The notes beneath the pieces were generated by a model. That model was not told where the DNA came from and did not search any database. It was given only the letters and a program-made list of their open reading frames with translations. The position numbers were made by a program, and so were the translations under genes. Of a stretch of 64,000 bases of DNA, positions 1 through 64,000 are shown piece by piece; position 1 is the stretch's first letter, and every line of letters starts with the position of its first letter. The stretch covers positions 1 to 64,000 of the forward strand of contig VGZH01000007.1 in the NCBI GenBank assembly GCA_016872645.1. The letters run 5' to 3'. The DNA comes from Planctomycetota bacterium (GTDB lineage Bacteria; Planctomycetota; Planctomycetia; Planctomycetales; Planctomycetaceae).

Positions 1-7
1 CCCTCTC

Positions 8-692
8 TCAAGCATCTGTCGCGTAGCCGCAGTGTTGGAGGTAGTGGAGGCGTTCGTCGGGAGAGAAGTGGTCGAGAGCTTGGACGAAGAAGGACCAGAG
101 GCGCTCGATGTTGCGTGAGGATGCGCCGCGGACCAGCCACTTGAGTTTATAGAAGACCATTTCGATTGGGTTCAGGTCAGGGCTGTCGGGAGGCAGGTAG
201 ACCAATGTTGCGCCGGCGGACTCGATGGTTTCACGCACACCGCCGACCGTAATGCGCAGCGAGGTTGGCTGTCACCACAATGTCGCCTTGCTGCAGCGTG
301 GGGACGAGTTCTTGCCGAAGGTAGGCGAGGAACAGTTCACCGTTTGTGGCTCCGTCGATGACCACCGGCGCGGTCAAGCCATCGTGACACAACGCCGCGA
401 CGAACGTGGTCGTCTTCCTATGGCCGTAAGGCCTTTTAGCGATGAGTCGCTCACGAAGTTCCGGCAACGTCGCGTCAGCTTACTCACGCACCAGTTGCTC
501 CAAGGGTTCGCGATGCGCCAGCCCCTGCGGCGCGGCCGCGTGCCCCGATTTCCGCGGAGACACCTCGCCACTCTCGCGACGCCGCTGCTTGAGCCGCCGA
601 ATCCGCGACTCGCTCCCGCGATACTTCACCGCCGCCTGCCGCACTTCCATTCCCGCGTCACAGTCCGTGAGCACTCGTTCTCGCAAATCCAT
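8..692 (-). pseudogene. IS630-family transposase remnant
   Basis: Decayed IS630/Tc1-type DDE transposase spread over three ORF pieces. The N-terminal piece (692-480) carries the helix-turn-helix start (MDLRERVLTDCDAG) and stops at an in-frame TAA. The same frame then continues with DATLPELRERL. After that the reading jumps straight to the YGHRKTTTF beta-strand segment, so the second half of the DNA-binding domain and the region with the first catalytic Asp are missing. A one-base insertion near 260 shifts the frame into the last piece (238-8), which has SPDLNPIE with the final Glu. The second catalytic Asp, normally in a DNLxxH motif, reads TANLAAH, so it is Ala. Premature stop, internal deletion, frameshift and lost catalytic residue together make it non-functional. 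Terminal inverted repeats were not resolved. Confidence 0.9.
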
Positions 693-1622
693 CGAGCAAG
701 TCTCGATGGCAATTCCTCCGTGTGATTTCCTGTCTTACTCAATTTGCCTGCCTGACGATAGAGTTCCGTGGGAGGCGCACTAACTGCCGGGATCTGTCCG
801 GACGTGGGTTTTAAGCCGCGAAACGCTGGGTTGATGCGTTGAAGGCCGCAAGAGACTTCGCTGCGACACACGTCCGACAAGGTATTGGAACCGCCGGATA
901 TTAAACGGAATTCTGAAGTCGGAGCCAAGTCGTCATGCTGATTGACGACTCCTTGAAAGTTCTTGGGCACTCGGATCGTGAAACTCTCTCCGACCTTTTT
1001 CCCGATCGAACGCAATCCGTATCAAGCCAGCGGCTCCAACTGCCGAAATTTTGAAAAACTTGCCAACTCGATGTTGGACATCGAAAAAGAGACTCATAGA
1101 ATCCCGCCCGTTCGGGATTCGGGATTCCTACCTCTAGAACTCTTCACGAGGCACCACACAACACAATGGTTGAGACCGCTGAGCAGCCCCCATCGTGTTA
1201 CCGCCGTCGTCCCCCAGGGCCTTTGCAGCGTCTGCATGCTGCGTCGTCCCGCCTGCGTGATGGATTTTCCCGTCTGCTCCGGCCTGCGTCGAATTGCGAC
1301 CGCCGTTTTGAGCCTCTCCCCAATGCTTTTCTTGCTCTGAGCCTTGCTGGCTCAATCTCGCTCAGCCCCGCCCGCGCGTATCGCGTTTGGTTGGCGGCCA
1401 CCGTTCGAGCGGGGCAGCTACTGCCACTGCAATTTGTGCGGCGGTTCCCCCGCCGGTGAGTTCATTCGCCTGACGGGCGAAGTGTTTTGGTCTCTTGTTT
1501 TGGCGTGCTTTCGTTCCTCTGTCTCCCACTTGCTGCGATCGAACAGATCTTTTTTTCGATCTACGATCCAGTCGGCCGAATGAGTTGGCTTCTGGGAGAC
1601 GCTCGTTCTGGAGAACCTGCTC
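693..1622. other. Long gap without a convincing gene
   Basis: About 930 bases between the transposase remnant and the decarboxylase gene. ORFs here (for example 963-1340 plus) have no recognisable domain and an implausible composition. A short perfect hairpin, GAATCCCG-N6-CGGGATTC, lies at 1099-1120 without a T-tract. The part nearest 1623 presumably holds the promoter and leader of the decarboxylase gene. I could not identify a riboswitch or ncRNA family. Confidence 0.5.
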
Positions 1623-2798
1623 ATGTCCACGTTGCTCGATTGTGGAGTGCAATCCGCCACGCGTGTCGCTCAACCGGTCATTTCGTTCGATCAAGCCAAG
1701 GCCATTGCCGAAGTGCATGGCACTCCGGCGCTCGTGCTCAGCCGCTCGGCGTTGCAACGCAACTACGAAGCGATGCGAGCCGAGATGCCGGGCGTGGAAC
1801 TGTTCTACGCCGCCAAGGCCAACCCGGAATATCTCGTGCTGAAGAACCTCCGTGAATTCGGTTCTTCGGTCGATGTCTGCTCGTACCGCGAGATGCAGGC
1901 CGCGCTCAACGCCGGGTTCACTCCGGACCAGATGATCCACACGCACCCGTGCAAGACGATCGCCAACCTCGTCGATTGCTATACGGAGGGACTGCGGTGG
2001 TTCACGTTCGACGCGCCGTCCGAGATCGCCAAATTCGTGAAGCACACGCCCGACGTAAATTTGATTCTGCGACTCGCCGCCAGTTCGCAGTCGAGCCTCA
2101 TCAATCTGTCGGCCAAGTTCGGCTGTGCTCCGAAGGACGCCGGCGACTTGATGCGACAGGCACATCAAGCGGGCGTGAACGTCAAAGCGTTGTCGTTCCA
2201 CGTCGGCTCGCAGTGCCTCAACCCCGCCGACTTCCGGGCCATGCTGCTGCAAGCTCGCCAAGTTTGGGACGAGGGAATCAAGATCGGCTGCCCGCTGGAA
2301 GTGCTCGACATCGGCGGCGGCTTCCCGGCTCCGTACAAGAGCGAAGTGATTTCGCTGGAGCTCTTCTGCCGCAGCCTGCAAGGGGCGTTGGACGAGACGT
2401 TCGGGGACCTGGGCAACAGCGTCCGCTTCATCGCTGAGCCGGGCCGCGGACTGGTCGCCGAATGCGCGACACTGATCGTGCGAGTCCTCGGTAAGTCGAA
2501 CCGCAGCGGCACGACACAGTACGTCATCGACGACGGCCTGTATGGAGCCTTCTCCGGCATCGTCTATGACCACGCCGAGTTCCCGTTGCTCGTCGAGAAC
2601 GCCGAGAACCGCCCGCATCGCCCGTGCATCATCGCCGGTCCGACCTGCGACTCCGGCGACATCGTCTGCCGCGACCAATCGCTGCCCGACTTGGAAGTCG
2701 GCGAACTGGTCCTGGTTCCCACGATGGGAGCCTACTCCTCCGCCAGCGCCTGCGGCTTCAACGGCCTCGACATACCGAGGTACGTCGAGGTGGAGTAA
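1623..2798 (+). CDS. Ornithine decarboxylase (fold III, PLP-dependent)
   Basis: 391-residue group IV (alanine-racemase-fold) decarboxylase, expected to make putrescine from ornithine. Visible motifs in order: the PLP lysine in YAAKANP (Lys65), the HVGSQ strand near residue 193, the glycine-rich phosphate loop IGGGFP near 230, EPGR near 272, and the active-site Cys of GPTCDSGD near 340. The C-terminal GAYSSASACGFNG segment is also ODC-like. These features favour ODC over carboxynorspermidine decarboxylase, which lacks this motif set; some lysine decarboxylase activity cannot be excluded. ATG at 1623 is preceded by a GGAG at good spacing. It lies upstream of the homospermidine synthase gene on the same strand, which supports a polyamine role. 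Confidence 0.88.
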   Translation: MSTLLDCGVQSATRVAQPVISFDQAKAIAEVHGTPALVLSRSALQRNYEAMRAEMPGVELFYAAKANPEYLVLKNLREFGSSVDVCSYREMQAALNAGFTPDQMIHTHPCKTIANLVDCYTEGLRWFTFDAPSEIAKFVKHTPDVNLILRLAASSQSSLINLSAKFGCAPKDAGDLMRQAHQAGVNVKALSFHVGSQCLNPADFRAMLLQARQVWDEGIKIGCPLEVLDIGGGFPAPYKSEVISLELFCRSLQGALDETFGDLGNSVRFIAEPGRGLVAECATLIVRVLGKSNRSGTTQYVIDDGLYGAFSGIVYDHAEFPLLVENAENRPHRPCIIAGPTCDSGDIVCRDQSLPDLEVGELVLVPTMGAYSSASACGFNGLDIPRYVEVE

Positions 2799-2839
2799 GC
2801 CGACTGTCCGGTTGACAGGTCGCCTAAGGCACGCGAGAC

Positions 2840-3055
2840 GTGTCCATGAAACGCATGATCCGAAACGTCGCTGATTGCGTAATCCTTGGACTCTTTGCGG
2901 TTGGATGTGCGTTGCCTGTTGTGATCCTTGCGATCCCGCATTCAGGATTCTTACCGAACTTCGATTTGACGATCGAGGCAGCCGCTTTGTTCGTCGCATT
3001 CGCATCAGGAGTATGCCTCGGAATCTGGCGAATCAGAAACGCGAGTCAACCGTAG
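2840..3055 (+). CDS. Putative small membrane protein
   Basis: 71 codons from a GTG at 2840, or 69 from the ATG at 2846. The translation has a basic N-terminus (KRMIRN) followed by two hydrophobic stretches, roughly residues 12-32 and 44-63, separated by a short polar loop, and it ends in a basic tail. That is a plausible two-helix inner-membrane protein lying between two polyamine genes. No family is recognised. The pattern could also arise by chance, so confidence is low. Confidence 0.35.
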   Translation: MSMKRMIRNVADCVILGLFAVGCALPVVILAIPHSGFLPNFDLTIEAAALFVAFASGVCLGIWRIRNASQP

Positions 3056-3411
3056 AGCCGCCATTGCGGAGTTTGGGAGCTCTTGTCTGCTCCAGTTCGC
3101 ACTCGTCTCGTCAACAAATTTAGATCTTCGGGCTTTGAGCTAGGAGGTGTTTCATTACAATTCCCTGCTACTGCGGTCGGACTAGGATGCTGGCTGGTCT
3201 TTTTTAAACGGTGGCCTTTGGCGAGGTCTTCTTCGGTGACGAAGCAGCGACGCCTCAGTTTTCTCAGGTGCGATCATGCCTCACGGCAAGGACACGACAA
3301 CTCGTTGGAATCTGAGCGCGCCCATGTCGGACGGCATGTTGGGTCGATGGGGTTTGCTCGGACTGGCTTAGCTTTTCTTACCCTTTTGCGCTGGAAGCGT
3401 ATCGAAACAAA
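3056..3411. other. Leader region before homospermidine synthase
   Basis: About 350 bases with no convincing ORF, repeat or recognised RNA. It probably contains the promoter of the downstream gene. Confidence 0.4.
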
Positions 3412-4893
3412 ATGCAGCACCAGATTCGATTTGACGGAAAGTTGCTGATTCTGGGTTGTGGAAGCGTGGCTCAATGCACGATCCCGCTCTTGCTCAGGCA
3501 CATTCAGATGCCGGCGGGTCGAGTCACGGTGATGGACGTGCGGGACAACCGCGACGGCATCGCGCAACCGCTTGGCAGCGGCGTGAAGTACGTCCAAGAG
3601 CGGCTGACCAAAGGCAAGTACCGTGAGCAGCTTGGCCGCTACTTGGGGCCGGGCGACATCCTGATTGATCTCGCGTGGAATTTGCAGACGACCGATCTGC
3701 TCGATTGGTGCCGCCAGAATGGAGTGCGGTACATCAACACGTCGGTCGAGGTTTGGGATCCCTACGAAGGGATGAAGCGGCGGCCGATCACCGAGTTGAC
3801 GTTGTATCACCGGCACATGCAGCTTCGGAAAATGATTGACCGCTGGGGGGACAATCACGGCCCGACGGCGGTGCTCGATCACGGTGCGAACCCCGGCCTC
3901 GTATCGCACTTCACCAAGCAGGCTTTGCTGCAAATCTCCCGGCGGATCATCGAGGACCGGCCGCGCAATCGTCGCATTCCCGCACTGTGGCGAGCCATCG
4001 AACGTTTGTCGTTCAATGAATTAGCCATGCTCAGCGGTGTGAAGGTCATTCATATTTCCGAACGGGACACGCAGAAATCCAGTCAGAAGAAAACCGCTGA
4101 CGAATTCGTCAACACGTGGAGTGTCGAAGGGCTCTACGAAGAGGGGATCGCTCCTGCCGAACTCGGCTGGGGGACGCACGAAAAGCGACTGCCCCACGAC
4201 GCTCGCGAGCACACACACGGGCCGCGCAACCAGATCTGTTTGGAGCGGCGCGGGATCAATACCTGGGTTCGCTCGTGGTGCCCGTCGGGCGAGATGCGCG
4301 GCATGGTGATCCGCCACGGCGAAGCCTTCAGCATCTCCGAACGACTGACCTGCGTGGACGAAGAAGGTGGCGTGATCTATCGACCGACGGTTCATTACGC
4401 CTACTGCCCGTGCGACGATGCGATCGGATCGCTCGATGAACTTCGCAGCAACGAGTACCAGCGGCATCGCCACGAACGCATTCTCCGCAATGAGATTGTC
4501 TCCGGCCGCGATGAGTTGGGCTGCCTGTTGATGGGGCACGATTACAAGTCGTGGTGGATTGGCAGCATGCTCGACATCGATGAATCGCGACGGCTGGTTC
4601 CCGGACAGAATCCGACCACGGTTCAAGTTGCCTCGTCCGTGCTGGGCGCGTTGTTCTGGATGATTCGCAATCCCGAAAAGGGAGTGAAGCTGCCGGACGA
4701 TTTGCCGCACGAAGAGGTGCTCGATATTGCGATGCCGTATCTCGGCCCGTTCATTTCCCAGCCGGTCGACTGGTCGCCGCGGTTGAACGGACTGCACGAC
4801 TCGGCCAAGAAGAATGGCAAAACCAACAAGTTTCGCGACAACAACGACGAGCATGAAGACTGGCAGTTCGAGCAATTCTTGATAGCGACGTGA
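3412..4893 (+). CDS. Homospermidine synthase
   Basis: 493-residue NAD-dependent enzyme of the bacterial homospermidine synthase family, which is structurally related to saccharopine dehydrogenase. It joins two putrescines, or putrescine and spermidine, to form sym-homospermidine. The N-terminal Rossmann motif is LGCGSVAQ (residues 14-21). The family signatures DLAWNLQT, NTSVEVWDPY and LDHGANPGLVS are present, and the length matches the usual 470-490 residues. The ornithine decarboxylase upstream would supply its putrescine, so together they suggest that homospermidine is a product in this organism. ATG at 3412 is the first in-frame start consistent with the Rossmann strand; the Shine-Dalgarno is weak. 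Confidence 0.88.
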   Translation: MQHQIRFDGKLLILGCGSVAQCTIPLLLRHIQMPAGRVTVMDVRDNRDGIAQPLGSGVKYVQERLTKGKYREQLGRYLGPGDILIDLAWNLQTTDLLDWCRQNGVRYINTSVEVWDPYEGMKRRPITELTLYHRHMQLRKMIDRWGDNHGPTAVLDHGANPGLVSHFTKQALLQISRRIIEDRPRNRRIPALWRAIERLSFNELAMLSGVKVIHISERDTQKSSQKKTADEFVNTWSVEGLYEEGIAPAELGWGTHEKRLPHDAREHTHGPRNQICLERRGINTWVRSWCPSGEMRGMVIRHGEAFSISERLTCVDEEGGVIYRPTVHYAYCPCDDAIGSLDELRSNEYQRHRHERILRNEIVSGRDELGCLLMGHDYKSWWIGSMLDIDESRRLVPGQNPTTVQVASSVLGALFWMIRNPEKGVKLPDDLPHEEVLDIAMPYLGPFISQPVDWSPRLNGLHDSAKKNGKTNKFRDNNDEHEDWQFEQFLIAT

Positions 4894-5010
4894 ACGTTAT
4901 CGTCTTGCTCCCGCGAGGCGGAGCTTGTGCCGGTGACTCACCAGTTCACTGTTCAGCCTAACTCTCGACGGTGTCAACTTGATGTCGTCTGCCTCGCGGC
5001 GGTGAGTTGG

Positions 5011-6126
5011 CTAGGTGCGCTGGGGCGAATTCAACGTCACGCCGGGGCCGACGTAGTTCTGGCCGAAGCGATTGGCAAGGAACGCCTCCAGGTCGACTTG
5101 TTCCTGTTTCACGAATCCAGTGGTTGGTAACTGACCATGGATGTGTAGGTCGAGCACCGCACAAATCGCGGCGGCTGTCGTGATCTGGATCGCGGACCAG
5201 ACTTCGTCGCCGTGTTGCTTGTGGTAAATCTTGCGGGCGTCCCAAAGCTGCACCATCTGCCCGTCGCGCTGGCCCGTCGCCGTGCAAAAGACGACGACGA
5301 CATCCTGCAACGTGCGCGGAACGGCGTTTTCCAGGATTTCTTTGAGCAGTTGCCGCCGATCGCGCAGCCGCAGTTCGTCCAGCAGAAACAGCATGCGGTC
5401 TCGGTGGCCGAGATAGCGGATCGTTTTGTAGTTCAGTTCGCGGACTTGATCTTGAAACGACTCGCACAGCGTGCCGAGTCCGCCGGAAGTCGAGAACGCT
5501 TCATACTCGACGCCGTCGATTGAAAGGTGTTCCAGTCCTTCGAGGGGCCAGAACTCTTGTCGCTTTCCCTGATGGATGACGTCGCAAGGATTGCAGTACT
5601 CGTTGATGAGTCCGTCAGTGGACCACGTCAGGTTGTATTTCAGCGAATTGGTCGGGAACTCCGGCAGCGCTCCGACGCGCAGGAACAGCGAATCAAGTCG
5701 CTCGAACTTGTGGGCCAGGTGATTCGCAACGATACCGACGAAGCCGGGGGCCAACCCACACTGCGGCACGAAGATTTGGCCGGGCCGAGCCGCTCCCGAC
5801 AACGTGCGAACCACGCGGGTCGTTTCGACGTCTTCGGTCAAATCAAAATAGCTGGTGCCAGCCGCCAGCGCGACGCGAGCCACTCGCGGGTTCAGAGAGA
5901 ACGTCAACGCCGAGATCACTGCCGCTTGACCCTTCATTGCCGCCGCGAGATCTGCTTCGTTGGCCGCATCGACGATCATCGTTTCGACGCCGAGCTTGAC
6001 CTTCAGTCGGTCGAGTGCCGCAGCGTCGGTATCGCCGACACGCACTTGGTAGTCGCCGGACTGAACCAAAAACGTGGCGATCATCCGCCCAATTGTGCCC
6101 GCTCCCAGCAGCAAGACGTTGGTCAT
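5011..6126 (-). CDS. Saccharopine dehydrogenase family oxidoreductase
   Basis: 371-residue two-domain oxidoreductase. The Rossmann motif LGAGTIGR begins at residue 7, with an acidic residue at the end of beta-2 (VGDTD) favouring NAD. The second domain contains the CGLAPGFVGIVANH signature shared by LYS9-like proteins, lysine 6-dehydrogenase and carboxynorspermidine dehydrogenase. The exact substrate cannot be set from sequence. Its position convergent with the homospermidine synthase suggests amino-acid or polyamine metabolism. ATG at 6126 has AAGGA about seven bases upstream. The upstream gap is filled by an inverted pair of GTAG palindromes. Confidence 0.75.
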   Translation of the reverse strand: MTNVLLLGAGTIGRMIATFLVQSGDYQVRVGDTDAAALDRLKVKLGVETMIVDAANEADLAAAMKGQAAVISALTFSLNPRVARVALAAGTSYFDLTEDVETTRVVRTLSGAARPGQIFVPQCGLAPGFVGIVANHLAHKFERLDSLFLRVGALPEFPTNSLKYNLTWSTDGLINEYCNPCDVIHQGKRQEFWPLEGLEHLSIDGVEYEAFSTSGGLGTLCESFQDQVRELNYKTIRYLGHRDRMLFLLDELRLRDRRQLLKEILENAVPRTLQDVVVVFCTATGQRDGQMVQLWDARKIYHKQHGDEVWSAIQITTAAAICAVLDLHIHGQLPTTGFVKQEQVDLEAFLANRFGQNYVGPGVTLNSPQRT

Positions 6127-6145
6127 ATCGGATCCTTCCGCATTC

Positions 6146-6226
6146 GTAGGTCAGCCTTTTCAGGTTGACTCCTTCGAGGGATTACACAGTTTGCCTGTTC
6201 GAGTCAGACTGGAATCCTGACCTACG
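6146..6226. repeat. Inverted pair of GTAG palindromes (BIME-like)
   Basis: Two GTAG-headed hairpins in opposite orientation. On the plus strand GTAGGTCAGCC begins at 6146 and forms a stem closed by TTTTC. On the minus strand GTAGGTCAGGATTCC begins near 6225. The TAG of the second copy (6224-6222) is the stop codon of the NHL-repeat gene. Confidence 0.75.
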
Positions 6227-7370
6227 AGACATTCCGCAGAAATGACACACGGCCGTTCAGCACCCATTCGACAACGAAGATGTTGCCGGCTTTGTCGAAG
6301 CAAGCGTCGTGTGGGTGGATGAACTTGCCGTTTGGCCACAAGGCCCGATCAACACGGATCGGAAACTTGCCGTCTCCGAGCACAGTCTTTGTCCATTCGG
6401 GATCGTAGCCGAGGTGCGTGATAACCTTATTGTTCTTGTCAAACAGCGACACTCGTGCATGCAGATCGGGAACCAGCAGCACGTCACCGCGAATGTCGAA
6501 GTGGGCCGGGAAGCTCACCGGCGAGTTCAACTTCGACATGTCCGAGGTCAGGCCGGGGTTGCCCTCCTTGTCTTGTGTCAGAAAGCCGATGTGTTTGCCG
6601 TCGAGCGTCAGGTACTGCAAGCGAGCGTTGGCTCGATCAGCCACGACCAGTGAAGGTTGGCGACCGGGTCGGTTATCGAGCCACTGGCCGTGTGGAGTCT
6701 TGAACTGACCTGGCTCCGTTCCGACGCCGCCAAAGGTCCGGATCCACTTGGCATCCTTGTCGTACTGATGGATGAAGTGCGAGCCGTAGCCGTCGCCGAT
6801 ATAGAAGCCGCCGTCCGGTGAAAAGGCGATGTTCGTCGGGCTGTACGGCGTCTTCGGGTCATCGTACTTGCCGGTTTCCAGCAACCGTTCTTTCTTCCAG
6901 ACGATCTCCCCCTTTAACGTCGTCTTGGTGACGAGCCCCGTTCTCGTTGAGCAAAGGTAGAGGAACTCCTCCCGACCTTCTTTGCGAATGTCGACGCCGT
7001 GTCCGCCTGTGTGATACTCCTTGCCGAACGAGCGAACAAATTTACCGCTGGGATCGAAGACGACGATCGCGTCGACCGACTGAGGCGCGTTGGATCGGTG
7101 CGCGATGTAGACCAGACCCTCTTCGTCGACAGCAACACCGTGCGTTTCACCCCATTGGATGTGTTCAGGGACTTCGCCCCAATTGTGCGAGACGACTTCG
7201 TATTGAAACTCTCCCGTCCCCAGCAACGGTGACTTCGTACCGGCCTTGTCGGAGGCGTTCAGAATCATCGGACTGACGCTGGCCGCGGCAGCGACCGCTC
7301 CGGCCGCGTGCAGGAAATTGCGACGAGAGGTTGCGGAATCGTCTGAAGGACATTGATGCGCAGCAGCCAT
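6222..7370 (-). CDS. NHL-repeat beta-propeller protein, Tat-exported
   Basis: About 382 residues from ATG 7370. The ORF-track start at 7484 overlaps the upstream lipoprotein gene and lacks support, whereas 7370 has GAAAGG upstream and gives a proper Tat leader, SRRNFLHAAGA, followed by an Ala-rich h-region. The rest is a six-bladed NHL/SMP-30-like propeller with repeated units such as HGVAVDEEGLVYIAH, NIAFSPDGGFYIGDG and HDACFDKAGNIFVVEW. Such proteins are exported and may bind ligands or act as lactonases or lyases; no catalytic assignment is possible. It follows the parvulin gene closely. The stop TAG lies inside a GTAG palindrome. Confidence 0.8.
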   Translation of the reverse strand: MAAAHQCPSDDSATSRRNFLHAAGAVAAAASVSPMILNASDKAGTKSPLLGTGEFQYEVVSHNWGEVPEHIQWGETHGVAVDEEGLVYIAHRSNAPQSVDAIVVFDPSGKFVRSFGKEYHTGGHGVDIRKEGREEFLYLCSTRTGLVTKTTLKGEIVWKKERLLETGKYDDPKTPYSPTNIAFSPDGGFYIGDGYGSHFIHQYDKDAKWIRTFGGVGTEPGQFKTPHGQWLDNRPGRQPSLVVADRANARLQYLTLDGKHIGFLTQDKEGNPGLTSDMSKLNSPVSFPAHFDIRGDVLLVPDLHARVSLFDKNNKVITHLGYDPEWTKTVLGDGKFPIRVDRALWPNGKFIHPHDACFDKAGNIFVVEWVLNGRVSFLRNVS

Positions 7371-7480
7371 GACGAGCCTTTCACAAAAGATCGACGTGTG
7401 GTGCGGGCAGCTCGCCAACACCCGTCGCACGATATCCGGGCTCGAAAGGGGCAGCAATCGTCGCTGGTCGAGGCCCTCTG

Positions 7481-8674
7481 TCACGAACTCGGCGGCTCAT
7501 AGCCTTGAATGTCGTATTCCGAGTCGATCGTCGCTGTGGCCCACAGTTCATCGATCAGTTTCGTGATTTCGTCTTGCTGATCCGTGTCCTGCAGCTTGTT
7601 GCGAATTTGGTCTTGAACCTCATCAAACGGGGTGTGGCCCGCTTCTTGCCGTTCGAGCACACGAACCATCTGGAAGTTGCGGGACGACTCGATCAAGTCG
7701 CTCGGCTCACCAATGGGCAACTTGAACAGCAGCGCTTCGAGCTTTTCGTCGGCAAGGCTGCCAGCATTCGTCCAATCATAAATGCCTTTGTTTTCGGCCG
7801 TCGGGCCATCCGAGAGGTTCACCGCCAGTTCACCGAAATCGCGTGGCGGCTTCTGTTGGAGTCCGTCCGACAGGATCCGCAGCTTCGCGCGAGCCTGCAC
7901 TTCGTCAGAACGTGAGATCAAAATCTGCTGCCACTTCACGCGACGTTTGACTTCGAAGTCCTTCAAATGTTTTTGGTAGTACGCGAACAAATCTTGCCGG
8001 CTGAGCTTTTGGTTGTTCTTGACTTTTCCGGCAATGAATTGCTGAGCCAGTGTCCGGTTTCGGAACTGGTACTCGATCATGGCGAGCGAGGTGCCCTTCT
8101 TTTGTAATTCGCGATCCAGTTCTGCAGTGCTGGTCACGCCCATGGCCTTTTTCATTTCTTCGAGCTGTTCTTGCAACTGCTTCTTCACGAAGTTGTCGAG
8201 TTGTGTTTGCTGATCCTTCTTGAGCGATTTTCGAGTGGCTTCAGAAAGCAGCTTGCGCTCGACATGCGCTCGAAGGTCGCGTTCGATGAGCTGGTCGATC
8301 TGTTTGCGGTATTGATCGGGCGGGGCTTGTTCTCGCATTTTCGCCAAGCCCTCGGCATAACGCTCGAGGATCTCTGCCTCGAAAATCGGTGCTCCATTCA
8401 CGGTCGCGACGACACGATTTCCTTCGAGCTCTTTGGGTAGATCTGCATCAGATTCCGCCAGTCCAACGAATTCGATGCCATTGCTTTTAGAGCGTTTTGT
8501 GGCATCACGTTCTTCATTGGCAAGCTGCGATGTCTGCTGGGAGCTCTGCGTTCCGATTCGTCGAGGAGGTGGCGGGCCAGCGACGGGATTATCGACCTTC
8601 GGTCCGAGGCCGCTGTCTCCTTTGCAGCCAGCAATGGCCAGCAAGACTGTCAGTAAGATTTGAGTCAGTCGCAT
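7481..8674 (-). CDS. Parvulin-type peptidyl-prolyl isomerase lipoprotein
   Basis: About 397 residues. The start at ATG 8674 (MRLTQILL) is preferred over 8683 because AAGGA then lies at ideal spacing. The N-terminus is a lipoprotein signal with lipobox LLAIAGC. A charged, helix-rich SurA/PrsA-like chaperone region follows (roughly residues 75-240), then a PpiC/parvulin domain (roughly 245-350) with VKWQQILIS and the FGELAVNLSDGP strand. It should help fold exported proteins while anchored to a membrane. It lies between the NHL protein and mfd on the same strand. Confidence 0.82.
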   Translation of the reverse strand: MRLTQILLTVLLAIAGCKGDSGLGPKVDNPVAGPPPPRRIGTQSSQQTSQLANEERDATKRSKSNGIEFVGLAESDADLPKELEGNRVVATVNGAPIFEAEILERYAEGLAKMREQAPPDQYRKQIDQLIERDLRAHVERKLLSEATRKSLKKDQQTQLDNFVKKQLQEQLEEMKKAMGVTSTAELDRELQKKGTSLAMIEYQFRNRTLAQQFIAGKVKNNQKLSRQDLFAYYQKHLKDFEVKRRVKWQQILISRSDEVQARAKLRILSDGLQQKPPRDFGELAVNLSDGPTAENKGIYDWTNAGSLADEKLEALLFKLPIGEPSDLIESSRNFQMVRVLERQEAGHTPFDEVQDQIRNKLQDTDQQDEITKLIDELWATATIDSEYDIQGYEPPSS

Positions 8675-8693
8675 GAACCGCATCCTTGCGGAA

Positions 8694-8750
8694 GTTCGTA
8701 GCCCCGCCTTCGGGCGGAAGTTGTGACCGCCTGAAGGCGGAACGACGAAC
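8694..8750. repeat. GTAG palindrome pair upstream of parvulin gene
   Basis: Inverted repeat with arms GTTCGTAGCCCCGCC... and its near-complement ending at 8750. Each arm itself folds: CCGCC-TTCG-GGCGG on the left and CCGCC-TTCA-GGCGG on the right (minus-strand reading). The left arm carries GTAG; the right arm has GTCG at that position. It lies just upstream of the parvulin start. Confidence 0.7.
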
Positions 8751-8776
8751 GGAGGGGGCGGGACTATCCGCCAATT

Positions 8777-11700
8777 TCAAATTGGCTGCAACACCGTTTT
8801 TAGCAGCGGCAACAGAGCCTCAAACGAGGTCTCTGCTTCCTCGCCCATCGGCCAGTAAGCCGATTTTGTATCGACGATTCGAAATCGTCCCTTGTGCAGT
8901 CCGACCAGCGGTCGTAACCGCGAAGCATCACGGTAGCCGAAGACCAGCCAGTCATTTTCGCGGGTGATCCGATCGATGCTCCAGCGAGCGGCGTTCAACT
9001 GCACTTCGCGCAGCTTCACCAGTTTCTCAGCCAGCTCCGGCAGCGGGCCGAAGCGGTCGCGGAGTTCGTTCTGCCAGTCGGCCAGCTCCTCGAAGGAACC
9101 GACTGCCGACAGTTTGCGATACGCCTCGATCTTCGGACGACCCGGCGGGACGTAATCGTGGGGCAAGTACGCCGTCACCGGCAGGTCGATCTGGACGTGA
9201 ATGTGCTCTTTGACCGGCTGCTTCTTGGCCGAGCGAACCGCGTTCTCCAAGAGCTGGCAATACAACTCATACCCGACCGCTTCCATGTGCCCGCTTTGCT
9301 CGGCGCCCAGGATGTTGCCCGCTCCGCGAATTTCAAGATCGCGCATTGCGATCTTGAAACCGGCTCCCAGTTCACTGAACTCCTCGATCGCCTTCAACCG
9401 CTTCGTCGCCAGCGGAGTCAGCGACTTACCCTCTTCGAGCAGCAGATAGCAGTACGCCTTGTGCTTGTACCGGCCGACGCGCCCTCGAAGCTGATGCAGG
9501 TCGGCGAGGCCGTAGTGTTGAGCGTCGTTGATGAAGATCGTGTTCGCGTTCGGGATGTCGATGCCGCTCTCGATGATCGTTGTGCTCACGAAGATGTCGA
9601 GTTCGTGATTCACGAACTTGACCATGACTTCTTCCAGTTCGTACCCCGCCATCTGCCCGTGCCCGATGCCGATCCGAGCCTCCGGCACGATCCGCTGAAT
9701 CCGGTCGGCTATCGACCGGATGTTGTAGACGCGATTGTGGACAAAGAAGACCTGCCCATTGCGATTGAGTTCTCGCACGATCGCCTGCCGGATCAGATCG
9801 CCGTCGAACCGACAGACGCGCGTCGTCACCGCCATGCGATCGACCGGCGCGGTCGTCAGGTTGCTGATGTCGCGAATTCCCAGCAGCGACATGTGCAACG
9901 TGCGCGGGATCGGCGTCGCGGAGAGAGTCAGCACATCGACTTCCAGTCGCAGGTGCTTGAGCATTTCCTTGTGTTCCACACCGAAGCGTTGTTCTTCGTC
10001 GATCACCAGCAAACCGAGATCTTTGAACCGCACGTCCGGCGACACGAGTCGATGCGTGCCAATCAGCAAGTCGATCGCGCCATTCGCCGCGCCGTCGATG
10101 ATCTTCTTCTGCTCCCCTTTCGTCTTGAACCGCGAGATTCCTGCGACCGTAATCGGGAACTCGGCCATCCGTTCGGAGAAGGTGCGGTAATGCTGCTCGG
10201 CGAGCACCGTCGTCGGGACCAGCACCGCGACCTGTTTCCCCGCGTCGATGACCTTGAACGCCGCTCGCAACGCGACCTCGGTCTTGCCGTAACCGACGTC
10301 GCCGCAGATCAGCCGATCCATCGGCCGCGCTCGTTCGAGATCCCCCTTGCAGTCTTCAATCGCACTGAGCTGATCCGGCGTCTCTTCGTAGGGAAACGCC
10401 GCGTCGAACTCCTTCACCATGTGCGAGTCCTGCGGATACGCGAACCCCGGCTTCGTCTCGCGAGCCGCTTGCAGCAGGATCATGTCCGTCGCGAGATCAG
10501 CGACCGCATCTGCCACCTTCTGCTTCCGTTTTGCCCATGAGGCGCCGCCGATCGTGCTCAATTCCGGCGAAGAACGTTGCCCGCCGACATACTTCTGCAC
10601 GAGATGAATCAACGACACCGGCACATAGATCAGCACACGATTCGCGAACTCTAAAGTGAGATGCTCCTCGGTCGCGTCCCCCTTCTCCATCAGCGTCATA
10701 CCACGATACCGGGCGATCCCGTGCGACAGATGGACAACGAAATCCCCCTCGCTCAGTTCGATGAAGCTGTCGATTGCCCGCGACTCCACCTTCCGTCGCC
10801 GCTTCGTCTCGCGAGCGATCGCCGTCCGCCCAAATAACTCGTGATCGCCGATGACCACGATCTTCTCCGCCACAAGTCGGAAGCCACGATTCACACGCCC
10901 GACACACAGATCAACTCGTTGCGACAAAACTGTTTGCCCGGCCGTCAGCTGTGAGCCGTGAGCCGGTCGCCGAAGTCCTTTTTCTTCCTGCCCCTCAGGA
11001 AAAGGATCACGGCCATCGGTGATCGGCTCATGGCTTTCAGCCGAACTAAAATCTCGCAACAACTCGCTCAGTCGTTCCAGTTCCCCGTCGTTGTGACACG
11101 CGATGACGACTCGCTCGTCGCGGCCAACCACCGTCGCCAGTTCGTTGAGCACCTCATGCTTCGGTCCGGTGAATCGCTCGACCGATTCGACCTGTAAGTG
11201 ACACGAGGTCTCGAAGCTGTCGGCCGCCAGCGGAGCAATCGTCACGTTCGCGAAATCGGTCAGTGAGGCGATCACATCGTGTATCCCTGCCAACCCCTCC
11301 GCCTCACTCAGTCGCCCAAGATACTGCCGAGCTTCATCGATTAACTCCGGCAACTCGACGAACGCGATCCAACTCCCAACAGGGAGGTGAGCGGGGATTG
11401 TCGATCCGACAGCATCTTTCTCGGACTCCTGGCCTCTGACCTCTGACTTCTGCCCCAGCGCCGTCACGTTCACTTCGCTCAGCGTCTCGATCGTGCGCTG
11501 CGATTCGACGTCGAACCTCCGCAGCGATTCGAGTTCATCGCCGAAGAACTCCAACCGCAGCGGTTCTTCGGAATCGGTTGGGAAGATATCGACGATCCCG
11601 CCGTGGACGCTGACCTCACCGGGAAGCTCAACGGCAGGTACTCGCTCAAACCCGCGCTCGATCAGCCACCGCAGCAGCTCTTCGACATCGATATCGCTTC

Positions 11701-12190
11701 CGATTCGCAGTGAGCGCGACGAAGCCGCAATCTCGTCACGGCTCGGCACGGGCTGCATCAGCGCCGGCCCGCTGGTCACGATCACGCGCGGCGGCTTGTC
11801 CGAGTTCAACGCCCGCAGCACTCGCAACCGAGCACCACCCACCGCATCCGCCGCCGAGCCATCCGGCGGCCAACTCTCCCACGCCGGAAAGATCGCCGGC
11901 ACCTCGCCCAGAAAGTTGAAAACGTCATCCGCGAACTCATCGACATCGTGCATCCGAGGCAACACCACCAGCAACGGCTTGTCGCCACCCACCTGCTGTG
12001 TGAGCGTCGCAACCACTAACCCCGCCGAGGAACCCCATGCCCCATCAATTGCCCCCGCTTGACCCCGTTTCATCGCGGCGACAACCGCTGAAAAAGACTC
12101 CTGCTTAGGCAACAGCGCAGCCAGCTCGCGCAGGGTCATCCCCCGGCGATTCGCATTCAGCGACTCGTCTTTCTGTCGAGGCTTTGGCAT
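8777..12190 (-). CDS. mfd: Transcription-repair coupling factor Mfd
   Basis: About 1137 residues, near the usual Mfd length. ATG 12190 (MPKPRQKD) is preferred to the GTG at 12214, which lies inside a repeat. In order it has UvrB-like domains 1-3, the RNA-polymerase-interacting CarD-like domain starting at GDFVVHLSHGIARYRG (near residue 480), Walker A GDVGYGKTE near 630, DEEQ in LLVIDEEQRFG near 730, the RecG-like translocation motif region, and the C-terminal TRCF domain near 1000-1060. It removes stalled RNA polymerase and recruits UvrA. Two stretches in the linker before the polymerase-interacting domain (KSEVRGQESEKD and AHGSQLTAG) match dispersed repeat sequence rather than Mfd and appear to be in-frame insertions. 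The rarA gene precedes it with only 34 bases between. Confidence 0.95.
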   Translation of the reverse strand: MPKPRQKDESLNANRRGMTLRELAALLPKQESFSAVVAAMKRGQAGAIDGAWGSSAGLVVATLTQQVGGDKPLLVVLPRMHDVDEFADDVFNFLGEVPAIFPAWESWPPDGSAADAVGGARLRVLRALNSDKPPRVIVTSGPALMQPVPSRDEIAASSRSLRIGSDIDVEELLRWLIERGFERVPAVELPGEVSVHGGIVDIFPTDSEEPLRLEFFGDELESLRRFDVESQRTIETLSEVNVTALGQKSEVRGQESEKDAVGSTIPAHLPVGSWIAFVELPELIDEARQYLGRLSEAEGLAGIHDVIASLTDFANVTIAPLAADSFETSCHLQVESVERFTGPKHEVLNELATVVGRDERVVIACHNDGELERLSELLRDFSSAESHEPITDGRDPFPEGQEEKGLRRPAHGSQLTAGQTVLSQRVDLCVGRVNRGFRLVAEKIVVIGDHELFGRTAIARETKRRRKVESRAIDSFIELSEGDFVVHLSHGIARYRGMTLMEKGDATEEHLTLEFANRVLIYVPVSLIHLVQKYVGGQRSSPELSTIGGASWAKRKQKVADAVADLATDMILLQAARETKPGFAYPQDSHMVKEFDAAFPYEETPDQLSAIEDCKGDLERARPMDRLICGDVGYGKTEVALRAAFKVIDAGKQVAVLVPTTVLAEQHYRTFSERMAEFPITVAGISRFKTKGEQKKIIDGAANGAIDLLIGTHRLVSPDVRFKDLGLLVIDEEQRFGVEHKEMLKHLRLEVDVLTLSATPIPRTLHMSLLGIRDISNLTTAPVDRMAVTTRVCRFDGDLIRQAIVRELNRNGQVFFVHNRVYNIRSIADRIQRIVPEARIGIGHGQMAGYELEEVMVKFVNHELDIFVSTTIIESGIDIPNANTIFINDAQHYGLADLHQLRGRVGRYKHKAYCYLLLEEGKSLTPLATKRLKAIEEFSELGAGFKIAMRDLEIRGAGNILGAEQSGHMEAVGYELYCQLLENAVRSAKKQPVKEHIHVQIDLPVTAYLPHDYVPPGRPKIEAYRKLSAVGSFEELADWQNELRDRFGPLPELAEKLVKLREVQLNAARWSIDRITRENDWLVFGYRDASRLRPLVGLHKGRFRIVDTKSAYWPMGEEAETSFEALLPLLKTVLQPI
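10944..11042. repeat. Palindromic repeat inserted in mfd
   Basis: Imperfect inverted repeat with arms CTGTGAGCCGTGAGCCGGTC (from about 10950) and its degenerate complement ending near 11040 (about 15 of 20 positions match). It is read in frame by mfd as a low-complexity segment containing AHGSQLTAG, a peptide unlike Mfd. Confidence 0.55.
11408..11456. repeat. Dispersed-repeat-like segment in mfd
   Basis: Tandem-like CTCTGACCTCTGACTTCTG tract read in frame by mfd as KSEVRGQESEKD. It falls at a domain linker where Mfd proteins have no conserved sequence. It has no clear inverted arms of its own. Confidence 0.45.
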
Positions 12191-12201
12191 GTGCTGCCTT
12201 T

Positions 12202-12228
12202 GTAGGATGGGCACTCCTGCCCGTCTAC
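12202..12228. repeat. GTAG palindrome between rarA and mfd
   Basis: 27-base palindrome with GTAG at both 5' ends and core GGGCA-N4-TGCCC. It fills the 34-base gap between the two genes. On the minus strand its TAG (12227-12225) is the rarA stop codon. Confidence 0.8.
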
Positions 12229-13529
12229 TTCTGCCGTCGCTGCTCGTCGACTCGCCGCTTCAACTCCGCTTCGAAACCGCGATCGACCGGCTGGTAGTAG
12301 GTGCGGTCAACGCCGAGGTAGTCTTGATCGACCCAGCCCTCCGGCGCGTCGTGCGCGTACTGATAGCCTTCGCCGTGGCCAAGACGTTTGGCTCCGGGAT
12401 AGTGGCCGTCGCGCAAATGCGTGGGGACCGGAAGCACTCGTTTCGAGCGGACGTCGTCCAGCGCGGCATCGACGGCGACGTAACTGGCGTTCGACTTCGG
12501 AGCGGTTGCAAGGTACGTCACCGCCTGAGCCAGATTGATGCGACACTCCGGCAAACCGACGAACTCGGTGGCATTCGCGGCGGCCATCGCGACGACCAGC
12601 GCTTGCGGGTCCGCGTTGCCGATGTCCTCCGATGCCGCAATCACGATTCGCCGAGCAATGAACCGCGGATCTTCGCCCGCTTCGAGCATTCGCGCCAGCC
12701 AATAGATCGCCGCATCGGGATCGCTGCCGCGAATGCTCTTGATGAACGCGCTGGCCGCGTCGTAGTGCTCGTCGTCACCGTATTGAACGGCCTTCTTTTG
12801 GATGGATTCCTGAGCGACAAGCAGATCGACGGTTGCCGACGATGAACCAATCACGCTCAGCACCGCGATCTCCAGTGCGTTGAGCGCTCGGCGAGCGTCA
12901 CCGTCGCAGACTTCGGCAAGGAACGACAATGCTTCATCGGTCGCAGTCACCGCGTGGTGGCCGAGTCCACGTTCGCGATCAGACAACGCTCGGTGCAGCA
13001 GGCCGAGGATGTCTTCTTGCGAGAGCGAGCGGAACTCGAAAACCTGGCTGCGGCTGACCAGCGGCGAGACCAACGCGAAGAACGGATTCGATGTTGTCGC
13101 GCCGATCAGTCGCACGACCCCCGATTCGACATCCGGCAGCAGCACGTCTTGCTGCGTCTTGTTGAAGTGATGCAGTTCATCGACGAATAGCAGCGTCCGT
13201 TGCCCGCCGGTCTTTAGCCGAGTCCGCGCGGCTTCCAAGACTTCACGTAGCTCTTTGACACCGGCCGATGCAGCATTGAGTGACGCGAAAACTGACTTGG
13301 TGTGCTTGGCGACGATCTCGGCCAGCGACGTTTTGCCGGTGCCGGGTGGGCCGTAGAAGATCACCGAGCTAACTCGGTCGGCCTGCAGCATCCGCCGCAG
13401 CAGTTTGCCTTCGCCAAGAAAGTGTTGCTGCCCGGTGAATTCATTGAGCGTTCGCGGTCGCATCCGCGCGGCCAGCGGTTTCGCGGAGTCTAGGTGTTGC
13501 TCTTCGTGTTGATCGAACAAGCCGGGCAT
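12225..13529 (-). CDS. rarA: Replication-associated recombination protein A
   Basis: 434-residue AAA+ clamp-loader-like ATPase (RarA/MgsA, the WRNIP1 family). It acts at stalled replication forks. Motifs: N-terminal LAARMRPRTLNEFTGQ, Walker A YGPPGTGKTS, Walker B VDELHHF, sensor 1 IGATTSNPFF, and the tetramerisation domain with KSIRGSDPDAAIYWLARM. ATG 13529 (MPGLFDQ) is chosen over 13541 because family members begin with this motif. The promoter-proximal side abuts a long inverted repeat, and the TAG stop lies in a GTAG palindrome. Together with mfd it forms a genome-maintenance pair. Confidence 0.95.
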   Translation of the reverse strand: MPGLFDQHEEQHLDSAKPLAARMRPRTLNEFTGQQHFLGEGKLLRRMLQADRVSSVIFYGPPGTGKTSLAEIVAKHTKSVFASLNAASAGVKELREVLEAARTRLKTGGQRTLLFVDELHHFNKTQQDVLLPDVESGVVRLIGATTSNPFFALVSPLVSRSQVFEFRSLSQEDILGLLHRALSDRERGLGHHAVTATDEALSFLAEVCDGDARRALNALEIAVLSVIGSSSATVDLLVAQESIQKKAVQYGDDEHYDAASAFIKSIRGSDPDAAIYWLARMLEAGEDPRFIARRIVIAASEDIGNADPQALVVAMAAANATEFVGLPECRINLAQAVTYLATAPKSNASYVAVDAALDDVRSKRVLPVPTHLRDGHYPGAKRLGHGEGYQYAHDAPEGWVDQDYLGVDRTYYQPVDRGFEAELKRRVDEQRRQK

Positions 13530-13530
13530 G

Positions 13531-13681
13531 ACAAATCCCAAGGTTCAAAACCCAATGTCCAAGGAATGTCCAAAAACCAAGTCCCAATGTCCAACGTGTC
13601 GTGATTCCGCGATGGTTGGGCTTTGGAAATTGAGTTGTGGACATTCCTTGGACATTGGGTTTGTGGCCCTTGGGATTTCCG
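13531..13681. repeat. Long inverted repeat upstream of rarA
   Basis: Perfect 24-base arms, AAACCCAATGTCC... at 13548-13571 and its complement at 13639-13662. Outer imperfect extensions share AAATCCCAAGG at about 13533 and 13668. The roughly 65-base interior has weaker self-complementarity, including a further CCCAATGTCC copy. It starts two bases upstream of the rarA start codon, so it probably forms the 5' leader or replaces the promoter. Confidence 0.8.
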
Positions 13682-14089
13682 CGTAGGCGCAAAAAAACCT
13701 CCGCCGTAATGCCGGTGGGCTGTGGTGGATTCAATGACCCAGAACCGTAAAGTGGGAGCGGCTGATCCGGTTAATGTGAGCCGATGCCGAAGCAAGCGGA
13801 TTTACACGCGGCCGAAGTCAGTTTGCTCCCGGAGGTCATGCTTGTAGGGTCAACCCCAACGATAGCCCTGTCGAACATGGCAGAGGTCGTGAGCCGAAGC
13901 TCAACGCGAGCGAATCTAGCTAGCCTCGCCAAGACGATCAAGCAGCCAGTTCGACTTCGCGGAAAGTTCATCGTGGCCGAGGACCTGTCGTCCGTTCGAT
14001 TGCGACCTCGCAGCTACGTTGACTCGTGGAACCTTGCCAACTACCAACCGCGACTTAAGCCGCCGGATACCAACTCGAGGGATCGACTC
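13682..14089. other. Leader region before M3 peptidase gene
   Basis: About 400 bases. The ORF of the downstream peptidase is open back to 13784, but that extension has no family similarity, so I read it as non-coding. No recognised RNA or repeat. Confidence 0.5.
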
Positions 14090-16186
14090 ATGCCAGAATC
14101 ATCAGACGACTTGAAACAGAATCCCCTTTTGGTCACCGATGGCCTGCCGCGATTTGATCAGATCAAGCCAGAGCACATCGTCCCGGCGGTACGGCTGGTG
14201 CTCGCGCAGGCCGAGCAGCGATTGACGGAGATGGAACAGCGTTTGAGCAGTCTCAACCGGCCAAGTTGGGACGACCTCATCGTGCCGCTCGAAGAACTCG
14301 ATCGGCCGTTTGATTTCGCGTGGAAGCCGATCGGGCATTTGTTCGGCGTGCTCAATTCTCCGGAACTGCGAACAGCTTACGAGACAGTCTTACCGGAGGT
14401 CGTGCGGTTCGGGCTGCGAGCTTCGCAGAGCCGGCCGATCTATGACGCGATCGTGCGGCTCAACCAACAAGCGGGCGATTCGCTCGTTCCAGCTCGGCGG
14501 CGGATCGTCGATCAGAAACTGCTGTCAGCGAAGCTGTCGGGCATCGCGCTCGAAGGGGCGCAGCGGGAACGCTTCAACGCGATCGCGGAAGAGTTATCGC
14601 AGCTCAGCACGGACTTCTCGAATCATGTGCTCGACGCGACGAAGGCGTTCGAGTTGATCCTGACGAAGCCGGAAGAGATCGAAGGCTTGCCGCCCAGCTT
14701 GTTGCAGTTGGCCGAGCAGTCTTATCGACAGAAGAATCCCGAAGAGAAACTCCAAGGATCTGCCGGCCCGTGGCGCATCACGCTCGATGGTCCGATCGTC
14801 ACGCCATTCCTGCAGCATTCACGTCGGCGCGATCTGCGCGAGACGATTTATCGAGCCTTCATCTCGCGTGCTTCCACTGGCGAATGGGACAACAGCGAGA
14901 GCATCACGAAGATTCTTAAGCTGCGGCGCGAGAAGGCGGAGTTGCTCGGCTATCGCACGTTCGCCGAATTGAGCCTCGCCGAAAAGATGGCTCCGGGAGT
15001 CGCGGCCGTTGAGGAAATGTTCGAGAAGCTGCGAGCCGCCTCACGCCCGCCGGCCGAGCAGGATCTGGCCGAACTGAAATCGCTCGCGGCGAACTGCGGA
15101 CAGAGCGAAGAGTTCAAACATTGGGACGCCGCCTTCTGGGCCGAGCGATTGCGCGAGCAACGCTACGATTTCAACGACGAGCAACTCCGGCCGTACTTTC
15201 CGTTGCCGCGCGTGCTCGACGGACTATTTGCGCTGCTGAGGAAAATCTTCGGCATCGCCATTCAACCGACGGACGGTGAGGCTCCGTCATGGCATCCCGA
15301 CGTGCGGTTCTTCCGCGTATTCGATGCCAACACGAATCAGCCGCTCGCGTCGTTCTATCTCGACCCGTACTCGCGACCGGAAAACAAACGCGGCGGCGCG
15401 TGGATGGATACTTGCCTGCCACGTCGTCGCTTCAAGGGTCAGATCGAATTGCCCGTTGCGCATCTCGTCTGCAACGGAACTCCTCCAGTGGGCGACACAC
15501 CATCGCTGATGACGTTCCGCGAAGTCGAAACGCTGTTCCACGAGTTCGGTCACGGCTTGCAGCACATGCTCACGACCGTGGATGAAGCAGACGTCGCCGG
15601 TATCAACGGCGTCGAGTGGGACGCGGTCGAGCTGCCAAGTCAATTCATGGAGAACTGGTGCTACGACCGCCCAACGATTCGCGGCCTCTCGGCTCACTAT
15701 CAAACGGGCGAGCCGTTGCCGGACGAGCTCTTCGACAAAATCACTGCCGCCCGAAACTTCCGGGCTGCCAGTCAGATGCTCCGCCAACTCCACTTCGGCA
15801 TGACGGACATTTATTTGCATCACCAATTCGATCCGTCATCGAACGAGTCACCATTCGACGTGCAGCGTCGTATGGCCGAGAGAACCTCGGTGATGCCACC
15901 GCTTCCTGAAGATCGCATGCTGTGCGCGTTCTCTCACATCTTTTCCGGCGGCTATGCGGCGGGTTACTACAGCTACAAGTGGGCCGAGGTACTCAGCGCC
16001 GACGCCTTTGGAGCCTTCGAGGAGGCGGGCCTCGACAACGAAGAAGCAGTCAAAGCCACCGGCCGCCGCTTCCGCGACACGGTGCTCTCGCTCGGAGGAA
16101 GCCGTCACCCACTGGAAGTCTTCCGAGCCTTCCGAGGCCGCGATCCCGATCCGCAAGCGTTGCTCCGTCAGTGCGGTTTGACCTGA
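14090..16186 (+). CDS. M3-family oligopeptidase (oligopeptidase A-like)
   Basis: 698-residue zinc metallopeptidase of the thimet oligopeptidase/PrlC family, which degrades short peptides in the cytoplasm. The zinc site is [11 protein letters not shown] (HEFGH near residue 484), with the third ligand region [13 protein letters not shown] about 25 residues later. The N-terminal [13 protein letters not shown] motif is typical of OpdA. ATG 14090 is preferred over the upstream ORF start because it has a GAGG Shine-Dalgarno and restores the family length. No signal peptide is present. Confidence 0.9.
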
Positions 16187-16315
16187 ATCGTCCGGTAACC
16201 AGACGATGAAGTGAACATTCTTTGCGACCTTGTCGAGCAACTCATATCATCCCGCCGATGGCTCGCTCCGGTTCGAGCCGCAAATTTTGTTGCCGCTGTT
16301 GAAGGAGCCTCAACG

Positions 16316-17233
16316 ATGTTGTATCGAACATGTGTGTCCGCGTTCGTGCTGGCTGGTTTGGTGGGTGCGGTTTGCTCATCTCCTGCGGCCTTCGCTCAAA
16401 CCACGAAATCCAAAATTCTGTATCTGACCGAGAGCAAGGGATTCAAGCACGGTTCGGTTAATCGTGACAAAAAAGATCTTGCCCCTTCCGAGGTCGCGAT
16501 GACACAGCTCGGACAGCAGACTGGACTGTTCTCGGTTCACTGCACACAGGACACAAAGGCGGACTTCACCAAAGAGAATCTAAAGAACTACGACATCGTC
16601 GCGTTCTATACGACCGGCGAACTACCCATCGCCGACGCCGACCGCGACTATTTCATGAACGAGTGGCTCAAACAAAAGGGACACGGCTGGATCGGCTTCC
16701 ATTCGGCGGCCGATACGTTTCGCACCAATAATCCAGCTCACAAATGGTACTGGGATTTGTGCGGCGGTACGTTCAAAGGGCATCCGTGGAATGCCGGTGA
16801 GCTGGTCACGATGACCGTCCATGACACAACACACTCAGCGATGAAGCCGTTCGGTGGTGAGTTTCAGATCAAGGACGAAATCTACTGGTACGACCATTGG
16901 GTGCCGGAAAACGTTCATGTTCTGATGAGCCTGAACATCGAGAAGTGCAAAACCAAGGGACAGGTCAGCAAGAAAAAAGAAGGTGACAAGGAAGTCGAGT
17001 CCATCCACGCCGAGCACGTTCCCGTCGCGTGGTGCCGCTCGTGGGGTGACGGCAAGATCTTTTTCAACAGCCTTGGTCACAACGGATCGACCTGGACCGA
17101 CAAGCGATTCCTCGATTCGACCGAAGCCGCGATCCGCTGGATTCGCAACGAAGTGCCCGGCGACGCAAAGCCGAACCCGGATGTGTCGAAAGGGTGGCAC
17201 GAGAAGTCGGTCAAAGATGCCGCTGCCAAGTAG
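16316..17233 (+). CDS. Exported ThuA-domain protein
   Basis: 305-residue protein with a signal peptide (MLYRTCVSAFVLAGLVG..., cleavage probably after AFA) and a ThuA-like domain, a glutamine-amidotransferase-like fold seen in many planctomycete secreted proteins linked to sugar metabolism. Recognisable parts: KILYLTESKGFKHGS, the beta-strand YDIVAFYTTGELP, GHGWIGFHSAADTF with the family His, and the C-terminal VAWCRSWGDGKIFFNSLGH. ATG 16316 has GGAG upstream. A second ThuA gene follows about 740 bases downstream, with csrA between them in the opposite direction. Confidence 0.85.
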   Translation: MLYRTCVSAFVLAGLVGAVCSSPAAFAQTTKSKILYLTESKGFKHGSVNRDKKDLAPSEVAMTQLGQQTGLFSVHCTQDTKADFTKENLKNYDIVAFYTTGELPIADADRDYFMNEWLKQKGHGWIGFHSAADTFRTNNPAHKWYWDLCGGTFKGHPWNAGELVTMTVHDTTHSAMKPFGGEFQIKDEIYWYDHWVPENVHVLMSLNIEKCKTKGQVSKKKEGDKEVESIHAEHVPVAWCRSWGDGKIFFNSLGHNGSTWTDKRFLDSTEAAIRWIRNEVPGDAKPNPDVSKGWHEKSVKDAAAK

Positions 17234-17256
17234 CGGCTGCGGCCAAATCAAAAGAC

Positions 17257-17320
17257 CGTAGGCACACCCCGCATGGCTGCCGAGACAATTCTCGATCAGC
17301 GCAGGCGGAGTGTGCCTACG
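17257..17320. repeat. GTAG-ended inverted repeat
   Basis: Arms CGTAGGCACACCCCGC (17257-17272) and a complement with one mismatch (17305-17320), so GTAG heads both strands. The interior is about 32 bases. It lies between the convergent ThuA and csrA genes and could also act as a bidirectional terminator. Confidence 0.75.
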
Positions 17321-17341
17321 ATGGAAATTTGAGTGACGTGC

Positions 17342-17557
17342 CTAGGATTTCTTTTCCACAGGCTCGTCTTTGGGGGCATTAGTCTTGAGAGCGTTTTCTC
17401 GTTGGATGGCCTCGTAGACTTCTTGGCGATGAACGGGGACTTCCTTGGGAGCTTCGATCCCCAAACGCACTTTATCGCCGCGAATATCCACCACCGTGAT
17501 GACGATGTGGTCACCAATGATGATGCTCTCGTCGCGTTGTCTCGACAGGACAAGCAT
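17342..17557 (-). CDS. csrA: Carbon storage regulator CsrA
   Basis: 71-residue RNA-binding translational regulator. [16 protein letters not shown], the central [15 protein letters not shown] and the YEAIQRENA helix are characteristic; the conserved Arg in VHR contacts RNA. ATG 17557 has AAGGAG eight bases upstream; the GTG just before it is less likely. The tail (residues 60-71) is polar and variable. CsrA homodimers bind GGA motifs near ribosome binding sites. It is not beside flagellar genes here, where fliW-csrA often occurs, and no fliW is visible. Confidence 0.95.
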
Positions 17558-17971
17558 CACAGAACTCCTTCTCAGGTCGCCGAAGGTTTCCCGCCGGCCA
17601 CAATCCGCTCGTGTGGTTTGCCTCGATCACGCACAAAAGCGACTCGAGTGGTCGAAGTCGCTTCTGACTGGCTCGCTCGGCAGGTTGGTTTCAGTCCGTT
17701 CGCCAGCGCGAATCGGTCCTGTCGGCGCAATCGTTGTGAGTGTCGTGCAAGGGTAATCGTCACCCAAACTCAGACGCCGAAGCCCTGATTCTCAAAAACG
17801 GCAAGCACTTCCAAACGGTCGTCGGAATGTGCCGTCTATGCCGCCGGTTTCTGATTTGCCGGCATCTGAGACGCCGCTTAAGCTCTTCCGTCCCCAACGC
17901 GAGCCAGAGATTCTACGCGGCCAACCCGATTTCGTCTCAAGTTTTTTCTTATGGGACTCAAAGGATTTGCC
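17558..17971. other. Divergent intergenic region csrA/ThuA
   Basis: About 410 bases between the csrA and second ThuA starts, expected to hold both promoters. It contains a small perfect hairpin AAGCGACT-N11-AGTCGCTT near 17638-17664. No gene was recognised. Confidence 0.45.
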
Positions 17972-18853
17972 ATGACACGTCTGATCGCGATTGCCGCCAC
18001 GTTGGTCTTGGGCCTGTTTTCCGCGAGTTTGCCAGCCGCTGAGAAGCTGAAACTCCTGATCGTCGACGGCCAAAACAACCACAATTGGAAGGCGACCACC
18101 CCGATCCTTCAGGAATTCCTGAACCGTAGTGGGCGATTCGAAGTCGCCGTCTCGACCACTCCTCCCAGTAAGTCGTCAGCTGAGGATTGGCATAAATTCC
18201 GCCCGAAATTTGCGGAGTTCCAAGTCGTGCTCAGCAATTACAACGGTGAGCTCTGGCCAGAGCCGGTGCAGCGTAATCTCGAAAGTTTTGTCAGCAGTGG
18301 CGGAGGACTCGTCATCGTCCACGCCGCGAACAACGCCTTCGAGCAGTGGTCCGATTTCAACAAGATGATCGGCCTCGGCTGGCGCGGAGCGGGCTTCGGC
18401 GACCGCATCACCACCAATGACGCCGGTGAGGTCGTCCGCACTCCGAAAGGCCAAGGCCCTGGAGCGGGACATGGTTCGCAGCACGAATTCACCATCCGCC
18501 TGCGAGACACCACTCATCCGGTTGTGAAAGGGATGCCCACAGAATGGCTGCACGCCAAGGATGAGCTGTATCACGGCCAGCGCGGCCCAGCCACCGACAT
18601 GCACCTGATTGCGACCGCGTTCGCCGACTCGGCCAAAGGGGGAACTGGTGCGCACGAGCCGATGATCTGGTGGATTCCCTACGGCAAAGGCAAAGTCTTC
18701 ACGACCGTCATGGGGCACGCCGAGTACTCGATGAAGTGTGTCGGCTTCCAATCGATAGTCGCCCGAGGAAGCGAATGGTCTGCCACCGGCCAAGTGACTT
18801 TGCCAATTCCGGAGAATTTCCCGACAGCCGAGAAGACCAGTTCGGCGCCGTGA
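17972..18853 (+). CDS. Exported ThuA-domain protein
   Basis: 293-residue ThuA-like protein from ATG 17972 (MTRLIAIAATLV), with AAAGGA upstream; the seven-codon extension to 17951 is unnecessary. The signal peptide probably ends at LPAAE. The domain contains KLLIVDGQNNHNW, FVSSGGGLVIVHAANNAF with the conserved His, and WWIPYGKGKVFTTVMGHAEYS. It differs from the other ThuA gene and belongs to the subgroup with HNWKATTP. Its role is probably periplasmic carbohydrate-related, but no reaction can be assigned. Confidence 0.85.
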   Translation: MTRLIAIAATLVLGLFSASLPAAEKLKLLIVDGQNNHNWKATTPILQEFLNRSGRFEVAVSTTPPSKSSAEDWHKFRPKFAEFQVVLSNYNGELWPEPVQRNLESFVSSGGGLVIVHAANNAFEQWSDFNKMIGLGWRGAGFGDRITTNDAGEVVRTPKGQGPGAGHGSQHEFTIRLRDTTHPVVKGMPTEWLHAKDELYHGQRGPATDMHLIATAFADSAKGGTGAHEPMIWWIPYGKGKVFTTVMGHAEYSMKCVGFQSIVARGSEWSATGQVTLPIPENFPTAEKTSSAP

Positions 18854-18900
18854 ACTCAACCTGCCATCAACCCTGAAAAGTCGCAAGGTGCGAGATCGCT

Positions 18901-21900
18901 CTATCTACGCAGCAGGTTCAGCAGGACTTGGTCTTTGAGTTCTCGCGCTCCCGACTCCGCCCTCTTCGCGAGCTGCTCCGCGAGCTCATGCAGCGATTCG
19001 TGACGCGAGCACGCAACCGACAACAGCCAGTCGTCCCACACCCGAGTGCGAGTCGCGGAACTACTCTTGCCGGTTTGCGATTCCCAGAGCGTAATTTGCT
19101 GCCTCACCAACGTCTCGGCAACCGCCGGAACCTTGTTCGCGAGGTGAATCAGTGCCAGCAGAACATGAATCCGGTCACTCGGCCGCTGCTTCATTTGCTC
19201 TTCGACAAACGCATCGAGTTCCGCCAACCGATCCGCCTCGCGAGCCGCCTCGAGCAGCAAGAACGCCGTCGATTTGAGTTCCGTAACCCCTGCCCCCGGA
19301 TCCCCAATCCCTGATCCGGTCAGCATCCGCATCGATTTCACGCCGTCATTCGGCAACGACCACGCGCGCCACAATTCGTACCGTTCTTGAGCCGGTCGGG
19401 TCTTCAGTTTCGCTGCCAGAATCGTCAAAACCGGGCCGGGGTTTTCGTCCGCGTAACGATCCGGCCAGCGCGCGTCCGCCACTTGAGCAAGCAGAGCGAT
19501 CGCCTCCTGAGTCAGCCCGGCCGAGGCGTAGTCAGTCGCAATCGCGAGCAGTTCCAACCGCCGCAGATGCTGGCCGTCCATCGCTCCGGTCGCCGACCAG
19601 GCTTGATCCATGTGGCGTAGGTGCGACGAGATCGTTTCCTTGGCTTTGTCCATCTGCCGCTGATCGAGTTGTTGCTTCGCCAGCCAGCGGCGGAGCTCAG
19701 ACATCGGATGCTCGTCGCGCGGGTAGGCTTTGCTGACCGGTGCGATCCACTGCTCGAAAAGTTTGGCGACTTGCTCACGCCTTTCGGGCAACGTTGTGAG
19801 GAGCAGAACAATCTGCGTGGCGATGCGATTGTTCTGAAGCGCCGGCTTCGACCAGTCGTGCTGTGCGAGCTTCGTCAATTCCGCATCCAGCCGCTGATCG
19901 TCGTTCGTCAGTCTCGTGATTAACAACTGAATCAGCCTCAACGGGAGCACGTTCGTGGCGGTCTTCTCACGCTCGATCAATCGCTGCGCGAGCGTGTCGA
20001 TTCGTTTCTCGGCGACGGCCAGTTCGACAAGTCGCAAAGCGAGGCTCGGCACACGGCGCTCGGCGCGGGCCGCGTGCGCCACAGCGAACACAAACACCTC
20101 GTCCGGCCGATTCGACGGCAGTACACATTCGAGCAACGTCGCGAAGATTGCGTCGGCGGCGACACCCTTCGCTCGCCATTCGGACTCGAGTGTTTCCCAG
20201 GTCACGAGGATGTCTTCGGTGATGTGACTGCTTGCCATGAAGTTGGCGTTGAACAGCGCCGTTGCAGAGATCGCTTCCTGGTCGCTTGTCAGGCCAGTGT
20301 CATTGTCGACTTTTAATTGGAACGGAACCGACTTCGGCCAGTTGATTGTGTCACGGAAGATAGCCAGCGACAGGTCAGACATCTCCGCGTTGAGCGTCAG
20401 CCGGCAGAGATCGCGAGCGCGATGCAGCCGAGTGCTCAGCCAATTGGCGGACCAGACGAATTCCTTGCCCAACATCATCGCCACGGTTTCCTCGGCCGAA
20501 CGAGGCCGCAGGACATCAACCGCCAATCGCGTCCACAACTTGCTGGCGAGATCTTTGTCACCGGCTTTCAACGCCAGTTCACCACGCTCGCGCAGGATTG
20601 CCCATTGGAAGCGCGAGTCCGCATGCAGCGCAGCCGATTCGGTGGCAAGTTCGGCGAGTTCGTGACCGAGCTGTTGATATTCCTTGTGCGCGAGACATTC
20701 TCGCGCGACCAGCCACAATCCGAGTTGCGGATGAAAGCCCGCCGGTGCGGTGCGCGGTGGCTCGGTCTTGAGATGCGACTTCGTGATTTCGACAAGTTGC
20801 GGCAGAGCGACATGGGCATCGTTTGTTTGCGGTGAAAAGAGTTCGGTGAGCGACGCGAGGAGCGCGAGCGACAGATCCGTAGGACGGACACTCGTCTGCG
20901 TCTTGTCTTTGGCATCGTCGGACGGACGGGCAGGAGGCCCCGTCCTGCGTAGCGACTCAGTCCACTTCTTCAACAGGTCTTTGTCCTGAGCGGCTTCTTT
21001 GATCAACAATACGAACGGACTGTCGAGCTGCAAGTTCGTCAGCGAATCGCCGACGACGTGCGTGAGCAGGTCGATGCGAGGCGCGAACCGGACGCCCACG
21101 TCCGGTCGATTAGATGTTCGTTCGGACGTAAGCGTCTGAACTACGATCGCTGGCAGCATCTCCGGCTTGATCGCCGCTCGTGAATTCGCGAAGCGGTGTT
21201 CGAGTTGTTCCAGCCACGTTCCGCCATCGCTGTTGTTCGCGCTGGGGAGTTGCCAGCGTGTGATCATCGCTTGAGCCAGCCGCGCGGCGACGTAGGGTTG
21301 GTCGATCTCGGCCGTGATCTTCGCCGCCTCGACGAACAGCGGGCTGCCAGCTTGCCGAGCCAATTCATCGGGATCGTTCAGCCCTGTCAGCATCCGATTG
21401 ACGATCCGCACTGCCAGTTCCTGCATCGCCGGTTCTTTGCCGAACACGCGGCATTCTTCGAGAGCCAATTCGGGAGTCGTCAATTCGTAGAACTCGGTCG
21501 CGGCGGCGAAATTACCTGCGACGGCGAGTTCGTGACCGACGCCAGTCATCAACACCTGAAAGTTGGCAGTGCGTTCTGAGTTTCCCTGAAACGCTTTGGA
21601 GAAGTCGTCGCGGCTGCGGAGCATCGCCTCGAACAGCGGAATTGCTTTCTGAATTGATCCTTGTCGTCGCAGATGGATCAGCCCCAGCGTCAAATTGCCG
21701 CCGTGTGTCCAATCGGGGTGCGATTTCATCGCTGCGAGCGTGTGAGTCTCTAATTCGTCCAACTTGCCAATCTGCTTTGCAAGCTCGATCACATTGCGAG
21801 TCAGCAGATTAGCGGGCGATCCCGCAGACTTCCTCACGATGTCGATCCCGTACCACGGACCGACGTCCTTGAATGAATCCGGGGGAACGGCCATGTCTCG

Positions 21901-24900
21901 CGCGAGCGGCCACAGCTCTTCTTGATTCCAGACAGAGCCACTCAACATCAGCAACTGCGAGGCCAGCCTTGCGCGGAAGTCAGGCGCTTCGCGGAATGCT
22001 TTCTCGAACAATTGGATGATGAGCCTGGCTCGGATCGGCGGACCTTCCAGACGAAAGACGATGCGACGGAAGAGTTCGATTCGCTGCTGATCGTTCACGG
22101 CCAGCTTCGATTTCAGCACGATGGCCGCCAGTTCATCGACATGGCCGAGTTCCGACAGGATTTGCTCCGCCTCGAACAGCACTTGAGCGGTCGCGTTGGG
22201 CAGCCGTTCGATCGCAAACAAAAAGTGCGGCACCGCAAGCTGCGCCTTTCCGGCCGAGACCAGCGCTCGCGCGAGCGTCAGGCGGAACTGCGGATCGGGG
22301 GCGTCGCTGTCCGCCAGTCGGACGAGCAGTCCTGTTTGTTTTTCCGGAGTTCCAGCCGCTCCATACAACTCTGCCAACTGTCCGAACAATTTCAGCGACT
22401 GCGGCGAACGGTCGAATTGTTGCTCAGCTTGCTCGATGAGCGGGCCCAGTCTCCCCTGTTGCCCCAATACCGCGAGTGCCTTCGTGCGCGCAGTCGAGGT
22501 CGTTGTGATCACCCGCGCCTGCTGCCCGCCGCCGAACGTCGATTGTTGCACGCTGCCGATGAGCGTGTTGGCCGGCGACGTCCGTCGAATGATTTGCTCA
22601 GCAATCTGGCACGCCTCGTCCATCTGCTTGGCGTCGATCCGTTCCTGCATCGCCTGTTGCAGCACCGCGAGGTTGTTCCCCGCTCGCTGGGGCAACCGCT
22701 GCCGAATCGCCTCGGCGTGCTCATGCAGACCCAGGCCCGACAACGTGCTCGCGAGTTGCAGCTCATCGGCCGGCTCCAGCTTCATGCCGAACAATCGCTC
22801 GGCCGCCAACTGCAAGCGTTCCGTGCGGCGAAGCTTGCCCGCTAACTGAACGGCTCGCTGCTCAATCTCTTTGAGTTGCTGGCTGTCCTTGGTCTCGATG
22901 CGATCCAACAGGTGGAGGGCGACATCAAGCTGCTCGTGCTGATGGTGTGAGACGACGACGGCGATTTGCAGCGCCGGGTTGTGCGACGCGGCGTCGAAAA
23001 GTTCGCGCATCTCGGCAAGCGCCGGATCGAACTGCTCATCCCAGACACGCACGCACGCGACCGCTAGCCGAGCGAGGTATCGGCGACGCGATCCCTCGGG
23101 CGACGAGTCCCGCTCACGCTCCAGAAACTTGAGCAGGCTCGAGGACCAATTCTGTTGTTTCGCCGACTCAAACGTCTGATACATCAATCCCATCACCGCC
23201 GCTTCCACGGACGAGTCCTGTGGTGGGAAGCTAAGCGTCACCGGCTTGACGCCGCTCGGTTTCCAGATCTGCATTTGATTTGCGACAGCAGGGAATGCCC
23301 CGACTTGCCCCTGCGAATCGACGAGGTCCGCGAATTCCGTCAGGACCAGACTCAAGAGTTTCAGAGCACCGGGCAACTCGTCGGTGCCTTGCTGCAATCG
23401 CTCGCCGATCGTGCTGTCACGGACGATCTGGCTTTGCAGGACATACGGAACCCAACGAACCGCTTGCGTCGGCTCGACACGCGCGCCGCGAATTGCTGCC
23501 GACTCCTTATAAGCGGCGGCGTACTTTGGCAGGAGCCGGAGCACCGCGTCGAACTCACCGTTCACAGAAGTGCGGAACAACAGCCACGAGAACTCGTCGG
23601 TGGTCGTCGCGTTCCGTTCGTAATCGGCCAAGAGCGCGGCCGCTTCTTTAACTTTGCCGGCACGAATCAACTCCTCACCGAAGTGATCGACCAGCGGGCG
23701 CGGCTCTGCGACACGCAGTTCGGGATGTTGCTGGAGCCGGGCATAGGCATCACGCATCGACGCGAGGCTTGATTCGCTGATCGGGTCTTTGCCACGCAAG
23801 GTTTCCCAAGCGATCACGCTCGGTGGGTTCGGTCGGCCCTGCATCGCACCCTTGAATACGAGCCAATGCGCGAGCGGATCATCGGGGACGTCGGCCGTAA
23901 GTCGCTTTGCAGTGTCTTCCAGTGCCGTCGATGAGTCTGCCAACATCGCCGAATAGACCGCGTCCCAGCCACCACGTGGCCCATCGGTACGGTACGGTCT
24001 TTGAAAGAGCACCAACACACGCGCTTGTCCGAAATCCGCCGGAGCCAGCATTGTGGTCCACACGATCAACGCCGTGTTTGACAGTTTCGTGGGAATTGCA
24101 ATTCGACTTGGTATTGGCGAAGGACTGACGCTCCGCGCGGAACTTCGAGCTGTTGGCGATCCGAAGGCGACAAGCTGCTCGATGAGTTTAGTTCTCGCTT
24201 TGAGCGCTGCGAATCGAGAACCCAGCTTCTGACTCGTCGCGGCAACCAATGCTGACGATGTCCCACTGCTGGGTGTCTCATCTGGCAGTCTCAACTGCAT
24301 GAGAGCATCGAATCGCGAGAACGCTTCGTCGTTGCGTCCTTCTGCTTGAAGGATCATTCCCGATCGAAACAGAAACTCCCACGCGTCTGGCCGATCCTGA
24401 ATCCAGCGTTCGCTCACCGCGAGAGTTTGCTTGAGTTCTCCGTTTGCCAGCAGCCGGTCGATTTCCTTGAGCGCCTTGGCAGGGTCACGTTCGGAATCGA
24501 GCCAGCGGGTGGCGAGTTTCTCGGCATCCGAGTCGCGGCCGGCTCGGCGAAGCAACACGACGAGATGCTCGTCCGCTTCGCGCTTGCGAGTCACTTCAGC
24601 CAGTCTCTGCTGATGTGCGATCGCAGCTTCCAAGTCACCGGCGGTCTCGCACAATGAGACCATCCGAGCCAGCAACGCCGCATCTCGTGGAGCTTGCGGC
24701 AGCCATCGCTCCAACTCACGCCGAGCCTGCTGCGTGTCCCCCGCCTGCTCGTGAACCTGCACCAACGCCAGCGATGCATCGCGACGCAGCTTCGGCTCCG
24801 CTCGATAACGCTCCAACCGCTGCACCAGCTTCGTGAACTCGCCGGGAAAGACGGATAACTCGGCCAGCTTGCGGATGACTTCGATGCGATCGTCGGACTT

Positions 24901-27348
24901 CGCGGTTTGCTCGAAGACCCGCCAGAGAATTTCGCGAGCCTCGTCGGTTTGAGTGCGGAGTGTGGAGTGCGGAGTGCGGATTTGGGATTTGCTTTCATTC
25001 CGCATTCCGAACTCCGCACTCCGCAATCCATCCTCCATTAATCTCTCAACCAGCTTCAATGCCAATCGTTTGTCCGCTCCATTCTGACGCGACGCTCGCC
25101 GCAGAATCTGCAGCGCCTCGGCGTTTTGTCCGTATCGCAAACAAACATCGACAACGAATTCGGCGCTCTCTGGATTCCCCGGAGCGGCCGCGAGCAATTC
25201 TCGCCCCGCCTTCAACGCTTTCTCTTTGCGGCCAAGCTTCTGTTCGAGTTCCGCAATTGCGCGCAGGGCATCAATCCGAAACCGCCGATCAAGCTTCCAC
25301 AACCGTTCGTAAAGCTCGACCGCCGAGAGCCACTGGCTGTCGAGTGTCAGCATCTTCGCCGCCGCTTGGAGGAAGAGACCGTTACGCGGGGCGAGTTCGA
25401 CAGCTTTCCTCGCGGCAACGGTTGCTTCGCGCAGCTTGTCAGCAGCTTCGAGGTACTTGGCGAGACGGAAAAAATCATTGGATGGTGACGATGCAGAAAA
25501 AGGACTACGGCTTTCGACGGGCTCTGCGTCTCTGCGTCTCTGCGTCTGTGAGTTCAATACCTCAATCCGTTCCGTCAGCAACTCCGATTCGGTAAGCACT
25601 TTGACCTCGAACTGCACCACACGGTCAAACGTCTCCGGCGTGTCGGCGAGCGCGGCAGCTTCGGCCAGCGCGGACATCGCCGAATCAAACTGCTTCCACT
25701 TGCGACGTAATTCGGCTTGTTGAAAGCGGAGTTCCAGCGACTTGCGATCCAGTTCGCACGCCGCATCAATTGTCGTGAGCGTCTCGTCGCGATATCCGAA
25801 CCGAGACAGCACCTCGGCGAGTTGTGCGAGGTTGTTGGCATTGCGTCGCGGGGCCTCAGCCATCGAACGCCAGGCCGCCAGCGATTCGTTCTTCTTGCCG
25901 GCCGAGTCCAGAACTTCGCCGAGTTGTTCCCGATGCGTAAGGGCTTCCGGTTCCAATTCAATCGCTTTGCGTAACAACTCCACCGCGTCGTTGAGTAGCG
26001 ACTTATCGGCCGACGCCATCAACCCCGCAACCTGTGCCGCAACGACGGCATCCTTCGGCTTGGCATCGACGAGCTTTCGCCAGACGGCTGCGGCACGCTT
26101 GGCAACATCGGCAGTCCGGGCGGGATCAGCTCCCGGACTTTTTGAGTCATTGCTGTTTGACGTAGTCGAGGGGCTGACGCCCACCCGCTCGCCGGATTTC
26201 AGAATCAAGAACCCCCAATCGCGGATGTAGTCGGGATTGTTTGGAGCGAGGCGATCGAGTTCCTCGTATTGCGAGAGCACTTCCGCGAACTGTTGGTCTG
26301 ACTGCAACAGTTCGATCAACTCCAGCCGCAGTTCGACGGAAGTCGGCGCGAGTTTGATGCCAGCGTCCAATCGCGTCCGCGCATCCTTGCGGCGATCTTG
26401 TGAGACCAACGCCCGCGACAACCGCACCACCGCATCGAGATCGTCCGGTTGCTTCACCAACCGCTCTTCGTAGTGCTTGATAAGTCCTGCCGCATCGTCC
26501 TTCGCGAGGAATGCCTCTTCGACGCGCCGCCGAGTTTCGCGAAACAGCCAATGGTCCTGCTTGAGCCCACCCAGCAACCGATCGGCCTCGGCCAGCGCCT
26601 TCTCGAACTGGCCGAGCTTCAACCGCAGATCAACTGCTTCGAGTTCAAACTCCGACCGGCGATACAAATCTTTGGTTGCGCGTGCCAACGCTTCAAAACG
26701 TGGCAACGCCGCTTCCCAATGACCGTCGTCGAGCAACGTCTTGGCGATCAACTCTGGCACACGCGGATCGTTCGGGACAAGTTTTTCGAGCCGCGTCCAA
26801 ACTTCAATCACCTGGTCGCCGGGAGCCAGTCGTTGCTGCACTCGGCCCAGCGTTTGAAAAACGTCGAGCAGATCCGTGGGAGCCGGCTTCCGCTGAACCG
26901 CGCGTTCGAGGGCCACCGCCGCATCGGCCCAGCGGTTGAGCGTCATCAAATTCTGGCCCAACGAAAACGACGCGATAGCGCTCTTGGGCAACAATTCTTC
27001 GGCGCGCTCAAACGCTGTCTGAGCCTCTTCCGCATCCCCTTGCGAAGACTCGATGAGGCCCACGACGAACCAAGCTCGGCCGGCATCCTCGAACTCGGTG
27101 GCTTCGGCTTTCTCTCGCAACCGAATGATCAATTCATCGAGTGACTCGTGGTCGAGATGAAACTCAACGACTTTGTCGAGTGCCGTTCCCCTGCGTGGAT
27201 TCCGTTCCAGCACAAACAGAAACCGTTCGGCCGACTTTCGCGCCTCCGCTTCGGCTTCGTCCTCGTTTTGCGAAAACGTCGGTCGCGCGACGAAGAGGCA
27301 CACGCTGCTCACAAGGGCGAGGGCAATCGCAAACAGGCGGGTATTCAA
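18901..27348 (-). CDS. Giant exported TPR protein (2815 aa)
   Basis: Secreted or periplasmic superhelical protein made almost entirely of tetratricopeptide-like repeats. The start is a TTG at 27348, with GGAG about nine bases upstream; it gives a clean signal peptide (MNTRLFAIALALVSS...) that no nearby ATG would. TPR units are clearest at the N-terminus (GRAWFVVGLIESSQGDAEEA, SIASFSLGQNLMTLNRWADA) and continue with degenerate helical pairs to the C-terminus. No catalytic domain is visible. At least four stretches match dispersed repeats rather than TPR sequence: near 20880-20950, 21119-21144, 24950-25030 and 25484-25560, plus a probable one near 26108-26190. It probably acts as a scaffold. 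No partner gene is adjacent. Confidence 0.85.
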   Translation of the reverse strand: MNTRLFAIALALVSSVCLFVARPTFSQNEDEAEAEARKSAERFLFVLERNPRRGTALDKVVEFHLDHESLDELIIRLREKAEATEFEDAGRAWFVVGLIESSQGDAEEAQTAFERAEELLPKSAIASFSLGQNLMTLNRWADAAVALERAVQRKPAPTDLLDVFQTLGRVQQRLAPGDQVIEVWTRLEKLVPNDPRVPELIAKTLLDDGHWEAALPRFEALARATKDLYRRSEFELEAVDLRLKLGQFEKALAEADRLLGGLKQDHWLFRETRRRVEEAFLAKDDAAGLIKHYEERLVKQPDDLDAVVRLSRALVSQDRRKDARTRLDAGIKLAPTSVELRLELIELLQSDQQFAEVLSQYEELDRLAPNNPDYIRDWGFLILKSGERVGVSPSTTSNSNDSKSPGADPARTADVAKRAAAVWRKLVDAKPKDAVVAAQVAGLMASADKSLLNDAVELLRKAIELEPEALTHREQLGEVLDSAGKKNESLAAWRSMAEAPRRNANNLAQLAEVLSRFGYRDETLTTIDAACELDRKSLELRFQQAELRRKWKQFDSAMSALAEAAALADTPETFDRVVQFEVKVLTESELLTERIEVLNSQTQRRRDAEPVESRSPFSASSPSNDFFRLAKYLEAADKLREATVAARKAVELAPRNGLFLQAAAKMLTLDSQWLSAVELYERLWKLDRRFRIDALRAIAELEQKLGRKEKALKAGRELLAAAPGNPESAEFVVDVCLRYGQNAEALQILRRASRQNGADKRLALKLVERLMEDGLRSAEFGMRNESKSQIRTPHSTLRTQTDEAREILWRVFEQTAKSDDRIEVIRKLAELSVFPGEFTKLVQRLERYRAEPKLRRDASLALVQVHEQAGDTQQARRELERWLPQAPRDAALLARMVSLCETAGDLEAAIAHQQRLAEVTRKREADEHLVVLLRRAGRDSDAEKLATRWLDSERDPAKALKEIDRLLANGELKQTLAVSERWIQDRPDAWEFLFRSGMILQAEGRNDEAFSRFDALMQLRLPDETPSSGTSSALVAATSQKLGSRFAALKARTKLIEQLVAFGSPTARSSARSVSPSPIPSRIAIPTKLSNTALIVWTTMLAPADFGQARVLVLFQRPYRTDGPRGGWDAVYSAMLADSSTALEDTAKRLTADVPDDPLAHWLVFKGAMQGRPNPPSVIAWETLRGKDPISESSLASMRDAYARLQQHPELRVAEPRPLVDHFGEELIRAGKVKEAAALLADYERNATTTDEFSWLLFRTSVNGEFDAVLRLLPKYAAAYKESAAIRGARVEPTQAVRWVPYVLQSQIVRDSTIGERLQQGTDELPGALKLLSLVLTEFADLVDSQGQVGAFPAVANQMQIWKPSGVKPVTLSFPPQDSSVEAAVMGLMYQTFESAKQQNWSSSLLKFLERERDSSPEGSRRRYLARLAVACVRVWDEQFDPALAEMRELFDAASHNPALQIAVVVSHHQHEQLDVALHLLDRIETKDSQQLKEIEQRAVQLAGKLRRTERLQLAAERLFGMKLEPADELQLASTLSGLGLHEHAEAIRQRLPQRAGNNLAVLQQAMQERIDAKQMDEACQIAEQIIRRTSPANTLIGSVQQSTFGGGQQARVITTTSTARTKALAVLGQQGRLGPLIEQAEQQFDRSPQSLKLFGQLAELYGAAGTPEKQTGLLVRLADSDAPDPQFRLTLARALVSAGKAQLAVPHFLFAIERLPNATAQVLFEAEQILSELGHVDELAAIVLKSKLAVNDQQRIELFRRIVFRLEGPPIRARLIIQLFEKAFREAPDFRARLASQLLMLSGSVWNQEELWPLARDMAVPPDSFKDVGPWYGIDIVRKSAGSPANLLTRNVIELAKQIGKLDELETHTLAAMKSHPDWTHGGNLTLGLIHLRRQGSIQKAIPLFEAMLRSRDDFSKAFQGNSERTANFQVLMTGVGHELAVAGNFAAATEFYELTTPELALEECRVFGKEPAMQELAVRIVNRMLTGLNDPDELARQAGSPLFVEAAKITAEIDQPYVAARLAQAMITRWQLPSANNSDGGTWLEQLEHRFANSRAAIKPEMLPAIVVQTLTSERTSNRPDVGVRFAPRIDLLTHVVGDSLTNLQLDSPFVLLIKEAAQDKDLLKKWTESLRRTGPPARPSDDAKDKTQTSVRPTDLSLALLASLTELFSPQTNDAHVALPQLVEITKSHLKTEPPRTAPAGFHPQLGLWLVARECLAHKEYQQLGHELAELATESAALHADSRFQWAILRERGELALKAGDKDLASKLWTRLAVDVLRPRSAEETVAMMLGKEFVWSANWLSTRLHRARDLCRLTLNAEMSDLSLAIFRDTINWPKSVPFQLKVDNDTGLTSDQEAISATALFNANFMASSHITEDILVTWETLESEWRAKGVAADAIFATLLECVLPSNRPDEVFVFAVAHAARAERRVPSLALRLVELAVAEKRIDTLAQRLIEREKTATNVLPLRLIQLLITRLTNDDQRLDAELTKLAQHDWSKPALQNNRIATQIVLLLTTLPERREQVAKLFEQWIAPVSKAYPRDEHPMSELRRWLAKQQLDQRQMDKAKETISSHLRHMDQAWSATGAMDGQHLRRLELLAIATDYASAGLTQEAIALLAQVADARWPDRYADENPGPVLTILAAKLKTRPAQERYELWRAWSLPNDGVKSMRMLTGSGIGDPGAGVTELKSTAFLLLEAAREADRLAELDAFVEEQMKQRPSDRIHVLLALIHLANKVPAVAETLVRQQITLWESQTGKSSSATRTRVWDDWLLSVACSRHESLHELAEQLAKRAESGARELKDQVLLNLLRR
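20878..20951. repeat. Inverted palindrome pair inside TPR gene
   Basis: On the plus strand GTAGGACG-N6-CGTC starts near 20879. On the minus strand GCAGGACGGGG...CCCGTCC (7-bp stem) ends near 20950. The pair is inverted, the second copy with GCAG in place of GTAG. It is read in frame by the TPR gene as TGPPARPSDDAKDKTQTS. Confidence 0.65.
21119..21144 (-). repeat. GTAG palindrome inside TPR gene
   Basis: Minus-strand GTAG followed by TTCAGACG-CTTA-CGTCCGAA, a stem with one mismatch. A separate perfect CCGGACG-N4-CGTCCGG hairpin lies about 30 bases to the left. The segment is translated as VVQTLTSERTS. Confidence 0.6.
24951..25030. repeat. Palindromic repeat inside TPR gene
   Basis: Arms TGGAGTGCGGAGTGCGGA (24963-24980) and GCACTCCGC-type complement (about 25004-25026), with the loop TTTGGGATTTGCTTTC. 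It is translated in frame as LRSAEFGMRNESKSQ and following residues, which break a TPR helix. It belongs to a different repeat family from the GTAG elements. Confidence 0.7.
25484..25560. repeat. CTGCGTCT tandem repeat segment inside TPR gene
   Basis: Three tandem copies of TCTGCGTC (25521-25545) within a segment read as TQRRRDAEPVESRSPFSASS. The peptide is polar and unlike the surrounding helices. It resembles the CGCAGAGACGCAAAG core seen in the intergenic repeat at 56617-56740. Confidence 0.55.
26108..26190. repeat. Probable repeat segment inside TPR gene
   Basis: Perfect short palindrome AGTCCGGG-N11-CCCGGACT at 26113-26139, followed by a GACGCCCACCCGCTCGCCGG tract. It is translated as GVSPSTTSNSNDSKSPGADP, a low-complexity linker between TPR helices. 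Weaker than the other copies. Confidence 0.45.
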
Positions 27349-27699
27349 GGCGGGAGTCTCCGACGCTGACCGTTCGTCGCAACGAGTCTATCGCGAGCCA
27401 AGATGACCAGCCAGCAGCAGTTATGAGGCTTCCGTGATCGAAGTTTGCTGGTGTTCGGCACGCAGTCTGGGGCAAAACCGCCACTCGACCACTCCGCCGA
27501 CAACCGTTAGCATCCCCGCCCCTCGCATGACCCACCGAGTTGACTTTCGCGCACCGGGCCTGTCCCGGTGGTTTCCTGGCTTCTGCACTACTTGCTGTCG
27601 GGTGGTCGATCGCAAGCGACTTATGATCCCGAAGTAGCGCAAAAGCCAACGAGCCACCGGGACAAGCCCGGTGGGGTGGCACTGTTGGTTAAAGGTTTC
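27349..27699. repeat. Repeat-filled gap upstream of lepA
   Basis: About 350 bases between divergent genes. It contains two inverted copies of a self-palindromic motif, CACCGGGCCTGTCCCGGTGG at about 27552 and CCACCGGGACAAGCCCGGTG at about 27653. No gene was seen; the lepA promoter should be here. Confidence 0.65.
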
Positions 27700-29505
27700 A
27701 TGGACACTCGCCTCATCCGTAACTTCTCGATCATCGCTCACATCGACCACGGCAAGAGCACGCTCGCAGATCAGCTCTTGTTGAAGACCGGGGCTATCAC
27801 GCAGCGCGAATTTCGCGAGCAAATCCTCGACGACCTGGACGTCGAGCGGGAACGGGGCATCACGGTCAAAGCGCGGACAGTCGCCATTCACTACACCTAC
27901 AAGGGGGAGACCTACGAGCTGAACCTGATCGACACGCCGGGCCACGTCGACTTCCATTATGAAGTCTCGCGGAGCCTCGCAGCTTGCGAGGGTGCGCTGC
28001 TGGTCGTCGATGCGTTTCAGGGAGTGCAGGCTCAGACGGTCGCAAATGCCTACGCGGCGATCAACGTGAACCTGGAAATCATCCCAGTCATCAACAAGAT
28101 CGACCTGCCAATCACTCGCGTTCCCGAAATTCTGGAAGAGATCGAGACGGTCGTCGGCCTCGATACGACCGGTGCTCTGCAAGTCTCCGCTCGGCAAGGA
28201 GTCGGCATTGAGGAAACGCTGAACGCAATCATCGAGCGTGTTCCGCCACCGAAAGGAAAGGTGGAGGATCCGCTGCGAGCGCTCGTCTTCGACAGCAAGT
28301 TCGACACTTATCGCGGCGTCATCACCTACATCCGCGTGATGGACGGTTCGATTCGCAAAGGACAAAAGGCCCTGTTCATGAAAGGGCAGTCCGCTCATGA
28401 AGTCCTGGAGATCGGCCAGTTCTGCCCGGACATGAAGCCGTGCGAGATGCTCGGCCCCGGCCAGGTCGGTTACATCATCACGGGGATCAAAGACCTCAGT
28501 CGAGTTCACATCGGCGACACGATCGCCGACCCGCTCAATCCGCCCACCGCTCCGCTGGAAGGCTACAAGAAGCCGCAGCAAATGGTCTTCTGCGGCATGT
28601 ACCCGATTGAGTCCACCGACTTCGAAAAGCTCCGCGACCAACTCACGAAGTTGAGCCTCAACGACGCCAGCTTCTCATTTCAGGCAGAGACCTCCGACGC
28701 ACTCGGCTTCGGTTTCCGCTGCGGATTCCTCGGCCTGCTACACATGGAGATCATTCAGCAGCGACTTGAAAAGGAATCGGGCGTTGATCTGATTCAAACC
28801 GCGCCGAACGTGACCTACGAACTAGTCACGCGCGACGGACAAGTCATGGTGATCGACAACCCGCAAGACGTTCCCGACGGCGGCAACATCCAGGAGTGGC
28901 GTGAACCGATCGCGAAAGTCAACTTCATTGTGCCGTCCGAGTACATCGGCCCGATCATGCAGCTCTGCGCCGATCGTCGTGGGACCTTCAAGAGCACTGA
29001 ATTCCTCGGCCCGAAGCGTGCCCAGATTGTCTGGGAATTGCCGCTGGGGGAAATTATTTTCGACCTGCATGACAAGCTGAAGAGCTGCACGCGCGGCTAC
29101 GGCACGATGGACTATGCGGTCATCGGCTTCCGCGAGGCCGACCTCGTCAAAATGGACATCCTTGTGAAGGGAAACCGCGTCGATGCGCTCTCGACGATCG
29201 TACATCGCTCAAACGCCGAACGCCGTGGCCGAGCGGTCGTGAAGAAACTCAAGACTGAAATTCACAAGCATCAATTCGAGGTCGCTCTGCAAGCGGCCAT
29301 CGGCGGCAAGATCATTGCTCGCGAAACGATCTCGGCCTACAAGAAAGATGTCACCGCCAAGTGCTACGGCGGCGACATCAGCCGCAAACGCAAGTTGTGG
29401 GACAAGCAAAAAGAGGGCAAGAAGCGCCTCAAACAATTCGGCGAAGTCGAAGTCCCACAGAAGGCATTCCTCGCCGTGCTCAATACCGGCGACGACGAGC
29501 GGTAA
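27700..29505 (+). CDS. lepA: Elongation factor 4 (LepA)
   Basis: 601-residue translational GTPase, the standard length. ATG 27700 (MDTRLIRNFSIIAHIDHGKS) follows AAAGG; the extended ORF start at 27568 lies in repeat sequence. G1 is AHIDHGKS, G2 lies in ERERGITVKA, G3 is DTPGHVDFHYEVSRSL, and G4 is NKID. The LepA-specific C-terminal domain includes KLKTEIHKHQFEVALQAAIGGKI and ends in KRLKQFGEVEVPQKAFLAVL. It acts on elongating ribosomes. It stands alone here rather than with lepB. Confidence 0.97.
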   Translation: MDTRLIRNFSIIAHIDHGKSTLADQLLLKTGAITQREFREQILDDLDVERERGITVKARTVAIHYTYKGETYELNLIDTPGHVDFHYEVSRSLAACEGALLVVDAFQGVQAQTVANAYAAINVNLEIIPVINKIDLPITRVPEILEEIETVVGLDTTGALQVSARQGVGIEETLNAIIERVPPPKGKVEDPLRALVFDSKFDTYRGVITYIRVMDGSIRKGQKALFMKGQSAHEVLEIGQFCPDMKPCEMLGPGQVGYIITGIKDLSRVHIGDTIADPLNPPTAPLEGYKKPQQMVFCGMYPIESTDFEKLRDQLTKLSLNDASFSFQAETSDALGFGFRCGFLGLLHMEIIQQRLEKESGVDLIQTAPNVTYELVTRDGQVMVIDNPQDVPDGGNIQEWREPIAKVNFIVPSEYIGPIMQLCADRRGTFKSTEFLGPKRAQIVWELPLGEIIFDLHDKLKSCTRGYGTMDYAVIGFREADLVKMDILVKGNRVDALSTIVHRSNAERRGRAVVKKLKTEIHKHQFEVALQAAIGGKIIARETISAYKKDVTAKCYGGDISRKRKLWDKQKEGKKRLKQFGEVEVPQKAFLAVLNTGDDER

Positions 29506-29514
29506 GTGACGCCC

Positions 29515-29572
29515 AGCACGACGAGCAAGCGAGTGATCACACCGGGGCAATCACTCGCTTGCGTGTCGTGCT
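29515..29572. terminator. Hairpin after lepA
   Basis: Inverted repeat with 23-base arms, AGCACGACGAGCAAGCGAGTGAT and its complement with two mismatches, and a loop of about 12 bases, followed by AGTTTTG. It begins about 10 bases after the lepA stop. It could be a rho-independent terminator, or another dispersed palindrome doing that job. Confidence 0.6.
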
Positions 29573-29630
29573 AGTTTTGTCGCCACTTGCTAAAAACGTC
29601 TCACTTCAGCGGACGAAGAAGACTCATTTT

Positions 29631-31082
29631 ATGCGTCACATTCGAATCGTTCTGTGGTTCTCCGTGTTTTTGTCGGCTGCGGCCCGCGTGAATGCCGCCG
29701 ACGAATGGATCGACCTTTTACCTGCGACCGAGCCATCCAAGCACCGGGTCCAGGGGATGTGGACCAAGTCGAGCGACGGACTTGTCACGGACGCCGCAAC
29801 CGGGTCGCGCATCCTGCTGCCCATTAAGCCGGTGGGAGAGTACGACTTCAGAGTCACCTTCACGCGACGCACTGGTCGGCATTCGATCGGGTTGTTCTTC
29901 GTCGCAGGTGGCAAGCAGGCGGCTTACGAAGTCGATGCCTGGGGTCAGCACTTGGCGGGCATTCAAGACATCAAAGGGCAGCCGATCACCTCAAACCCGA
30001 CGCGTGTCACCGATCAAGCATTGGAGAACGGTCGCAAATACACGGCCGAAGTTCGTGTCCGCCGTGATAAAGTTGAGGGCTTTCTGGATGACAAACTGCT
30101 GACAACTCATCGCACAGACGGCTCTGATTTGAGCCTGTCAAATCTCTGGCGAATGCCCGACCAACAGTCGCTCGGCCTGGGAGCTTGGGAATCCGAGACA
30201 ATCTTTCACAGCGTCGCCGTCCGACGGGTCAGCGGCGAGGTGGCCTTGGCAACGACATCGACAACGCCGACTCCTCGTCCGTTGCCAGTTCCTGGAGCCA
30301 AATCCTCGACGACGAAAAGTACAAGCAAATCCGATAACTCGTCAGCCAAAGCGGCCACGAAGTCGGCAACTTCAGCGGGACGTGCGCCACGCGTGCTGTT
30401 GGTGATTGCCAACCAGCACTTCTTTTACCGCGAGTACTCCGAACCGAAACAAGAACTGGAGAGGGCAGGCATCGCCGTCGAAGTTGCCGCAGGGCGGAAG
30501 TCTCCGTGTCGTCCGCATCAAGGGACTGGCGAAGGAGCCGACGGTGGGGTGGTGAACCCGGACTTGGCGATCGCCGATGCGGATGCGTCGCGATACGACG
30601 CGATCCTGTTCTCCGGCGGTTGGGGTTCCTCGATGTACCAATTCGCGTTTCAGGGGAGTTACCAGAACACCGCCTACAACGGCGAGCGCAGTGTGAAGGA
30701 GGCAGTCAACAAACTTATCAACAGCTTTATTCAACAGGACAAGTACGTCTGCGCGTTGTGCCACGGCACAACCGTGCTGGCTTGGGCCCGAGTCAACGGC
30801 CGCAGTCCACTCGCCGGAAAGCAGGCGACGGGACCGACCATCGTCGGACCGGCTGGCAACTATCCCGGTCACCGCGGTTCATCGCCGCCAAACTCTCGCT
30901 GGCACGCGGAGACCAATGGTGCGCGCATGGTTGCACCGAATTCCGTCGGTGATCAAAGCACTCTGGCGGACGATGTCGTCATCGACGGGAAGATCATGAC
31001 AGGCCAGGACGACCCCACCGCTCGGGAAATGGGCCGGCAACTCGCGCGGGCCTTGCTGTCGGCACGACAGACCACGAAGTAA
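29631..31082 (+). CDS. Exported DJ-1/PfpI-domain fusion protein
   Basis: 483-residue exported protein from ATG 29631. The signal peptide ends near RVNAADEW. Residues 25-195 form a beta-rich domain like the concanavalin-type DUF1080 (3-keto-disaccharide hydrolase) family (EYDFRVTFTRRTGRHSIGLF, AYEVDAWGQ). A Thr/Ser/Lys-rich linker (about 200-245) leads to a class-I glutamine-amidotransferase-like DJ-1/PfpI domain with the nucleophile elbow ALCHGTT (Cys377-His378). The domain pair suggests a sugar- or glycan-binding module tethered to a DJ-1 enzyme or sensor; the reaction is unknown. It converges with the membrane-protein gene at 31103. Confidence 0.8.
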   Translation: MRHIRIVLWFSVFLSAAARVNAADEWIDLLPATEPSKHRVQGMWTKSSDGLVTDAATGSRILLPIKPVGEYDFRVTFTRRTGRHSIGLFFVAGGKQAAYEVDAWGQHLAGIQDIKGQPITSNPTRVTDQALENGRKYTAEVRVRRDKVEGFLDDKLLTTHRTDGSDLSLSNLWRMPDQQSLGLGAWESETIFHSVAVRRVSGEVALATTSTTPTPRPLPVPGAKSSTTKSTSKSDNSSAKAATKSATSAGRAPRVLLVIANQHFFYREYSEPKQELERAGIAVEVAAGRKSPCRPHQGTGEGADGGVVNPDLAIADADASRYDAILFSGGWGSSMYQFAFQGSYQNTAYNGERSVKEAVNKLINSFIQQDKYVCALCHGTTVLAWARVNGRSPLAGKQATGPTIVGPAGNYPGHRGSSPPNSRWHAETNGARMVAPNSVGDQSTLADDVVIDGKIMTGQDDPTAREMGRQLARALLSARQTTK

Positions 31083-31102
31083 TGCCGCACGCGTCGCACA
31101 AT

Positions 31103-31711
31103 TCATCGCGAGCCAAAGTAAAACAGCGTCAGCCCCAGCGCGATGCGATCGACCAGCGGCGGGAATGACATTCCGATGTCAAAGACGGTCGGAACCGCGG
31201 CCAGCACGAGCGCACCAAGAACGATCAGCGCTTTGATGTCCCCCCAGACTCCTGTCATCGGTTGCGAACGCCGCCTTGCGAAGCAGTCGGAGATGCTGCG
31301 AACGATCGCGCCCAGCAGGTACGCAAACACCATGCTCAGCAATGCGACTGCTTCGGGAGTGACCAGTCGCGGCTCGCGGTAAAGATAGATTCCCAATCCG
31401 AAGAACGTTCCGATGATGATCGTGCGAATGGAGTTCTTCGGCAGGTACAGCGGATTTCTTTCCTGCGCCAGCACGCCTTCCTGCTCAAGCCGTTGCCTGA
31501 CCGCCGGCGTCAACGACACGAACCTCCGCGACGTGAAGTAATGCGCCAGCGCGATCAGCAACGTCTCGATCCACAACGGATCGGGGCTTCTGCGAAGCAC
31601 TGTTCGCGTGACAACCACCGCCAGAACGATCAGCGTCAACAACGCTCGCACGCTGCCGGTCGGCAGCCCCAGCGGCGGCCAGGTCTTCGGAGAGTGTTCG
31701 AATTCGTTCAT
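31103..31711 (-). CDS. Multi-pass membrane protein of unknown function
   Basis: About 202 residues from ATG 31711 (MNEFEHSPKTWPPLGLPTGS); the extension to 31747 runs into a repeat. Hydrophobic helices are visible near residues 23-40, 43-60, 98-116, 121-140 and 160-180, separated by short basic loops (RRRSQP). The proline-rich start with LGLPTGSVRALL may be a motif. No family is recognised. It is convergent with the DJ-1 fusion gene. Confidence 0.65.
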   Translation of the reverse strand: MNEFEHSPKTWPPLGLPTGSVRALLTLIVLAVVVTRTVLRRSPDPLWIETLLIALAHYFTSRRFVSLTPAVRQRLEQEGVLAQERNPLYLPKNSIRTIIIGTFFGLGIYLYREPRLVTPEAVALLSMVFAYLLGAIVRSISDCFARRRSQPMTGVWGDIKALIVLGALVLAAVPTVFDIGMSFPPLVDRIALGLTLFYFGSR

Positions 31712-31734
31712 CGCGGCCTCCGTCGAGACGGTTC

Positions 31735-31787
31735 GTAGGTCGGACACTCTTGCCTGATCCGGATGGGCAAGAGTGCCCCTCCGACAA
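31735..31787. repeat. GTAG-headed inverted repeat
   Basis: GTAGGTCGGACACTCTTGCC at about 31734 pairs with GGGCAAGAGTGCCCCTCCGA near 31770-31786. The core is GGACACTCTTGCC/GGCAAGAGTG-CC. It fills the space between the membrane protein start and the DUF1015 stop. Confidence 0.65.
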
Positions 31788-31792
31788 GTCAG

Positions 31793-33100
31793 CTACTCCA
31801 GCGCGTTGAATACCAGCCCGGTCAGCAACTTTGGATAGAAGAAGGTGCTCTTGGGGGGCATCTTTTCGAGCTTGCTGGCGATTTGCTGGACGTGACCGAT
31901 CTCGGCCGGCGGGACCAGCACCGCGAGCTGGCAACTCTTCGCGTGTTGGGCCTCGATAACTTCATCGAGGATATGCGGAAATTTGAACGTCGGGTTCGCG
32001 TCGGGATACGCCCGCTTCAGGCAATGCTCGACGACCAGCTTGTGCAGCAAGGCGACGCCAAGTCCTCGCCAAGCATCGGTCTGATCGGGAGCAAGTGTCT
32101 TCATCGGCGTTGCATCGATGACTCGGCCGAACAACCAGCGATTGTCTTTGATCGTGCCGAAGCCGAAGACGTCTTGGCCTCCATCGGCTGTGACCATGTC
32201 CCAGGCGGCCTTTGCACCGTCGGCTCCGGTCCCGCACTCGTCAAATTCAAAGTTAGCGGATAGAGCGGATTTCAATTCATCGGCCGTGAGCTCCGGCAGC
32301 CCGGAGAACAGCCGGTGAGTCGGCAGAATCGCGAGGCCGGGATCGTCCATGCCGACCAGCATCATCAGCACGAAATTAGCCGAATGATTCTCGTCGATCG
32401 ATTGCCCTTGCTCGATTAGCCAGCGGCGGTAGTTGCACGAGGTCTCGTAGCGATGATGTCCGTCGGCAATGAAGATCGGCTGAGACTTGAGCGAGTCGCG
32501 AACCTGATCGATCACGGTTCGATCGCTCACCGGCCAGAAGCGGTGCTTCACGCCGAGATGATCCGTCGCTTCCAGTGGAGTCAGGCCGATGATCGCCTTT
32601 TCCAAAATCGTCTGAGCTTTCGTCTCCGGGTCCGGATACAGACCGAAGACCGGAGACAGATTCAACTTCGTCGCCTTGGTCAGCAGCAGTCGATCTGCCT
32701 TGGGGCCAGAGAGTGTTTGCTCGTGCGGATAAACGCAGCCTTTGCCGAACTCTTCGAGGCGGCAGCGGCCGATGAATCCTTTGCGGCAATAGGTGCGGCC
32801 TTCCCAGTCGAACTCCTGGTGATAGACGTAGAGCGTGTCTTCTTTCTCTCGGAGCCAAACACCTTCGGCCTGCCACTGCTTCACGAAGCCAGCGGCTCGC
32901 GAGTATTTGTCGTCGGGTGACCTGTCGCCCGGCTCTTCGCGATTGAAGTCCACGCGAATGACATTGCACGGATGCTGCTTGTAGAGCCGTGAGCGAAACG
33001 CCTCGTCGATCACGTCGTACGGCGGCGTCACTACGTCCGAGAGATCCCCCACCTGAGCCAAGTCGTACCGCCACGCGCGAAACGGAAGAATGTCAGCCAC
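31793..33100 (-). CDS. DUF1015 family protein (SerK-like)
   Basis: 435-residue DUF1015 protein. The start is a GTG at 33100 (VADILPFRAWRYD) with AGGAGG about seven bases upstream, much better than the ATG at 33169. Conserved family motifs: VVTPPYDVID, HPCNVIRVD, VYHQEF, GFIGRCRLEEFGKG, VYPHEQTLSGPKADR and FIADGHHRYET. Some archaeal relatives are free-serine kinases, and the family in bacteria is otherwise uncharacterised; kinase activity here is only possible. It is cytoplasmic. trpF follows upstream on the same strand, about 100 bases away across a repeat-like tract. Confidence 0.88.
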   Translation of the reverse strand: MADILPFRAWRYDLAQVGDLSDVVTPPYDVIDEAFRSRLYKQHPCNVIRVDFNREEPGDRSPDDKYSRAAGFVKQWQAEGVWLREKEDTLYVYHQEFDWEGRTYCRKGFIGRCRLEEFGKGCVYPHEQTLSGPKADRLLLTKATKLNLSPVFGLYPDPETKAQTILEKAIIGLTPLEATDHLGVKHRFWPVSDRTVIDQVRDSLKSQPIFIADGHHRYETSCNYRRWLIEQGQSIDENHSANFVLMMLVGMDDPGLAILPTHRLFSGLPELTADELKSALSANFEFDECGTGADGAKAAWDMVTADGGQDVFGFGTIKDNRWLFGRVIDATPMKTLAPDQTDAWRGLGVALLHKLVVEHCLKRAYPDANPTFKFPHILDEVIEAQHAKSCQLAVLVPPAEIGHVQQIASKLEKMPPKSTFFYPKLLTGLVFNALE

Positions 33101-33161
33101 CAGAAACCCTCCTGAAATCCACAGCCTCAGTGCCCTCCAGGCATCGGTGGTGAAAACAGAA

Positions 33162-33192
33162 ATCACCACAGAGACACAGAGAGCACAGAGGA
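33162..33192. repeat. Dispersed-repeat-like tract
   Basis: Tract CACCACAGAGACACAGAGAG followed by CACAGAGGA, a tandem-like CACAGAGA unit between the DUF1015 and trpF genes. It resembles repeat tracts elsewhere in the window that are built from short purine-rich units. No inverted arm was found. Confidence 0.35.
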
Positions 33193-33200
33193 AAACCGAT

Positions 33201-33896
33201 TTATGAAAGCTGGGCGAATGCCCGCTGGGCCTCGGCCATGAAGCGGGCGAGGAGTTTAGTCTCCTTCACTCCGGGAGACGACTCCACGCCGCCGGCACTG
33301 TCGACACCCATCGGCCGCACGGACTTGATCGCAGCGGCGACGTTGTCGGGAGTCAATCCACCCGCCAGGATCAACGGCGGCCAATTCGTTCCGGCATAAT
33401 CGCGAGCAATCAATTCCCATGGTGCGACCTTCCCTGTGCCGCCGAACGAACCATCGACACGAGCATCCAAGAGGCATCCGTCGAGTCGAGTGTTGAGCCG
33501 ATCGCACTCGACCAGGAACTCTGCGACCGCGCACAAACTCTCGCCAATACGAAACGCTTTGAGGATCCCCCAGTCGGGATGCCGCTGCTGCAACTCCGCG
33601 ACAAATTCCGGTGTCTCGTCGCCGTGAAGTTGAATTGCCGCCAGTCCGGTTTGCCGGGCGATCGACTCGATTTCGTCCCGCGAGTGATTCACGAAGAGTC
33701 CGACTGGCCGAGTTGACGTCGCCGAGAGTGCCAACACGATCCGCGCCGCATCTGCCGGCGCGATGCACCTCGGCGACTTTGTGAAGAAGTTCAGCCCAAC
33801 CGCAGACGCTCCAGCCTTCGCAGCCAGCTCGGCAGTGGCAACATCGCGAACGCCGCAGACTTTGATCCAACCAGACGTGACAAATGATCGAGGCAT
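33201..33896 (-). CDS. trpF: Phosphoribosylanthranilate isomerase
   Basis: 231-residue TIM-barrel enzyme of tryptophan synthesis. It isomerises phosphoribosylanthranilate to CdRP. WIKVCGVRDVATAELA carries the catalytic Cys; the barrel motifs VGLFVN, IQLHGDE, LLDARVDGSFGGTGK and LILAGGLTPDNV are in order. The catalytic Asp is in MGVDSAGGVE, slightly different from the usual VDxSSGVE. It is isolated from other trp genes, as is common in dispersed planctomycete genomes. Confidence 0.93.
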   Translation of the reverse strand: MPRSFVTSGWIKVCGVRDVATAELAAKAGASAVGLNFFTKSPRCIAPADAARIVLALSATSTRPVGLFVNHSRDEIESIARQTGLAAIQLHGDETPEFVAELQQRHPDWGILKAFRIGESLCAVAEFLVECDRLNTRLDGCLLDARVDGSFGGTGKVAPWELIARDYAGTNWPPLILAGGLTPDNVAAAIKSVRPMGVDSAGGVESSPGVKETKLLARFMAEAQRAFAQLS

Positions 33897-33914
33897 CGTG
33901 ATGGACTTGCCGCC

Positions 33915-34046
33915 AAAGTAGCCCTGTCACTCCGTGACACGAATGCCGAACGCTTCAACGATGTCGTTCGTGCCGTTCACTTTCAACAACCAATCCACCC
34001 CAGCTCCGCACCCGGCTATCCTGTCGCGGGGCGACAGGGCTACTTG
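33915..34046. repeat. Inverted GTAG palindrome pair
   Basis: Left copy AAAGTAGCCCTGTCAC-TCC-GTGACA (33916-33939). Right copy on the minus strand AGTAGCCCTGTCGC-CCC-GCGACAG (from 34044 down to 34021). The pair flanks about 80 bases between trpF and the YHS lipoprotein gene. The TAG of the right copy (34042-34040) is the lipoprotein stop codon. A further copy lies at 37837-37860. Confidence 0.85.
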
Positions 34047-35008
34047 GTTTGCATCGCCTCGAACTTGGCGATCCATTTCTCAGGGTCTTCCTCAAACGCC
34101 GCTTTGCAGCCGGAGCAGCAGACCCAGTACGACTTTCCCTTGTAGCTGACTTGTGTCGTCCCCAAGCCCTGTGAGATCACGCAGGTTCGATCTTTGTAGT
34201 CGCTGTCGTCGAGCGCAAACGACGTCCCCTCGCGCTGGCTGGCCATCGTGTCGAATCGCACAAACCGCGAGCCGCGGAATTGCGAGAGCTCGAACAGGTA
34301 GCGGTTGTTATCCTGCTGGTTCATCACGATCTGCCAGCGATCCTTCGCGTCACCGGTCTCGGTGAGCTGCAACTTGTAGGTTCGCTGCGGAGTCTGCTTT
34401 TTGTCCTCACCCGGCTTATCGGTCGGCTCGACGGTGAACACGCCTTGCAACAGACGCTGTTTGCCATCTTTGTCCGTCAGCGTCAGCTGAAATTTCTCGT
34501 CCTCGACAAGATACGTCAGCCGCGCCGTTTTGAAGTAAGTGCCTTCTTCTTTCGTGGCCATTGCCAGCGCGGGTTGCGTACGATCGGTCTTCCAATCCCA
34601 GACCCATTGCAGGTCCTCGTACGATTTCGTTTTGTCGATGATCGCGTGCCACGGGCCGAGCACCACCTGAATCGGCTTGAGCGCCTTCTTCACGTCGTCA
34701 AGCTGCTTCTCCGGCGGGACGTTTTTCTTTGTGGACTTCGTCGTACTGTCCGAGAGGTCTCCGCTGCCGCCACCGAGCTTCACCGGAGCGAACGATTCCG
34801 CCGCCGCGTCCTCTTTTGGTGCGGAGGCCTTCGATTTGTCTGTCGATTCTTCGGTCGTGCTGGTCACCGCGGCGGGCTTCTTCGAGCCGCTCTTCGCAGG
34901 CTTGCTGGGGTCCGGTTCATTCGCACCGCCGCAGCCGAGAATCCAAAAACTGACAACCAGCGAACCAAACCACGTACCGCAACGACGTGTAAAAGCAGTC
35001 ATGACCAT
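34040..35008 (-). CDS. Lipoprotein with C-terminal YHS/TRASH-like domain
   Basis: About 322 residues from ATG 35008 (or 35002). The lipobox WILGCGG is followed by a long Lys/Ser/Thr/Glu-rich linker. The middle (about 110-260) is a beta-rich domain of unknown type (VLGPWHAIIDKTKSYEDLQW). The last 45 residues resemble a YHS/TRASH metal-binding domain: Cys in DRTCVISQG, then YKGKSYWVCCSGCKAAFEED. Such domains bind transition metals in metal sensors and transporters, so an envelope metal-related role is possible. The gene follows the M81 gene on the same strand. The stop codon is supplied by a GTAG palindrome. Confidence 0.75.
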   Translation of the reverse strand: MVMTAFTRRCGTWFGSLVVSFWILGCGGANEPDPSKPAKSGSKKPAAVTSTTEESTDKSKASAPKEDAAAESFAPVKLGGGSGDLSDSTTKSTKKNVPPEKQLDDVKKALKPIQVVLGPWHAIIDKTKSYEDLQWVWDWKTDRTQPALAMATKEEGTYFKTARLTYLVEDEKFQLTLTDKDGKQRLLQGVFTVEPTDKPGEDKKQTPQRTYKLQLTETGDAKDRWQIVMNQQDNNRYLFELSQFRGSRFVRFDTMASQREGTSFALDDSDYKDRTCVISQGLGTTQVSYKGKSYWVCCSGCKAAFEEDPEKWIAKFEAMQTK

Positions 35009-35043
35009 TCTCTTCAAGTTTCGGATTTCGAGTTTCGGACGTC

Positions 35044-36567
35044 TCAATTCACCCAGCCACTCTCGCACCAGTTCGCCTCATTCGGTGTCGCCAGCGAATT
35101 CAGCGGCCAGAGCGGCCGGTTGATCTTGTCGAATCGCATCTCATCCCAGTGTGGCGAGGCACAACCAGGACAGTCGGCAAGCAGCGATCCGGCAACGAAC
35201 GGATCATAGTCAGCTCGGAACCCGGAGGGCGACTTCGCGACAACAATTCCGCACCGCCGAGGATCGAGACCAACCGACTCGTACAGCCGGGGCGAACTGC
35301 CGGGACCGCCCCGTTCGACCAGCAGGATCTGGACGTCACCCGCTCGCACGATCGCGCCGCGGCCCATGTTCACTGGCAGGTTCTTGCTAATGTGGCCGGT
35401 CAGCGTCCACTCGACGTTTTGCAGTTTTTCGACGACGCCGCGAACGCGGACGGGGGACGAATACGCTGCGGCCAGCCGGCCACCAATCTCGGAATCAAAT
35501 GTGCCACCGACACCAACTCGGTACGCCTCGGACACGGCGACGGGATCAACCATGAACGTCAGCGCGCCGTGCGGAATTTTGATCGCGGCGAGCAATTCGC
35601 GGAGCAGGCAGGTCGAGTCACCCGGCGCACCGCTGTTCGTCGCATCCGCTCCGTCACCGATGACGATCGGGTGCTTGCCGAGCGCAAGCGCTCGCTTCAC
35701 GACCTCGGCTGGCGGCAGGCGATCGACCGCTTCGAGTTCGTGCCGGATGCTCCAGCAGGTTGAGCAAAGTTGATCGACGGTCTGTTCCCAGCGCGACTCG
35801 CGGCGAGCGGTCGTCAGCATGACCGTCCAGCCGAGTTGCGGGGCGTCGAACCAGGGCATGACCATTGCCACGTTCGCGGCCAGCACATCGTCCTCGGTTT
35901 CGAGCTGTTTCAGCCGCTCGTAAATCGGAGCCGGTATGCCGGTGAACGTGTTGTGATTCTCGGCGGCCGTGAACATCGGCAGCTTGCGCCAGATTGTCTG
36001 CGGACGGACGCCGCGCTTCAGAATCTTCCACAAGCCCCGCACCGCTCGTTCGCCGGTCTGCCAGGAATCTAAGTGCGGCGCGGTGTGATAGCCGCACAGC
36101 AAGTTCGCATTCGTGAGCATCCGTCGCGTCAGATTCGCGTGCAGATCAAATGTCGCGACGATCGGCACGTCGGGACCGACTTTCGCGCGGACTCGTTCCA
36201 GCAATGCCCCGCTCAGATCCGGCTCGTTCTCAGCCGCCATCGCTCCGTGCAGGACGAGGCACACGGCATCAAGCGGCCCAGCGATGCGGAGCTGCTCGTC
36301 GAACGTCTCGAGTATTCGCTTTGCCGTCCCGGACTCAACCGCACCCCACGGCCAGCAAGTGAACCGAGCCAGCCCGACCAATTCGCGCGGCGGCTCTGGC
36401 CACTGACGGATACCCGCTAGGACGCCGCCAATCTCTCCAGTCTGCCCGTACTTCTCGAAGATCTCCGGCCCAACGGCAACGCCCCAGTTCTCGAAGTCCG
36501 ACCAGCGGGTCAGATTGCGATTGAACGTGTTCGATTCTTGCCACATCTGGCCAATGGCGATTCGCAT
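35044..36567 (-). CDS. M81/MlrC family protein
   Basis: 507-residue protein of the DUF1485/MlrC (M81) family, named after the microcystin-degradation metallopeptidase MlrC. ATG 36567 (MRIAIGQMWQESNTF) matches family N-termini and has GGAG upstream. Motifs: QESNTF, LVLHGAMA, FDLHANLT with probable metal ligands, CGYHTAPHLD, IGDGADATNSGAPGD, VGVGGTFD, and the C-terminal RADYDPF. Substrates in most bacteria are unknown. It lies between ferrochelatase and the YHS lipoprotein gene on the same strand. Confidence 0.88.
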   Translation of the reverse strand: MRIAIGQMWQESNTFNRNLTRWSDFENWGVAVGPEIFEKYGQTGEIGGVLAGIRQWPEPPRELVGLARFTCWPWGAVESGTAKRILETFDEQLRIAGPLDAVCLVLHGAMAAENEPDLSGALLERVRAKVGPDVPIVATFDLHANLTRRMLTNANLLCGYHTAPHLDSWQTGERAVRGLWKILKRGVRPQTIWRKLPMFTAAENHNTFTGIPAPIYERLKQLETEDDVLAANVAMVMPWFDAPQLGWTVMLTTARRESRWEQTVDQLCSTCWSIRHELEAVDRLPPAEVVKRALALGKHPIVIGDGADATNSGAPGDSTCLLRELLAAIKIPHGALTFMVDPVAVSEAYRVGVGGTFDSEIGGRLAAAYSSPVRVRGVVEKLQNVEWTLTGHISKNLPVNMGRGAIVRAGDVQILLVERGGPGSSPRLYESVGLDPRRCGIVVAKSPSGFRADYDPFVAGSLLADCPGCASPHWDEMRFDKINRPLWPLNSLATPNEANWCESGWVN

Positions 36568-36644
36568 GAAAGGCTCCAAACAAAAACCTGGCATGCGAGT
36601 CGATCGGCGTCAGCCCTCAGACAAACGCAGATTCGTTTGGGAAC

Positions 36645-37700
36645 TTACGCTCTCCGGCTCGCCGGCAAAGGACGCGAGATTGGATACAAACAGCAATTCT
36701 CCGGGCAGACATCATGGTTGGGCTCGCAAACTCCAACCGTTCGGCGTTCGCACGCCGATCCCGATTCGGTCGCCAGCCGCTCGGCAATCAAGTCGACGAT
36801 CATCTCGACGAATTTCGGGTGCGTGCCGACCGTCCCGGCTCGAACCATCGTCAGGCCGAGTTCCTGAGACAGCTTTGCCGCAGCGTCGTCGAGGTCGTAC
36901 AGCACTTCGATGTGGTCCGACAGAAAACCGATCGGGGCAATAACGACTTGCGAAACAGACTGTTCTTTTAAGACTCGCAGATAATCGAGGATGTCCGGTT
37001 CGAGCCACGGATCGGTCGGCCGTCCGCTGCGACTCTGGTAGATAACCTGCCAGCGATCTGCGGGGATTTCTAATTTTTCGGCGACTAGCCGAGCGGTCTC
37101 GGTGAGTTGCGCCGCGTACTTGCAGTTGTCGGCCATCAGCATTGGGATGCTGTGAGCCGTGAAGGCGATGTGCGCCGCTTCTCGGCCCTCGATCGACAGG
37201 CGGGCAATCGCGTTGGCGACTCGGTCGGTGGTGGCTTCGATGAAGTCTGGGTGATTGAAGAAGACTCGGACCTTATCGATCGCTGGAGCCGTCGGCCCTG
37301 CCGCTTGTCGAGCCGCCTCGATGTTCTCCCGATACTGCCGACAACTGGAGTACGAACTGAACCCCGCCAGCACGAACGCCAGCACCCTTTGGTGCTTGAC
37401 TTCGACCATCGCTTGGATCGTCTCGGTCAGCAGCGGATGCCAGTTGCGGTTTCCCCAGAAGATCGGCAAGTCGATGCCTCGCCGAATCAGTGCCGGCCGC
37501 AGGACGTGAATCAGGTCGCGGACTTGCTGGTTGATCGGGCTGACACCGCCAAAGCTCTGATAGTGCTCGGCGACTTCCAGTAGCCGCTCGCGCGGGACCG
37601 GCTTGCCACGAGTCACGTTTTCGAGAAACGGCATGACCTCGTCCGGCCCTTCGGGGCCGCCGAAGCCAACAATCAACAAAGCATCGTAAGGAACAGGCAT
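36645..37700 (-). CDS. hemH: Ferrochelatase
   Basis: About 351 residues. Inserts Fe(II) into a porphyrin (protoporphyrin IX, or coproporphyrin III in the coproporphyrin-dependent pathway). The start ATG 37700 (MPVPYDALLIVGFGGPEG) is typical. The catalytic His is in FTAHSIPM; the substrate region QSRSGRPTDPWLEPD and the metal-side APIGFLSDHIEVLYDLD are present. The C-terminus has clustered cysteines, CERRTVGVCEPNHDVCPENC, resembling those that hold a [2Fe-2S] cluster in some ferrochelatases. The last residues PLPASRRA and the TAA stop lie in a CCGGCGAGCCGG palindrome. No other hem genes are adjacent. Confidence 0.93.
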   Translation of the reverse strand: MPVPYDALLIVGFGGPEGPDEVMPFLENVTRGKPVPRERLLEVAEHYQSFGGVSPINQQVRDLIHVLRPALIRRGIDLPIFWGNRNWHPLLTETIQAMVEVKHQRVLAFVLAGFSSYSSCRQYRENIEAARQAAGPTAPAIDKVRVFFNHPDFIEATTDRVANAIARLSIEGREAAHIAFTAHSIPMLMADNCKYAAQLTETARLVAEKLEIPADRWQVIYQSRSGRPTDPWLEPDILDYLRVLKEQSVSQVVIAPIGFLSDHIEVLYDLDDAAAKLSQELGLTMVRAGTVGTHPKFVEMIVDLIAERLATESGSACERRTVGVCEPNHDVCPENCCLYPISRPLPASRRA

Positions 37701-38008
37701 CAGTCGTCTCGTCTTGAAAAGGTGTGCAGGGAATGTAGCCCTCTTGCTCCACAAGTGGAAATCCGTGCGTCGTGATGCTTCGTTTGCGGAGGAGACCTCG
37801 GTCAAATTCAGCAGCCCAACCGACCGTTCGGCTTTTCTGTCACGGAGCGACAGGGCTACTTTGCCCAGCCCGCTTGAACGCCTGGAAAACGGTCTTTTGT
37901 GGATTTGGCCTCGCCGCTACATTCCGCCCCGCTTGGGGGAGCTAAGATGCGGAAATTGCCGGACGAACCCGGCTCAATCCGATCTTTATCGGCGGAAAGG
38001 AGTCTGCC
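37701..38008. other. Divergent gap hemH / YhaO-like gene
   Basis: About 310 bases with no gene. It includes a minus-strand GTAG palindrome (37837-37860, CTGTCAC-GGA-GCGACAG) matching the 33915-34046 copies. Both promoters should be here. Confidence 0.5.
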
Positions 38009-39592
38009 ATGCCGTATGAAACCATGCGCTTTATCCATGCGGCGCGATTGTCGGTGGATCAACCGTTGGGCGATACCGGAGTCATCGCCCCGGACCTGCG
38101 CGGACTGACGCGCGACGCGACCACGCAAGCCTTTCGAAATCTCGTGGCGGCGTGCTTGGAGCGCGACGTCGATTTCTTGTTGCTCACCGGCGACACGCTG
38201 GAGCAATCCGATTACAGCATCAAGGCTCGTGTCGAGTTGCGACGCGGGTTTGAGCAACTCGACGATGCGGGCATCCAAGTCTTTCTTGTTCCCGGCAAGA
38301 GCGACCCGATCGCCGTCTGGGACGATTTTCCTGAACTCCCGGGCAACGTCACTGTTTTTCGTCCGGAAACAGATGATCCCGTCGCCGTGTTGCGAGACGG
38401 CTCGGTCATCGCTTCGATCCGGGCACTGAACTGGCGGCAACCGTGGTTTAACTGGGACGACGAAGAGCCACGCGCCGATCGCACGCAGCGCCGCAAAAAA
38501 GAAGCAGATGATGCGGAAAACTTGCTCGATAAGACCAAGCCGCAGACGAAGTCGCTGGGCGACGTTTCCGAACTCGACGACCAATCGCTGGACGGCCTCG
38601 ACGCGACCGACCTCGTAACTCCCGCGCGGCACGAAGCTCATCGTGAGATTCGCCGCGTGCAATCCCCTGCCGAATTGCGGCCGAATCATTTCGCCATCGC
38701 CATCGTGCGCGACGGTATCGATCAACCCGGCAACGATCCGCAGGCCGATTACCTGGCCGTCGTCGGCGGCTGTGAGCGAACGACCTCCAAGGGCGCGGAT
38801 TGGCTGATGCACTTTCCCGGCGGCACTCAAGGCCGCACGCCCGAAGAATCGGGTTTGCATGGCTGCTCACTGGTGGACCTCGACAGCGACGGCGTCATTC
38901 GCTGTCGATTCCTGCCGACTGCGCCGGTGCGCTGGGAGTCGTTTGAACTCGGCATCGATACCGACACGACTTTTCAGCAGTTGGTGAAGCGTGCACAAAC
39001 CGCTTGTCGAGAACTCTGCGGAGTCGAATCGAAGCCCGAACAAGGACGCCTCGTCGCCGAATACGGCGATGCCGCCGACGAGAAATCCGAAAAGGAATTT
39101 TCCCGTAGCCCGACCCCTTGTGGGTCGAAGGATTCTGTCGCCACGTCGAATCTCTCAGGCCACAAGGGCCTGGGCTACAGTGGAGCTCAAGCCTGCTTCC
39201 TGCGTTGGACGATCCGCGGCTATGGGCCGTTGTTTGAGGCCTTGTTCAAAGACGAAATGCAAACCGAGTTGATCGAGTGGCTCGATGACGATGTGCATTG
39301 GCCACTGGAAGTCGCGCGTCTGCACCGCATCCGCCTGATCGCCGCCGAACCACCCGTCACTCGCGCGGATGCGGACGATGAACAACTTGACGTTGCGACT
39401 GAATTCTTCTGGCGACTCGATCAGGCTCAACCGCTCGGCAACTCGGCGTGGAACGATCTCGGCGGAGATTCGTCGATCGAGCGCGAACACTTCGCGCGCA
39501 TTCAGGCGGCGAACGCCGCAGGAGACGCGGCAGTCGTCCTTGGCCTTGCTCGTTGCCGTGGTTGGAAATGGTTCCGAGCGGCAAGTACGTAA
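38009..39592 (+). CDS. YhaO/SbcD-like protein with degenerate active site
   Basis: 527-residue protein with the layout of a YhaO/SbcD/Mre11-type calcineurin-like phosphoesterase, directly upstream of the YhaN-like ATPase. The fold is visible (VDFLLLTGDTL, IQVFLVPGKSDP, DYLAVVGGCER), but the metal-binding motifs are altered. The first DxH motif (usually ADLHL) reads AARLSVD, GNHD/E reads GKSD, and the final GHxH region reads VVGGCERT. Only GD is kept. Nuclease activity is therefore doubtful. The stretch near residues 366-390 (SPTPCGSKDSVATSNLSGHK) is encoded by an inserted palindrome pair. The gap to the ATPase gene is about 60 bases. Confidence 0.72.
   Translation: MPYETMRFIHAARLSVDQPLGDTGVIAPDLRGLTRDATTQAFRNLVAACLERDVDFLLLTGDTLEQSDYSIKARVELRRGFEQLDDAGIQVFLVPGKSDPIAVWDDFPELPGNVTVFRPETDDPVAVLRDGSVIASIRALNWRQPWFNWDDEEPRADRTQRRKKEADDAENLLDKTKPQTKSLGDVSELDDQSLDGLDATDLVTPARHEAHREIRRVQSPAELRPNHFAIAIVRDGIDQPGNDPQADYLAVVGGCERTTSKGADWLMHFPGGTQGRTPEESGLHGCSLVDLDSDGVIRCRFLPTAPVRWESFELGIDTDTTFQQLVKRAQTACRELCGVESKPEQGRLVAEYGDAADEKSEKEFSRSPTPCGSKDSVATSNLSGHKGLGYSGAQACFLRWTIRGYGPLFEALFKDEMQTELIEWLDDDVHWPLEVARLHRIRLIAAEPPVTRADADDEQLDVATEFFWRLDQAQPLGNSAWNDLGGDSSIEREHFARIQAANAAGDAAVVLGLARCRGWKWFRAAST
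39105..39178. repeat. BIME-like inverted GTAG pair inside YhaO-like gene
   Basis: Plus-strand GTAGCC-CGACCC-CTTGT-GGGTCG at 39105 and minus-strand GTAGCC-CAGGCC-CTTGT-GGCCTG from 39178. Each is a perfect 6-bp hairpin with the same CTTGT loop and a GTAG head. The 19-base outer arms match at about 17 positions. The 74-base element is read in frame without a stop. Confidence 0.88.
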
Positions 39593-39655
39593 CTGATAGT
39601 TGGCCCACCCTACGAATGTCAGACAGAACACGAGTCGCACAAGGATGAGCACTCG

Positions 39656-42600
39656 ATGAAGATCACTGAAATCGAGATCGAACAATTTGGTCCGTGGAAC
39701 CAGCTCTCCCTGCCGATCGCCGGCGAAGGGTTGACGGTCGTCTCCGGCGCGAACGAGTCGGGCAAATCGGCGCTGCGGCGTTTCATTCGTGGCGTGCTTT
39801 TCGGCTTTCAGGCTGAGGACTCGCGGCGGCGGCCGAATGTCGGCGCATTACAAATCCGGCATCGCGGTCGGCTGTTTGAGATTCGCCGAGCCGCTCATGA
39901 CGGCGGCGGCGGTTTGGTCACATCCCGCTGGCTCACCCCCGCGAACGCCCCGCGGTCGCACGGCAACAGCCTGATCGAGCACTGCGATTTCGAAATCGAA
40001 GATGAGGCCGAAGAGGAAACGCTGTTCGAACCCGACGCGGCGACGTTGCCGTTGACCGACGCGCTGTCCGATGTTGTCGGCGGCCTCTCCGAAAAGCTAT
40101 TCGATCAAATTTTCTCGCTGGGGCTGAGTCAGCTCCACGAACTGTCGCATCTTGCGGATGACGATGTCGCAAAGGCGATTCACGGCGAAACGCTCGGACC
40201 GTTCGCACAAACGCTGCTCGCCGCGCGCGACGAGATGTCGCACAACTCCGATCAGCTGTGGGACGAGGCTCGGCAGAACGCACTGCCGTCGCTGCTGGCT
40301 CGGTACGAACAACTCAGCGAGCACGTTGAGGCTCAAGAGCAACGACTGAATCGCTACCGCGATGTGATCCGCCTGCGACGGCATCACGAACGACGGCTGG
40401 TCGAATTGCAATCGCGACGCTCGCAGTTTCAAGAATCGCTGCACGCCTACACGCACATCGAACGAGTGTGGACTCCGTGGCAACGACTGCGCAACTTACA
40501 GGCCGAGCTGTTGCGGTTCCCTCGCATCGACGACTTCCCGGAAGGGGGTATCGCCCGTTTCGATCACATCGAACAGGAATTGCAGACGGCTCTGAAATGT
40601 CGCGAGGCATTGATCGGCGAGGCGAAGCAGTTCCATCGGGATGCCAAGAGGATTACCGTCGCCCGCGAATTGCGCCGTTCTTCGGCATCGATGCGGGCGC
40701 TGCTCGATCAGCGCGAGCACATCGGCCGTGTCGAAGAACGTGCGCGAGCCTCGTATGCGACTGTCGAACAGCAGAAGGAAAAATTCGATGCGGCGGTGAC
40801 GTCGCTGGGTGAAGGCTGGACGACGGCGAAGCTTGAAGCCTTAGACACGTCCGTTGCGGCTCATTACCGGCTCGTCGAGAAAGCTCGGCAGTTCCGCAGA
40901 GCGGTTGCGAAACGGAACAAGTGGAAGCAGCGACTGACTCGGCTGTCGCAGCAATGCCAGCAGCAGTCGTCCGAACTGGAAGCAGCGTCAAAGAAGTTGC
41001 GCGGCATCAGCCTCGAAGACGCACTGCGGCGAGCGAGACAACAGCGAGCGGGGGCGAACCCATCGATCCCCGTGGCTCGCGCCGTCTCGACGATCAGCAC
41101 GAGTGACCCGGAGATCGAGCACCTGCATGCGCGGATCGTCGAACTCGAACAGCGGCGTGTCAGCATCTCGCGGCAGATTGAGCGGCTCGAACCACGACTG
41201 ATTCTGCCGAAGTGGGTGCTGGGAGTGCTCGGCTTCTTCGCGGTCGGAGGCGTCGTGCTGGCGTTACTTGGCCTGGTGACCGGGTTTTCCACAAACGCGC
41301 TGGCCGGGGCGGCGTACGCGCTGCTCGGCACCGTTTGCGGCGGGCTGGCATTGTCGCTGAAGCTGCACTTCGAACAACAAGTCCGCGACAGCCTCAACGC
41401 GATGAATGACGAACTGCGTGAAAACGAAGCCCGCCTGCGAGAAGCTCGCGAGTCGTGGCAGGCTCTCACGGGGATGTTGAGTCAAACCGCCCCGATGCGT
41501 GAGGGAGGGCGAACGGACGAGGATCCCTCGCTGGCGCTGCGGGTGAGTGTGGACCAAACCACATCTGGGTCAGGCGAGCAGCCCGTCGGCTTAATTGCGG
41601 GCGGGCTGCTTTCCAACGCCGCGAGTCGCGACGAGGAATTCACCGTCGAGGAACTCGAATGGCTCATCGAGTCGAAACGCGAGTTGGCTCGCAATCAACA
41701 AAAGCGAACTCCGTGGCGAACGCGGTTCGATGCGGTGGCTCAAGAGTTGTCCGCCGCGCGACAATCGTGGTGCGACGCGCTCAAACAACTCGGTCTGCCG
41801 GAGAGTGTCCGCGTCGCCGAGACCTTCGATCTGTGGCAACGACTCGCTGCGGCGAACGAGTTGTTCAAAGCGTTCCAATCGGCTGAGGCGGAATTCAAGC
41901 GGCATCTCGAAGGAGTGCAGACGACTCGCAGTCGCATCGTCGAACTGCTGCATCGCCTGAACCGCCGCGATCTCGAACAGCGAACGACCGCTGACGTCTT
42001 CCAGATTTGGGACGAAGAGCTCGCGAAACTTACCGCGATATTGCAAGATCGATTGCGACTCCGCCGCGAAGAACGTCGCCGCCGAGCGGAAGCGTCTGAG
42101 TACTCCGAGAAAATCGATGACTTGCGTTTGCAGCGTTCGGCGCTTTTGCGACAAGGCTGCGCGACCGATCGAGACGACTATACGCGTCGAGCGATCATCG
42201 TCGAGCGACACGAACAACTGCACGATCAGATCGACGCGACCAAGGCGGAACTGGAAGCCGCCGGCCGAGCGAATCCCGAATTGACGATTGTCGAGGATGA
42301 CCTCATTCGATTTGACGTCAGTTCGCACGCCACGACGCTGACGAACCTGCGCCGCGAATCGGGCGATACCGACGCCGAGATCGAACGACTCCACGAAGAA
42401 CTCGGCAAGGCACGTCACGAGATTGAGGAGATGGAAGCGGATGACGCACCTTCCGACGTGCGGCTGGATCGGGAGATCATCCGCTCACAAATCAAAACTC
42501 TCGCCGAAGAATGGCTGGCCGATGGCTGGACGGCGCAAGCCATCGACGGCATCTGCGCCCAGTACGAACGAGTCTGTCAGCCGGGAATTCTCGCCGCCGC

Positions 42601-43006
42601 GTCGCGTCACTTTGCTCGGCTCACCTCAGGCAAGTATCGCAAGCTGTGGACACCGCTCCGTCATCGCTCACTGCGCGTCGATGATGCAAACAGCACGACA
42701 TGGCAATTGGAACAACTCAGCGGCAGTACTCGTGAGTTGCTGCTGCTGGCAATCCGACTGGCCCTCGTCGAGGACTACAGCCGCCGCGGCATCAACCTGC
42801 CCCTGCTGTTGGATGATGTGCTGCTGACGCTCGATCCGTCGCGAGCCGCCATCGCCGCGAATGAGCTCGTGGCCTTCGCTCAACGCGGTCATCAAGTCCT
42901 GTTTTTCACCTGCCACCCGCACCTGACGAGCTTGTTCACGAACGCAGGATGCCCGAATCTACGGCTCAGCCAATTCGCCGCAACGACCGAGCGACTGGCG
43001 GGGTAG
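39656..43006 (+). CDS. YhaN/SbcC-like AAA ATPase
   Basis: 1116-residue SMC-like ATPase. The N-terminal lobe carries Walker A SGANESGKS (near residue 33). Long coiled coils run through about 220-970, rich in Glu, Arg and Gln, and interrupted near residues 520-560 by two membrane-like helices (WVLGVLGFFAVGGVVLALLG, then an Ala/Leu/Gly-rich helix), which are typical of YhaN proteins. The C-terminal lobe has the ABC signature LSGSTRELLLLAIR and Walker B LPLLLDDVLLTLD. It probably works with the YhaO-like neighbour in DNA end processing or another membrane-linked role. A low-complexity stretch (about residues 610-660, TDEDPSLALRVSVDQTTSG) matches dispersed-repeat sequence. The stop TAG lies in a GTAG palindrome. 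Confidence 0.85.
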   Translation: MKITEIEIEQFGPWNQLSLPIAGEGLTVVSGANESGKSALRRFIRGVLFGFQAEDSRRRPNVGALQIRHRGRLFEIRRAAHDGGGGLVTSRWLTPANAPRSHGNSLIEHCDFEIEDEAEEETLFEPDAATLPLTDALSDVVGGLSEKLFDQIFSLGLSQLHELSHLADDDVAKAIHGETLGPFAQTLLAARDEMSHNSDQLWDEARQNALPSLLARYEQLSEHVEAQEQRLNRYRDVIRLRRHHERRLVELQSRRSQFQESLHAYTHIERVWTPWQRLRNLQAELLRFPRIDDFPEGGIARFDHIEQELQTALKCREALIGEAKQFHRDAKRITVARELRRSSASMRALLDQREHIGRVEERARASYATVEQQKEKFDAAVTSLGEGWTTAKLEALDTSVAAHYRLVEKARQFRRAVAKRNKWKQRLTRLSQQCQQQSSELEAASKKLRGISLEDALRRARQQRAGANPSIPVARAVSTISTSDPEIEHLHARIVELEQRRVSISRQIERLEPRLILPKWVLGVLGFFAVGGVVLALLGLVTGFSTNALAGAAYALLGTVCGGLALSLKLHFEQQVRDSLNAMNDELRENEARLREARESWQALTGMLSQTAPMREGGRTDEDPSLALRVSVDQTTSGSGEQPVGLIAGGLLSNAASRDEEFTVEELEWLIESKRELARNQQKRTPWRTRFDAVAQELSAARQSWCDALKQLGLPESVRVAETFDLWQRLAAANELFKAFQSAEAEFKRHLEGVQTTRSRIVELLHRLNRRDLEQRTTADVFQIWDEELAKLTAILQDRLRLRREERRRRAEASEYSEKIDDLRLQRSALLRQGCATDRDDYTRRAIIVERHEQLHDQIDATKAELEAAGRANPELTIVEDDLIRFDVSSHATTLTNLRRESGDTDAEIERLHEELGKARHEIEEMEADDAPSDVRLDREIIRSQIKTLAEEWLADGWTAQAIDGICAQYERVCQPGILAAASRHFARLTSGKYRKLWTPLRHRSLRVDDANSTTWQLEQLSGSTRELLLLAIRLALVEDYSRRGINLPLLLDDVLLTLDPSRAAIAANELVAFAQRGHQVLFFTCHPHLTSLFTNAGCPNLRLSQFAATTERLAG
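41484..41622. repeat. Dispersed repeat inserted in YhaN-like gene
   Basis: About 140 bases combining a GTGAGGGAGGGCGAACGGAC tract and a palindrome AGCAGCCCG-N12-CGGGCGGGCTGCT (41577-41610). It is read in frame as a Gly/Ser/Thr-rich peptide within the coiled coil, where SMC-like proteins have charged heptads. Confidence 0.6.
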
Positions 43007-43024
43007 GTCAGGCTTTTCAGCCTG
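43003..43024 (+). repeat. GTAG palindrome at end of YhaN-like gene
   Basis: GTAGGT followed by a perfect hairpin CAGGCT-TTTC-AGCCTG. Its TAG (43004-43006) is the stop codon of the ATPase gene. It is the same subfamily as the copy at 6146. Confidence 0.8.
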
Positions 43025-43098
43025 GCCCGAATCGGCAAGTCCACGTCAATGGTTGTCTGGGTCGGCCTGGAGATGCTGACAAACTTTGGAGGCCACTC

Positions 43099-44034
43099 AT
43101 GCTTTCCACTCGACGCGAGTTTCTGCAAACCGGTGTTGTCGCTGCTGCGGCCAGTACGATGCTCGAGATGCTTTCGGCGGATGACCGACTGCCGATCGTC
43201 GATTGTCACACGCACTTCTACGATCCGACTCGGCCCGAAGGCATTCCTTGGCCGGGTAAGGGGGATGCCGTGCTGTATCGCACCATCCTGCCGAAACAAT
43301 TTTTGGAGCAAGCGGCTCCCGTTGGAGTCACAAAGACGATCGTGGTCGAGGCCAGTCCTCGCGTGGAGGACAACGCCTGGCTGCTCGATCTGGCGGCGAA
43401 GAATCCGTCAATTATTGGCGTGGTCGGTAATTTGACTCCGGGCAGGCCGGAGTTCGCAGGACACTTGAAACGCTTCGCGGCGAACAAACTCTACCGAGGC
43501 ATCCGGGTGAACCACGGCGCGGTGAAGACGGGACTCGATCAGCCAGAATTTCTCGCGGACATCAAAAGACTTGCGGAACTCGGATTGGAATTGGACGTCA
43601 ACGGCGGACCTGACATGCCGGCCGACGTCGCGCGGCTGGCGGAAAAGCTGCCGGACCTGCGCATCGTCATCAATCATCTTGCCAACGCGGATGTGGACGG
43701 CACTGAGCCACCGGGAGCGTGGCAAGACGGAATGCGAGCCGCTGCGAAACATCCGGGTGTCTTCTGCAAGGTGTCGGCGCTCGTCGAGCACGCCAAACCG
43801 AAGTCGGGCGAGAAGAAAGTTCCCGAAGAGGTTGATTTTTATCGGCCGATCCTCGACGCAATTTGGAGCATCTTCGGCGACGACCGCTTGATCTACGGCA
43901 GCAACTGGCCGGTCAGCGATCGGTCCGCGTCTTACAAAGTGCTCTTCTCGATCGTGAACCAGTATGTCATCGCACGCGGCAAGACAACCGCCGAAAAATT
44001 CTTTTGGAAGAACGCACACGCAGCGTATCTGTAG
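43099..44034 (+). CDS. Exported amidohydrolase (COG3618-like)
   Basis: 311-residue TIM-barrel metal-dependent hydrolase of the amidohydrolase_2 family (lactonase/decarboxylase-like). ATG 43099 has GGAGG-like sequence upstream. The N-terminus STRREFLQTGVVAAAA is a Tat-type leader. Metal and catalytic motifs are IVDCHTHFYDP, IRVNHGAV, the His of VINHLAN, and YGSNWPVSD, in which the usual Asp of GSDxP is Asn. The substrate is unknown, possibly a sugar lactone. The stop TAG belongs to a GTAG palindrome. Confidence 0.8.
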   Translation: MLSTRREFLQTGVVAAAASTMLEMLSADDRLPIVDCHTHFYDPTRPEGIPWPGKGDAVLYRTILPKQFLEQAAPVGVTKTIVVEASPRVEDNAWLLDLAAKNPSIIGVVGNLTPGRPEFAGHLKRFAANKLYRGIRVNHGAVKTGLDQPEFLADIKRLAELGLELDVNGGPDMPADVARLAEKLPDLRIVINHLANADVDGTEPPGAWQDGMRAAAKHPGVFCKVSALVEHAKPKSGEKKVPEEVDFYRPILDAIWSIFGDDRLIYGSNWPVSDRSASYKVLFSIVNQYVIARGKTTAEKFFWKNAHAAYL

Positions 44035-44097
44035 CCACGCTCGCGAGAGCATGGGCCGAATCATCGTCGAACCCACGCTCCGGCGAGCGTAGCCACG
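44031..44097. repeat. GTAG palindromes after amidohydrolase gene
   Basis: GTAGCCAC followed by GCTC-GCGA-GAGC at 44031-44051, then a second hairpin ACGCTC-CGGC-GAGCGT near 44078-44095. The first TAG (44032-44034) is the stop codon of the amidohydrolase. Confidence 0.7.
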
Positions 44098-44102
44098 AAA
44101 AA

Positions 44103-44134
44103 GGCGAGTCCGGGTCAGGTGACTCGGACTCGCC
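44103..44134. terminator. Bidirectional terminator hairpin
   Basis: Stem of about 15 bp with one mismatch, GGCGAGTCCGGGTCA paired with TGACTCGGACTCGCC across a 2-base loop, between convergent genes. It lacks a long T-run (TGTTCGATTC follows), so it is a probable rather than certain intrinsic terminator. Confidence 0.7.
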
Positions 44135-44161
44135 TGTTCGATTCAGAACTTGTTCAGCGAA

Positions 44162-46339
<2,178 letters not shown>

Positions 46340-46772
46340 TGAGCGCAACTCCTGGGACAAAACCTGGCTCGAAAAACAACAATGACTTAACGACGTCCCA
46401 CGAGAAGAGTGCCCTCGAGCAACACACCCTCCCCGGAATCTCCCCTGCCGGAGCACGCTTTGTGCCGGCCCCGCGATGCTCGGCCGCAACCCACTGCGCC
46501 GCATCGCTATTTCGGAAGTCGGCCGAACTCCTGCTGACGCGGATTGCTCCGAGCCTCAGCAACCTTGCCGCCGGCTCAGGCACTCCGCCCGACTTCGCAT
46601 TCGCTCTTCGCGGCGGCCGCCAAGCTCAGCGATCACCGTGAAGGGGCGGCATCCTAATAGTGCTTTCGTCCGCCTTCAACGCAGCAACGCGACAATACGA
46701 CGACGGCCTCGGCGGGGTTCATTTCCACGGTTTCGCCGGTACAGTCAGCGTTCTCAAAGTCAGGATCGCAGT
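46340..46772. other. Divergent gap glnN / PhyH
   Basis: About 430 bases. The PhyH ORF is open further upstream, but its extension lacks homology. No repeat or RNA was recognised; both promoters should lie here. Confidence 0.45.
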
Positions 46773-47564
46773 ATGAGCTATTTCCGCATTTCCGCCGCTG
46801 AAATCGACAAATTCAAGGAGGACGGGTTCTTTATCGTCCCGAACCTGCTCGACAGCGACGAGGTCTCGCTGCTCAGCCAGATCGCTCGCGCCGATCGCGA
46901 ACTGGCGTTGAAAAAGGCCACCCGCGCAGACGGCGAAGGAGGGGCGATCGACCTGGTTGTCGAGAACGAACTTCCAGACGATTCGATCTACAGCGCGATC
47001 GTCCGCAGCGAGCGAATCGTCAACGCGATGGAGGCTCTGTTGCTCGACGAGGTCTACCACTACCACCACAAGATGATCTTGAAGGAACCGCGTGTCGGTG
47101 GCGCGTGGGCTTGGCATCAGGATTACGGCTACTGGTACAACAACGGCTGTCTGTTCCCGCACTTGGCGAGCTGCATGATCGCGCTCGACAAGGCGACGCG
47201 CGAGAACGGCTGCCTGCAAGTGCTCCGCGGATCACAGCATCTCGGCCGGATCGATCACGGCAAGACCGGCGATCAAACCGGAGCCGATCTCGAGCGAGTC
47301 GCTGCCGCGTTGGAGCGATTCGAGTTGGCACACTGCGAACTTGACCCCGGTTCCGCGATTTTTTTCGACTGCAACTTGCTGCACCGCTCCGATCAAAACA
47401 AGAGCGACCATCCTCGCTGGGCGTTCATCTGCTGCTACAACTCCAAGCACAATGACCCGTACAAGGACTCCCGGCATCCACGATACTCGCCACTTGAACG
47501 TTGGGACGACACGTGCGTTGTCGATGTCGGCCGCCGACAATTGGCAGCACTCTCTGCGAACTAA
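46773..47564 (+). CDS. Phytanoyl-CoA dioxygenase family protein
   Basis: 263-residue Fe(II)/2-oxoglutarate-dependent oxygenase. ATG 46773 gives the standard N-terminus FKEDGFFIVPNLL. The Fe ligands are the His-x-Asp in AWHQDYGYWY and the distal His in CNLLHRSDQN; the 2-oxoglutarate-binding Arg is likely in HPRWAF. Gly/Cys-rich LATREN-type motifs (DKATRENGCLQVLRGSQH) are typical. The substrate is unknown. It precedes the SGNH hydrolase on the same strand, with a palindrome pair between. Confidence 0.85.
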   Translation: MSYFRISAAEIDKFKEDGFFIVPNLLDSDEVSLLSQIARADRELALKKATRADGEGGAIDLVVENELPDDSIYSAIVRSERIVNAMEALLLDEVYHYHHKMILKEPRVGGAWAWHQDYGYWYNNGCLFPHLASCMIALDKATRENGCLQVLRGSQHLGRIDHGKTGDQTGADLERVAAALERFELAHCELDPGSAIFFDCNLLHRSDQNKSDHPRWAFICCYNSKHNDPYKDSRHPRYSPLERWDDTCVVDVGRRQLAALSAN

Positions 47565-47567
47565 TCC

Positions 47568-47648
47568 GAAGCGCCCGCAAGGGCGGACGCTTCACTGATT
47601 TCCCGGGTTCAGGTCATTTGGAACGACCGCCCTCGCGGGCACTTCGGG
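47568..47648. repeat. Inverted palindrome pair
   Basis: Arms CCGAAGCGCCCGCAAGGGCGG (47568-47588) and the complement of CCGAAGTGCCCGCGAGGGCGG ending at 47648. Each has its own GCCC-GCAA-GGGC type hairpin. There is no GTAG head, so it is a separate subfamily. It lies between the PhyH and SGNH genes. Confidence 0.75.
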
Positions 47649-47671
47649 TTTGTCTAGAAAGGACCATTTTC

Positions 47672-48838
47672 ATGTCTCGCCAAATTCTGCGAACTCTGCT
47701 GGGCTTCTTGATCCTGACTTCTACCGCTTTCGCATTACGGGCCGCCGACCCCGTCGCCAGCGAGAAGGGGAAACTCAGCGACGACAAGTCGACGCGCTGG
47801 TTTGATCTGCGAGTACTCAAAGTCGAAGGCCAAGCGTGGACGGAAACGAAGGCTCCATTCGACCGCTTCCCAGCCAAGGCGGAGAAAACCGTCCGCGCGG
47901 GGGTGTGGGGACTGAGCCAGCATTCGACCGGTCTGTGTGCTCGGTTCGAGACGAATGCCGCGTCGATCAAAGCCAAGTGGACATTGACTTCGGCGAAGCT
48001 GGAGATGCCACACATGCCGGCCACGGGAGTCAGCGGACTCGATTTGTACGTCCGCTCGGAAGACGGTTTCTGGCGCTGGCTGGCGAACGGCCGGCCCTCG
48101 GCTCAGACGAACGAGACGACGTTGGTCTCCACTCTTCCGCCGTTGCGAAAGCCGTCGGAGACACGCGAGTTCTTGCTGTACCTGCCGCTCTACAACGGAG
48201 TCAGTTCGGTCGAGATCGGCTTGCCCACCGACGCAAAGCTGTTGAAAGCCGAGCCGTACAAAAACGAGGACGGCTCTCTGCGCAAACCGATCGTGTTTTA
48301 CGGCACGTCGATCACGCAAGGGGGCTGTGCGTCTCGGCCAGGGATGGTCCACACGGCAATTCTTCAACGGCGGCTGGATCATCCGGTCGTGAATCTTGGC
48401 TTCAGCGGCAACGGCAAGATGGAGATGGAAGTGGTCGAATTGATGGCCGAGATCGACGCCTCGTGCTACGTCATTGATTGCCTGCCGAACCTTGAACCTA
48501 AAGAGGTCGCTGAGCGAACCGAACCGTTGGTGCTCGCGCTCCGCAAGGCTCGGCCCAAGACGCCGATCCTGCTTGTCGAAGATCGTAGCTACAGCGACTC
48601 GTTCCTCGTCACGTCGAAGCGCGAGCGAAACGAATACAGTCGCCACGCACTGCATTCAGCACATGCTCGCCTGCGTGGCGACGGAATCGAGGGACTGTTC
48701 TATCTCGATGGCGATTTCCTGCTGGGCCCGGACAACGAGGGGACGGTCGATAGTTCGCATCCCACCGATCTCGGCTTCTTCCGCCAAGCGGATGCCTTTG
48801 AGCAAGTCTTGCGACCGATCCTGTTCGGGGAGAAATGA
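47672..48838 (+). CDS. Exported SGNH/GDSL hydrolase
   Basis: 388-residue exported esterase-like protein. ATG 47672 follows AAAGGA; the signal peptide ends near FALRAAD. An N-terminal beta-domain (about 30-195, with VWGLSQHSTGLCARFETNA) precedes the SGNH domain. Block I is VFYGTSITQGGC with the nucleophilic Ser, the Gly block is NLGFSGNGKM, the oxyanion Asn region is DCLPNLEP, and the C-terminal catalytic pair is DSSHPTDLG. It matches the two-domain architecture common in planctomycetes, probably acting on acetylated glycans. Confidence 0.87.
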   Translation: MSRQILRTLLGFLILTSTAFALRAADPVASEKGKLSDDKSTRWFDLRVLKVEGQAWTETKAPFDRFPAKAEKTVRAGVWGLSQHSTGLCARFETNAASIKAKWTLTSAKLEMPHMPATGVSGLDLYVRSEDGFWRWLANGRPSAQTNETTLVSTLPPLRKPSETREFLLYLPLYNGVSSVEIGLPTDAKLLKAEPYKNEDGSLRKPIVFYGTSITQGGCASRPGMVHTAILQRRLDHPVVNLGFSGNGKMEMEVVELMAEIDASCYVIDCLPNLEPKEVAERTEPLVLALRKARPKTPILLVEDRSYSDSFLVTSKRERNEYSRHALHSAHARLRGDGIEGLFYLDGDFLLGPDNEGTVDSSHPTDLGFFRQADAFEQVLRPILFGEK

Positions 48839-48900
48839 CGAATTCCAAATGTAGAATGACAAATCTTCTTTTCGTCATACGTCATTCGTTGTTCACGTCA
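48836..48900. repeat. Dispersed repeat after SGNH gene
   Basis: Segment ATGACGAATTCCAAATG...AGAATGACAAATC...TTCGTCATACGTCATTCG containing inverted ATGACGAA/TTCGTCAT units. It begins at the stop of the hydrolase and may help termination. Confidence 0.5.
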
Positions 48901-48998
48901 CGCACCGCCTTGACGGTCGAAAGAGGGCACTCGTATCATCGTTTGCCTTTGACCAAAATCTGCGGAAAGTCCTTGGAATATCTCGCTGAAAGTTCGAC

Positions 48999-50213
48999 AT
49001 GAAACCTGAGCCAATGCAACACGCCAGTGCCCTGCCGAATACCCAGTCGCCGCTGGTTAAGTGGCTCGACCAGTATGGCAACGGAGCGACGATCGTTGCC
49101 TGCGTAGCGATGATCGGCGGAGCGATCTGGTACTCCTACACCCGCACGTCGTCGGCTCGCAGCGAGTCAGCGTGGGCCCAATACAGTCAGGCTCGCACCG
49201 CCGAAGACTTCGGCAACATCGCCGACGTCTTCTCAAACACGGAAGTCGGCACTTGGGCACGCTTGGGCGAAGGGGAGCGATTGGTCGATTCCGGCATTTC
49301 GCTGATGTTCACCGATCGCGAAGCGGCGTTGGGAGAGCTCAAGAAAGCGGACGAGGCATTTGGAAAAGTGCTCGGCAACATGTCTGGTCCCGAAGTCGCT
49401 CGTGAGCGGGCTGCGTGGGGCTTGGCGAAGTCGACCGAAGCCCAGTCTGACGGCGACACTGCCAAGTCCATCGAAGGCTACGCCGCACTGCTCAACCAAT
49501 TCCCGAAGTCGATCTACAAAGCTGCGGCCGAAGAACGGATCGAGTCTCTCAAGTCGCCGGAAGCCAAAGAATTTTACGCCTGGTTTCACAAGCAGAGTCC
49601 GAAGCCGGCCGATCTCAAGAAGCCCAAAGATGGACTGCCAGAGGGCCACCCGCCGATCGACTCGTTGCCGGATAACAAGCCGGACGGAGAGAAGACGAAA
49701 TCGGAAGACCAGACGAAGTCATCGGAAGTCGAAAGCCCGGTCGTCGCCAAGTTGAAAGCTGAGATCGAAGTCGATTGGAAGAAGATGCCGCTGCAAGATG
49801 CCGTCAAATCCATCGCAGAGAAGTGCGAGATCGAAATTGATCTCGACGGCGAGGCTCTTAAGGCGTCAGGGTTCACCAAGGACATGGAGCAAAATCTAAC
49901 GCTCGGCAAAGTGACCGGCTTGGCTGCGATCGACGCGATCCTCCAGAAGTCCGAGAAGGAAAGACCCGGGCGAGGGATGGTATTGGTCATTCGAGACGAG
50001 GAAAAAAAAGCTCTCATCACGACGGCCGAGTTTGCCAAGAAGAACGAGCAAACGCCGTTCGAGTTCTCCAAGCCGGCCGATGCCGATCCTCCCAAGCTTG
50101 AGGCGCCCAAACAAGACACGCCCAAGTCGGAGCCGGCGAAGGATGAAAAGCCGAAGTCGGATGACAAGCCTACGGAGAGCAAGGACAAGGATGCCCCGGC
50201 GGAATCGAAATGA
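48999..50213 (+). CDS. Membrane-anchored TPR protein with STN-like domain
   Basis: 404-residue protein. A single transmembrane helix near residues 28-46 (GATIVACVAMIGGAIWYSY) is followed by TPR-like helices (about 60-190), similar to YfgM/Tol-Pal-linked proteins. After an acidic Lys/Pro linker comes a domain resembling the secretin/TonB short N-terminal fold (about 235-335; WKKMPLQDAVKSIAEKCEIE, TLGKVTGLAAIDAIL). The tail is Lys/Glu/Pro-rich. Its ATGA stop/start overlap with the next gene indicates translational coupling. Function unknown. Confidence 0.75.
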   Translation: MKPEPMQHASALPNTQSPLVKWLDQYGNGATIVACVAMIGGAIWYSYTRTSSARSESAWAQYSQARTAEDFGNIADVFSNTEVGTWARLGEGERLVDSGISLMFTDREAALGELKKADEAFGKVLGNMSGPEVARERAAWGLAKSTEAQSDGDTAKSIEGYAALLNQFPKSIYKAAAEERIESLKSPEAKEFYAWFHKQSPKPADLKKPKDGLPEGHPPIDSLPDNKPDGEKTKSEDQTKSSEVESPVVAKLKAEIEVDWKKMPLQDAVKSIAEKCEIEIDLDGEALKASGFTKDMEQNLTLGKVTGLAAIDAILQKSEKERPGRGMVLVIRDEEKKALITTAEFAKKNEQTPFEFSKPADADPPKLEAPKQDTPKSEPAKDEKPKSDDKPTESKDKDAPAESK

Positions 50214-51382
50214 ACCGGCCGCAATCGAGCACCGACGAGGAAGAGTCTCTGGTCGCCGAGTCGGATTTGCTTGAGGGAGCGGACGAATCGGATGCTGTCG
50301 CCGAGAATACGGAATCTCTGGCGGTCACACTTTCGTCCGAACCAGTTCGCGTCGTGGTCGAAGCTCGAGCCCATGGATGGCGAGTCGATCATTATCTGTC
50401 GCGACTGTTCCCCAACTACAGCCGCGCATTGTTTCAGAAAGCCCTCGAGCAGAAATCGGTCGTGCTCAATGGGCTGCCGGTCAAAGCCGCTCGGAGGTTG
50501 CGGGTGAACGACGTGCTTGATGTCCGCCTGCCCGAACTCCCCGATAGCAGCTTGCCGCCGGAAGACATTCCGATCGACGTGCTGTTCGAGGACGAGCATC
50601 TCGTGGTGCTCAACAAGCCGGCGAACATGATCACGCACCCCGGCAAGGGGCATTATCGTGGCACACTGGCGGGTGCGTTGCAGTTTCACTTCAACCAGCT
50701 CAGCAACGTCGCGGGACAACTTCGGCCGGGGATCGTGCATCGGCTCGACAAGGATACCAGTGGTGTCATCGTCATCGCCAAGAACAATCAGGTCCACTGC
50801 AAGCTCAGCGAGCAGTTCGAGGCCCGCACAACGGTCAAAGAATACCGAGCGATCGTCTGGGGCGAGGTCGCTCAGGACAGCGGCATCATCGATACGCACG
50901 TTCGTATCAACCCGAAAGTCCGCGAGAAGATGCAGGTCTGTGAGGCCGAGGGGAATGCTCGCCAGGCGATCACGCACTTCGAGGTCGCCGAACGCTTTCA
51001 CGGATTCACGTTCATGCACCTCAAACCAAAGACTGGCCGCACGCACCAACTGCGTTTGCACATGTCGCACCTCGGCCACTCGATCGTCGCCGACGAACTG
51101 TACGGTGGCGGCAAATGTCTGCGGGTTGCCGATGTCGACGGTCGTGTCGTTCAGGCGGAACGAGAGACGTTGCTCTCTCGCAAAGCCGAGTCCGCCGCCA
51201 AGAAGTCCGGCTTCGAGTCGGTGGTAGACACGTTCGACGACGTCCTCATTCGCCGCCAAGCTCTCCACGCCTTTCGATTGAGCTTTCGGCATCCGGAGAG
51301 TGGAATACCAATGACGTTTGAAGCGCCGTGGCCCCTCGATTTTCAACAAACACTGGAGTCGCTTCGCCAGAACAAATGCTGA
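50210..51382 (+). CDS. RluD-family pseudouridine synthase
   Basis: 390-residue RNA pseudouridine synthase of the RluA/RluD group. An acidic N-terminal extension (1-45) precedes an S4 RNA-binding domain (about 55-110; DHYLSRLFPNYSRALFQK). The catalytic motif GIVHRLDKDTSG contains Asp180. The C-terminal part has RTHQLRLHMSHLGH, and DELYGGGK is also conserved. It probably modifies 23S rRNA; the exact site cannot be determined. It starts inside the stop of the preceding gene (ATGA). Confidence 0.9.
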   Translation: MNRPQSSTDEEESLVAESDLLEGADESDAVAENTESLAVTLSSEPVRVVVEARAHGWRVDHYLSRLFPNYSRALFQKALEQKSVVLNGLPVKAARRLRVNDVLDVRLPELPDSSLPPEDIPIDVLFEDEHLVVLNKPANMITHPGKGHYRGTLAGALQFHFNQLSNVAGQLRPGIVHRLDKDTSGVIVIAKNNQVHCKLSEQFEARTTVKEYRAIVWGEVAQDSGIIDTHVRINPKVREKMQVCEAEGNARQAITHFEVAERFHGFTFMHLKPKTGRTHQLRLHMSHLGHSIVADELYGGGKCLRVADVDGRVVQAERETLLSRKAESAAKKSGFESVVDTFDDVLIRRQALHAFRLSFRHPESGIPMTFEAPWPLDFQQTLESLRQNKC

Positions 51383-51387
51383 AGTAC

Positions 51388-51450
51388 ATTGCAGGCCGGT
51401 TGTCGGTGATCCGTCGTCCGTTGTGACTGACCACTGACCATTGAGAAAGG
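51388..51450. repeat. Dispersed-repeat-like tract
   Basis: Tract GGTTGTCGGTGATCCGTCGT...GTGACTGACCACTGACC, built from TGACCACTGACC and TCGGTGATCCGTCG units, between the RluD-like and FAH-family genes. No strong inverted arm. Confidence 0.35.
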
Positions 51451-51460
51451 ACTAATACCC

Positions 51461-52330
51461 ATGAAGCTCGCCAAAGTTCGTCTGAAGGATGGTTCTGTCC
51501 GCGTGGCCAGTGTCGAAGATCAATCCTTGCGGTTGCTCGATCTGTCACGCTCGGCGACGATTCATTGCCTCGCTGACATCCTCAACGAAGCCGATCCTTC
51601 CGCGCTGGCTCGATTGCTGATCGACGACACGAGCGAACCATTGTCGGCCAGCGCAGTGCGGTTTCTCGCTCCGATCGACTCGCAAGAAGTTTGGGCCGCA
51701 GGAGTCACCTACAAGCGCAGCCAGGTCGCGCGGATGGAAGAATCCGAGTCCGGGGCGTCGCACTACGACAAGGTCTACACGGCACCACGGCCGGAGATTT
51801 TCTACAAGGGGAACGCCCGCCGCACCTCTGGCCCCAGCGAACCGGTACGGGTTCGAGCCGACAGCCATTGGACCGTGCCAGAGCCGGAGTTCACGCTCGT
51901 CGTGTCACCAAAGGGGAAGCTGGTCGGCTACACGATCGGCAACGACATGTCGGCCCGCGACATCGAGGGTGAGAACCCGCTCTATTTGCCACAGGCGAAG
52001 GTCTACAACCAATGCTGTGCTCTCGGCCCGTGCGTACTGCTGGCCGATCAGCCTCTCGATCGCGATGCGACCAAGGTCATGCTGACGATTCATCGCGCTG
52101 GCCGCGAAGCGTTCCGAGGTGAAACCCATCTGGGCATGATCGTTCGCGGGTGGGACGAACTGATTGGGTGGTTGACTCGCGAAAACGACATTCCGGAAGG
52201 GGCATTCCTGTTGACAGGGACCGGCGTCGTTCCGCCCGATGAATTCACGCTCGAAGACGGCGACAGCGTGTCGATCGAGATCACCGGAATTGGGACGCTG
52301 ACGAATCCAGTCGTCAAATCCAAGGTGTAG
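51461..52330 (+). CDS. Fumarylacetoacetate hydrolase family protein
   Basis: 289-residue FAH-superfamily enzyme, which typically cleaves acylpyruvate-type C-C bonds or decarboxylates related acids. ATG 51461 follows AAAGGA. The metal-binding acidic triad is in VPEPEFTLV plus the downstream Asp of GNDMSARDIE. Other motifs are VWAAGVTYKRS, IFYKG and LLTGTGVVPPDEFTLEDGD. The substrate is unknown; plant-sugar acid or aromatic catabolism is possible. It stands as the last gene before two hairpins. Confidence 0.88.
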   Translation: MKLAKVRLKDGSVRVASVEDQSLRLLDLSRSATIHCLADILNEADPSALARLLIDDTSEPLSASAVRFLAPIDSQEVWAAGVTYKRSQVARMEESESGASHYDKVYTAPRPEIFYKGNARRTSGPSEPVRVRADSHWTVPEPEFTLVVSPKGKLVGYTIGNDMSARDIEGENPLYLPQAKVYNQCCALGPCVLLADQPLDRDATKVMLTIHRAGREAFRGETHLGMIVRGWDELIGWLTRENDIPEGAFLLTGTGVVPPDEFTLEDGDSVSIEITGIGTLTNPVVKSKV

Positions 52331-52350
52331 GGGATACGTCTCTCATCCAA

Positions 52351-52414
52351 CCGACGCACGAAGCGTCGGTCATAAACAACATCAGCCCGGCCGCATCCGA
52401 ACGGCCAGGCTGAT
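52351..52414. terminator. Two hairpins after the FAH gene
   Basis: CCGACGC-ACGAA-GCGTCGG at 52351-52369 and a 14-bp stem, CATCAGCCCGGCCG-N8-CGGCCAGGCTGATG with one mismatch, near 52379-52414. They follow the FAH gene by 20-85 bases and converge on hisB. Termination is likely, but no T-tract is present. Confidence 0.6.
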
Positions 52415-52744
52415 GCATGTTCTAAACAATTCCAACGTGTCTTTGTCGCCAACAACCCGCCGAGCTCCCCCCGCCGTGAAGAGCCTGCGATCCGTGGCTG
52501 CCCGCCGTGACCGAGTCACGAGCGAACAGTCGTAACAACCTGAGTTGTCCTCCGTGTTGACATAACCCGGCAGTTGTCCGCGAACGACTCCCACTCGAAT
52601 GCGGCATCCGGTTCAGCAATTCGGTTGGGGGTCGGAATTGCGGCGGTAGCGTATCGGTCGCCTGTGGAAATGCAACGAACATTTCATGTCGATTTTTCGA
52701 CCACGATTTTGAACTTGCAAATCACAGTGCTCCTTCTTACTGAG
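52415..52744. other. Gap without gene before hisB
   Basis: About 330 bases between convergent genes with nothing recognised beyond the preceding hairpins; the overlapping ORFs are compositional shadows. Confidence 0.4.
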
Positions 52745-53338
52745 CTACTTTGTGAGCGTCCCTTTCGAGGACGGCACACCGGCTTGTCGCGGATCAATCA
52801 CGATCGCTTGGCGCAGCACGCGAGCGGTACCTTTGAAACACGCTTCGCTGATATGATGACTGTTTTGCCCGTGATGCAACACGAGATGCAGATTCAATAG
52901 CGCGTTGGCGGCGACTGCTTCCCAGAAGACCGGGACCAACTGGCAATCGAATTCGCCAATCTTCTCGGTCGGGAAATCAACGCGGAACACGAATGCCATG
53001 CGTCCGCTCAAATCGACGGCCGAGGTGACCAGTGTTTCTTCCATCGGCAGCGCGATACTGCCGTAGCGCACAATTCCCTTCTTGTCACCGAGCGCTTCGG
53101 CCAACGCTTTGCCGAGACAGATGCCGGTGTCTTCGACCGTGTGGTGATGATCAACATGCAGGTCGCCCGTCGCCTTGACGGTCAGGTCCATCAACGAATG
53201 CTTCGCGAGCAGCGTCAGCATGTGATCGAAGAAGCCGACTCCGGTGTCGATCTGCGCTTGACCAGAACCATCCAGATCGAGCGACAAGTCGATGGTCGTT
53301 TCAGCGGTCTGCCGGTGAATTTTGGCGGTGCGTGGCAT
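52745..53338 (-). CDS. hisB: Imidazoleglycerol-phosphate dehydratase
   Basis: 197-residue HisB of the monofunctional bacterial type. It dehydrates imidazole glycerol phosphate in histidine synthesis. The two His-rich metal motifs are [13 protein letters not shown] and [27 protein letters not shown] and the C-terminal PSSKGTL are conserved, and length and start are standard. It is separated from other his genes. The anti-sigma-like gene lies 30 bases upstream on the same strand. Confidence 0.95.
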
Positions 53339-53368
53339 GGAGAAATGTTTACAGCTAGAGGCGAGAAA

Positions 53369-54811
53369 TCAGGCGGCACAATCTTTGTCGGCGGGTTTCG
53401 CGGGTTCGGATCGAGCCTTCGCGGGAGCGGCCGGAGCCGTCGGCTTCGACGAATTGCTCGGTGCAACTTGCGACTTTCCTGCCTGTGATTGATCGACGAC
53501 CACGAACAAAACTTGCATGGGTCGTTGAGCGGTCGGAGCCCGGTCAGCGTTCTTTTCGAGTGCCATCTGCGAACGGTTCGCGTTTCGTGACGGGCCGCGA
53601 TTGCGAGTCTGCTGGCTCACTTGATTCTGTACCAAGGCCTCGCGCGAAACTTCGAATGCGAACTGTTTTGTCGGCTGATCCTTTGAATCTTGCGACTCCT
53701 TGCCGCCAGCCGAAGCCCCCTTTCGGGCGATCTTCGAGGTCGCGGGACCGGTCTCAAGATTCCTTTTTTCGGCGACAATGGGCGCGGGAGCCGCAAATCG
53801 GCGGGCGATCGCCTGCGAGTCGAGTCCACTACTGACCTCGTTCAACTGAGCCAGCTCGATCGGCTGATCGACTTTCAAACTTTGGAGGAAGTTCTCGTCG
53901 CGAAGCTTCCTTAACGTCGCGGTGAGTTGTTCGGCATCCGTTTCGATAAAGACCGCGTGCAGTTGGTCGGAAGGGGCATTTGGAGATTTGGCAAAGTCTG
54001 ATTTCTTGTCGGCAATCGCATCAGCACGCCCGTTATTGCCGAACAACAACTGCAACCCGGCCTGGCCCTCTTGACGATCGACAATGGTTAGCCAGACCAC
54101 GGCCACTTCGTTTCCCTCGGTTCGCATCGCACGGACACTATCACCAACTCCGGCACCCCGTAGCGCCTCTTGATCGAAGAAGATGACGCCCGACTCAGGC
54201 GAGGCGATCGTCGATGACGAACTCGCAACGTCGCGCCGCCCATTGACGGCGATCGAATTGTTTTCGGCAGCACCGGCCAGCGCACCGCTGTTTCGTAATT
54301 CGGTCGCCGATGTGTCGGCTGTCATCGGCAGTGGGGCGGCCTCTCCACCGAAAGTGGCACCTCGCGGCGACGCCTCCGCAACGGCGAATTGCTTACCGAG
54401 AGCAGCGTCTTGCCTCTGAACTTGCGTGATGCTCGGACTGCCTCGGTCGTCCATCGCTCGAACCAGCAACAGCAAGCCAGCGGCGGAGGTCAGCACTGCG
54501 ACTGCTCCGACCCAGCGACGCGCCGAACCGGCGCTGCTCGCCGCGACTCGCGTCGGGGCACACGCGTTGTCGTCTCGATGGGATGGAATCAGCATTTCGC
54601 GTTCGATCGCCTGCAAGACCTGATTCGGAAACTCCAACGGCAGACGCTCACGCGGCAGATTCTTCAGAAGGGTGGAGACCTGTTGGATCTCAGACAATTC
54701 ACGGCGAGCCTCGGCGGACGTCGCCAATCGCTGCTCGACGACCGCACACTCAGCGGGATTCAATTCGCCGTCATGAAAGGGACTCAGCAGGTTGTCGGCA
54801 GGGAGGGCCAT
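53369..54811 (-). CDS. Anti-sigma-factor-like membrane protein
   Basis: 480-residue protein. The N-terminus LLSPFHDGELNPAECAVVEQ matches the anti-sigma zinc-finger (zf-HC2-like) helix, with His and Cys kept but the second Cys pair not obvious. A single transmembrane helix follows near residues 100-121 (WVGAVAVLTSAAGLLLL). The long periplasmic part is Ser/Ala/Gln-rich with a conserved-looking VVWLTIVDRQEGQAGLQLL. No ECF sigma factor gene lies next to it within the window, unlike most such pairs. The C-terminus has QVLFVVVDQ, then a Pro/Ala/Lys tail. Confidence 0.68.
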   Translation of the reverse strand: MALPADNLLSPFHDGELNPAECAVVEQRLATSAEARRELSEIQQVSTLLKNLPRERLPLEFPNQVLQAIEREMLIPSHRDDNACAPTRVAASSAGSARRWVGAVAVLTSAAGLLLLVRAMDDRGSPSITQVQRQDAALGKQFAVAEASPRGATFGGEAAPLPMTADTSATELRNSGALAGAAENNSIAVNGRRDVASSSSTIASPESGVIFFDQEALRGAGVGDSVRAMRTEGNEVAVVWLTIVDRQEGQAGLQLLFGNNGRADAIADKKSDFAKSPNAPSDQLHAVFIETDAEQLTATLRKLRDENFLQSLKVDQPIELAQLNEVSSGLDSQAIARRFAAPAPIVAEKRNLETGPATSKIARKGASAGGKESQDSKDQPTKQFAFEVSREALVQNQVSQQTRNRGPSRNANRSQMALEKNADRAPTAQRPMQVLFVVVDQSQAGKSQVAPSNSSKPTAPAAPAKARSEPAKPADKDCAA

Positions 54812-55338
54812 CTCAGTCGTCTACTTCGGAAGGTCAAAACGGAAGCATGAGCAGAATGTCGGAATCTGTCAGTTTCGGCAGGGCTGCTCTGACAAGCGGC
54901 CGATTCAGAAAGTTCCCACGGCCACGAGCGTTGCGAAAAAACGCTGTTATTTCAATGCCGAAGTCCTGAATCGCCAGCCACGAAGACCCAGGTTGAGCCC
55001 TTTTTCGCCGGTTCGCTACAAGCCTGCCGAAAAAGTCCGCCTTGTGAGTACGGTGCCTCGGCAATGCAGCGAATCCGGCTAGTCGGTGTGGCCCGGCGAG
55101 CAGTTATCGGGACTTGTTCTGGATCGCATCGTGCTCTGTATCGCGGCAGCTTTCGCAACGCATTTGCCAACGTCGTGATCAGGCTGATTCTCATTGAAAT
55201 CCTGACCCTTGCCGAAGCCAGCAGGGCCGACCGGCAAGTGGGGAATGACATGCCGCAGCTAGACACCGAAGCCGATGGCGGAGAATGAACGACTTGGAGC
55301 GGCTCCGCGTTTCCACTCGCTCCGCACTCGTTTCGAGA
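54812..55338. other. Gap with no recognised gene
   Basis: About 530 bases upstream of the anti-sigma-like gene. Both-strand ORFs (for example 54952-55266 minus) have no recognisable domain, and no sigma factor fragment could be found. Probably promoter and decayed sequence. Confidence 0.45.
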
Positions 55339-56601
55339 TCAGGCCAATCGTCCCGCTTTGACGACTCCCGCTTGCATCACCGCGAGGAACTTCGAGCGGT
55401 CGCGAAGCACGCCGATGTTCTTGACGACGTCTCCGTCCACGATCAACAGGTCGGCGAGTTTGCCAACTTCGACAGTTCCAAACTCGTCGCCGCGGCCCAT
55501 GATTTCCGCTCCGGTCTTTGTCGCGCACTTGATGACCGTCAGCGGGTCGATGCCGACGAAGTTGACGAAGAACTCCAGTTCCTTGGCGTAGTCGCCGTGC
55601 GGATTCCAGGCGAAGCCGTAATCGCCACCCATGCCCAGCCGGCCTCCGGCTTTCAGAATGCGGCGAGCGGATTCGGCACCGCCATCGAGCGTTTCTTGAT
55701 GGCCGTCGATTACCTTTTGAGGGAGTCCGAATTCCGGGCCGCGTTCGATGCTGGCGAGTTCAAAGTACAGCGCGGGAACACACGGCACGTCTCGTTGCAG
55801 CAACAGTTCCAACGCTTCGTCGTCCATGAACGTGCCATGCTCGATCGCGTCGTAGCCGGCTCGCAGTGCGTTCTTGATTCCTTCAGTGGCTCGGCAGTGA
55901 CCGGTCACTTTCTTGCCGTGGTTATGAGCAGTCGCGACGACGGCGTGCATCTCCTCAAACGTCATGCAGAGCGTGTGATGATCGTTCGTATCCGGCGCGG
56001 CTGCGTCGCCAGTCGGGTACGTCTTGATCCACTCGATGCCATCTTTGACCAATTTTCGCACGGCGGCGCGAGCCTCTTCCGGTCCGTTGACCAACAAGAT
56101 CAAGCCTTCCATGCCGATTTTGCGGAAGTCCGGATTCCAGTCCATCAGTCCGCCGACGCCGCAGATCTCTCGGCCACTCGAAGCCAGTCGCGGGCCGAGC
56201 ATGATGTCGTTCTCGATCGCCTTTTTCAGCCAGACGTCGATGTTGAACAAGCTGCCGCCGCTGCGAGCCGCCGTGTAGCCGCACTCCAACGCGAGCTTGG
56301 CGTTTGCCGCCGCCAGCAGCGTGACGTACTCGACCGGGTACTTGATATCGAGGTCTTCCAGCGCCGCGACGTTGAAGTACGTCGGATGAAAGTGTGCCTC
56401 GACCAGCCCCGGCATGATCGTTCCGCCGTGAGCATCGATGACTGTTGCCTCGCGCGAGAGTAGCGGAGCATTCTCTTCCCTGCCGACGAAAGTGAATTTG
56501 CCGTCGTCAATGACGACGACACCGCCGGAGAGCGGTGAGGCACCTGTGCCGTCGACGATCTGGCCGTTGCGGATGAGCGTTGTACCGGTCGCGGTTTGCA
56601 T
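55339..56601 (-). CDS. Amidohydrolase (imidazolonepropionase-like)
   Basis: 420-residue amidohydrolase-superfamily enzyme (COG1228 group) without a signal peptide. The beta-sandwich part is at the N-terminus (ATVIDAHGGTIMPGLVEAH). The metal site begins with EAHFHPT; further ligands are in IEWIKTYPTG, VTGHCRA, AIEHGTFM and GMGGDYGF. KLADLLIVDGD closes the sandwich. Substrates of this group include cyclic amides and dipeptides; none can be assigned. It lies upstream of a repeat pair, next to the di-haem peroxidase gene. Confidence 0.83.
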   Translation of the reverse strand: MQTATGTTLIRNGQIVDGTGASPLSGGVVVIDDGKFTFVGREENAPLLSREATVIDAHGGTIMPGLVEAHFHPTYFNVAALEDLDIKYPVEYVTLLAAANAKLALECGYTAARSGGSLFNIDVWLKKAIENDIMLGPRLASSGREICGVGGLMDWNPDFRKIGMEGLILLVNGPEEARAAVRKLVKDGIEWIKTYPTGDAAAPDTNDHHTLCMTFEEMHAVVATAHNHGKKVTGHCRATEGIKNALRAGYDAIEHGTFMDDEALELLLQRDVPCVPALYFELASIERGPEFGLPQKVIDGHQETLDGGAESARRILKAGGRLGMGGDYGFAWNPHGDYAKELEFFVNFVGIDPLTVIKCATKTGAEIMGRGDEFGTVEVGKLADLLIVDGDVVKNIGVLRDRSKFLAVMQAGVVKAGRLA

Positions 56602-56616
56602 GTGTGACTCACGTTA

Positions 56617-56740
56617 GAGCGCGGTGTGTCAGCACCACTTTGCTCCCCAAACGTTACGTTTCTGCGTGAGGCCGCTTTCACGCAGAGACGCAAAGCGCGC
56701 AGGGAAAGACAATCCAAAGCGGTGCTGACACACCGCACTC
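56617..56740. repeat. Nested inverted repeat
   Basis: Outer arms of 26 bases, GAGCGCGGTGTGTCAGCACC... (56617-56642) and a complement with two mismatches (56715-56740). Inside lies a different tract with TTTCTGCGTGAGG and CGCAGAGACGCAAAG, similar to the segment in the TPR gene at 25484-25560. It appears to be one element inserted within another. It separates the amidohydrolase and peroxidase genes. Confidence 0.8.
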
Positions 56741-56746
56741 CCAAAG

Positions 56747-58093
56747 TCATTCGGGCAGCCGTCCACGTTCGATCTTTGGAAACTCGCCGGTGCAGGCTTT
56801 CATGAATTCGACGAGGTCGGCTTTGTCTTCGGGCTTGAGATCCAGCTTTTTGATCTTGGTGCTGAGCCATTGATTCGGCGTGCCACCTTTGGCGTAGTGC
56901 TCGACGACCTCTTCGAGTGTTTTTTGGGTGCCGTCGTGCATGTACGGAGCAGAGAGCGCGACGTTGCGGATCGTTGGCGTTTTAAATGCGCCCTTGTCCT
57001 CTTCTTTGTTCGAGACCACAAAGCGTCCAAGGTCCGGTGTTTCGGCCGTCATGCCGACACCGAGATTGTGGTATTTCTCGTCGGCGAGGTTGGCACCGAC
57101 GTGACATGCAGTGCAGCCGACCTTCTCATTGAAGAAGAGGTCGCGGCCTCGGACGGCACTCTCGGACATCGGATGTGCGTCGGCGGCAGCTTTTGCGGAT
57201 TGATATTTGGCGTAGGCTTCCGGGTCGTCTTCCTTAAGGGCGTCCAGGTCCGCTGGCTTCATAGCGAGGAATGGTCGCACCCCTTCGTAGTAATCAAATG
57301 GAGCTGGACCGGAAACGATGGCGCGTTCAAAGGTCGCGATCGCGCGGCCGATGTTGTCGATGGTCACTCCATCGTCGCCAAAGATCACTCGGAATTGCAT
57401 CTCGTAGCCGGGAATGCCCGCAATGGTCTCGACGGCTTTCTCATGGGTGTTGCCCATCTCGATCGGATTAGCGATCGGGCCGACGGCCTGAGCTTCCAGC
57501 GAGGCGGCGCGACCATCCCAAAACTGTGCGCCGCTGACGATACGGTTGTAGCTGACAGGCGAGTTGCGTCCCCCCATTTGTCCGGCAATGCCGACACCGA
57601 ATTGCGTGTGCTTGGCGAAGCCTTCATCGGGATCATGACAGCTCGCGCACGAGATCGTGCTGTCAGCCGAGAGTCGCTTGTCGAAGTAGAGTTGCCGGCC
57701 GAGTTCGATCTTCGCGCGAGTCATCAAATTGTCCGCGATCCCCTGCACTTGGCTCGTCCCCGCCATCAGCCCCAGTGGCAGAACAATCTCCAGCGGCACA
57801 TGGTTCTCTGGTTTTTCCAGCCAGGCCTGAATTTGATCGGACGTCAGTGATCCCTCGCCGGGAATCCCTGCCGTCAATTCCGGCGATCCCAAAATCACCT
57901 CAGCCGAGGCCGCATCATCCTTCGGGACAGAAGGCTTTTCGGCCGAGCCGATGGATGCGGTTGCCTCTTGCGAGACCGTCGATGGGCCTTTCGACGACGA
58001 CGAGACGGGCGCGGATTCCTGCGCGCATCCGGAAAAAGTCAAACTCATCAGGCTGATGCTCAGCCCACACAGTGCTCGCAGTGGCATCCTCAT
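56747..58093 (-). CDS. Di-haem cytochrome c peroxidase lipoprotein
   Basis: About 448 residues from ATG 58093 (MRMPLRALC). Lipobox SLTFSGC, then a Ser/Glu-rich linker. Two c-haem motifs: CASCH near residue 150 and CTACH near 326. The CCP/MauG-like fold is supported by LGRQLYFDKRLSADSTISC, the bridging region SPVSYNRI...WDGRAASLEAQ, and PYMHDGTQKTLEEVVEHYAKGG. It reduces peroxide or oxidises substrates in the envelope; MauG-like activity cannot be ruled out. A short membrane-anchored protein gene lies upstream. Confidence 0.88.
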   Translation of the reverse strand: MRMPLRALCGLSISLMSLTFSGCAQESAPVSSSSKGPSTVSQEATASIGSAEKPSVPKDDAASAEVILGSPELTAGIPGEGSLTSDQIQAWLEKPENHVPLEIVLPLGLMAGTSQVQGIADNLMTRAKIELGRQLYFDKRLSADSTISCASCHDPDEGFAKHTQFGVGIAGQMGGRNSPVSYNRIVSGAQFWDGRAASLEAQAVGPIANPIEMGNTHEKAVETIAGIPGYEMQFRVIFGDDGVTIDNIGRAIATFERAIVSGPAPFDYYEGVRPFLAMKPADLDALKEDDPEAYAKYQSAKAAADAHPMSESAVRGRDLFFNEKVGCTACHVGANLADEKYHNLGVGMTAETPDLGRFVVSNKEEDKGAFKTPTIRNVALSAPYMHDGTQKTLEEVVEHYAKGGTPNQWLSTKIKKLDLKPEDKADLVEFMKACTGEFPKIERGRLPE

Positions 58094-58210
58094 GATCGCT
58101 CCCTCTCTCGCAAATTGCCGACCATCGTGTCTCATCGACCGACTCATCGGGTTGGACGCGATGATACAGGAGGACCGCGACGATGTCCCGCAAACGAGGG
58201 GGCTCGAGCT

Positions 58211-58666
58211 CTAACGCAGGGTGTCGATCGATCGATTCGGCGATTCGACGGGAGGCGCGGTCAACGGCTGCGGCTGATGAAACTCCTGTACACTCGGAGA
58301 CGCAAACAACTGAAGTCGCAAATCCAGAATTCCCTCGGCAGCCGGCAACGAGACATTGCCAAGCTCCTCGAACCAGACTTGTCGCTCGTCGTCGGATGCC
58401 TGCGGAAACTTCGTCGCGATGAGTTTTCGCAGCAGGTCCTGCTTCCTGGCCGGATCGTCCGCGAGTTCAAGTCCAAATGGGGGGCGGCGGGGAGCAAATT
58501 CCTCCAGGTCTTCCAGAGGAGTCACCACGGCGGATGTCTCAGCGTTTACTTCGCGCGAACCCGCGTTGCCAATCACCCAGCGGTGCAGCACGAAATTCGC
58601 GGCGACAACCCCGCAGACCAGAACCAGTCCCAACGACGCCTGAATCGCCATGTCACGACGTGTCAT
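58211..58666 (-). CDS. Short membrane-anchored protein
   Basis: 151 residues. Basic start MTRRDMAIQ, one transmembrane helix (about 8-28, SLGLVLVCGVVAANFVLHR), then a soluble part with RRPPFGLELADDPARKQDLL and WFEELGNVSLPAAEGILDLR. The second segment looks like a conserved helix pair. No family assigned. It is upstream of the peroxidase gene on the same strand, so it may be co-transcribed. Confidence 0.6.
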   Translation of the reverse strand: MTRRDMAIQASLGLVLVCGVVAANFVLHRWVIGNAGSREVNAETSAVVTPLEDLEEFAPRRPPFGLELADDPARKQDLLRKLIATKFPQASDDERQVWFEELGNVSLPAAEGILDLRLQLFASPSVQEFHQPQPLTAPPVESPNRSIDTLR

Positions 58667-58729
58667 CTTCGCCTCCTTGCGAAAGGCTCGCGCGCAGCGA
58701 GCTTAACCGATTGTCACTATGGACGAACG

Positions 58730-59305
58730 CTACCGCGCGCCCACAAAACCGACAAGACAGATCGGCGACACCACAGCCTGCGACTGCTCCAGTTTTTGGA
58801 TGTCGTGCATCACGCCAAGCGGCATATACAGGAGCAACTCGATCAGATTGTTTTGGCCGACCGCTTTATGCCTGGTCCCGCGCGGGACGTAAACGATCAC
58901 GGCCTTGTGAAGTTCGATCTCAGTGCCGTCGAGCGTCATCGTCCCTCGGCCGTCGATGACGTAATAGAACTCGTCGATGTGCTCGTGAGTGTGCCACTTG
59001 GCGTCGTAAATCCGCACCTGATGCACCTCCCCCGCCGTGCCGTCATTCTCTTCGATCAGGCACCGAATCTCGCCACACGTCTCCGCCCAAGGTATGACGT
59101 CGGCCGGATCGCAATGGAGAAAAATGGCAAGTTGCGTCGTCGAAAAGTTCCCTCGTAAGGTTTGTATCCCCTTTGTGCCTTCTTGCCGTTGTGGTTCTAT
59201 TATTGACCGCAAAAGCGCGAAGGCACAAAGAAGTGGCAGACGAAGTCGCGTCGGGTGGAATTCAACCGCATGCTTTCGATTCCCACGGCTCCGTGGACGC
59301 ATCAC
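58730..59305 (-). CDS. Cupin-domain protein (start unclear)
   Basis: A single cupin barrel (about the last 120 residues): WHTHEHIDEFYYVIDGRGTM carries the metal-binding His-x-His and Glu, and VYVPRGTRHKAVG the last His. The fold may bind a small ligand or act as an isomerase. The ATG at 59305 gives an odd N-terminus (LRSIIEPQRQEGTKG) that overlaps a repeat-like CTTTGTGCCTTCTTG tract near 59170-59186. No good in-frame start is seen between there and the domain, so the true start is unresolved. Confidence 0.65.
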   Translation of the reverse strand: MMRPRSRGNRKHAVEFHPTRLRLPLLCAFALLRSIIEPQRQEGTKGIQTLRGNFSTTQLAIFLHCDPADVIPWAETCGEIRCLIEENDGTAGEVHQVRIYDAKWHTHEHIDEFYYVIDGRGTMTLDGTEIELHKAVIVYVPRGTRHKAVGQNNLIELLLYMPLGVMHDIQKLEQSQAVVSPICLVGFVGAR

Positions 59306-59499
59306 ATCGGTGACGTGCTCGCTTGGATGAATTGCGGAGAAGCAAAGGCCGCAGAAGAAAACTGTACTGCTCGTACATTCGCTGATTTGGGTCGGTGAGT
59401 TTCATCTGCTGCGCCGCCGAGTATATTTCAACCACCGCCGTGTGCTTCTGCTGGATGAATTCGTCCTTCTTCCTGCCTTTCACTTTAGAAACACAAATA

Positions 59500-60699
59500 A
59501 TGAACACAACTTGTTGTGGCCTGTTCTGTCTTCCTCGATGCCCACGCTTGCCGCTTAGTCTGGTGCTGACATTCGCTCTGTGCACCGTGGCTCGCGGGCA
59601 GTCTTCTACGAAGCCTGAGTTTCAGTATGAAGTGGGCGATGTCCGTGTGAGCATCCCCACGGCGGATGAACCGCGGGTGAAATCGTTTGGCAAGGAGTCA
59701 TTGCAGGCAGCGGCGAAATATCTGGAAACGGGGGCGGCGAGTTGGTTACAGCGGGACAAAGCCTGCGTGAACTGTCACACCACCGGTCCCTACATGACGG
59801 ACTACACCGCGTGGTCGCGGAGATTCGGTCAGCCCAACGAAGCGGTGTTGAAAAACTTCGTCAAGGCGGTGCCGAAGGAAATCGAAGCGGTGCGGGAGAC
59901 AGAGACAAAAGGTTTTAAGTTTTATCCCGGCGCGTTCTTCGCCGTGTGGCGGACCGCTGGACTCGCCGAGTGGGACCGCCACGTCACCGGAAAACTCTCG
60001 GAACCAACCGAGCGTTCGTTCAGAGATATGTTCGCGCGCCAATCGGAGAACGGCGCGTTTGTCAGTCACGGCGAAGTCGAGATTCCGCATATCACCACCG
60101 ATTTTGAACTCTCACTGCAAGCCGCGCGAGCCATCACGGCCGCTCCCGGTTGGCTAGCGGGGCTGAAGGACGAAACGCTGACCGCTGGCGTCGAAAAGCT
60201 GAAACAGTATCTTCGCACTTCGCCGCCGAAGAACGATTTCGATCGCGTTTTGAAATTGCAGCTGGCTCATTACCTGCCCGACTTGGTTTCGTGTTCGGAT
60301 CGTGACGCCGCGCTAGCTTTGCTGACCTCGAAGCAACACGCCGACGGTGGCTGGAGCACGCGCGACATGTCGCCAGTCAACGATTGGCACTATGAAATGA
60401 GCCCGTTTGTGCTGAAACTCATTCAGAACCTGCCCGATGCCGACAAGCCGGAGAGCGATGCCTACATGACCGCGCTGGCCATCGTGCTGTTTCGGCAGAG
60501 CAACATTCCTGTTTGTGACCCGCGGATTCAGAAAGGTTTAACTTGGCTGAAGCGCGAGCAACGCGAGAGCGGCCGCTGGTGGATGCACTCGCTCTATCGC
60601 GGTAACTACCACTACACGACCTACATCGCCACGATCCAGGCCATCAAGGCTCTCGAACTCTGCGGCGAGCTCGACGCGCTGACGGCGAAATCGAACTGA
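59500..60699 (+). CDS. Exported CxxCH protein with alpha-toroid domain
   Basis: 399 residues from ATG 59500 (MNTTCCGLFCLPRC), with a hydrophobic signal (LPLSLVLTFALCTVA). A c-haem motif CVNCHTTGPYMTDY lies near residues 88-92. The remainder shows alpha/alpha-toroid (squalene-cyclase/prenyltransferase-like) repeats, including QHADGGWSTRD and RESGRWWMHSLY with Gln/Gly-rich turns. The catalytic DxDD of cyclases was not seen, so a binding or electron-transfer role is likelier than cyclisation. It diverges from the cupin gene. Confidence 0.7.
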   Translation: MNTTCCGLFCLPRCPRLPLSLVLTFALCTVARGQSSTKPEFQYEVGDVRVSIPTADEPRVKSFGKESLQAAAKYLETGAASWLQRDKACVNCHTTGPYMTDYTAWSRRFGQPNEAVLKNFVKAVPKEIEAVRETETKGFKFYPGAFFAVWRTAGLAEWDRHVTGKLSEPTERSFRDMFARQSENGAFVSHGEVEIPHITTDFELSLQAARAITAAPGWLAGLKDETLTAGVEKLKQYLRTSPPKNDFDRVLKLQLAHYLPDLVSCSDRDAALALLTSKQHADGGWSTRDMSPVNDWHYEMSPFVLKLIQNLPDADKPESDAYMTALAIVLFRQSNIPVCDPRIQKGLTWLKREQRESGRWWMHSLYRGNYHYTTYIATIQAIKALELCGELDALTAKSN

Positions 60700-60734
60700 C
60701 GAGACGATGCCTCAGACCGTCAACGAAAACGTCC

Positions 60735-62114
60735 TCACTTCTTCCACAACCGTTCCTTGAGCTGCGGGAACAACTCCAGAGCGTTGTCGCGCATGATTTG
60801 GCGGCCGATGCGATGGGCGTGGTCTTCGAGCAAATCGCCGCGTTCGACTTTTTCGGCGAGGACTTCGGCGATGCACATGCGAGTTAGCTCGGTCGAGCCG
60901 TAGATGCCTTCGCCGTGGTTGCAGTCGCCGCCCCACATGATGCGGGTTGAGGGCATTTGTTCCAACCATTCGTGGTAGGCCCGTTTGCCCATCGAATAGC
61001 TGAGGCTGGGCAGCCAGACGCTGTCGATCCAGACGTGGTTCCAATGCCGCAGCAGGATTGCGCCGGTTTCGCCGACCCACGGGTAGCCGCCGTGGAACAA
61101 GATGAACTTCGTTTTCAAATTCGCTTCGATCAAATCGACCAGCAGCAGCGGGTTCGAGCTTTGAATGCGGCCGTGGCCGGTGTGAATCTGGAACGGCAGT
61201 TCGTATTTCGCGCTCAGTTCGCAGACGCGCCAGAAGACGAAGTCCTCGAAGTCCTTGATCTGCTCCGGCGTGAGCGTCGTGCGACGTTTGCCGAACGCGG
61301 CCTCGGCCCGCTCCTTCGGCACGTTGTCGAACTCCAGCGTCCGCTGATACGCCAGCGTGCTCTTCAGGCAGACGGCCCCTTTGTCCTTCGCTTCGAGAAA
61401 CAGCCGGTCGAGCACCTTCAGAAAATCGTCCACTGAGTTCATCGGCAGGCCGTGCTTCGTCGCGAACTCATACGGGCTGTCGAACGGGTTTTCGGGTCCG
61501 TATTCACTCGCGTGAAACCCTCGCACCAGCGACGTGATGTTGAACACGATCACTTCAAACGGATACGACTTCTCAAACGCGAGCCGCGCCCAATACGGAT
61601 CGTTGAACATCAGTTCGATATTGGCCTTCTCTGTGACGACGTGGTGCAGCCACTTCTGGTCGCGGTAGTTGTCAAAAATTTTGCGATCCAATTCGCGAGC
61701 CTGCTCATCGGTCACGCGATCCCAATCGACGCCGTACAAATCCTTCAGCGCGATCTGCGTGTAGCGGTAAAAGCTGGTCGCTCGCGAGTTGTCCCAATCG
61801 TCCTTCGCGTCCTTCCACCAATCATCGAACTCCATCTTCGGCTGCCACGGTGTCAGCCGTCCCACTTGAGGCCAATAGCTGTTCCCCCAAATGCTGGCGA
61901 CGTTCATTCCCTTGCCGCGCGACGTCTCACGCAACCCCGGCAGCCGATCAAACGGCCAAAGATGATCGTGCGTGTCAATGGCCGGCACCGCATCGATCTT
62001 CAACTTGATTCGCTTGTAGATTTCGGTCTGCCGTGTGGCTTGAGCAGAAAGGCGACCTGCCGAGGCGAACAACATGCCACATAGTGCTGCGATGAACAAC
62101 GTCCGCGGGATCAT
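60735..62114 (-). CDS. Exported amidohydrolase-2 family protein
   Basis: 459-residue exported TIM-barrel hydrolase. The signal peptide is MIPRTLFIAALCGMLFASAG, cleaved near LSAQ. Metal motifs: AIDTHDHLWPF, QIHTGHGR, and MWGGDCNHGEG. Other conserved parts: FILFHGGYPWVGET and GNSYWP. It resembles uronate-isomerase-like or glucarate-type amidohydrolases annotated widely in planctomycetes; the substrate is unknown. It diverges from the desulfhydrase-like gene across about 225 bases with nothing recognised. Confidence 0.82.
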   Translation of the reverse strand: MIPRTLFIAALCGMLFASAGRLSAQATRQTEIYKRIKLKIDAVPAIDTHDHLWPFDRLPGLRETSRGKGMNVASIWGNSYWPQVGRLTPWQPKMEFDDWWKDAKDDWDNSRATSFYRYTQIALKDLYGVDWDRVTDEQARELDRKIFDNYRDQKWLHHVVTEKANIELMFNDPYWARLAFEKSYPFEVIVFNITSLVRGFHASEYGPENPFDSPYEFATKHGLPMNSVDDFLKVLDRLFLEAKDKGAVCLKSTLAYQRTLEFDNVPKERAEAAFGKRRTTLTPEQIKDFEDFVFWRVCELSAKYELPFQIHTGHGRIQSSNPLLLVDLIEANLKTKFILFHGGYPWVGETGAILLRHWNHVWIDSVWLPSLSYSMGKRAYHEWLEQMPSTRIMWGGDCNHGEGIYGSTELTRMCIAEVLAEKVERGDLLEDHAHRIGRQIMRDNALELFPQLKERLWKK

Positions 62115-62339
62115 GGCTTGTCTCCTCTTAACTCAATAAGTTCGATGTCGCTCCGATTAGATTTGAGGAATCTTGCGTTCTTCGTTCCCTTCGTTTTCTT
62201 CTGTTCATTCCGTTGTTGTTGAGAGCAGCTGGAATCACCGGCCTGGGACATCGTAAACGGGATCGCCTTGAGTTTGCGAATGAGTCACTTGGTTCTATAA
62301 CCCAGATCCGCTTCGGTGAGAAATTTGACGGAGTTCACG

Positions 62340-63395
62340 ATGATGCTGACGACGAATGAGTTGAGAGTTCGGATTGCGTCTGTGCCGCGAACGCCGCTGG
62401 CTCACTTGCCGACGCCGCTGGAATTGTTACCGCGGTTCAGCCAGGCCGTTTGCCCGAATGGACCGCGTGTGTGGATCAAACGCGATGATTGCACAGGCCT
62501 GCTGTTCGGTGGGAACAAAGCGAGGCACAACGAGTTTCTGATCGCTGATGCGCTGGCCAAGGGGGCCGACTTGGTCGTCTGGGGTGCGGGAGTCCAGAGC
62601 AACAATTGCCGTCAGACGGCCGCCGCCTGTGCAAAGGTCGGTCTCGATATCCATTTGGTTCTGGGTCGCGGCAAGCCGGCCCATGGGCCGGATGTTGTGC
62701 AAGGAAATTTGTTGCTCGACCAGATCGTCGGCGCGAGTGTCGAGATCGTCGAAGAAGCGGTCGGTCCGGCACTGGATCGAAAGATCTCTGAGACGGCCGA
62801 TAAGTTCCGAGCGAAAGGCCGCAAGGTCTACGTCTGGGATCGGCCAATTGTGTTGCCGCTCGCAGCGCTCAGCTACACGCTGTGCGTGGCAGAAATTGTT
62901 GAGCAATCAACCGCCAGTGGTTTTGAACCGGCGGCGATTTACGTTTCTTCGTCCGGGTCGACCGGGGCCGGCGTGGCGCTCGGGGCGAAAGCGTTGGGCC
63001 TGCCTTATCCCGTGAAGAGCATCGCTCCGATGATCTGGCCGTGGGACAGCCAGCAAGAGTTGTCAGCGACAGCGAATCGTGCTGCGGAGTTGGTCGGCAT
63101 CGAAACTCGACTGACACCCGACGACATACTCTTCATCGGCGAGTACCTCGGTCCTGGCTATGGCCAGCCTTCGGATGCGGGGGTCGAGGCGATGACATTG
63201 CTCGCGCGGACCGAAGGGCTCTTGGTCGAACACGTTTACACGGCAAAGGCTCTTTCGGGGCTGATCGACCACATTCGCGCCGGCCAATTTCGAGCGGATC
63301 AGGACATCGTTTTTGTCCACACGGGCGGCACCCCAGCGATCTTCGCAGAGGCGGACATGCTGGCGGCGCGGATTCCTCGGCGCGAATTGAGCTGA
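62340..63395 (+). CDS. PLP-dependent D-cysteine desulfhydrase / ACC deaminase family
   Basis: 351-residue fold-II PLP enzyme. ATG 62340 follows GGAG; the GTG at 62316 is less likely. The PLP lysine is in LFGGNKARHNEF, the amide/phosphate-binding part is GVQSNNCRQTAA, and the C-terminal active site is VHTGGTPAIF. The family includes D-cysteine desulfhydrase and 1-aminocyclopropane-1-carboxylate deaminase; sequence alone does not separate them here. It stands alone on the plus strand. Confidence 0.85.
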   Translation: MMLTTNELRVRIASVPRTPLAHLPTPLELLPRFSQAVCPNGPRVWIKRDDCTGLLFGGNKARHNEFLIADALAKGADLVVWGAGVQSNNCRQTAAACAKVGLDIHLVLGRGKPAHGPDVVQGNLLLDQIVGASVEIVEEAVGPALDRKISETADKFRAKGRKVYVWDRPIVLPLAALSYTLCVAEIVEQSTASGFEPAAIYVSSSGSTGAGVALGAKALGLPYPVKSIAPMIWPWDSQQELSATANRAAELVGIETRLTPDDILFIGEYLGPGYGQPSDAGVEAMTLLARTEGLLVEHVYTAKALSGLIDHIRAGQFRADQDIVFVHTGGTPAIFAEADMLAARIPRRELS

Positions 63396-63428
63396 GCGAG
63401 AATCAGCAGCTTGGAGTCCTGGACCACA

Positions 63429-63782
63429 TTACTTCTGAGTGTCAGCCAGCTTTTTGGCGAGCGGTTTCCAGTCCACTTGCGGCGCGTCGGCCCAGAGGTG
63501 TTCGAGGTCGTAAAGTTCGCGGCCCTCGGGCGAGAAAACGTGCAGGACGATGTCGCCGTAGTCTTGCAAAATCCAAGTTTCGGAATTGCGACCTTCGACG
63601 CCAACCCGTGGACGACTGCCTCGTTTCTTCATCAACTGCTCGACCTCCTCGGCGATGGCACGCATCTGGCGTCCGCTGGTCGCAGTCGTGATCACAAAGA
63701 AATCCACGATGGGCGTGACCTGAGTCATATCGAGGACGAGGGAGTCTTTGCCCTTGAGGTCGGTGCAGGCTTGCGCGGCCAA
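63429..63782 (-). CDS. rsfS: Ribosome silencing factor RsfS
   Basis: 117-residue RsfS/DUF143 protein, which binds ribosomal protein uL14 and blocks subunit joining in nutrient limitation. LKGKDSLVLDM, IVDFFVITTATS, RHM-type GRQMRAIAEEVEQ, WILQDYGDIVLHVF and YDLEHLW are conserved. The listed start is a TTG at 63782. The family usually has about 10 more residues before LKGKD, and the frame stays open upstream to a TGA at about 63885 with no ATG or GTG. So the start is uncertain. Confidence 0.9.
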   Translation of the reverse strand: MAAQACTDLKGKDSLVLDMTQVTPIVDFFVITTATSGRQMRAIAEEVEQLMKKRGSRPRVGVEGRNSETWILQDYGDIVLHVFSPEGRELYDLEHLWADAPQVDWKPLAKKLADTQK

Positions 63783-64000
63783 GCTGGCGAGTTCGCGGCT
63801 GGCTTGCTGACGCTCGGCAATAGCGGGTTCGCTAGGTTTGGAACGAACGGAGGTGGCGATGGGATCACTCCGAGTCTTCGTGGTTCAAAAAAGATTCAAA
63901 AACGAACCCGGCCAACATCACTCGCGAAGCGAATACTTCGACGGGCGAGATTGGCCGAGGATATGCTCTCGGTTCAACAACCGAGCTGCAAGTAGACCGC

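Follow-up and report, generated by a model that had tools for sequence, protein, structure and literature searches.

The gene at positions 18901–27348 (minus strand) of the window, by which we mean the whole 64,000-nucleotide stretch of planctomycete DNA analysed here, encodes a giant TPR protein (P0001, 2815 aa). It was found that dispersed palindromic elements occupy a small number of fixed sites within its reading frame, that these elements are present in some congeneric species and absent from others, and that a given site holds different element families in different species. The same genome carries a RAYT gene flanked by REPs. We consider the following explanation very probable. About seven inter-helix loops of the TPR solenoid would have received short palindromic, non-autonomous elements again and again, chiefly REP doublets (GTAG-tagged and related families) along with arrays of period 7 or 8. 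The GTAG-family copies would most likely have been moved by RAYT-type (Y1 HUH) transposases, and selection would remove insertions that shift the frame or bring in a stop codon, so that the in-frame, stop-free ones survive and, once translated, form flexible loops that are rich in Ser/Thr/Arg/Pro and whose constraint is relaxed. With time, the inserts would decay, other families would nest in them or take their place, and recombination would exchange them between related lineages.

The TPR Gene and Its Orthologues

The interval 18901–27348 is a real open frame of 2815 codons, with a TTG start codon and a signal-peptide-like N terminus. Several TPR families of Pfam matched the encoded protein. 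An AlphaFold2 model of residues 320 to 860, built with ten orthologues, consisted of a run of helix pairs, and the best PDB matches of this model were TPR superhelices, among them those of O-GlcNAc transferase (OGT) and SPINDLY. The protein thus combines TPR profiles with a predicted superhelical fold, as in a TPR solenoid.

The comparison covered 12 orthologues, namely that of the window's own genome (G000) and those of 11 congeneric Planctomycetota, the relatives being fragmented planctomycete MAGs. The gene was present in the 11 congeneric genomes at 48–85% identity, and its frame was open except at contig breaks.

Inserts in the Reading Frame of the TPR Gene

The first-pass annotation of this DNA had pointed out four segments of dispersed-repeat type and a probable fifth within the frame, none interrupted by a stop codon. 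This observation is confirmed: all five (20878–20951, 21119–21144, 24951–25030, 25484–25560 and 26108–26190) lie on indel sites, here named S1 to S5, which vary in length and are flanked by well-conserved blocks in the alignment of the 12 orthologues. On the minus strand of G000, loop S1 (20878–20952, residues 2133–2157) holds a decayed doublet of the GTAGGAYGGGCACTC family, and loop S2 (about 21073–21144, residues 2069–2092) a doublet of the GTAGTYCGGACGCC family with one arm at 21123–21144. The S2 insert is longer than the segment first marked. Loop S3 (24946–25032, residues about 773–801) consists of GAGTGCG period-7 arrays arranged as inverted arms of 35 nt, and loop S4 (25477–25557, residues about 598–624) of a one-armed period-8 array of CTCTGCGT. 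The probable fifth segment proved to be element-derived as well, loop S5 (26098–26196, residues about 385–417) being a decayed palindromic doublet of the GGCGAGCGGG..CGTCAGCCCC family. In an inverted-repeat scan, S3 was the sole strong and intact palindrome left in the G000 gene, the doublets of S1, S2 and S5 having decayed.

The arms of S1 and S2 both carry GTAG at the foot of a palindromic stem (CGTAGGACGG.. in S1 and GTAGTTCAGACG.. in S2), in line with the earlier assignment of two segments to GTAG elements, and each is from a GTAG family of its own. This stem is lacking in the arrays of S3 and S4, which were therefore not filed under the GTAG REP superfamily. Freedom from stop codons is by itself weak evidence in this context, because the GAGTGCG and CTCTGCGT units are open in six frames by arithmetic; doublets of the S1 family were mostly open in two of the three frames on the strand tested.

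Beyond the five segments there are at least two more sites, X1664 (22333–22365, minus strand, residues about 1662–1672) and X2426 (20047–20079, minus strand, residues about 2424–2434), which are empty in G000 and filled in relatives. A short variable loop, X2690 (19279–19308, minus strand, residues about 2681–2690), contains AAATCTC period-7 arrays in relatives and at most a weak remnant in G000.

Palindromic Doublets and Their Dispersal in the Genus

When read in the coding orientation, nearly every filled loop of the 12 orthologues is a pair of inverted arms around a short spacer. Palindrome scores were mostly 15–41, compared to codon-shuffle maxima of about 7–13 for most filled loops. An inverted-repeat scan that was blind to the sites found 45 doublets in the 12 orthologues, 44 of them at seven positions (S5, near residues 385–417; S4, 601–624; S3, 774–801; X1664; S2, 2068–2092; S1, 2134–2157; and X2426, 2426–2434) and one elsewhere, at residues 2220–2228 of G008. 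No doublet was obtained from codon-shuffled controls of the 12 orthologues by the same scan. The 45 doublets have the make-up of a REPIN or REP-doublet unit, that is, two inverted REPs around a short spacer.

All five arm families tested were dispersed across the genomes of the genus. The S1 arm (GTAGGAYGGGCACTCYTGCCCGTC), searched with up to 3 mismatches, had 74 matches in G000 and 57–264 per genome in the congeners, compared to 0 matches in G000 and 0–2 across genomes for the reversed control. The S2 arm had 11 matches in G000, one of which is 21123–21144 itself with 2 mismatches, and 0–191 per genome, with the highest number in G006; the family common to the S4 and X1664 sites had 21–352 per genome, and reversed controls were near 0 for both. 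Numbers per genome were 0–79 for the GGCGAGC..CGTNAGCCCCC family and 6–93 for the GTAGTTCCGCCTTCAGGCGG family. The S1 and S2 arms thus show the high dispersed copy number in both orientations expected of GTAG REPs. In the genomes, matches in plus and minus orientation were often paired a few tens of bases apart, which indicates that the unit is the doublet.

The S3 heptamer had up to 72 matches (in G007), and the S4 octamer was rare across the whole genus. The reversed control for CTCTGCGT was invalid, as reversing the unit yields one of its own cyclic permutations. The S3, S4 and S5 families have a low copy number in G000, and their dispersed nature therefore rests partly on the relatives; when 12-mers were counted de novo in 464 kb of G000, these families were not recovered. 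Elsewhere in the window, at 12202–12225 and 8725–8746, there are additional copies of the S1-family arm and the GTAGTTCCGCC family.

Presence, Absence and Turnover at Fixed Sites

The S1 family is missing at S1 in G001, G008, G011, G004 and G005, the site being short or empty in these, and G003 has a different family there. S3 is empty in G001 and G008, X1664 and X2426 are likewise empty in some species, and S4 and S5 are filled in all 12 congeners. A comparison of the S3–S5 loops with nine homologues from other genera and families found these loops to be short, with both flanking helices aligned; S3, S4 and S5 are therefore insertions gained within the genus. As judged from the alignments, S1 is a matter of presence or absence among congeners and none of S1–S5 is a conserved helix. 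The prospect raised beforehand, that orthologues would share the segments as ancestral TPR helices, thus fails, and the segments appear instead as insertions in inter-helix loops.

Similarity clustering of the 62 filled loops in the 12 orthologues gave about 25 families, a threshold-dependent number (24 or 25 clusters at two thresholds) obtained by average linkage, single linkage having been rejected because it chained unrelated families. There were eight families at S4, six at S5, five at S3, at least four at X1664, four at X2426, three at S2 and two at S1. Several families recur at two or more sites of the gene: the GTAGTYCGGACGCC family of S2 is also found at X2426 in G002 and G010, and the GGTCTCCCGACC family is present at both S5 and X2426 of G005. 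The closest pair of genomes, G000 and G007 (85% identity), have a family in common at only one of the seven sites, S1. Sister species thus differ in the families that fill a given loop, so that older content appears to have been replaced or erased. The gene is therefore a record that has been written over, and the earlier suggestion that it passively records past element activity does not stand.

In S1 of G002 and G009, one arm tip is swapped for another palindrome, and a nested doublet is present at S4 of G005. Such nesting suggests that new elements also enter resident ones. It is conceivable, although we put this forward tentatively and think it rather doubtful, that a filled loop is a self-perpetuating landing site, with new REP doublets preferentially entering or replacing resident hairpins. 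If so, the sequence of these loops across the genus would be set by the turnover of mobile DNA and not by point mutation.

Trees of different blocks of the TPR gene disagree, and therefore no single tree can carry all the events; some of the alleles are probably spread by recombination between lineages. Residues 986–1480 (window 22909–24393) were far more divergent among congeners than the remainder of the protein. This divergence and the conflict between block trees point to intragenic recombination.

Predicted Loop Structure, Constraint and Other Host Genes

In the AlphaFold2 prediction, S5, S3, S2 and S1 are in coil (pLDDT about 29–45) between more confident helices, whereas the surroundings of S4 are of low confidence overall. 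The pooled pN/pS was 0.48 in shared inserts and 0.21 in the flanks, with a downward bias on the insert value, since a few conserved codons of the flanks fall within the insert windows. Constraint on the inserts is thus relaxed yet present, and the inserts may be nearly neutral.

Indels of at least 6 aa numbered 84 in 22,138 aligned aa of the TPR protein and 0 in 6,346 aligned aa of neighbouring genes; part of this contrast is expected, as the neighbours are better conserved (about 86% compared to 73% identity) and were aligned locally.

The first-pass annotation had proposed that long repetitive solenoids may tolerate such insertions. A purine nucleoside phosphorylase of the same genomes (PF01048; orthologues at L073:1158-2129, L094:1039-2166 and L114-L126) also has such a loop, just after its conserved NLMG motif. 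The loop is filled by an S1-family doublet in several genomes, G007 and G003 among them, and by a different one in G010 and G006; in G003 a second doublet is nested in the first. As the pattern is alike, the effect is not specific to solenoids. A PSD1/PSCyt2 protein and an RTX-repeat protein contain copies as well. Among 18 free doublets that were sampled, only 4 had a length divisible by three, and it is on this basis that selection for frame would be a step in the process.

RAYT Genes and Probable Mobilisation

A profile search found a single RAYT gene in G000 (NF047646, 187 bits relative to a cut-off of 80). The gene, on contig C144 (L112:1353-2140), is intact and is flanked on both sides by inverted GTAG doublets of GTAGGGTCGGCTCCCGCC, as in a REPtron; this flanking REP family differs from those inside the TPR gene. 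Y1_Tnp genes were found in 11 of the 12 genomes, whereas no Y1 transposase was detected in G011, although G011 has REPs. The number of intact doublets correlated with the number of RAYT genes (rho 0.68), but the partial correlation after genome size was 0.13, and the relationship was discarded as evidence of activity because it vanishes once genome size is allowed for. No mobiliser is known for the period-7/8 arrays, for which local slippage is a possible origin.

Alternative Explanations

S1–S5 might be ancestral low-complexity linkers that drift in length and sequence and resemble repeats by chance; in favour, S4 and S5 are filled in 12 of 12 congeners, so that a linker of some kind is never lacking at these two sites. 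Against this, the families to which the arms belong have tens to hundreds of copies in the genomes, with reversed controls near zero, the loops contain strong palindromes, and S1 and S3 are absent from some congeners and S3–S5 short in other genera; we hold drifting linkers to be highly improbable. Local replication slippage, together with template switching at hairpins, might instead have produced the inserts without transposition. The arrays at S3, S4 and X2690 are indeed slippage-prone, and the swapped arm tip at S1 of G002 and G009 would fit such a process, but members of one family are found at different positions in the gene as well as at many places in the genomes, in both orientations, and we give slippage as the general source only a small chance.

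The elements could also be placed or kept for the function of the loops, be it as spacers, through mRNA hairpin effects or as selected surface variation, with turnover that is adaptive. The filling of S4 and S5 in every congener, by six to eight families, and the pN/pS below 1 of the inserts agree with this; S1, S3, X1664 and X2426 nevertheless lack an element in some species, the inserts are less constrained than the flanks, and the families are unrelated in sequence, such that adaptive turnover seems unlikely to us. Ribosome bypassing is described for mitochondrial byp elements, and the coding strand of the TPR gene contains very stable hairpins, which might thus be skipped in translation, leaving the loops out of the protein. 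However, all loops keep the frame and lack stop codons in the orthologues, which bypassing would not need, and few free doublets (the 4 of 18 given above) have a length divisible by three; bypassing has next to no probability in our estimation. Recurrent insertion of dispersed elements into translated loops remains the preferred explanation, and the earlier interpretation of the gene is, overall, partly supported.

Relation to Known Systems

Intragenic REPs are a kind already known. The portions of PMC3733652 considered here describe REPs that lie within reading frames, usually in dimers or groups, encode 20–30 residues and are suggested to act as flexible linkers or loops, and list Planctomycetes among GTAG carriers; they also contain a single example, from recB of two Xanthomonas species, in which different REPs are found at about the same site. 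Like the inserts of the TPR gene, the intragenic GTAG/CGTC dimers of that study are palindromic dimers in reading frames, including those of PVC bacteria (PMC3733652). The TPR gene differs, as far as those portions go, in having seven sites with up to eight families per site in 12 congeners, in the predicted loop positions and copy counts given for it, and in the non-GTAG and period-7/8 families that fill the same sites. The RPE of Rickettsia, cited in the same source as in-frame palindromic insertions, are likewise found in protein genes and tolerated as extra peptide (PMC3733652); compared by reading-frame occupation only, the present elements are in a different phylum, with many families per loop and with RAYT genes present. 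The RAYT of G000 with its inverted GTAG doublets resembles the REPtron, a RAYT with flanking REPs (PMC2817692, PMC3733652), except that its flanking family is absent from the TPR gene, and mobilisation of the families within the gene by a RAYT is what we infer.

What is new, relative to the parts of these sources considered, is how extensive the turnover at fixed loops is (12 species and about 25 families at seven sites of one gene), as well as the mixture of REPs with heptamer and octamer arrays at the same positions, of which no instance was found in the literature searched. Scattered reports of intragenic REPs thereby become a comparative system with the same codon positions, 12 species and dozens of occupancies, which allows tests of where REP doublets land, whether filled sites attract more of them, the pace of their turnover and the way in which mobile DNA provides proteins with new loops. 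A warning also follows: a hypervariable loop of a planctomycete protein can be mobile DNA of recent arrival and not diverged homologous sequence.

REPINs are REP doublets that form a mobile unit and are largely extragenic. The TPR gene likewise holds two inverted REPs per unit, separated by a short spacer, and its doublets lie inside the reading frame. Just upstream of the TPR gene (window 27552–27673) there is a 42-nt inverted repeat with a 38-nt spacer, which resembles a REP doublet.

Follow-up and report, generated by a model that had tools for sequence, protein, structure and literature searches.

A REPIN-like inverted REP pair read in frame, in a single codon phase, in genes of a planctomycete genus

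Introduction

Repetitive extragenic palindromes (REPs) were named for being extragenic. The closest described systems are the REPINs, or BIMEs, of Pseudomonas and E. coli, which are dispersed inverted pairs of GTAG-headed hairpins associated with RAYT (TnpAREP), with the RAYT gene flanked by the same pairs and a CT dinucleotide beside GTAG (PMC3116915, PMC8266576). RAYT enzymes cut at CT, and it has been proposed that pairing with the A and G of GTAG selects this site (PMC8266576). Almost all such elements are extragenic; in P. fluorescens SBW25, 14 of 1,067 REP 16-mers overlap genes (PMC3116915). That GTAG REPs also occur within genes is already known. A 2013 description reports in its main text that they are found in UvrD, DnaE2 and other genes, most abundantly in Opitutus terrae, that intragenic GTAG REP dimers in ORFs encode 20-30 residues, often in replication/repair genes, and that the recB genes of two Xanthomonas species carry different REPs at roughly the same place (PMC3733652). 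The classic protein-coding palindromes are the Rickettsia palindromic elements (RPEs; reviewed in PMC2229807 and PMC10969869), which are 105-146 nt long (PMC2229807).

Here we describe a planctomycete element that has the design of the former and the genic habit of the latter. Like REPINs it is a dispersed inverted pair of GTAG-headed hairpins, although it has two heads with two stem types and one loop, and like RPEs it is a palindromic, apparently selfish DNA that lies in frame in numerous unrelated genes, is shared by different species and is read as what is probably a tolerated spacer peptide.

Results

Two inverted GTAG hairpins in a YhaO-like gene

The element lies in the window (the whole 64,000-nt stretch of DNA analyzed here) and its features are collected in Table 1. 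A sequence-only reading of this DNA had described two opposed GTAG-headed 6-bp hairpins with CTTGT loops, about 30 bases apart and read in frame in a YhaO-like protein. Direct reading confirmed the hairpins, the gap between the units measures 28 bases, and the frame was found intact in the ORF. Both 6-bp stems are perfect, the loops are identical and both heads are GTAG, so each unit has the tetranucleotide 5' to a short hairpin that is expected of a GTAG REP or REPIN. The window copy is preceded by CC at its GTAG end and followed by AG after its terminal CTAC.

Table 1. Coordinates of the element, its parts and its host gene in the window.
Feature	Positions	Strand	Description and basis
Host gene, YhaO/SbcD-like protein	38009..39592	+	527 aa, element in frame; ORF, congeneric orthologues
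Mobile element, REPIN-like inverted REP pair	39105..39178	+	74 nt, residues 366-390, peptide RSPTPCGSKDSVATSNLSGHKGLGY; best model R1 match of own genome, 85.7 bits
REP unit A	39105..39127	+	GTAGCC-CGACCC-CTTGT-GGGTCG (GTAG head, stem CGACCC/GGGTCG, loop CTTGT); direct sequence reading, pattern search
Spacer between REP units A and B	39131..39152		Edges GATTC/GAATC short complementary, ~12 variable bases between
REP unit B	39156..39178	-	GTAGCC-CAGGCC-CTTGT-GGCCTG (GTAG head, stem CAGGCC/GGCCTG, loop CTTGT); direct sequence reading, pattern search

The two units differ at six stem positions, which amount to exactly three compensating base-pair changes, and are otherwise identical; these three pairs are the best evidence that each unit has been under selection as a hairpin, as the sequences suggest. 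A degenerate GTAG-hairpin pattern matched the window twice, both times within the element, where 0.04 matches were expected by chance, and the stretch containing the element folds with a z of -4.9 relative to dinucleotide shuffles. Across the dispersed copies considered below, the edges of the spacer are conserved and its middle is variable, and no stem covariation was found among these copies when the two-hairpin and the long-hairpin forms were both tested. Copies therefore appear to decay after insertion, and because they carry no stem covariation after it, the evidence for the hairpins rests on the comparison of unit A with unit B.

The host protein gave no Pfam or NCBIfam match. Nine congeners have orthologues that are 74-83% identical to it along the full length, and in two more the identity is 59-70%; its gene lies upstream of one whose product matches AAA_27 and, weakly, SMC. 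It has IHAARLSVD and PGKSDP where IHxxDLHxD and PGNHDP are usual, which we take to be degraded metallophosphatase metal-binding motifs, and it may be a catalytically inactive protein of metallophosphatase appearance. In public records the nearest relatives are Planctomycetota MAGs. Three public MAGs with close relatives of the YhaO-like gene (L274, L275 and L278) carry the name Candidatus Kuenenia stuttgartiensis, apparently in error.

A dispersed family in the genome and genus

The window's own genome (G000; 5.76 Mb in 213 contigs) contained six exact matches to the head pattern, two of them in the window element, versus none for a reversed-pattern control; with up to two mismatches allowed, there were 55 matches versus 29 in the control. 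A covariance model (R1, E <= 1e-4, second-strand matches removed) placed the element at about 36 distinct places in this genome. Nine of eleven congeners also had R1 matches (17 to 148 raw, among the matches listed and with second-strand matches included), and weak matches were found in one of 40 other genera of the family that were sampled. Most of the searched assemblies were fragmented, and gene context was sampled rather than covered exhaustively. Complete units are mostly 72-75 nt, most commonly 74, and share their ends, and the majority pair an A head with a B head; the consensus of the dispersed copies runs GTAGCCCGACCCCTTGTGGGTCGGTnGATTC..GAATCAnCCAGGCCACAAGGGCCTGGGCTAC. The repeated unit is thus an inverted REP pair with a short spacer, present in many copies per genome, as in REPINs.

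Insertion into a variable linker

The sequence-only reading held that the element had moved into the gene, and had proposed looking for relatives without the peptide and for other copies in the genome. Both were found: all eleven congeneric YhaO-like orthologues are without the peptide at the window site, and these orthologues, together with the approximately 36 copies in G000, bear the proposal out. Measured from GACGAG to GCTCAAGCC, the linker is 102 nt in the window versus 57 nt in a congeneric orthologue (L055), a net gain of 45 nt (15 codons) for a 74-nt element, which leaves about 29 nt of the earlier linker replaced or lost. All congeners show variation in this linker. Insertion is not base-exact, with orthologues 10-25% diverged and flanking linkers that differ. 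The orthologue in the congener G010 has an independent copy of the element elsewhere in the linker, in the same codon phase. The element would have taken the place of part of this linker, and the insert would by now be translated spacer sequence in decay, giving no sign of having its own function.

One codon phase in both orientations

Full copies were sampled together with up to 1.5 kb of flanking sequence, and their coding signal was scored by a codon model trained on genes of the window and of relatives, which gave the right frame to about 94% of 150-nt pieces of the training genes. In a first set, from G000, G005 and G010, 27 of 89 distinct copies lay in a continuous coding-like frame (12 with unit A first and 15 with unit B first), and all 27 were read in phase 2, that is, X|GT AGC CC. 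The expectation of phase 2 was then put to a second set, 60 new copies drawn mostly from other congeners; 12 were in frame, six in each orientation and all in phase 2. Both sets together give 39 of 149 full copies in frame in genes, a proportion (about 20 of 38 in G010) that comes from the best-scoring copies and is not a genome-wide rate, and 39 of 39 in phase 2 in both orientations.

The TAG within GTAG stops phase 1. The other two phases are largely open, with stop-free readings in 135 of 178 for phase 0 and in 154 of 178 for phase 2, and no supported gene read the element in phase 0 among the copies examined. A Pfam domain was found in just one phase-0 frame (L025); there the element precedes the domain on its N-terminal side, in what may be an upstream extension of the frame. 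If the two open phases had an equal chance, the probability of 39 of 39 would be ~2e-12, and if they are weighted by the codon phase of CT in genes (62% phase 2) it would be ~7e-9; some copies are shared by descent, and with the safer figure of ~33 independent insertions it is still near 1e-7. We reject the codon phase of CT as a sufficient explanation of the rule, since it predicts a 62% share for phase 2 of the two open phases.

The two open phases encode different peptides. Phase 2 specifies a hydrophilic, disorder-prone linker (SP.PCG...HKG.GY; GRAVY -0.83, TOP-IDP 0.24) and phase 0 a less hydrophilic product (GRAVY -0.03, TOP-IDP 0.05). Selection on the host protein would be the simplest explanation of the phase rule, and the host proteins are presumably translated with the element in them.

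Host proteins and the persistence of inserts

Pfam domains were found in 33 of 36 scanned host ORFs. Among the hosts are MurD (in three species), PriA, UvrD, DNA polymerase III alpha, SecA, serine/threonine kinases and a polyketide acyltransferase, as well as CheA-like kinases, an RsmB-like methyltransferase and a Y-family polymerase. In several of them the insert falls inside the domain envelope, as in the MurD middle domain, the kinase, the UvrD helicase and the acyltransferase. Orthologues without the element were found for MurD (net +75 nt), an amine oxidase and the PKS acyltransferase.

Some inserts are common to species at the same codon: in the Y-family polymerase of G000, G010 and G007, the ParA-like protein of G003 and G007, the CheA-like protein of G005 and G006, and a molybdopterin oxidoreductase of G000 and G010. 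The regions with shared inserts in G000 and G010 have diverged by about 20% at the nucleotide level, so these inserts have persisted. In MurD the insert site is the same in G004 and G005, and that of G010 is a few codons away. Elsewhere, sites occupied by the element in G010 hold unrelated palindromic inserts in congeners.

Mismatches to the consensus at codon positions 1 to 3 were 5-6%, 10-11% and 8-9% in the in-frame copies and 8%, 11% and 10% at the same positions in the other copies. The in-frame copies thus have no third-position excess and no codon-level conservation of the peptide, and for want of that excess there is no sign that the peptide sequence matters.

The RAYT link

A RAYT gene in the genome had also been anticipated by the sequence-only reading. 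One clear RAYT is indeed present in G000 (NF047646, 187 bits, G000:C144), but it is another REPIN that flanks it, an inverted GTAG pair on each side of the same design and with a different loop, TCCC (GTAGGGTCGGCTCCCGCCGAC / GTAGGGCAGGCTCCCGCCTGC), whose pattern has eight matches in the genome; no RAYT flanked by the present element was found in the window's own genome. The same is seen for several congener RAYTs, each flanked on both sides by GTAG hairpin pairs of its own. On contig 11 of G010, and there only, a RAYT-like gene lies directly between copies of the present element. Its HUH and tyrosine-region motifs are recognizable (KPDHLHLM, YIVLNPVR) and it has one internal TAG. This interrupted copy is the only one so placed, no intact RAYT flanked by the element having been found in the genus, and the remnant has no close relatives in other genomes of the genus. 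The element copies on either side of the remnant (L144, G010:C11:29500-33000) form an A-A arrangement, both with CGACCC stems, versus the A-B units seen elsewhere.

The flanks of 89 copies are enriched for CT before GTAG and AG after CTAC (C 67%, T 56%, A 71%, G 69%), so the CT dinucleotide of REPINs is found beside this element too. Mobilization by a RAYT is the best reading of the sequences because of the GTAG heads, the CT/AG flanks and the G010 RAYT flanked by the element.

Discussion

We think it very probable that the element is a genus-level REPIN moved by a RAYT and surviving in genes as a tolerated translated linker. It would be a non-autonomous element of about 74 nt, made of two GTAG-headed REP hairpins in inverted order, and a RAYT (a REP-associated tyrosine, Y1/HUH enzyme) would recognize GTAG and the hairpin in single-stranded DNA and cut at CT. 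Copies would land both in genes and between genes, and those in genes would survive only if the net insertion keeps the frame and if the phase gives a hydrophilic, flexible linker or loop peptide. Could the copies have arrived by another route, such as template switching, gene conversion between resident copies or a DDE-type MITE? The junctions are inexact, and most of the genomes that carry the element lack a RAYT flanked by it, as such a route would allow; against it, the GTAG heads, the CT flanks and the copies flanking a RAYT fit RAYT chemistry, and neither target-site duplications nor longer terminal repeats were seen among 89 copies. We regard another route as unlikely.

A major question arising from the single codon phase is “What keeps the element in these proteins?” If the peptide had been domesticated as a useful linker or as a docking or regulatory peptide, then the phase rule would be a mark of function, and the inserts common to species at the same codon, including those that persisted over some 20% divergence between G000 and G010, would be in keeping with it. 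The mismatches of the in-frame copies, however, are not concentrated at third codon positions, the host genes are unrelated, and other species have no insert or an unrelated palindrome at the same site, all of which makes a useful peptide quite improbable. Nor do we give much weight to the idea that the element is kept chiefly as a regulatory RNA or DNA structure (an mRNA hairpin, an attenuator or a gyrase site) and is translated incidentally. The predicted hairpin is strong (the z given above) and REPs play such roles in other bacteria, according to the text of PMC3733652, but such a role predicts no single codon phase in both orientations and the copies show no covariation in either folded form, so that this explanation is very unlikely. 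That the pair is no mobile element but chance palindromes in an ordinary variable linker has next to no probability: the linker does vary in all congeners, but the two pattern matches far exceed the chance expectation, and the many complete units with the same ends at dispersed places in the genome refute it.

The in-frame copies are best read as tolerated selfish spacers in permissive linkers, much like RPEs. The likeness to RPEs had been suggested by the sequence-only reading from the window copy, and the suggestion is strengthened by 39 in-frame copies in one codon phase. In-frame insertion in many unrelated genes is shared with RPEs, whereas the length of 74 nt falls short of their 105-146 nt (PMC2229807) and GTAG heads and a RAYT link are found here; the element works like an RPE and is not filed as one, on a comparison of length, design and genic location.

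REPINs and BIMEs are almost all extragenic, whereas many of the best-scoring copies examined here, the window copy included, are in frame in genes. We do not treat extragenic location as defining, since the text of PMC3733652 counts intragenic GTAG REPs among the members of the superfamily. The Opitutus terrae-type intragenic REPs described there are of the same kind, although of a different sequence family and phylum. Relative to the main text of that paper, our study adds, for one family, the link to a RAYT, orthologues without the insert and an analysis of the peptide; a search of that main text by keyword returned no report of a single-phase rule for intragenic REPs. The strict codon phase, and the replacement of this family by other palindromes at the same sites across several core genes, may be new, since we did not find them described in the texts consulted; a phase rule may already be known for RPEs.

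What emerges is a REPIN family in frame in essential proteins (MurD, PriA, Pol III alpha and SecA) and obeying a single-codon-phase rule, a finding that connects the literature on RAYTs and REPINs with that on the protein-coding palindromes of Rickettsia. It makes testable the idea that selfish DNA uses protein linkers as a niche and supplies new linker sequence. Has the REPIN population itself been shaped for translatability in one phase in both orientations, with linkers as its regular habitat and families replacing each other between species? We can only speculate, and hold this to be possible but rather doubtful. If it is true that families replace each other at linkers, then such repeats would be a continuing source of new disordered linkers.

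Other palindromic families in the same genes

Several other inverted repeats were noticed in the course of the survey. One is a second palindromic family (GCGGCACGGCGCTAGCCGCCGGT and its complement), which several genes (L251, L258, L261, L266, L271, L237 and L092) read in frame as the peptide GTALAAG...SPVASAIPL; it occupies places in UvrD and a kinase where G010 has the GTAG element. In the replicative polymerase, DNA polymerase III alpha (L246, L250 and L252), purine-rich inverted repeats that differ from species to species fill the same linker. In the SNF2 helicase gene (L253 and L254) there is another GTAG REPIN family, GTAGCCACGTTCGCCAGAACGTGG, which is read in phase 0 (VATFARTWEEL) and occupies the same linker as the present element does in G010.
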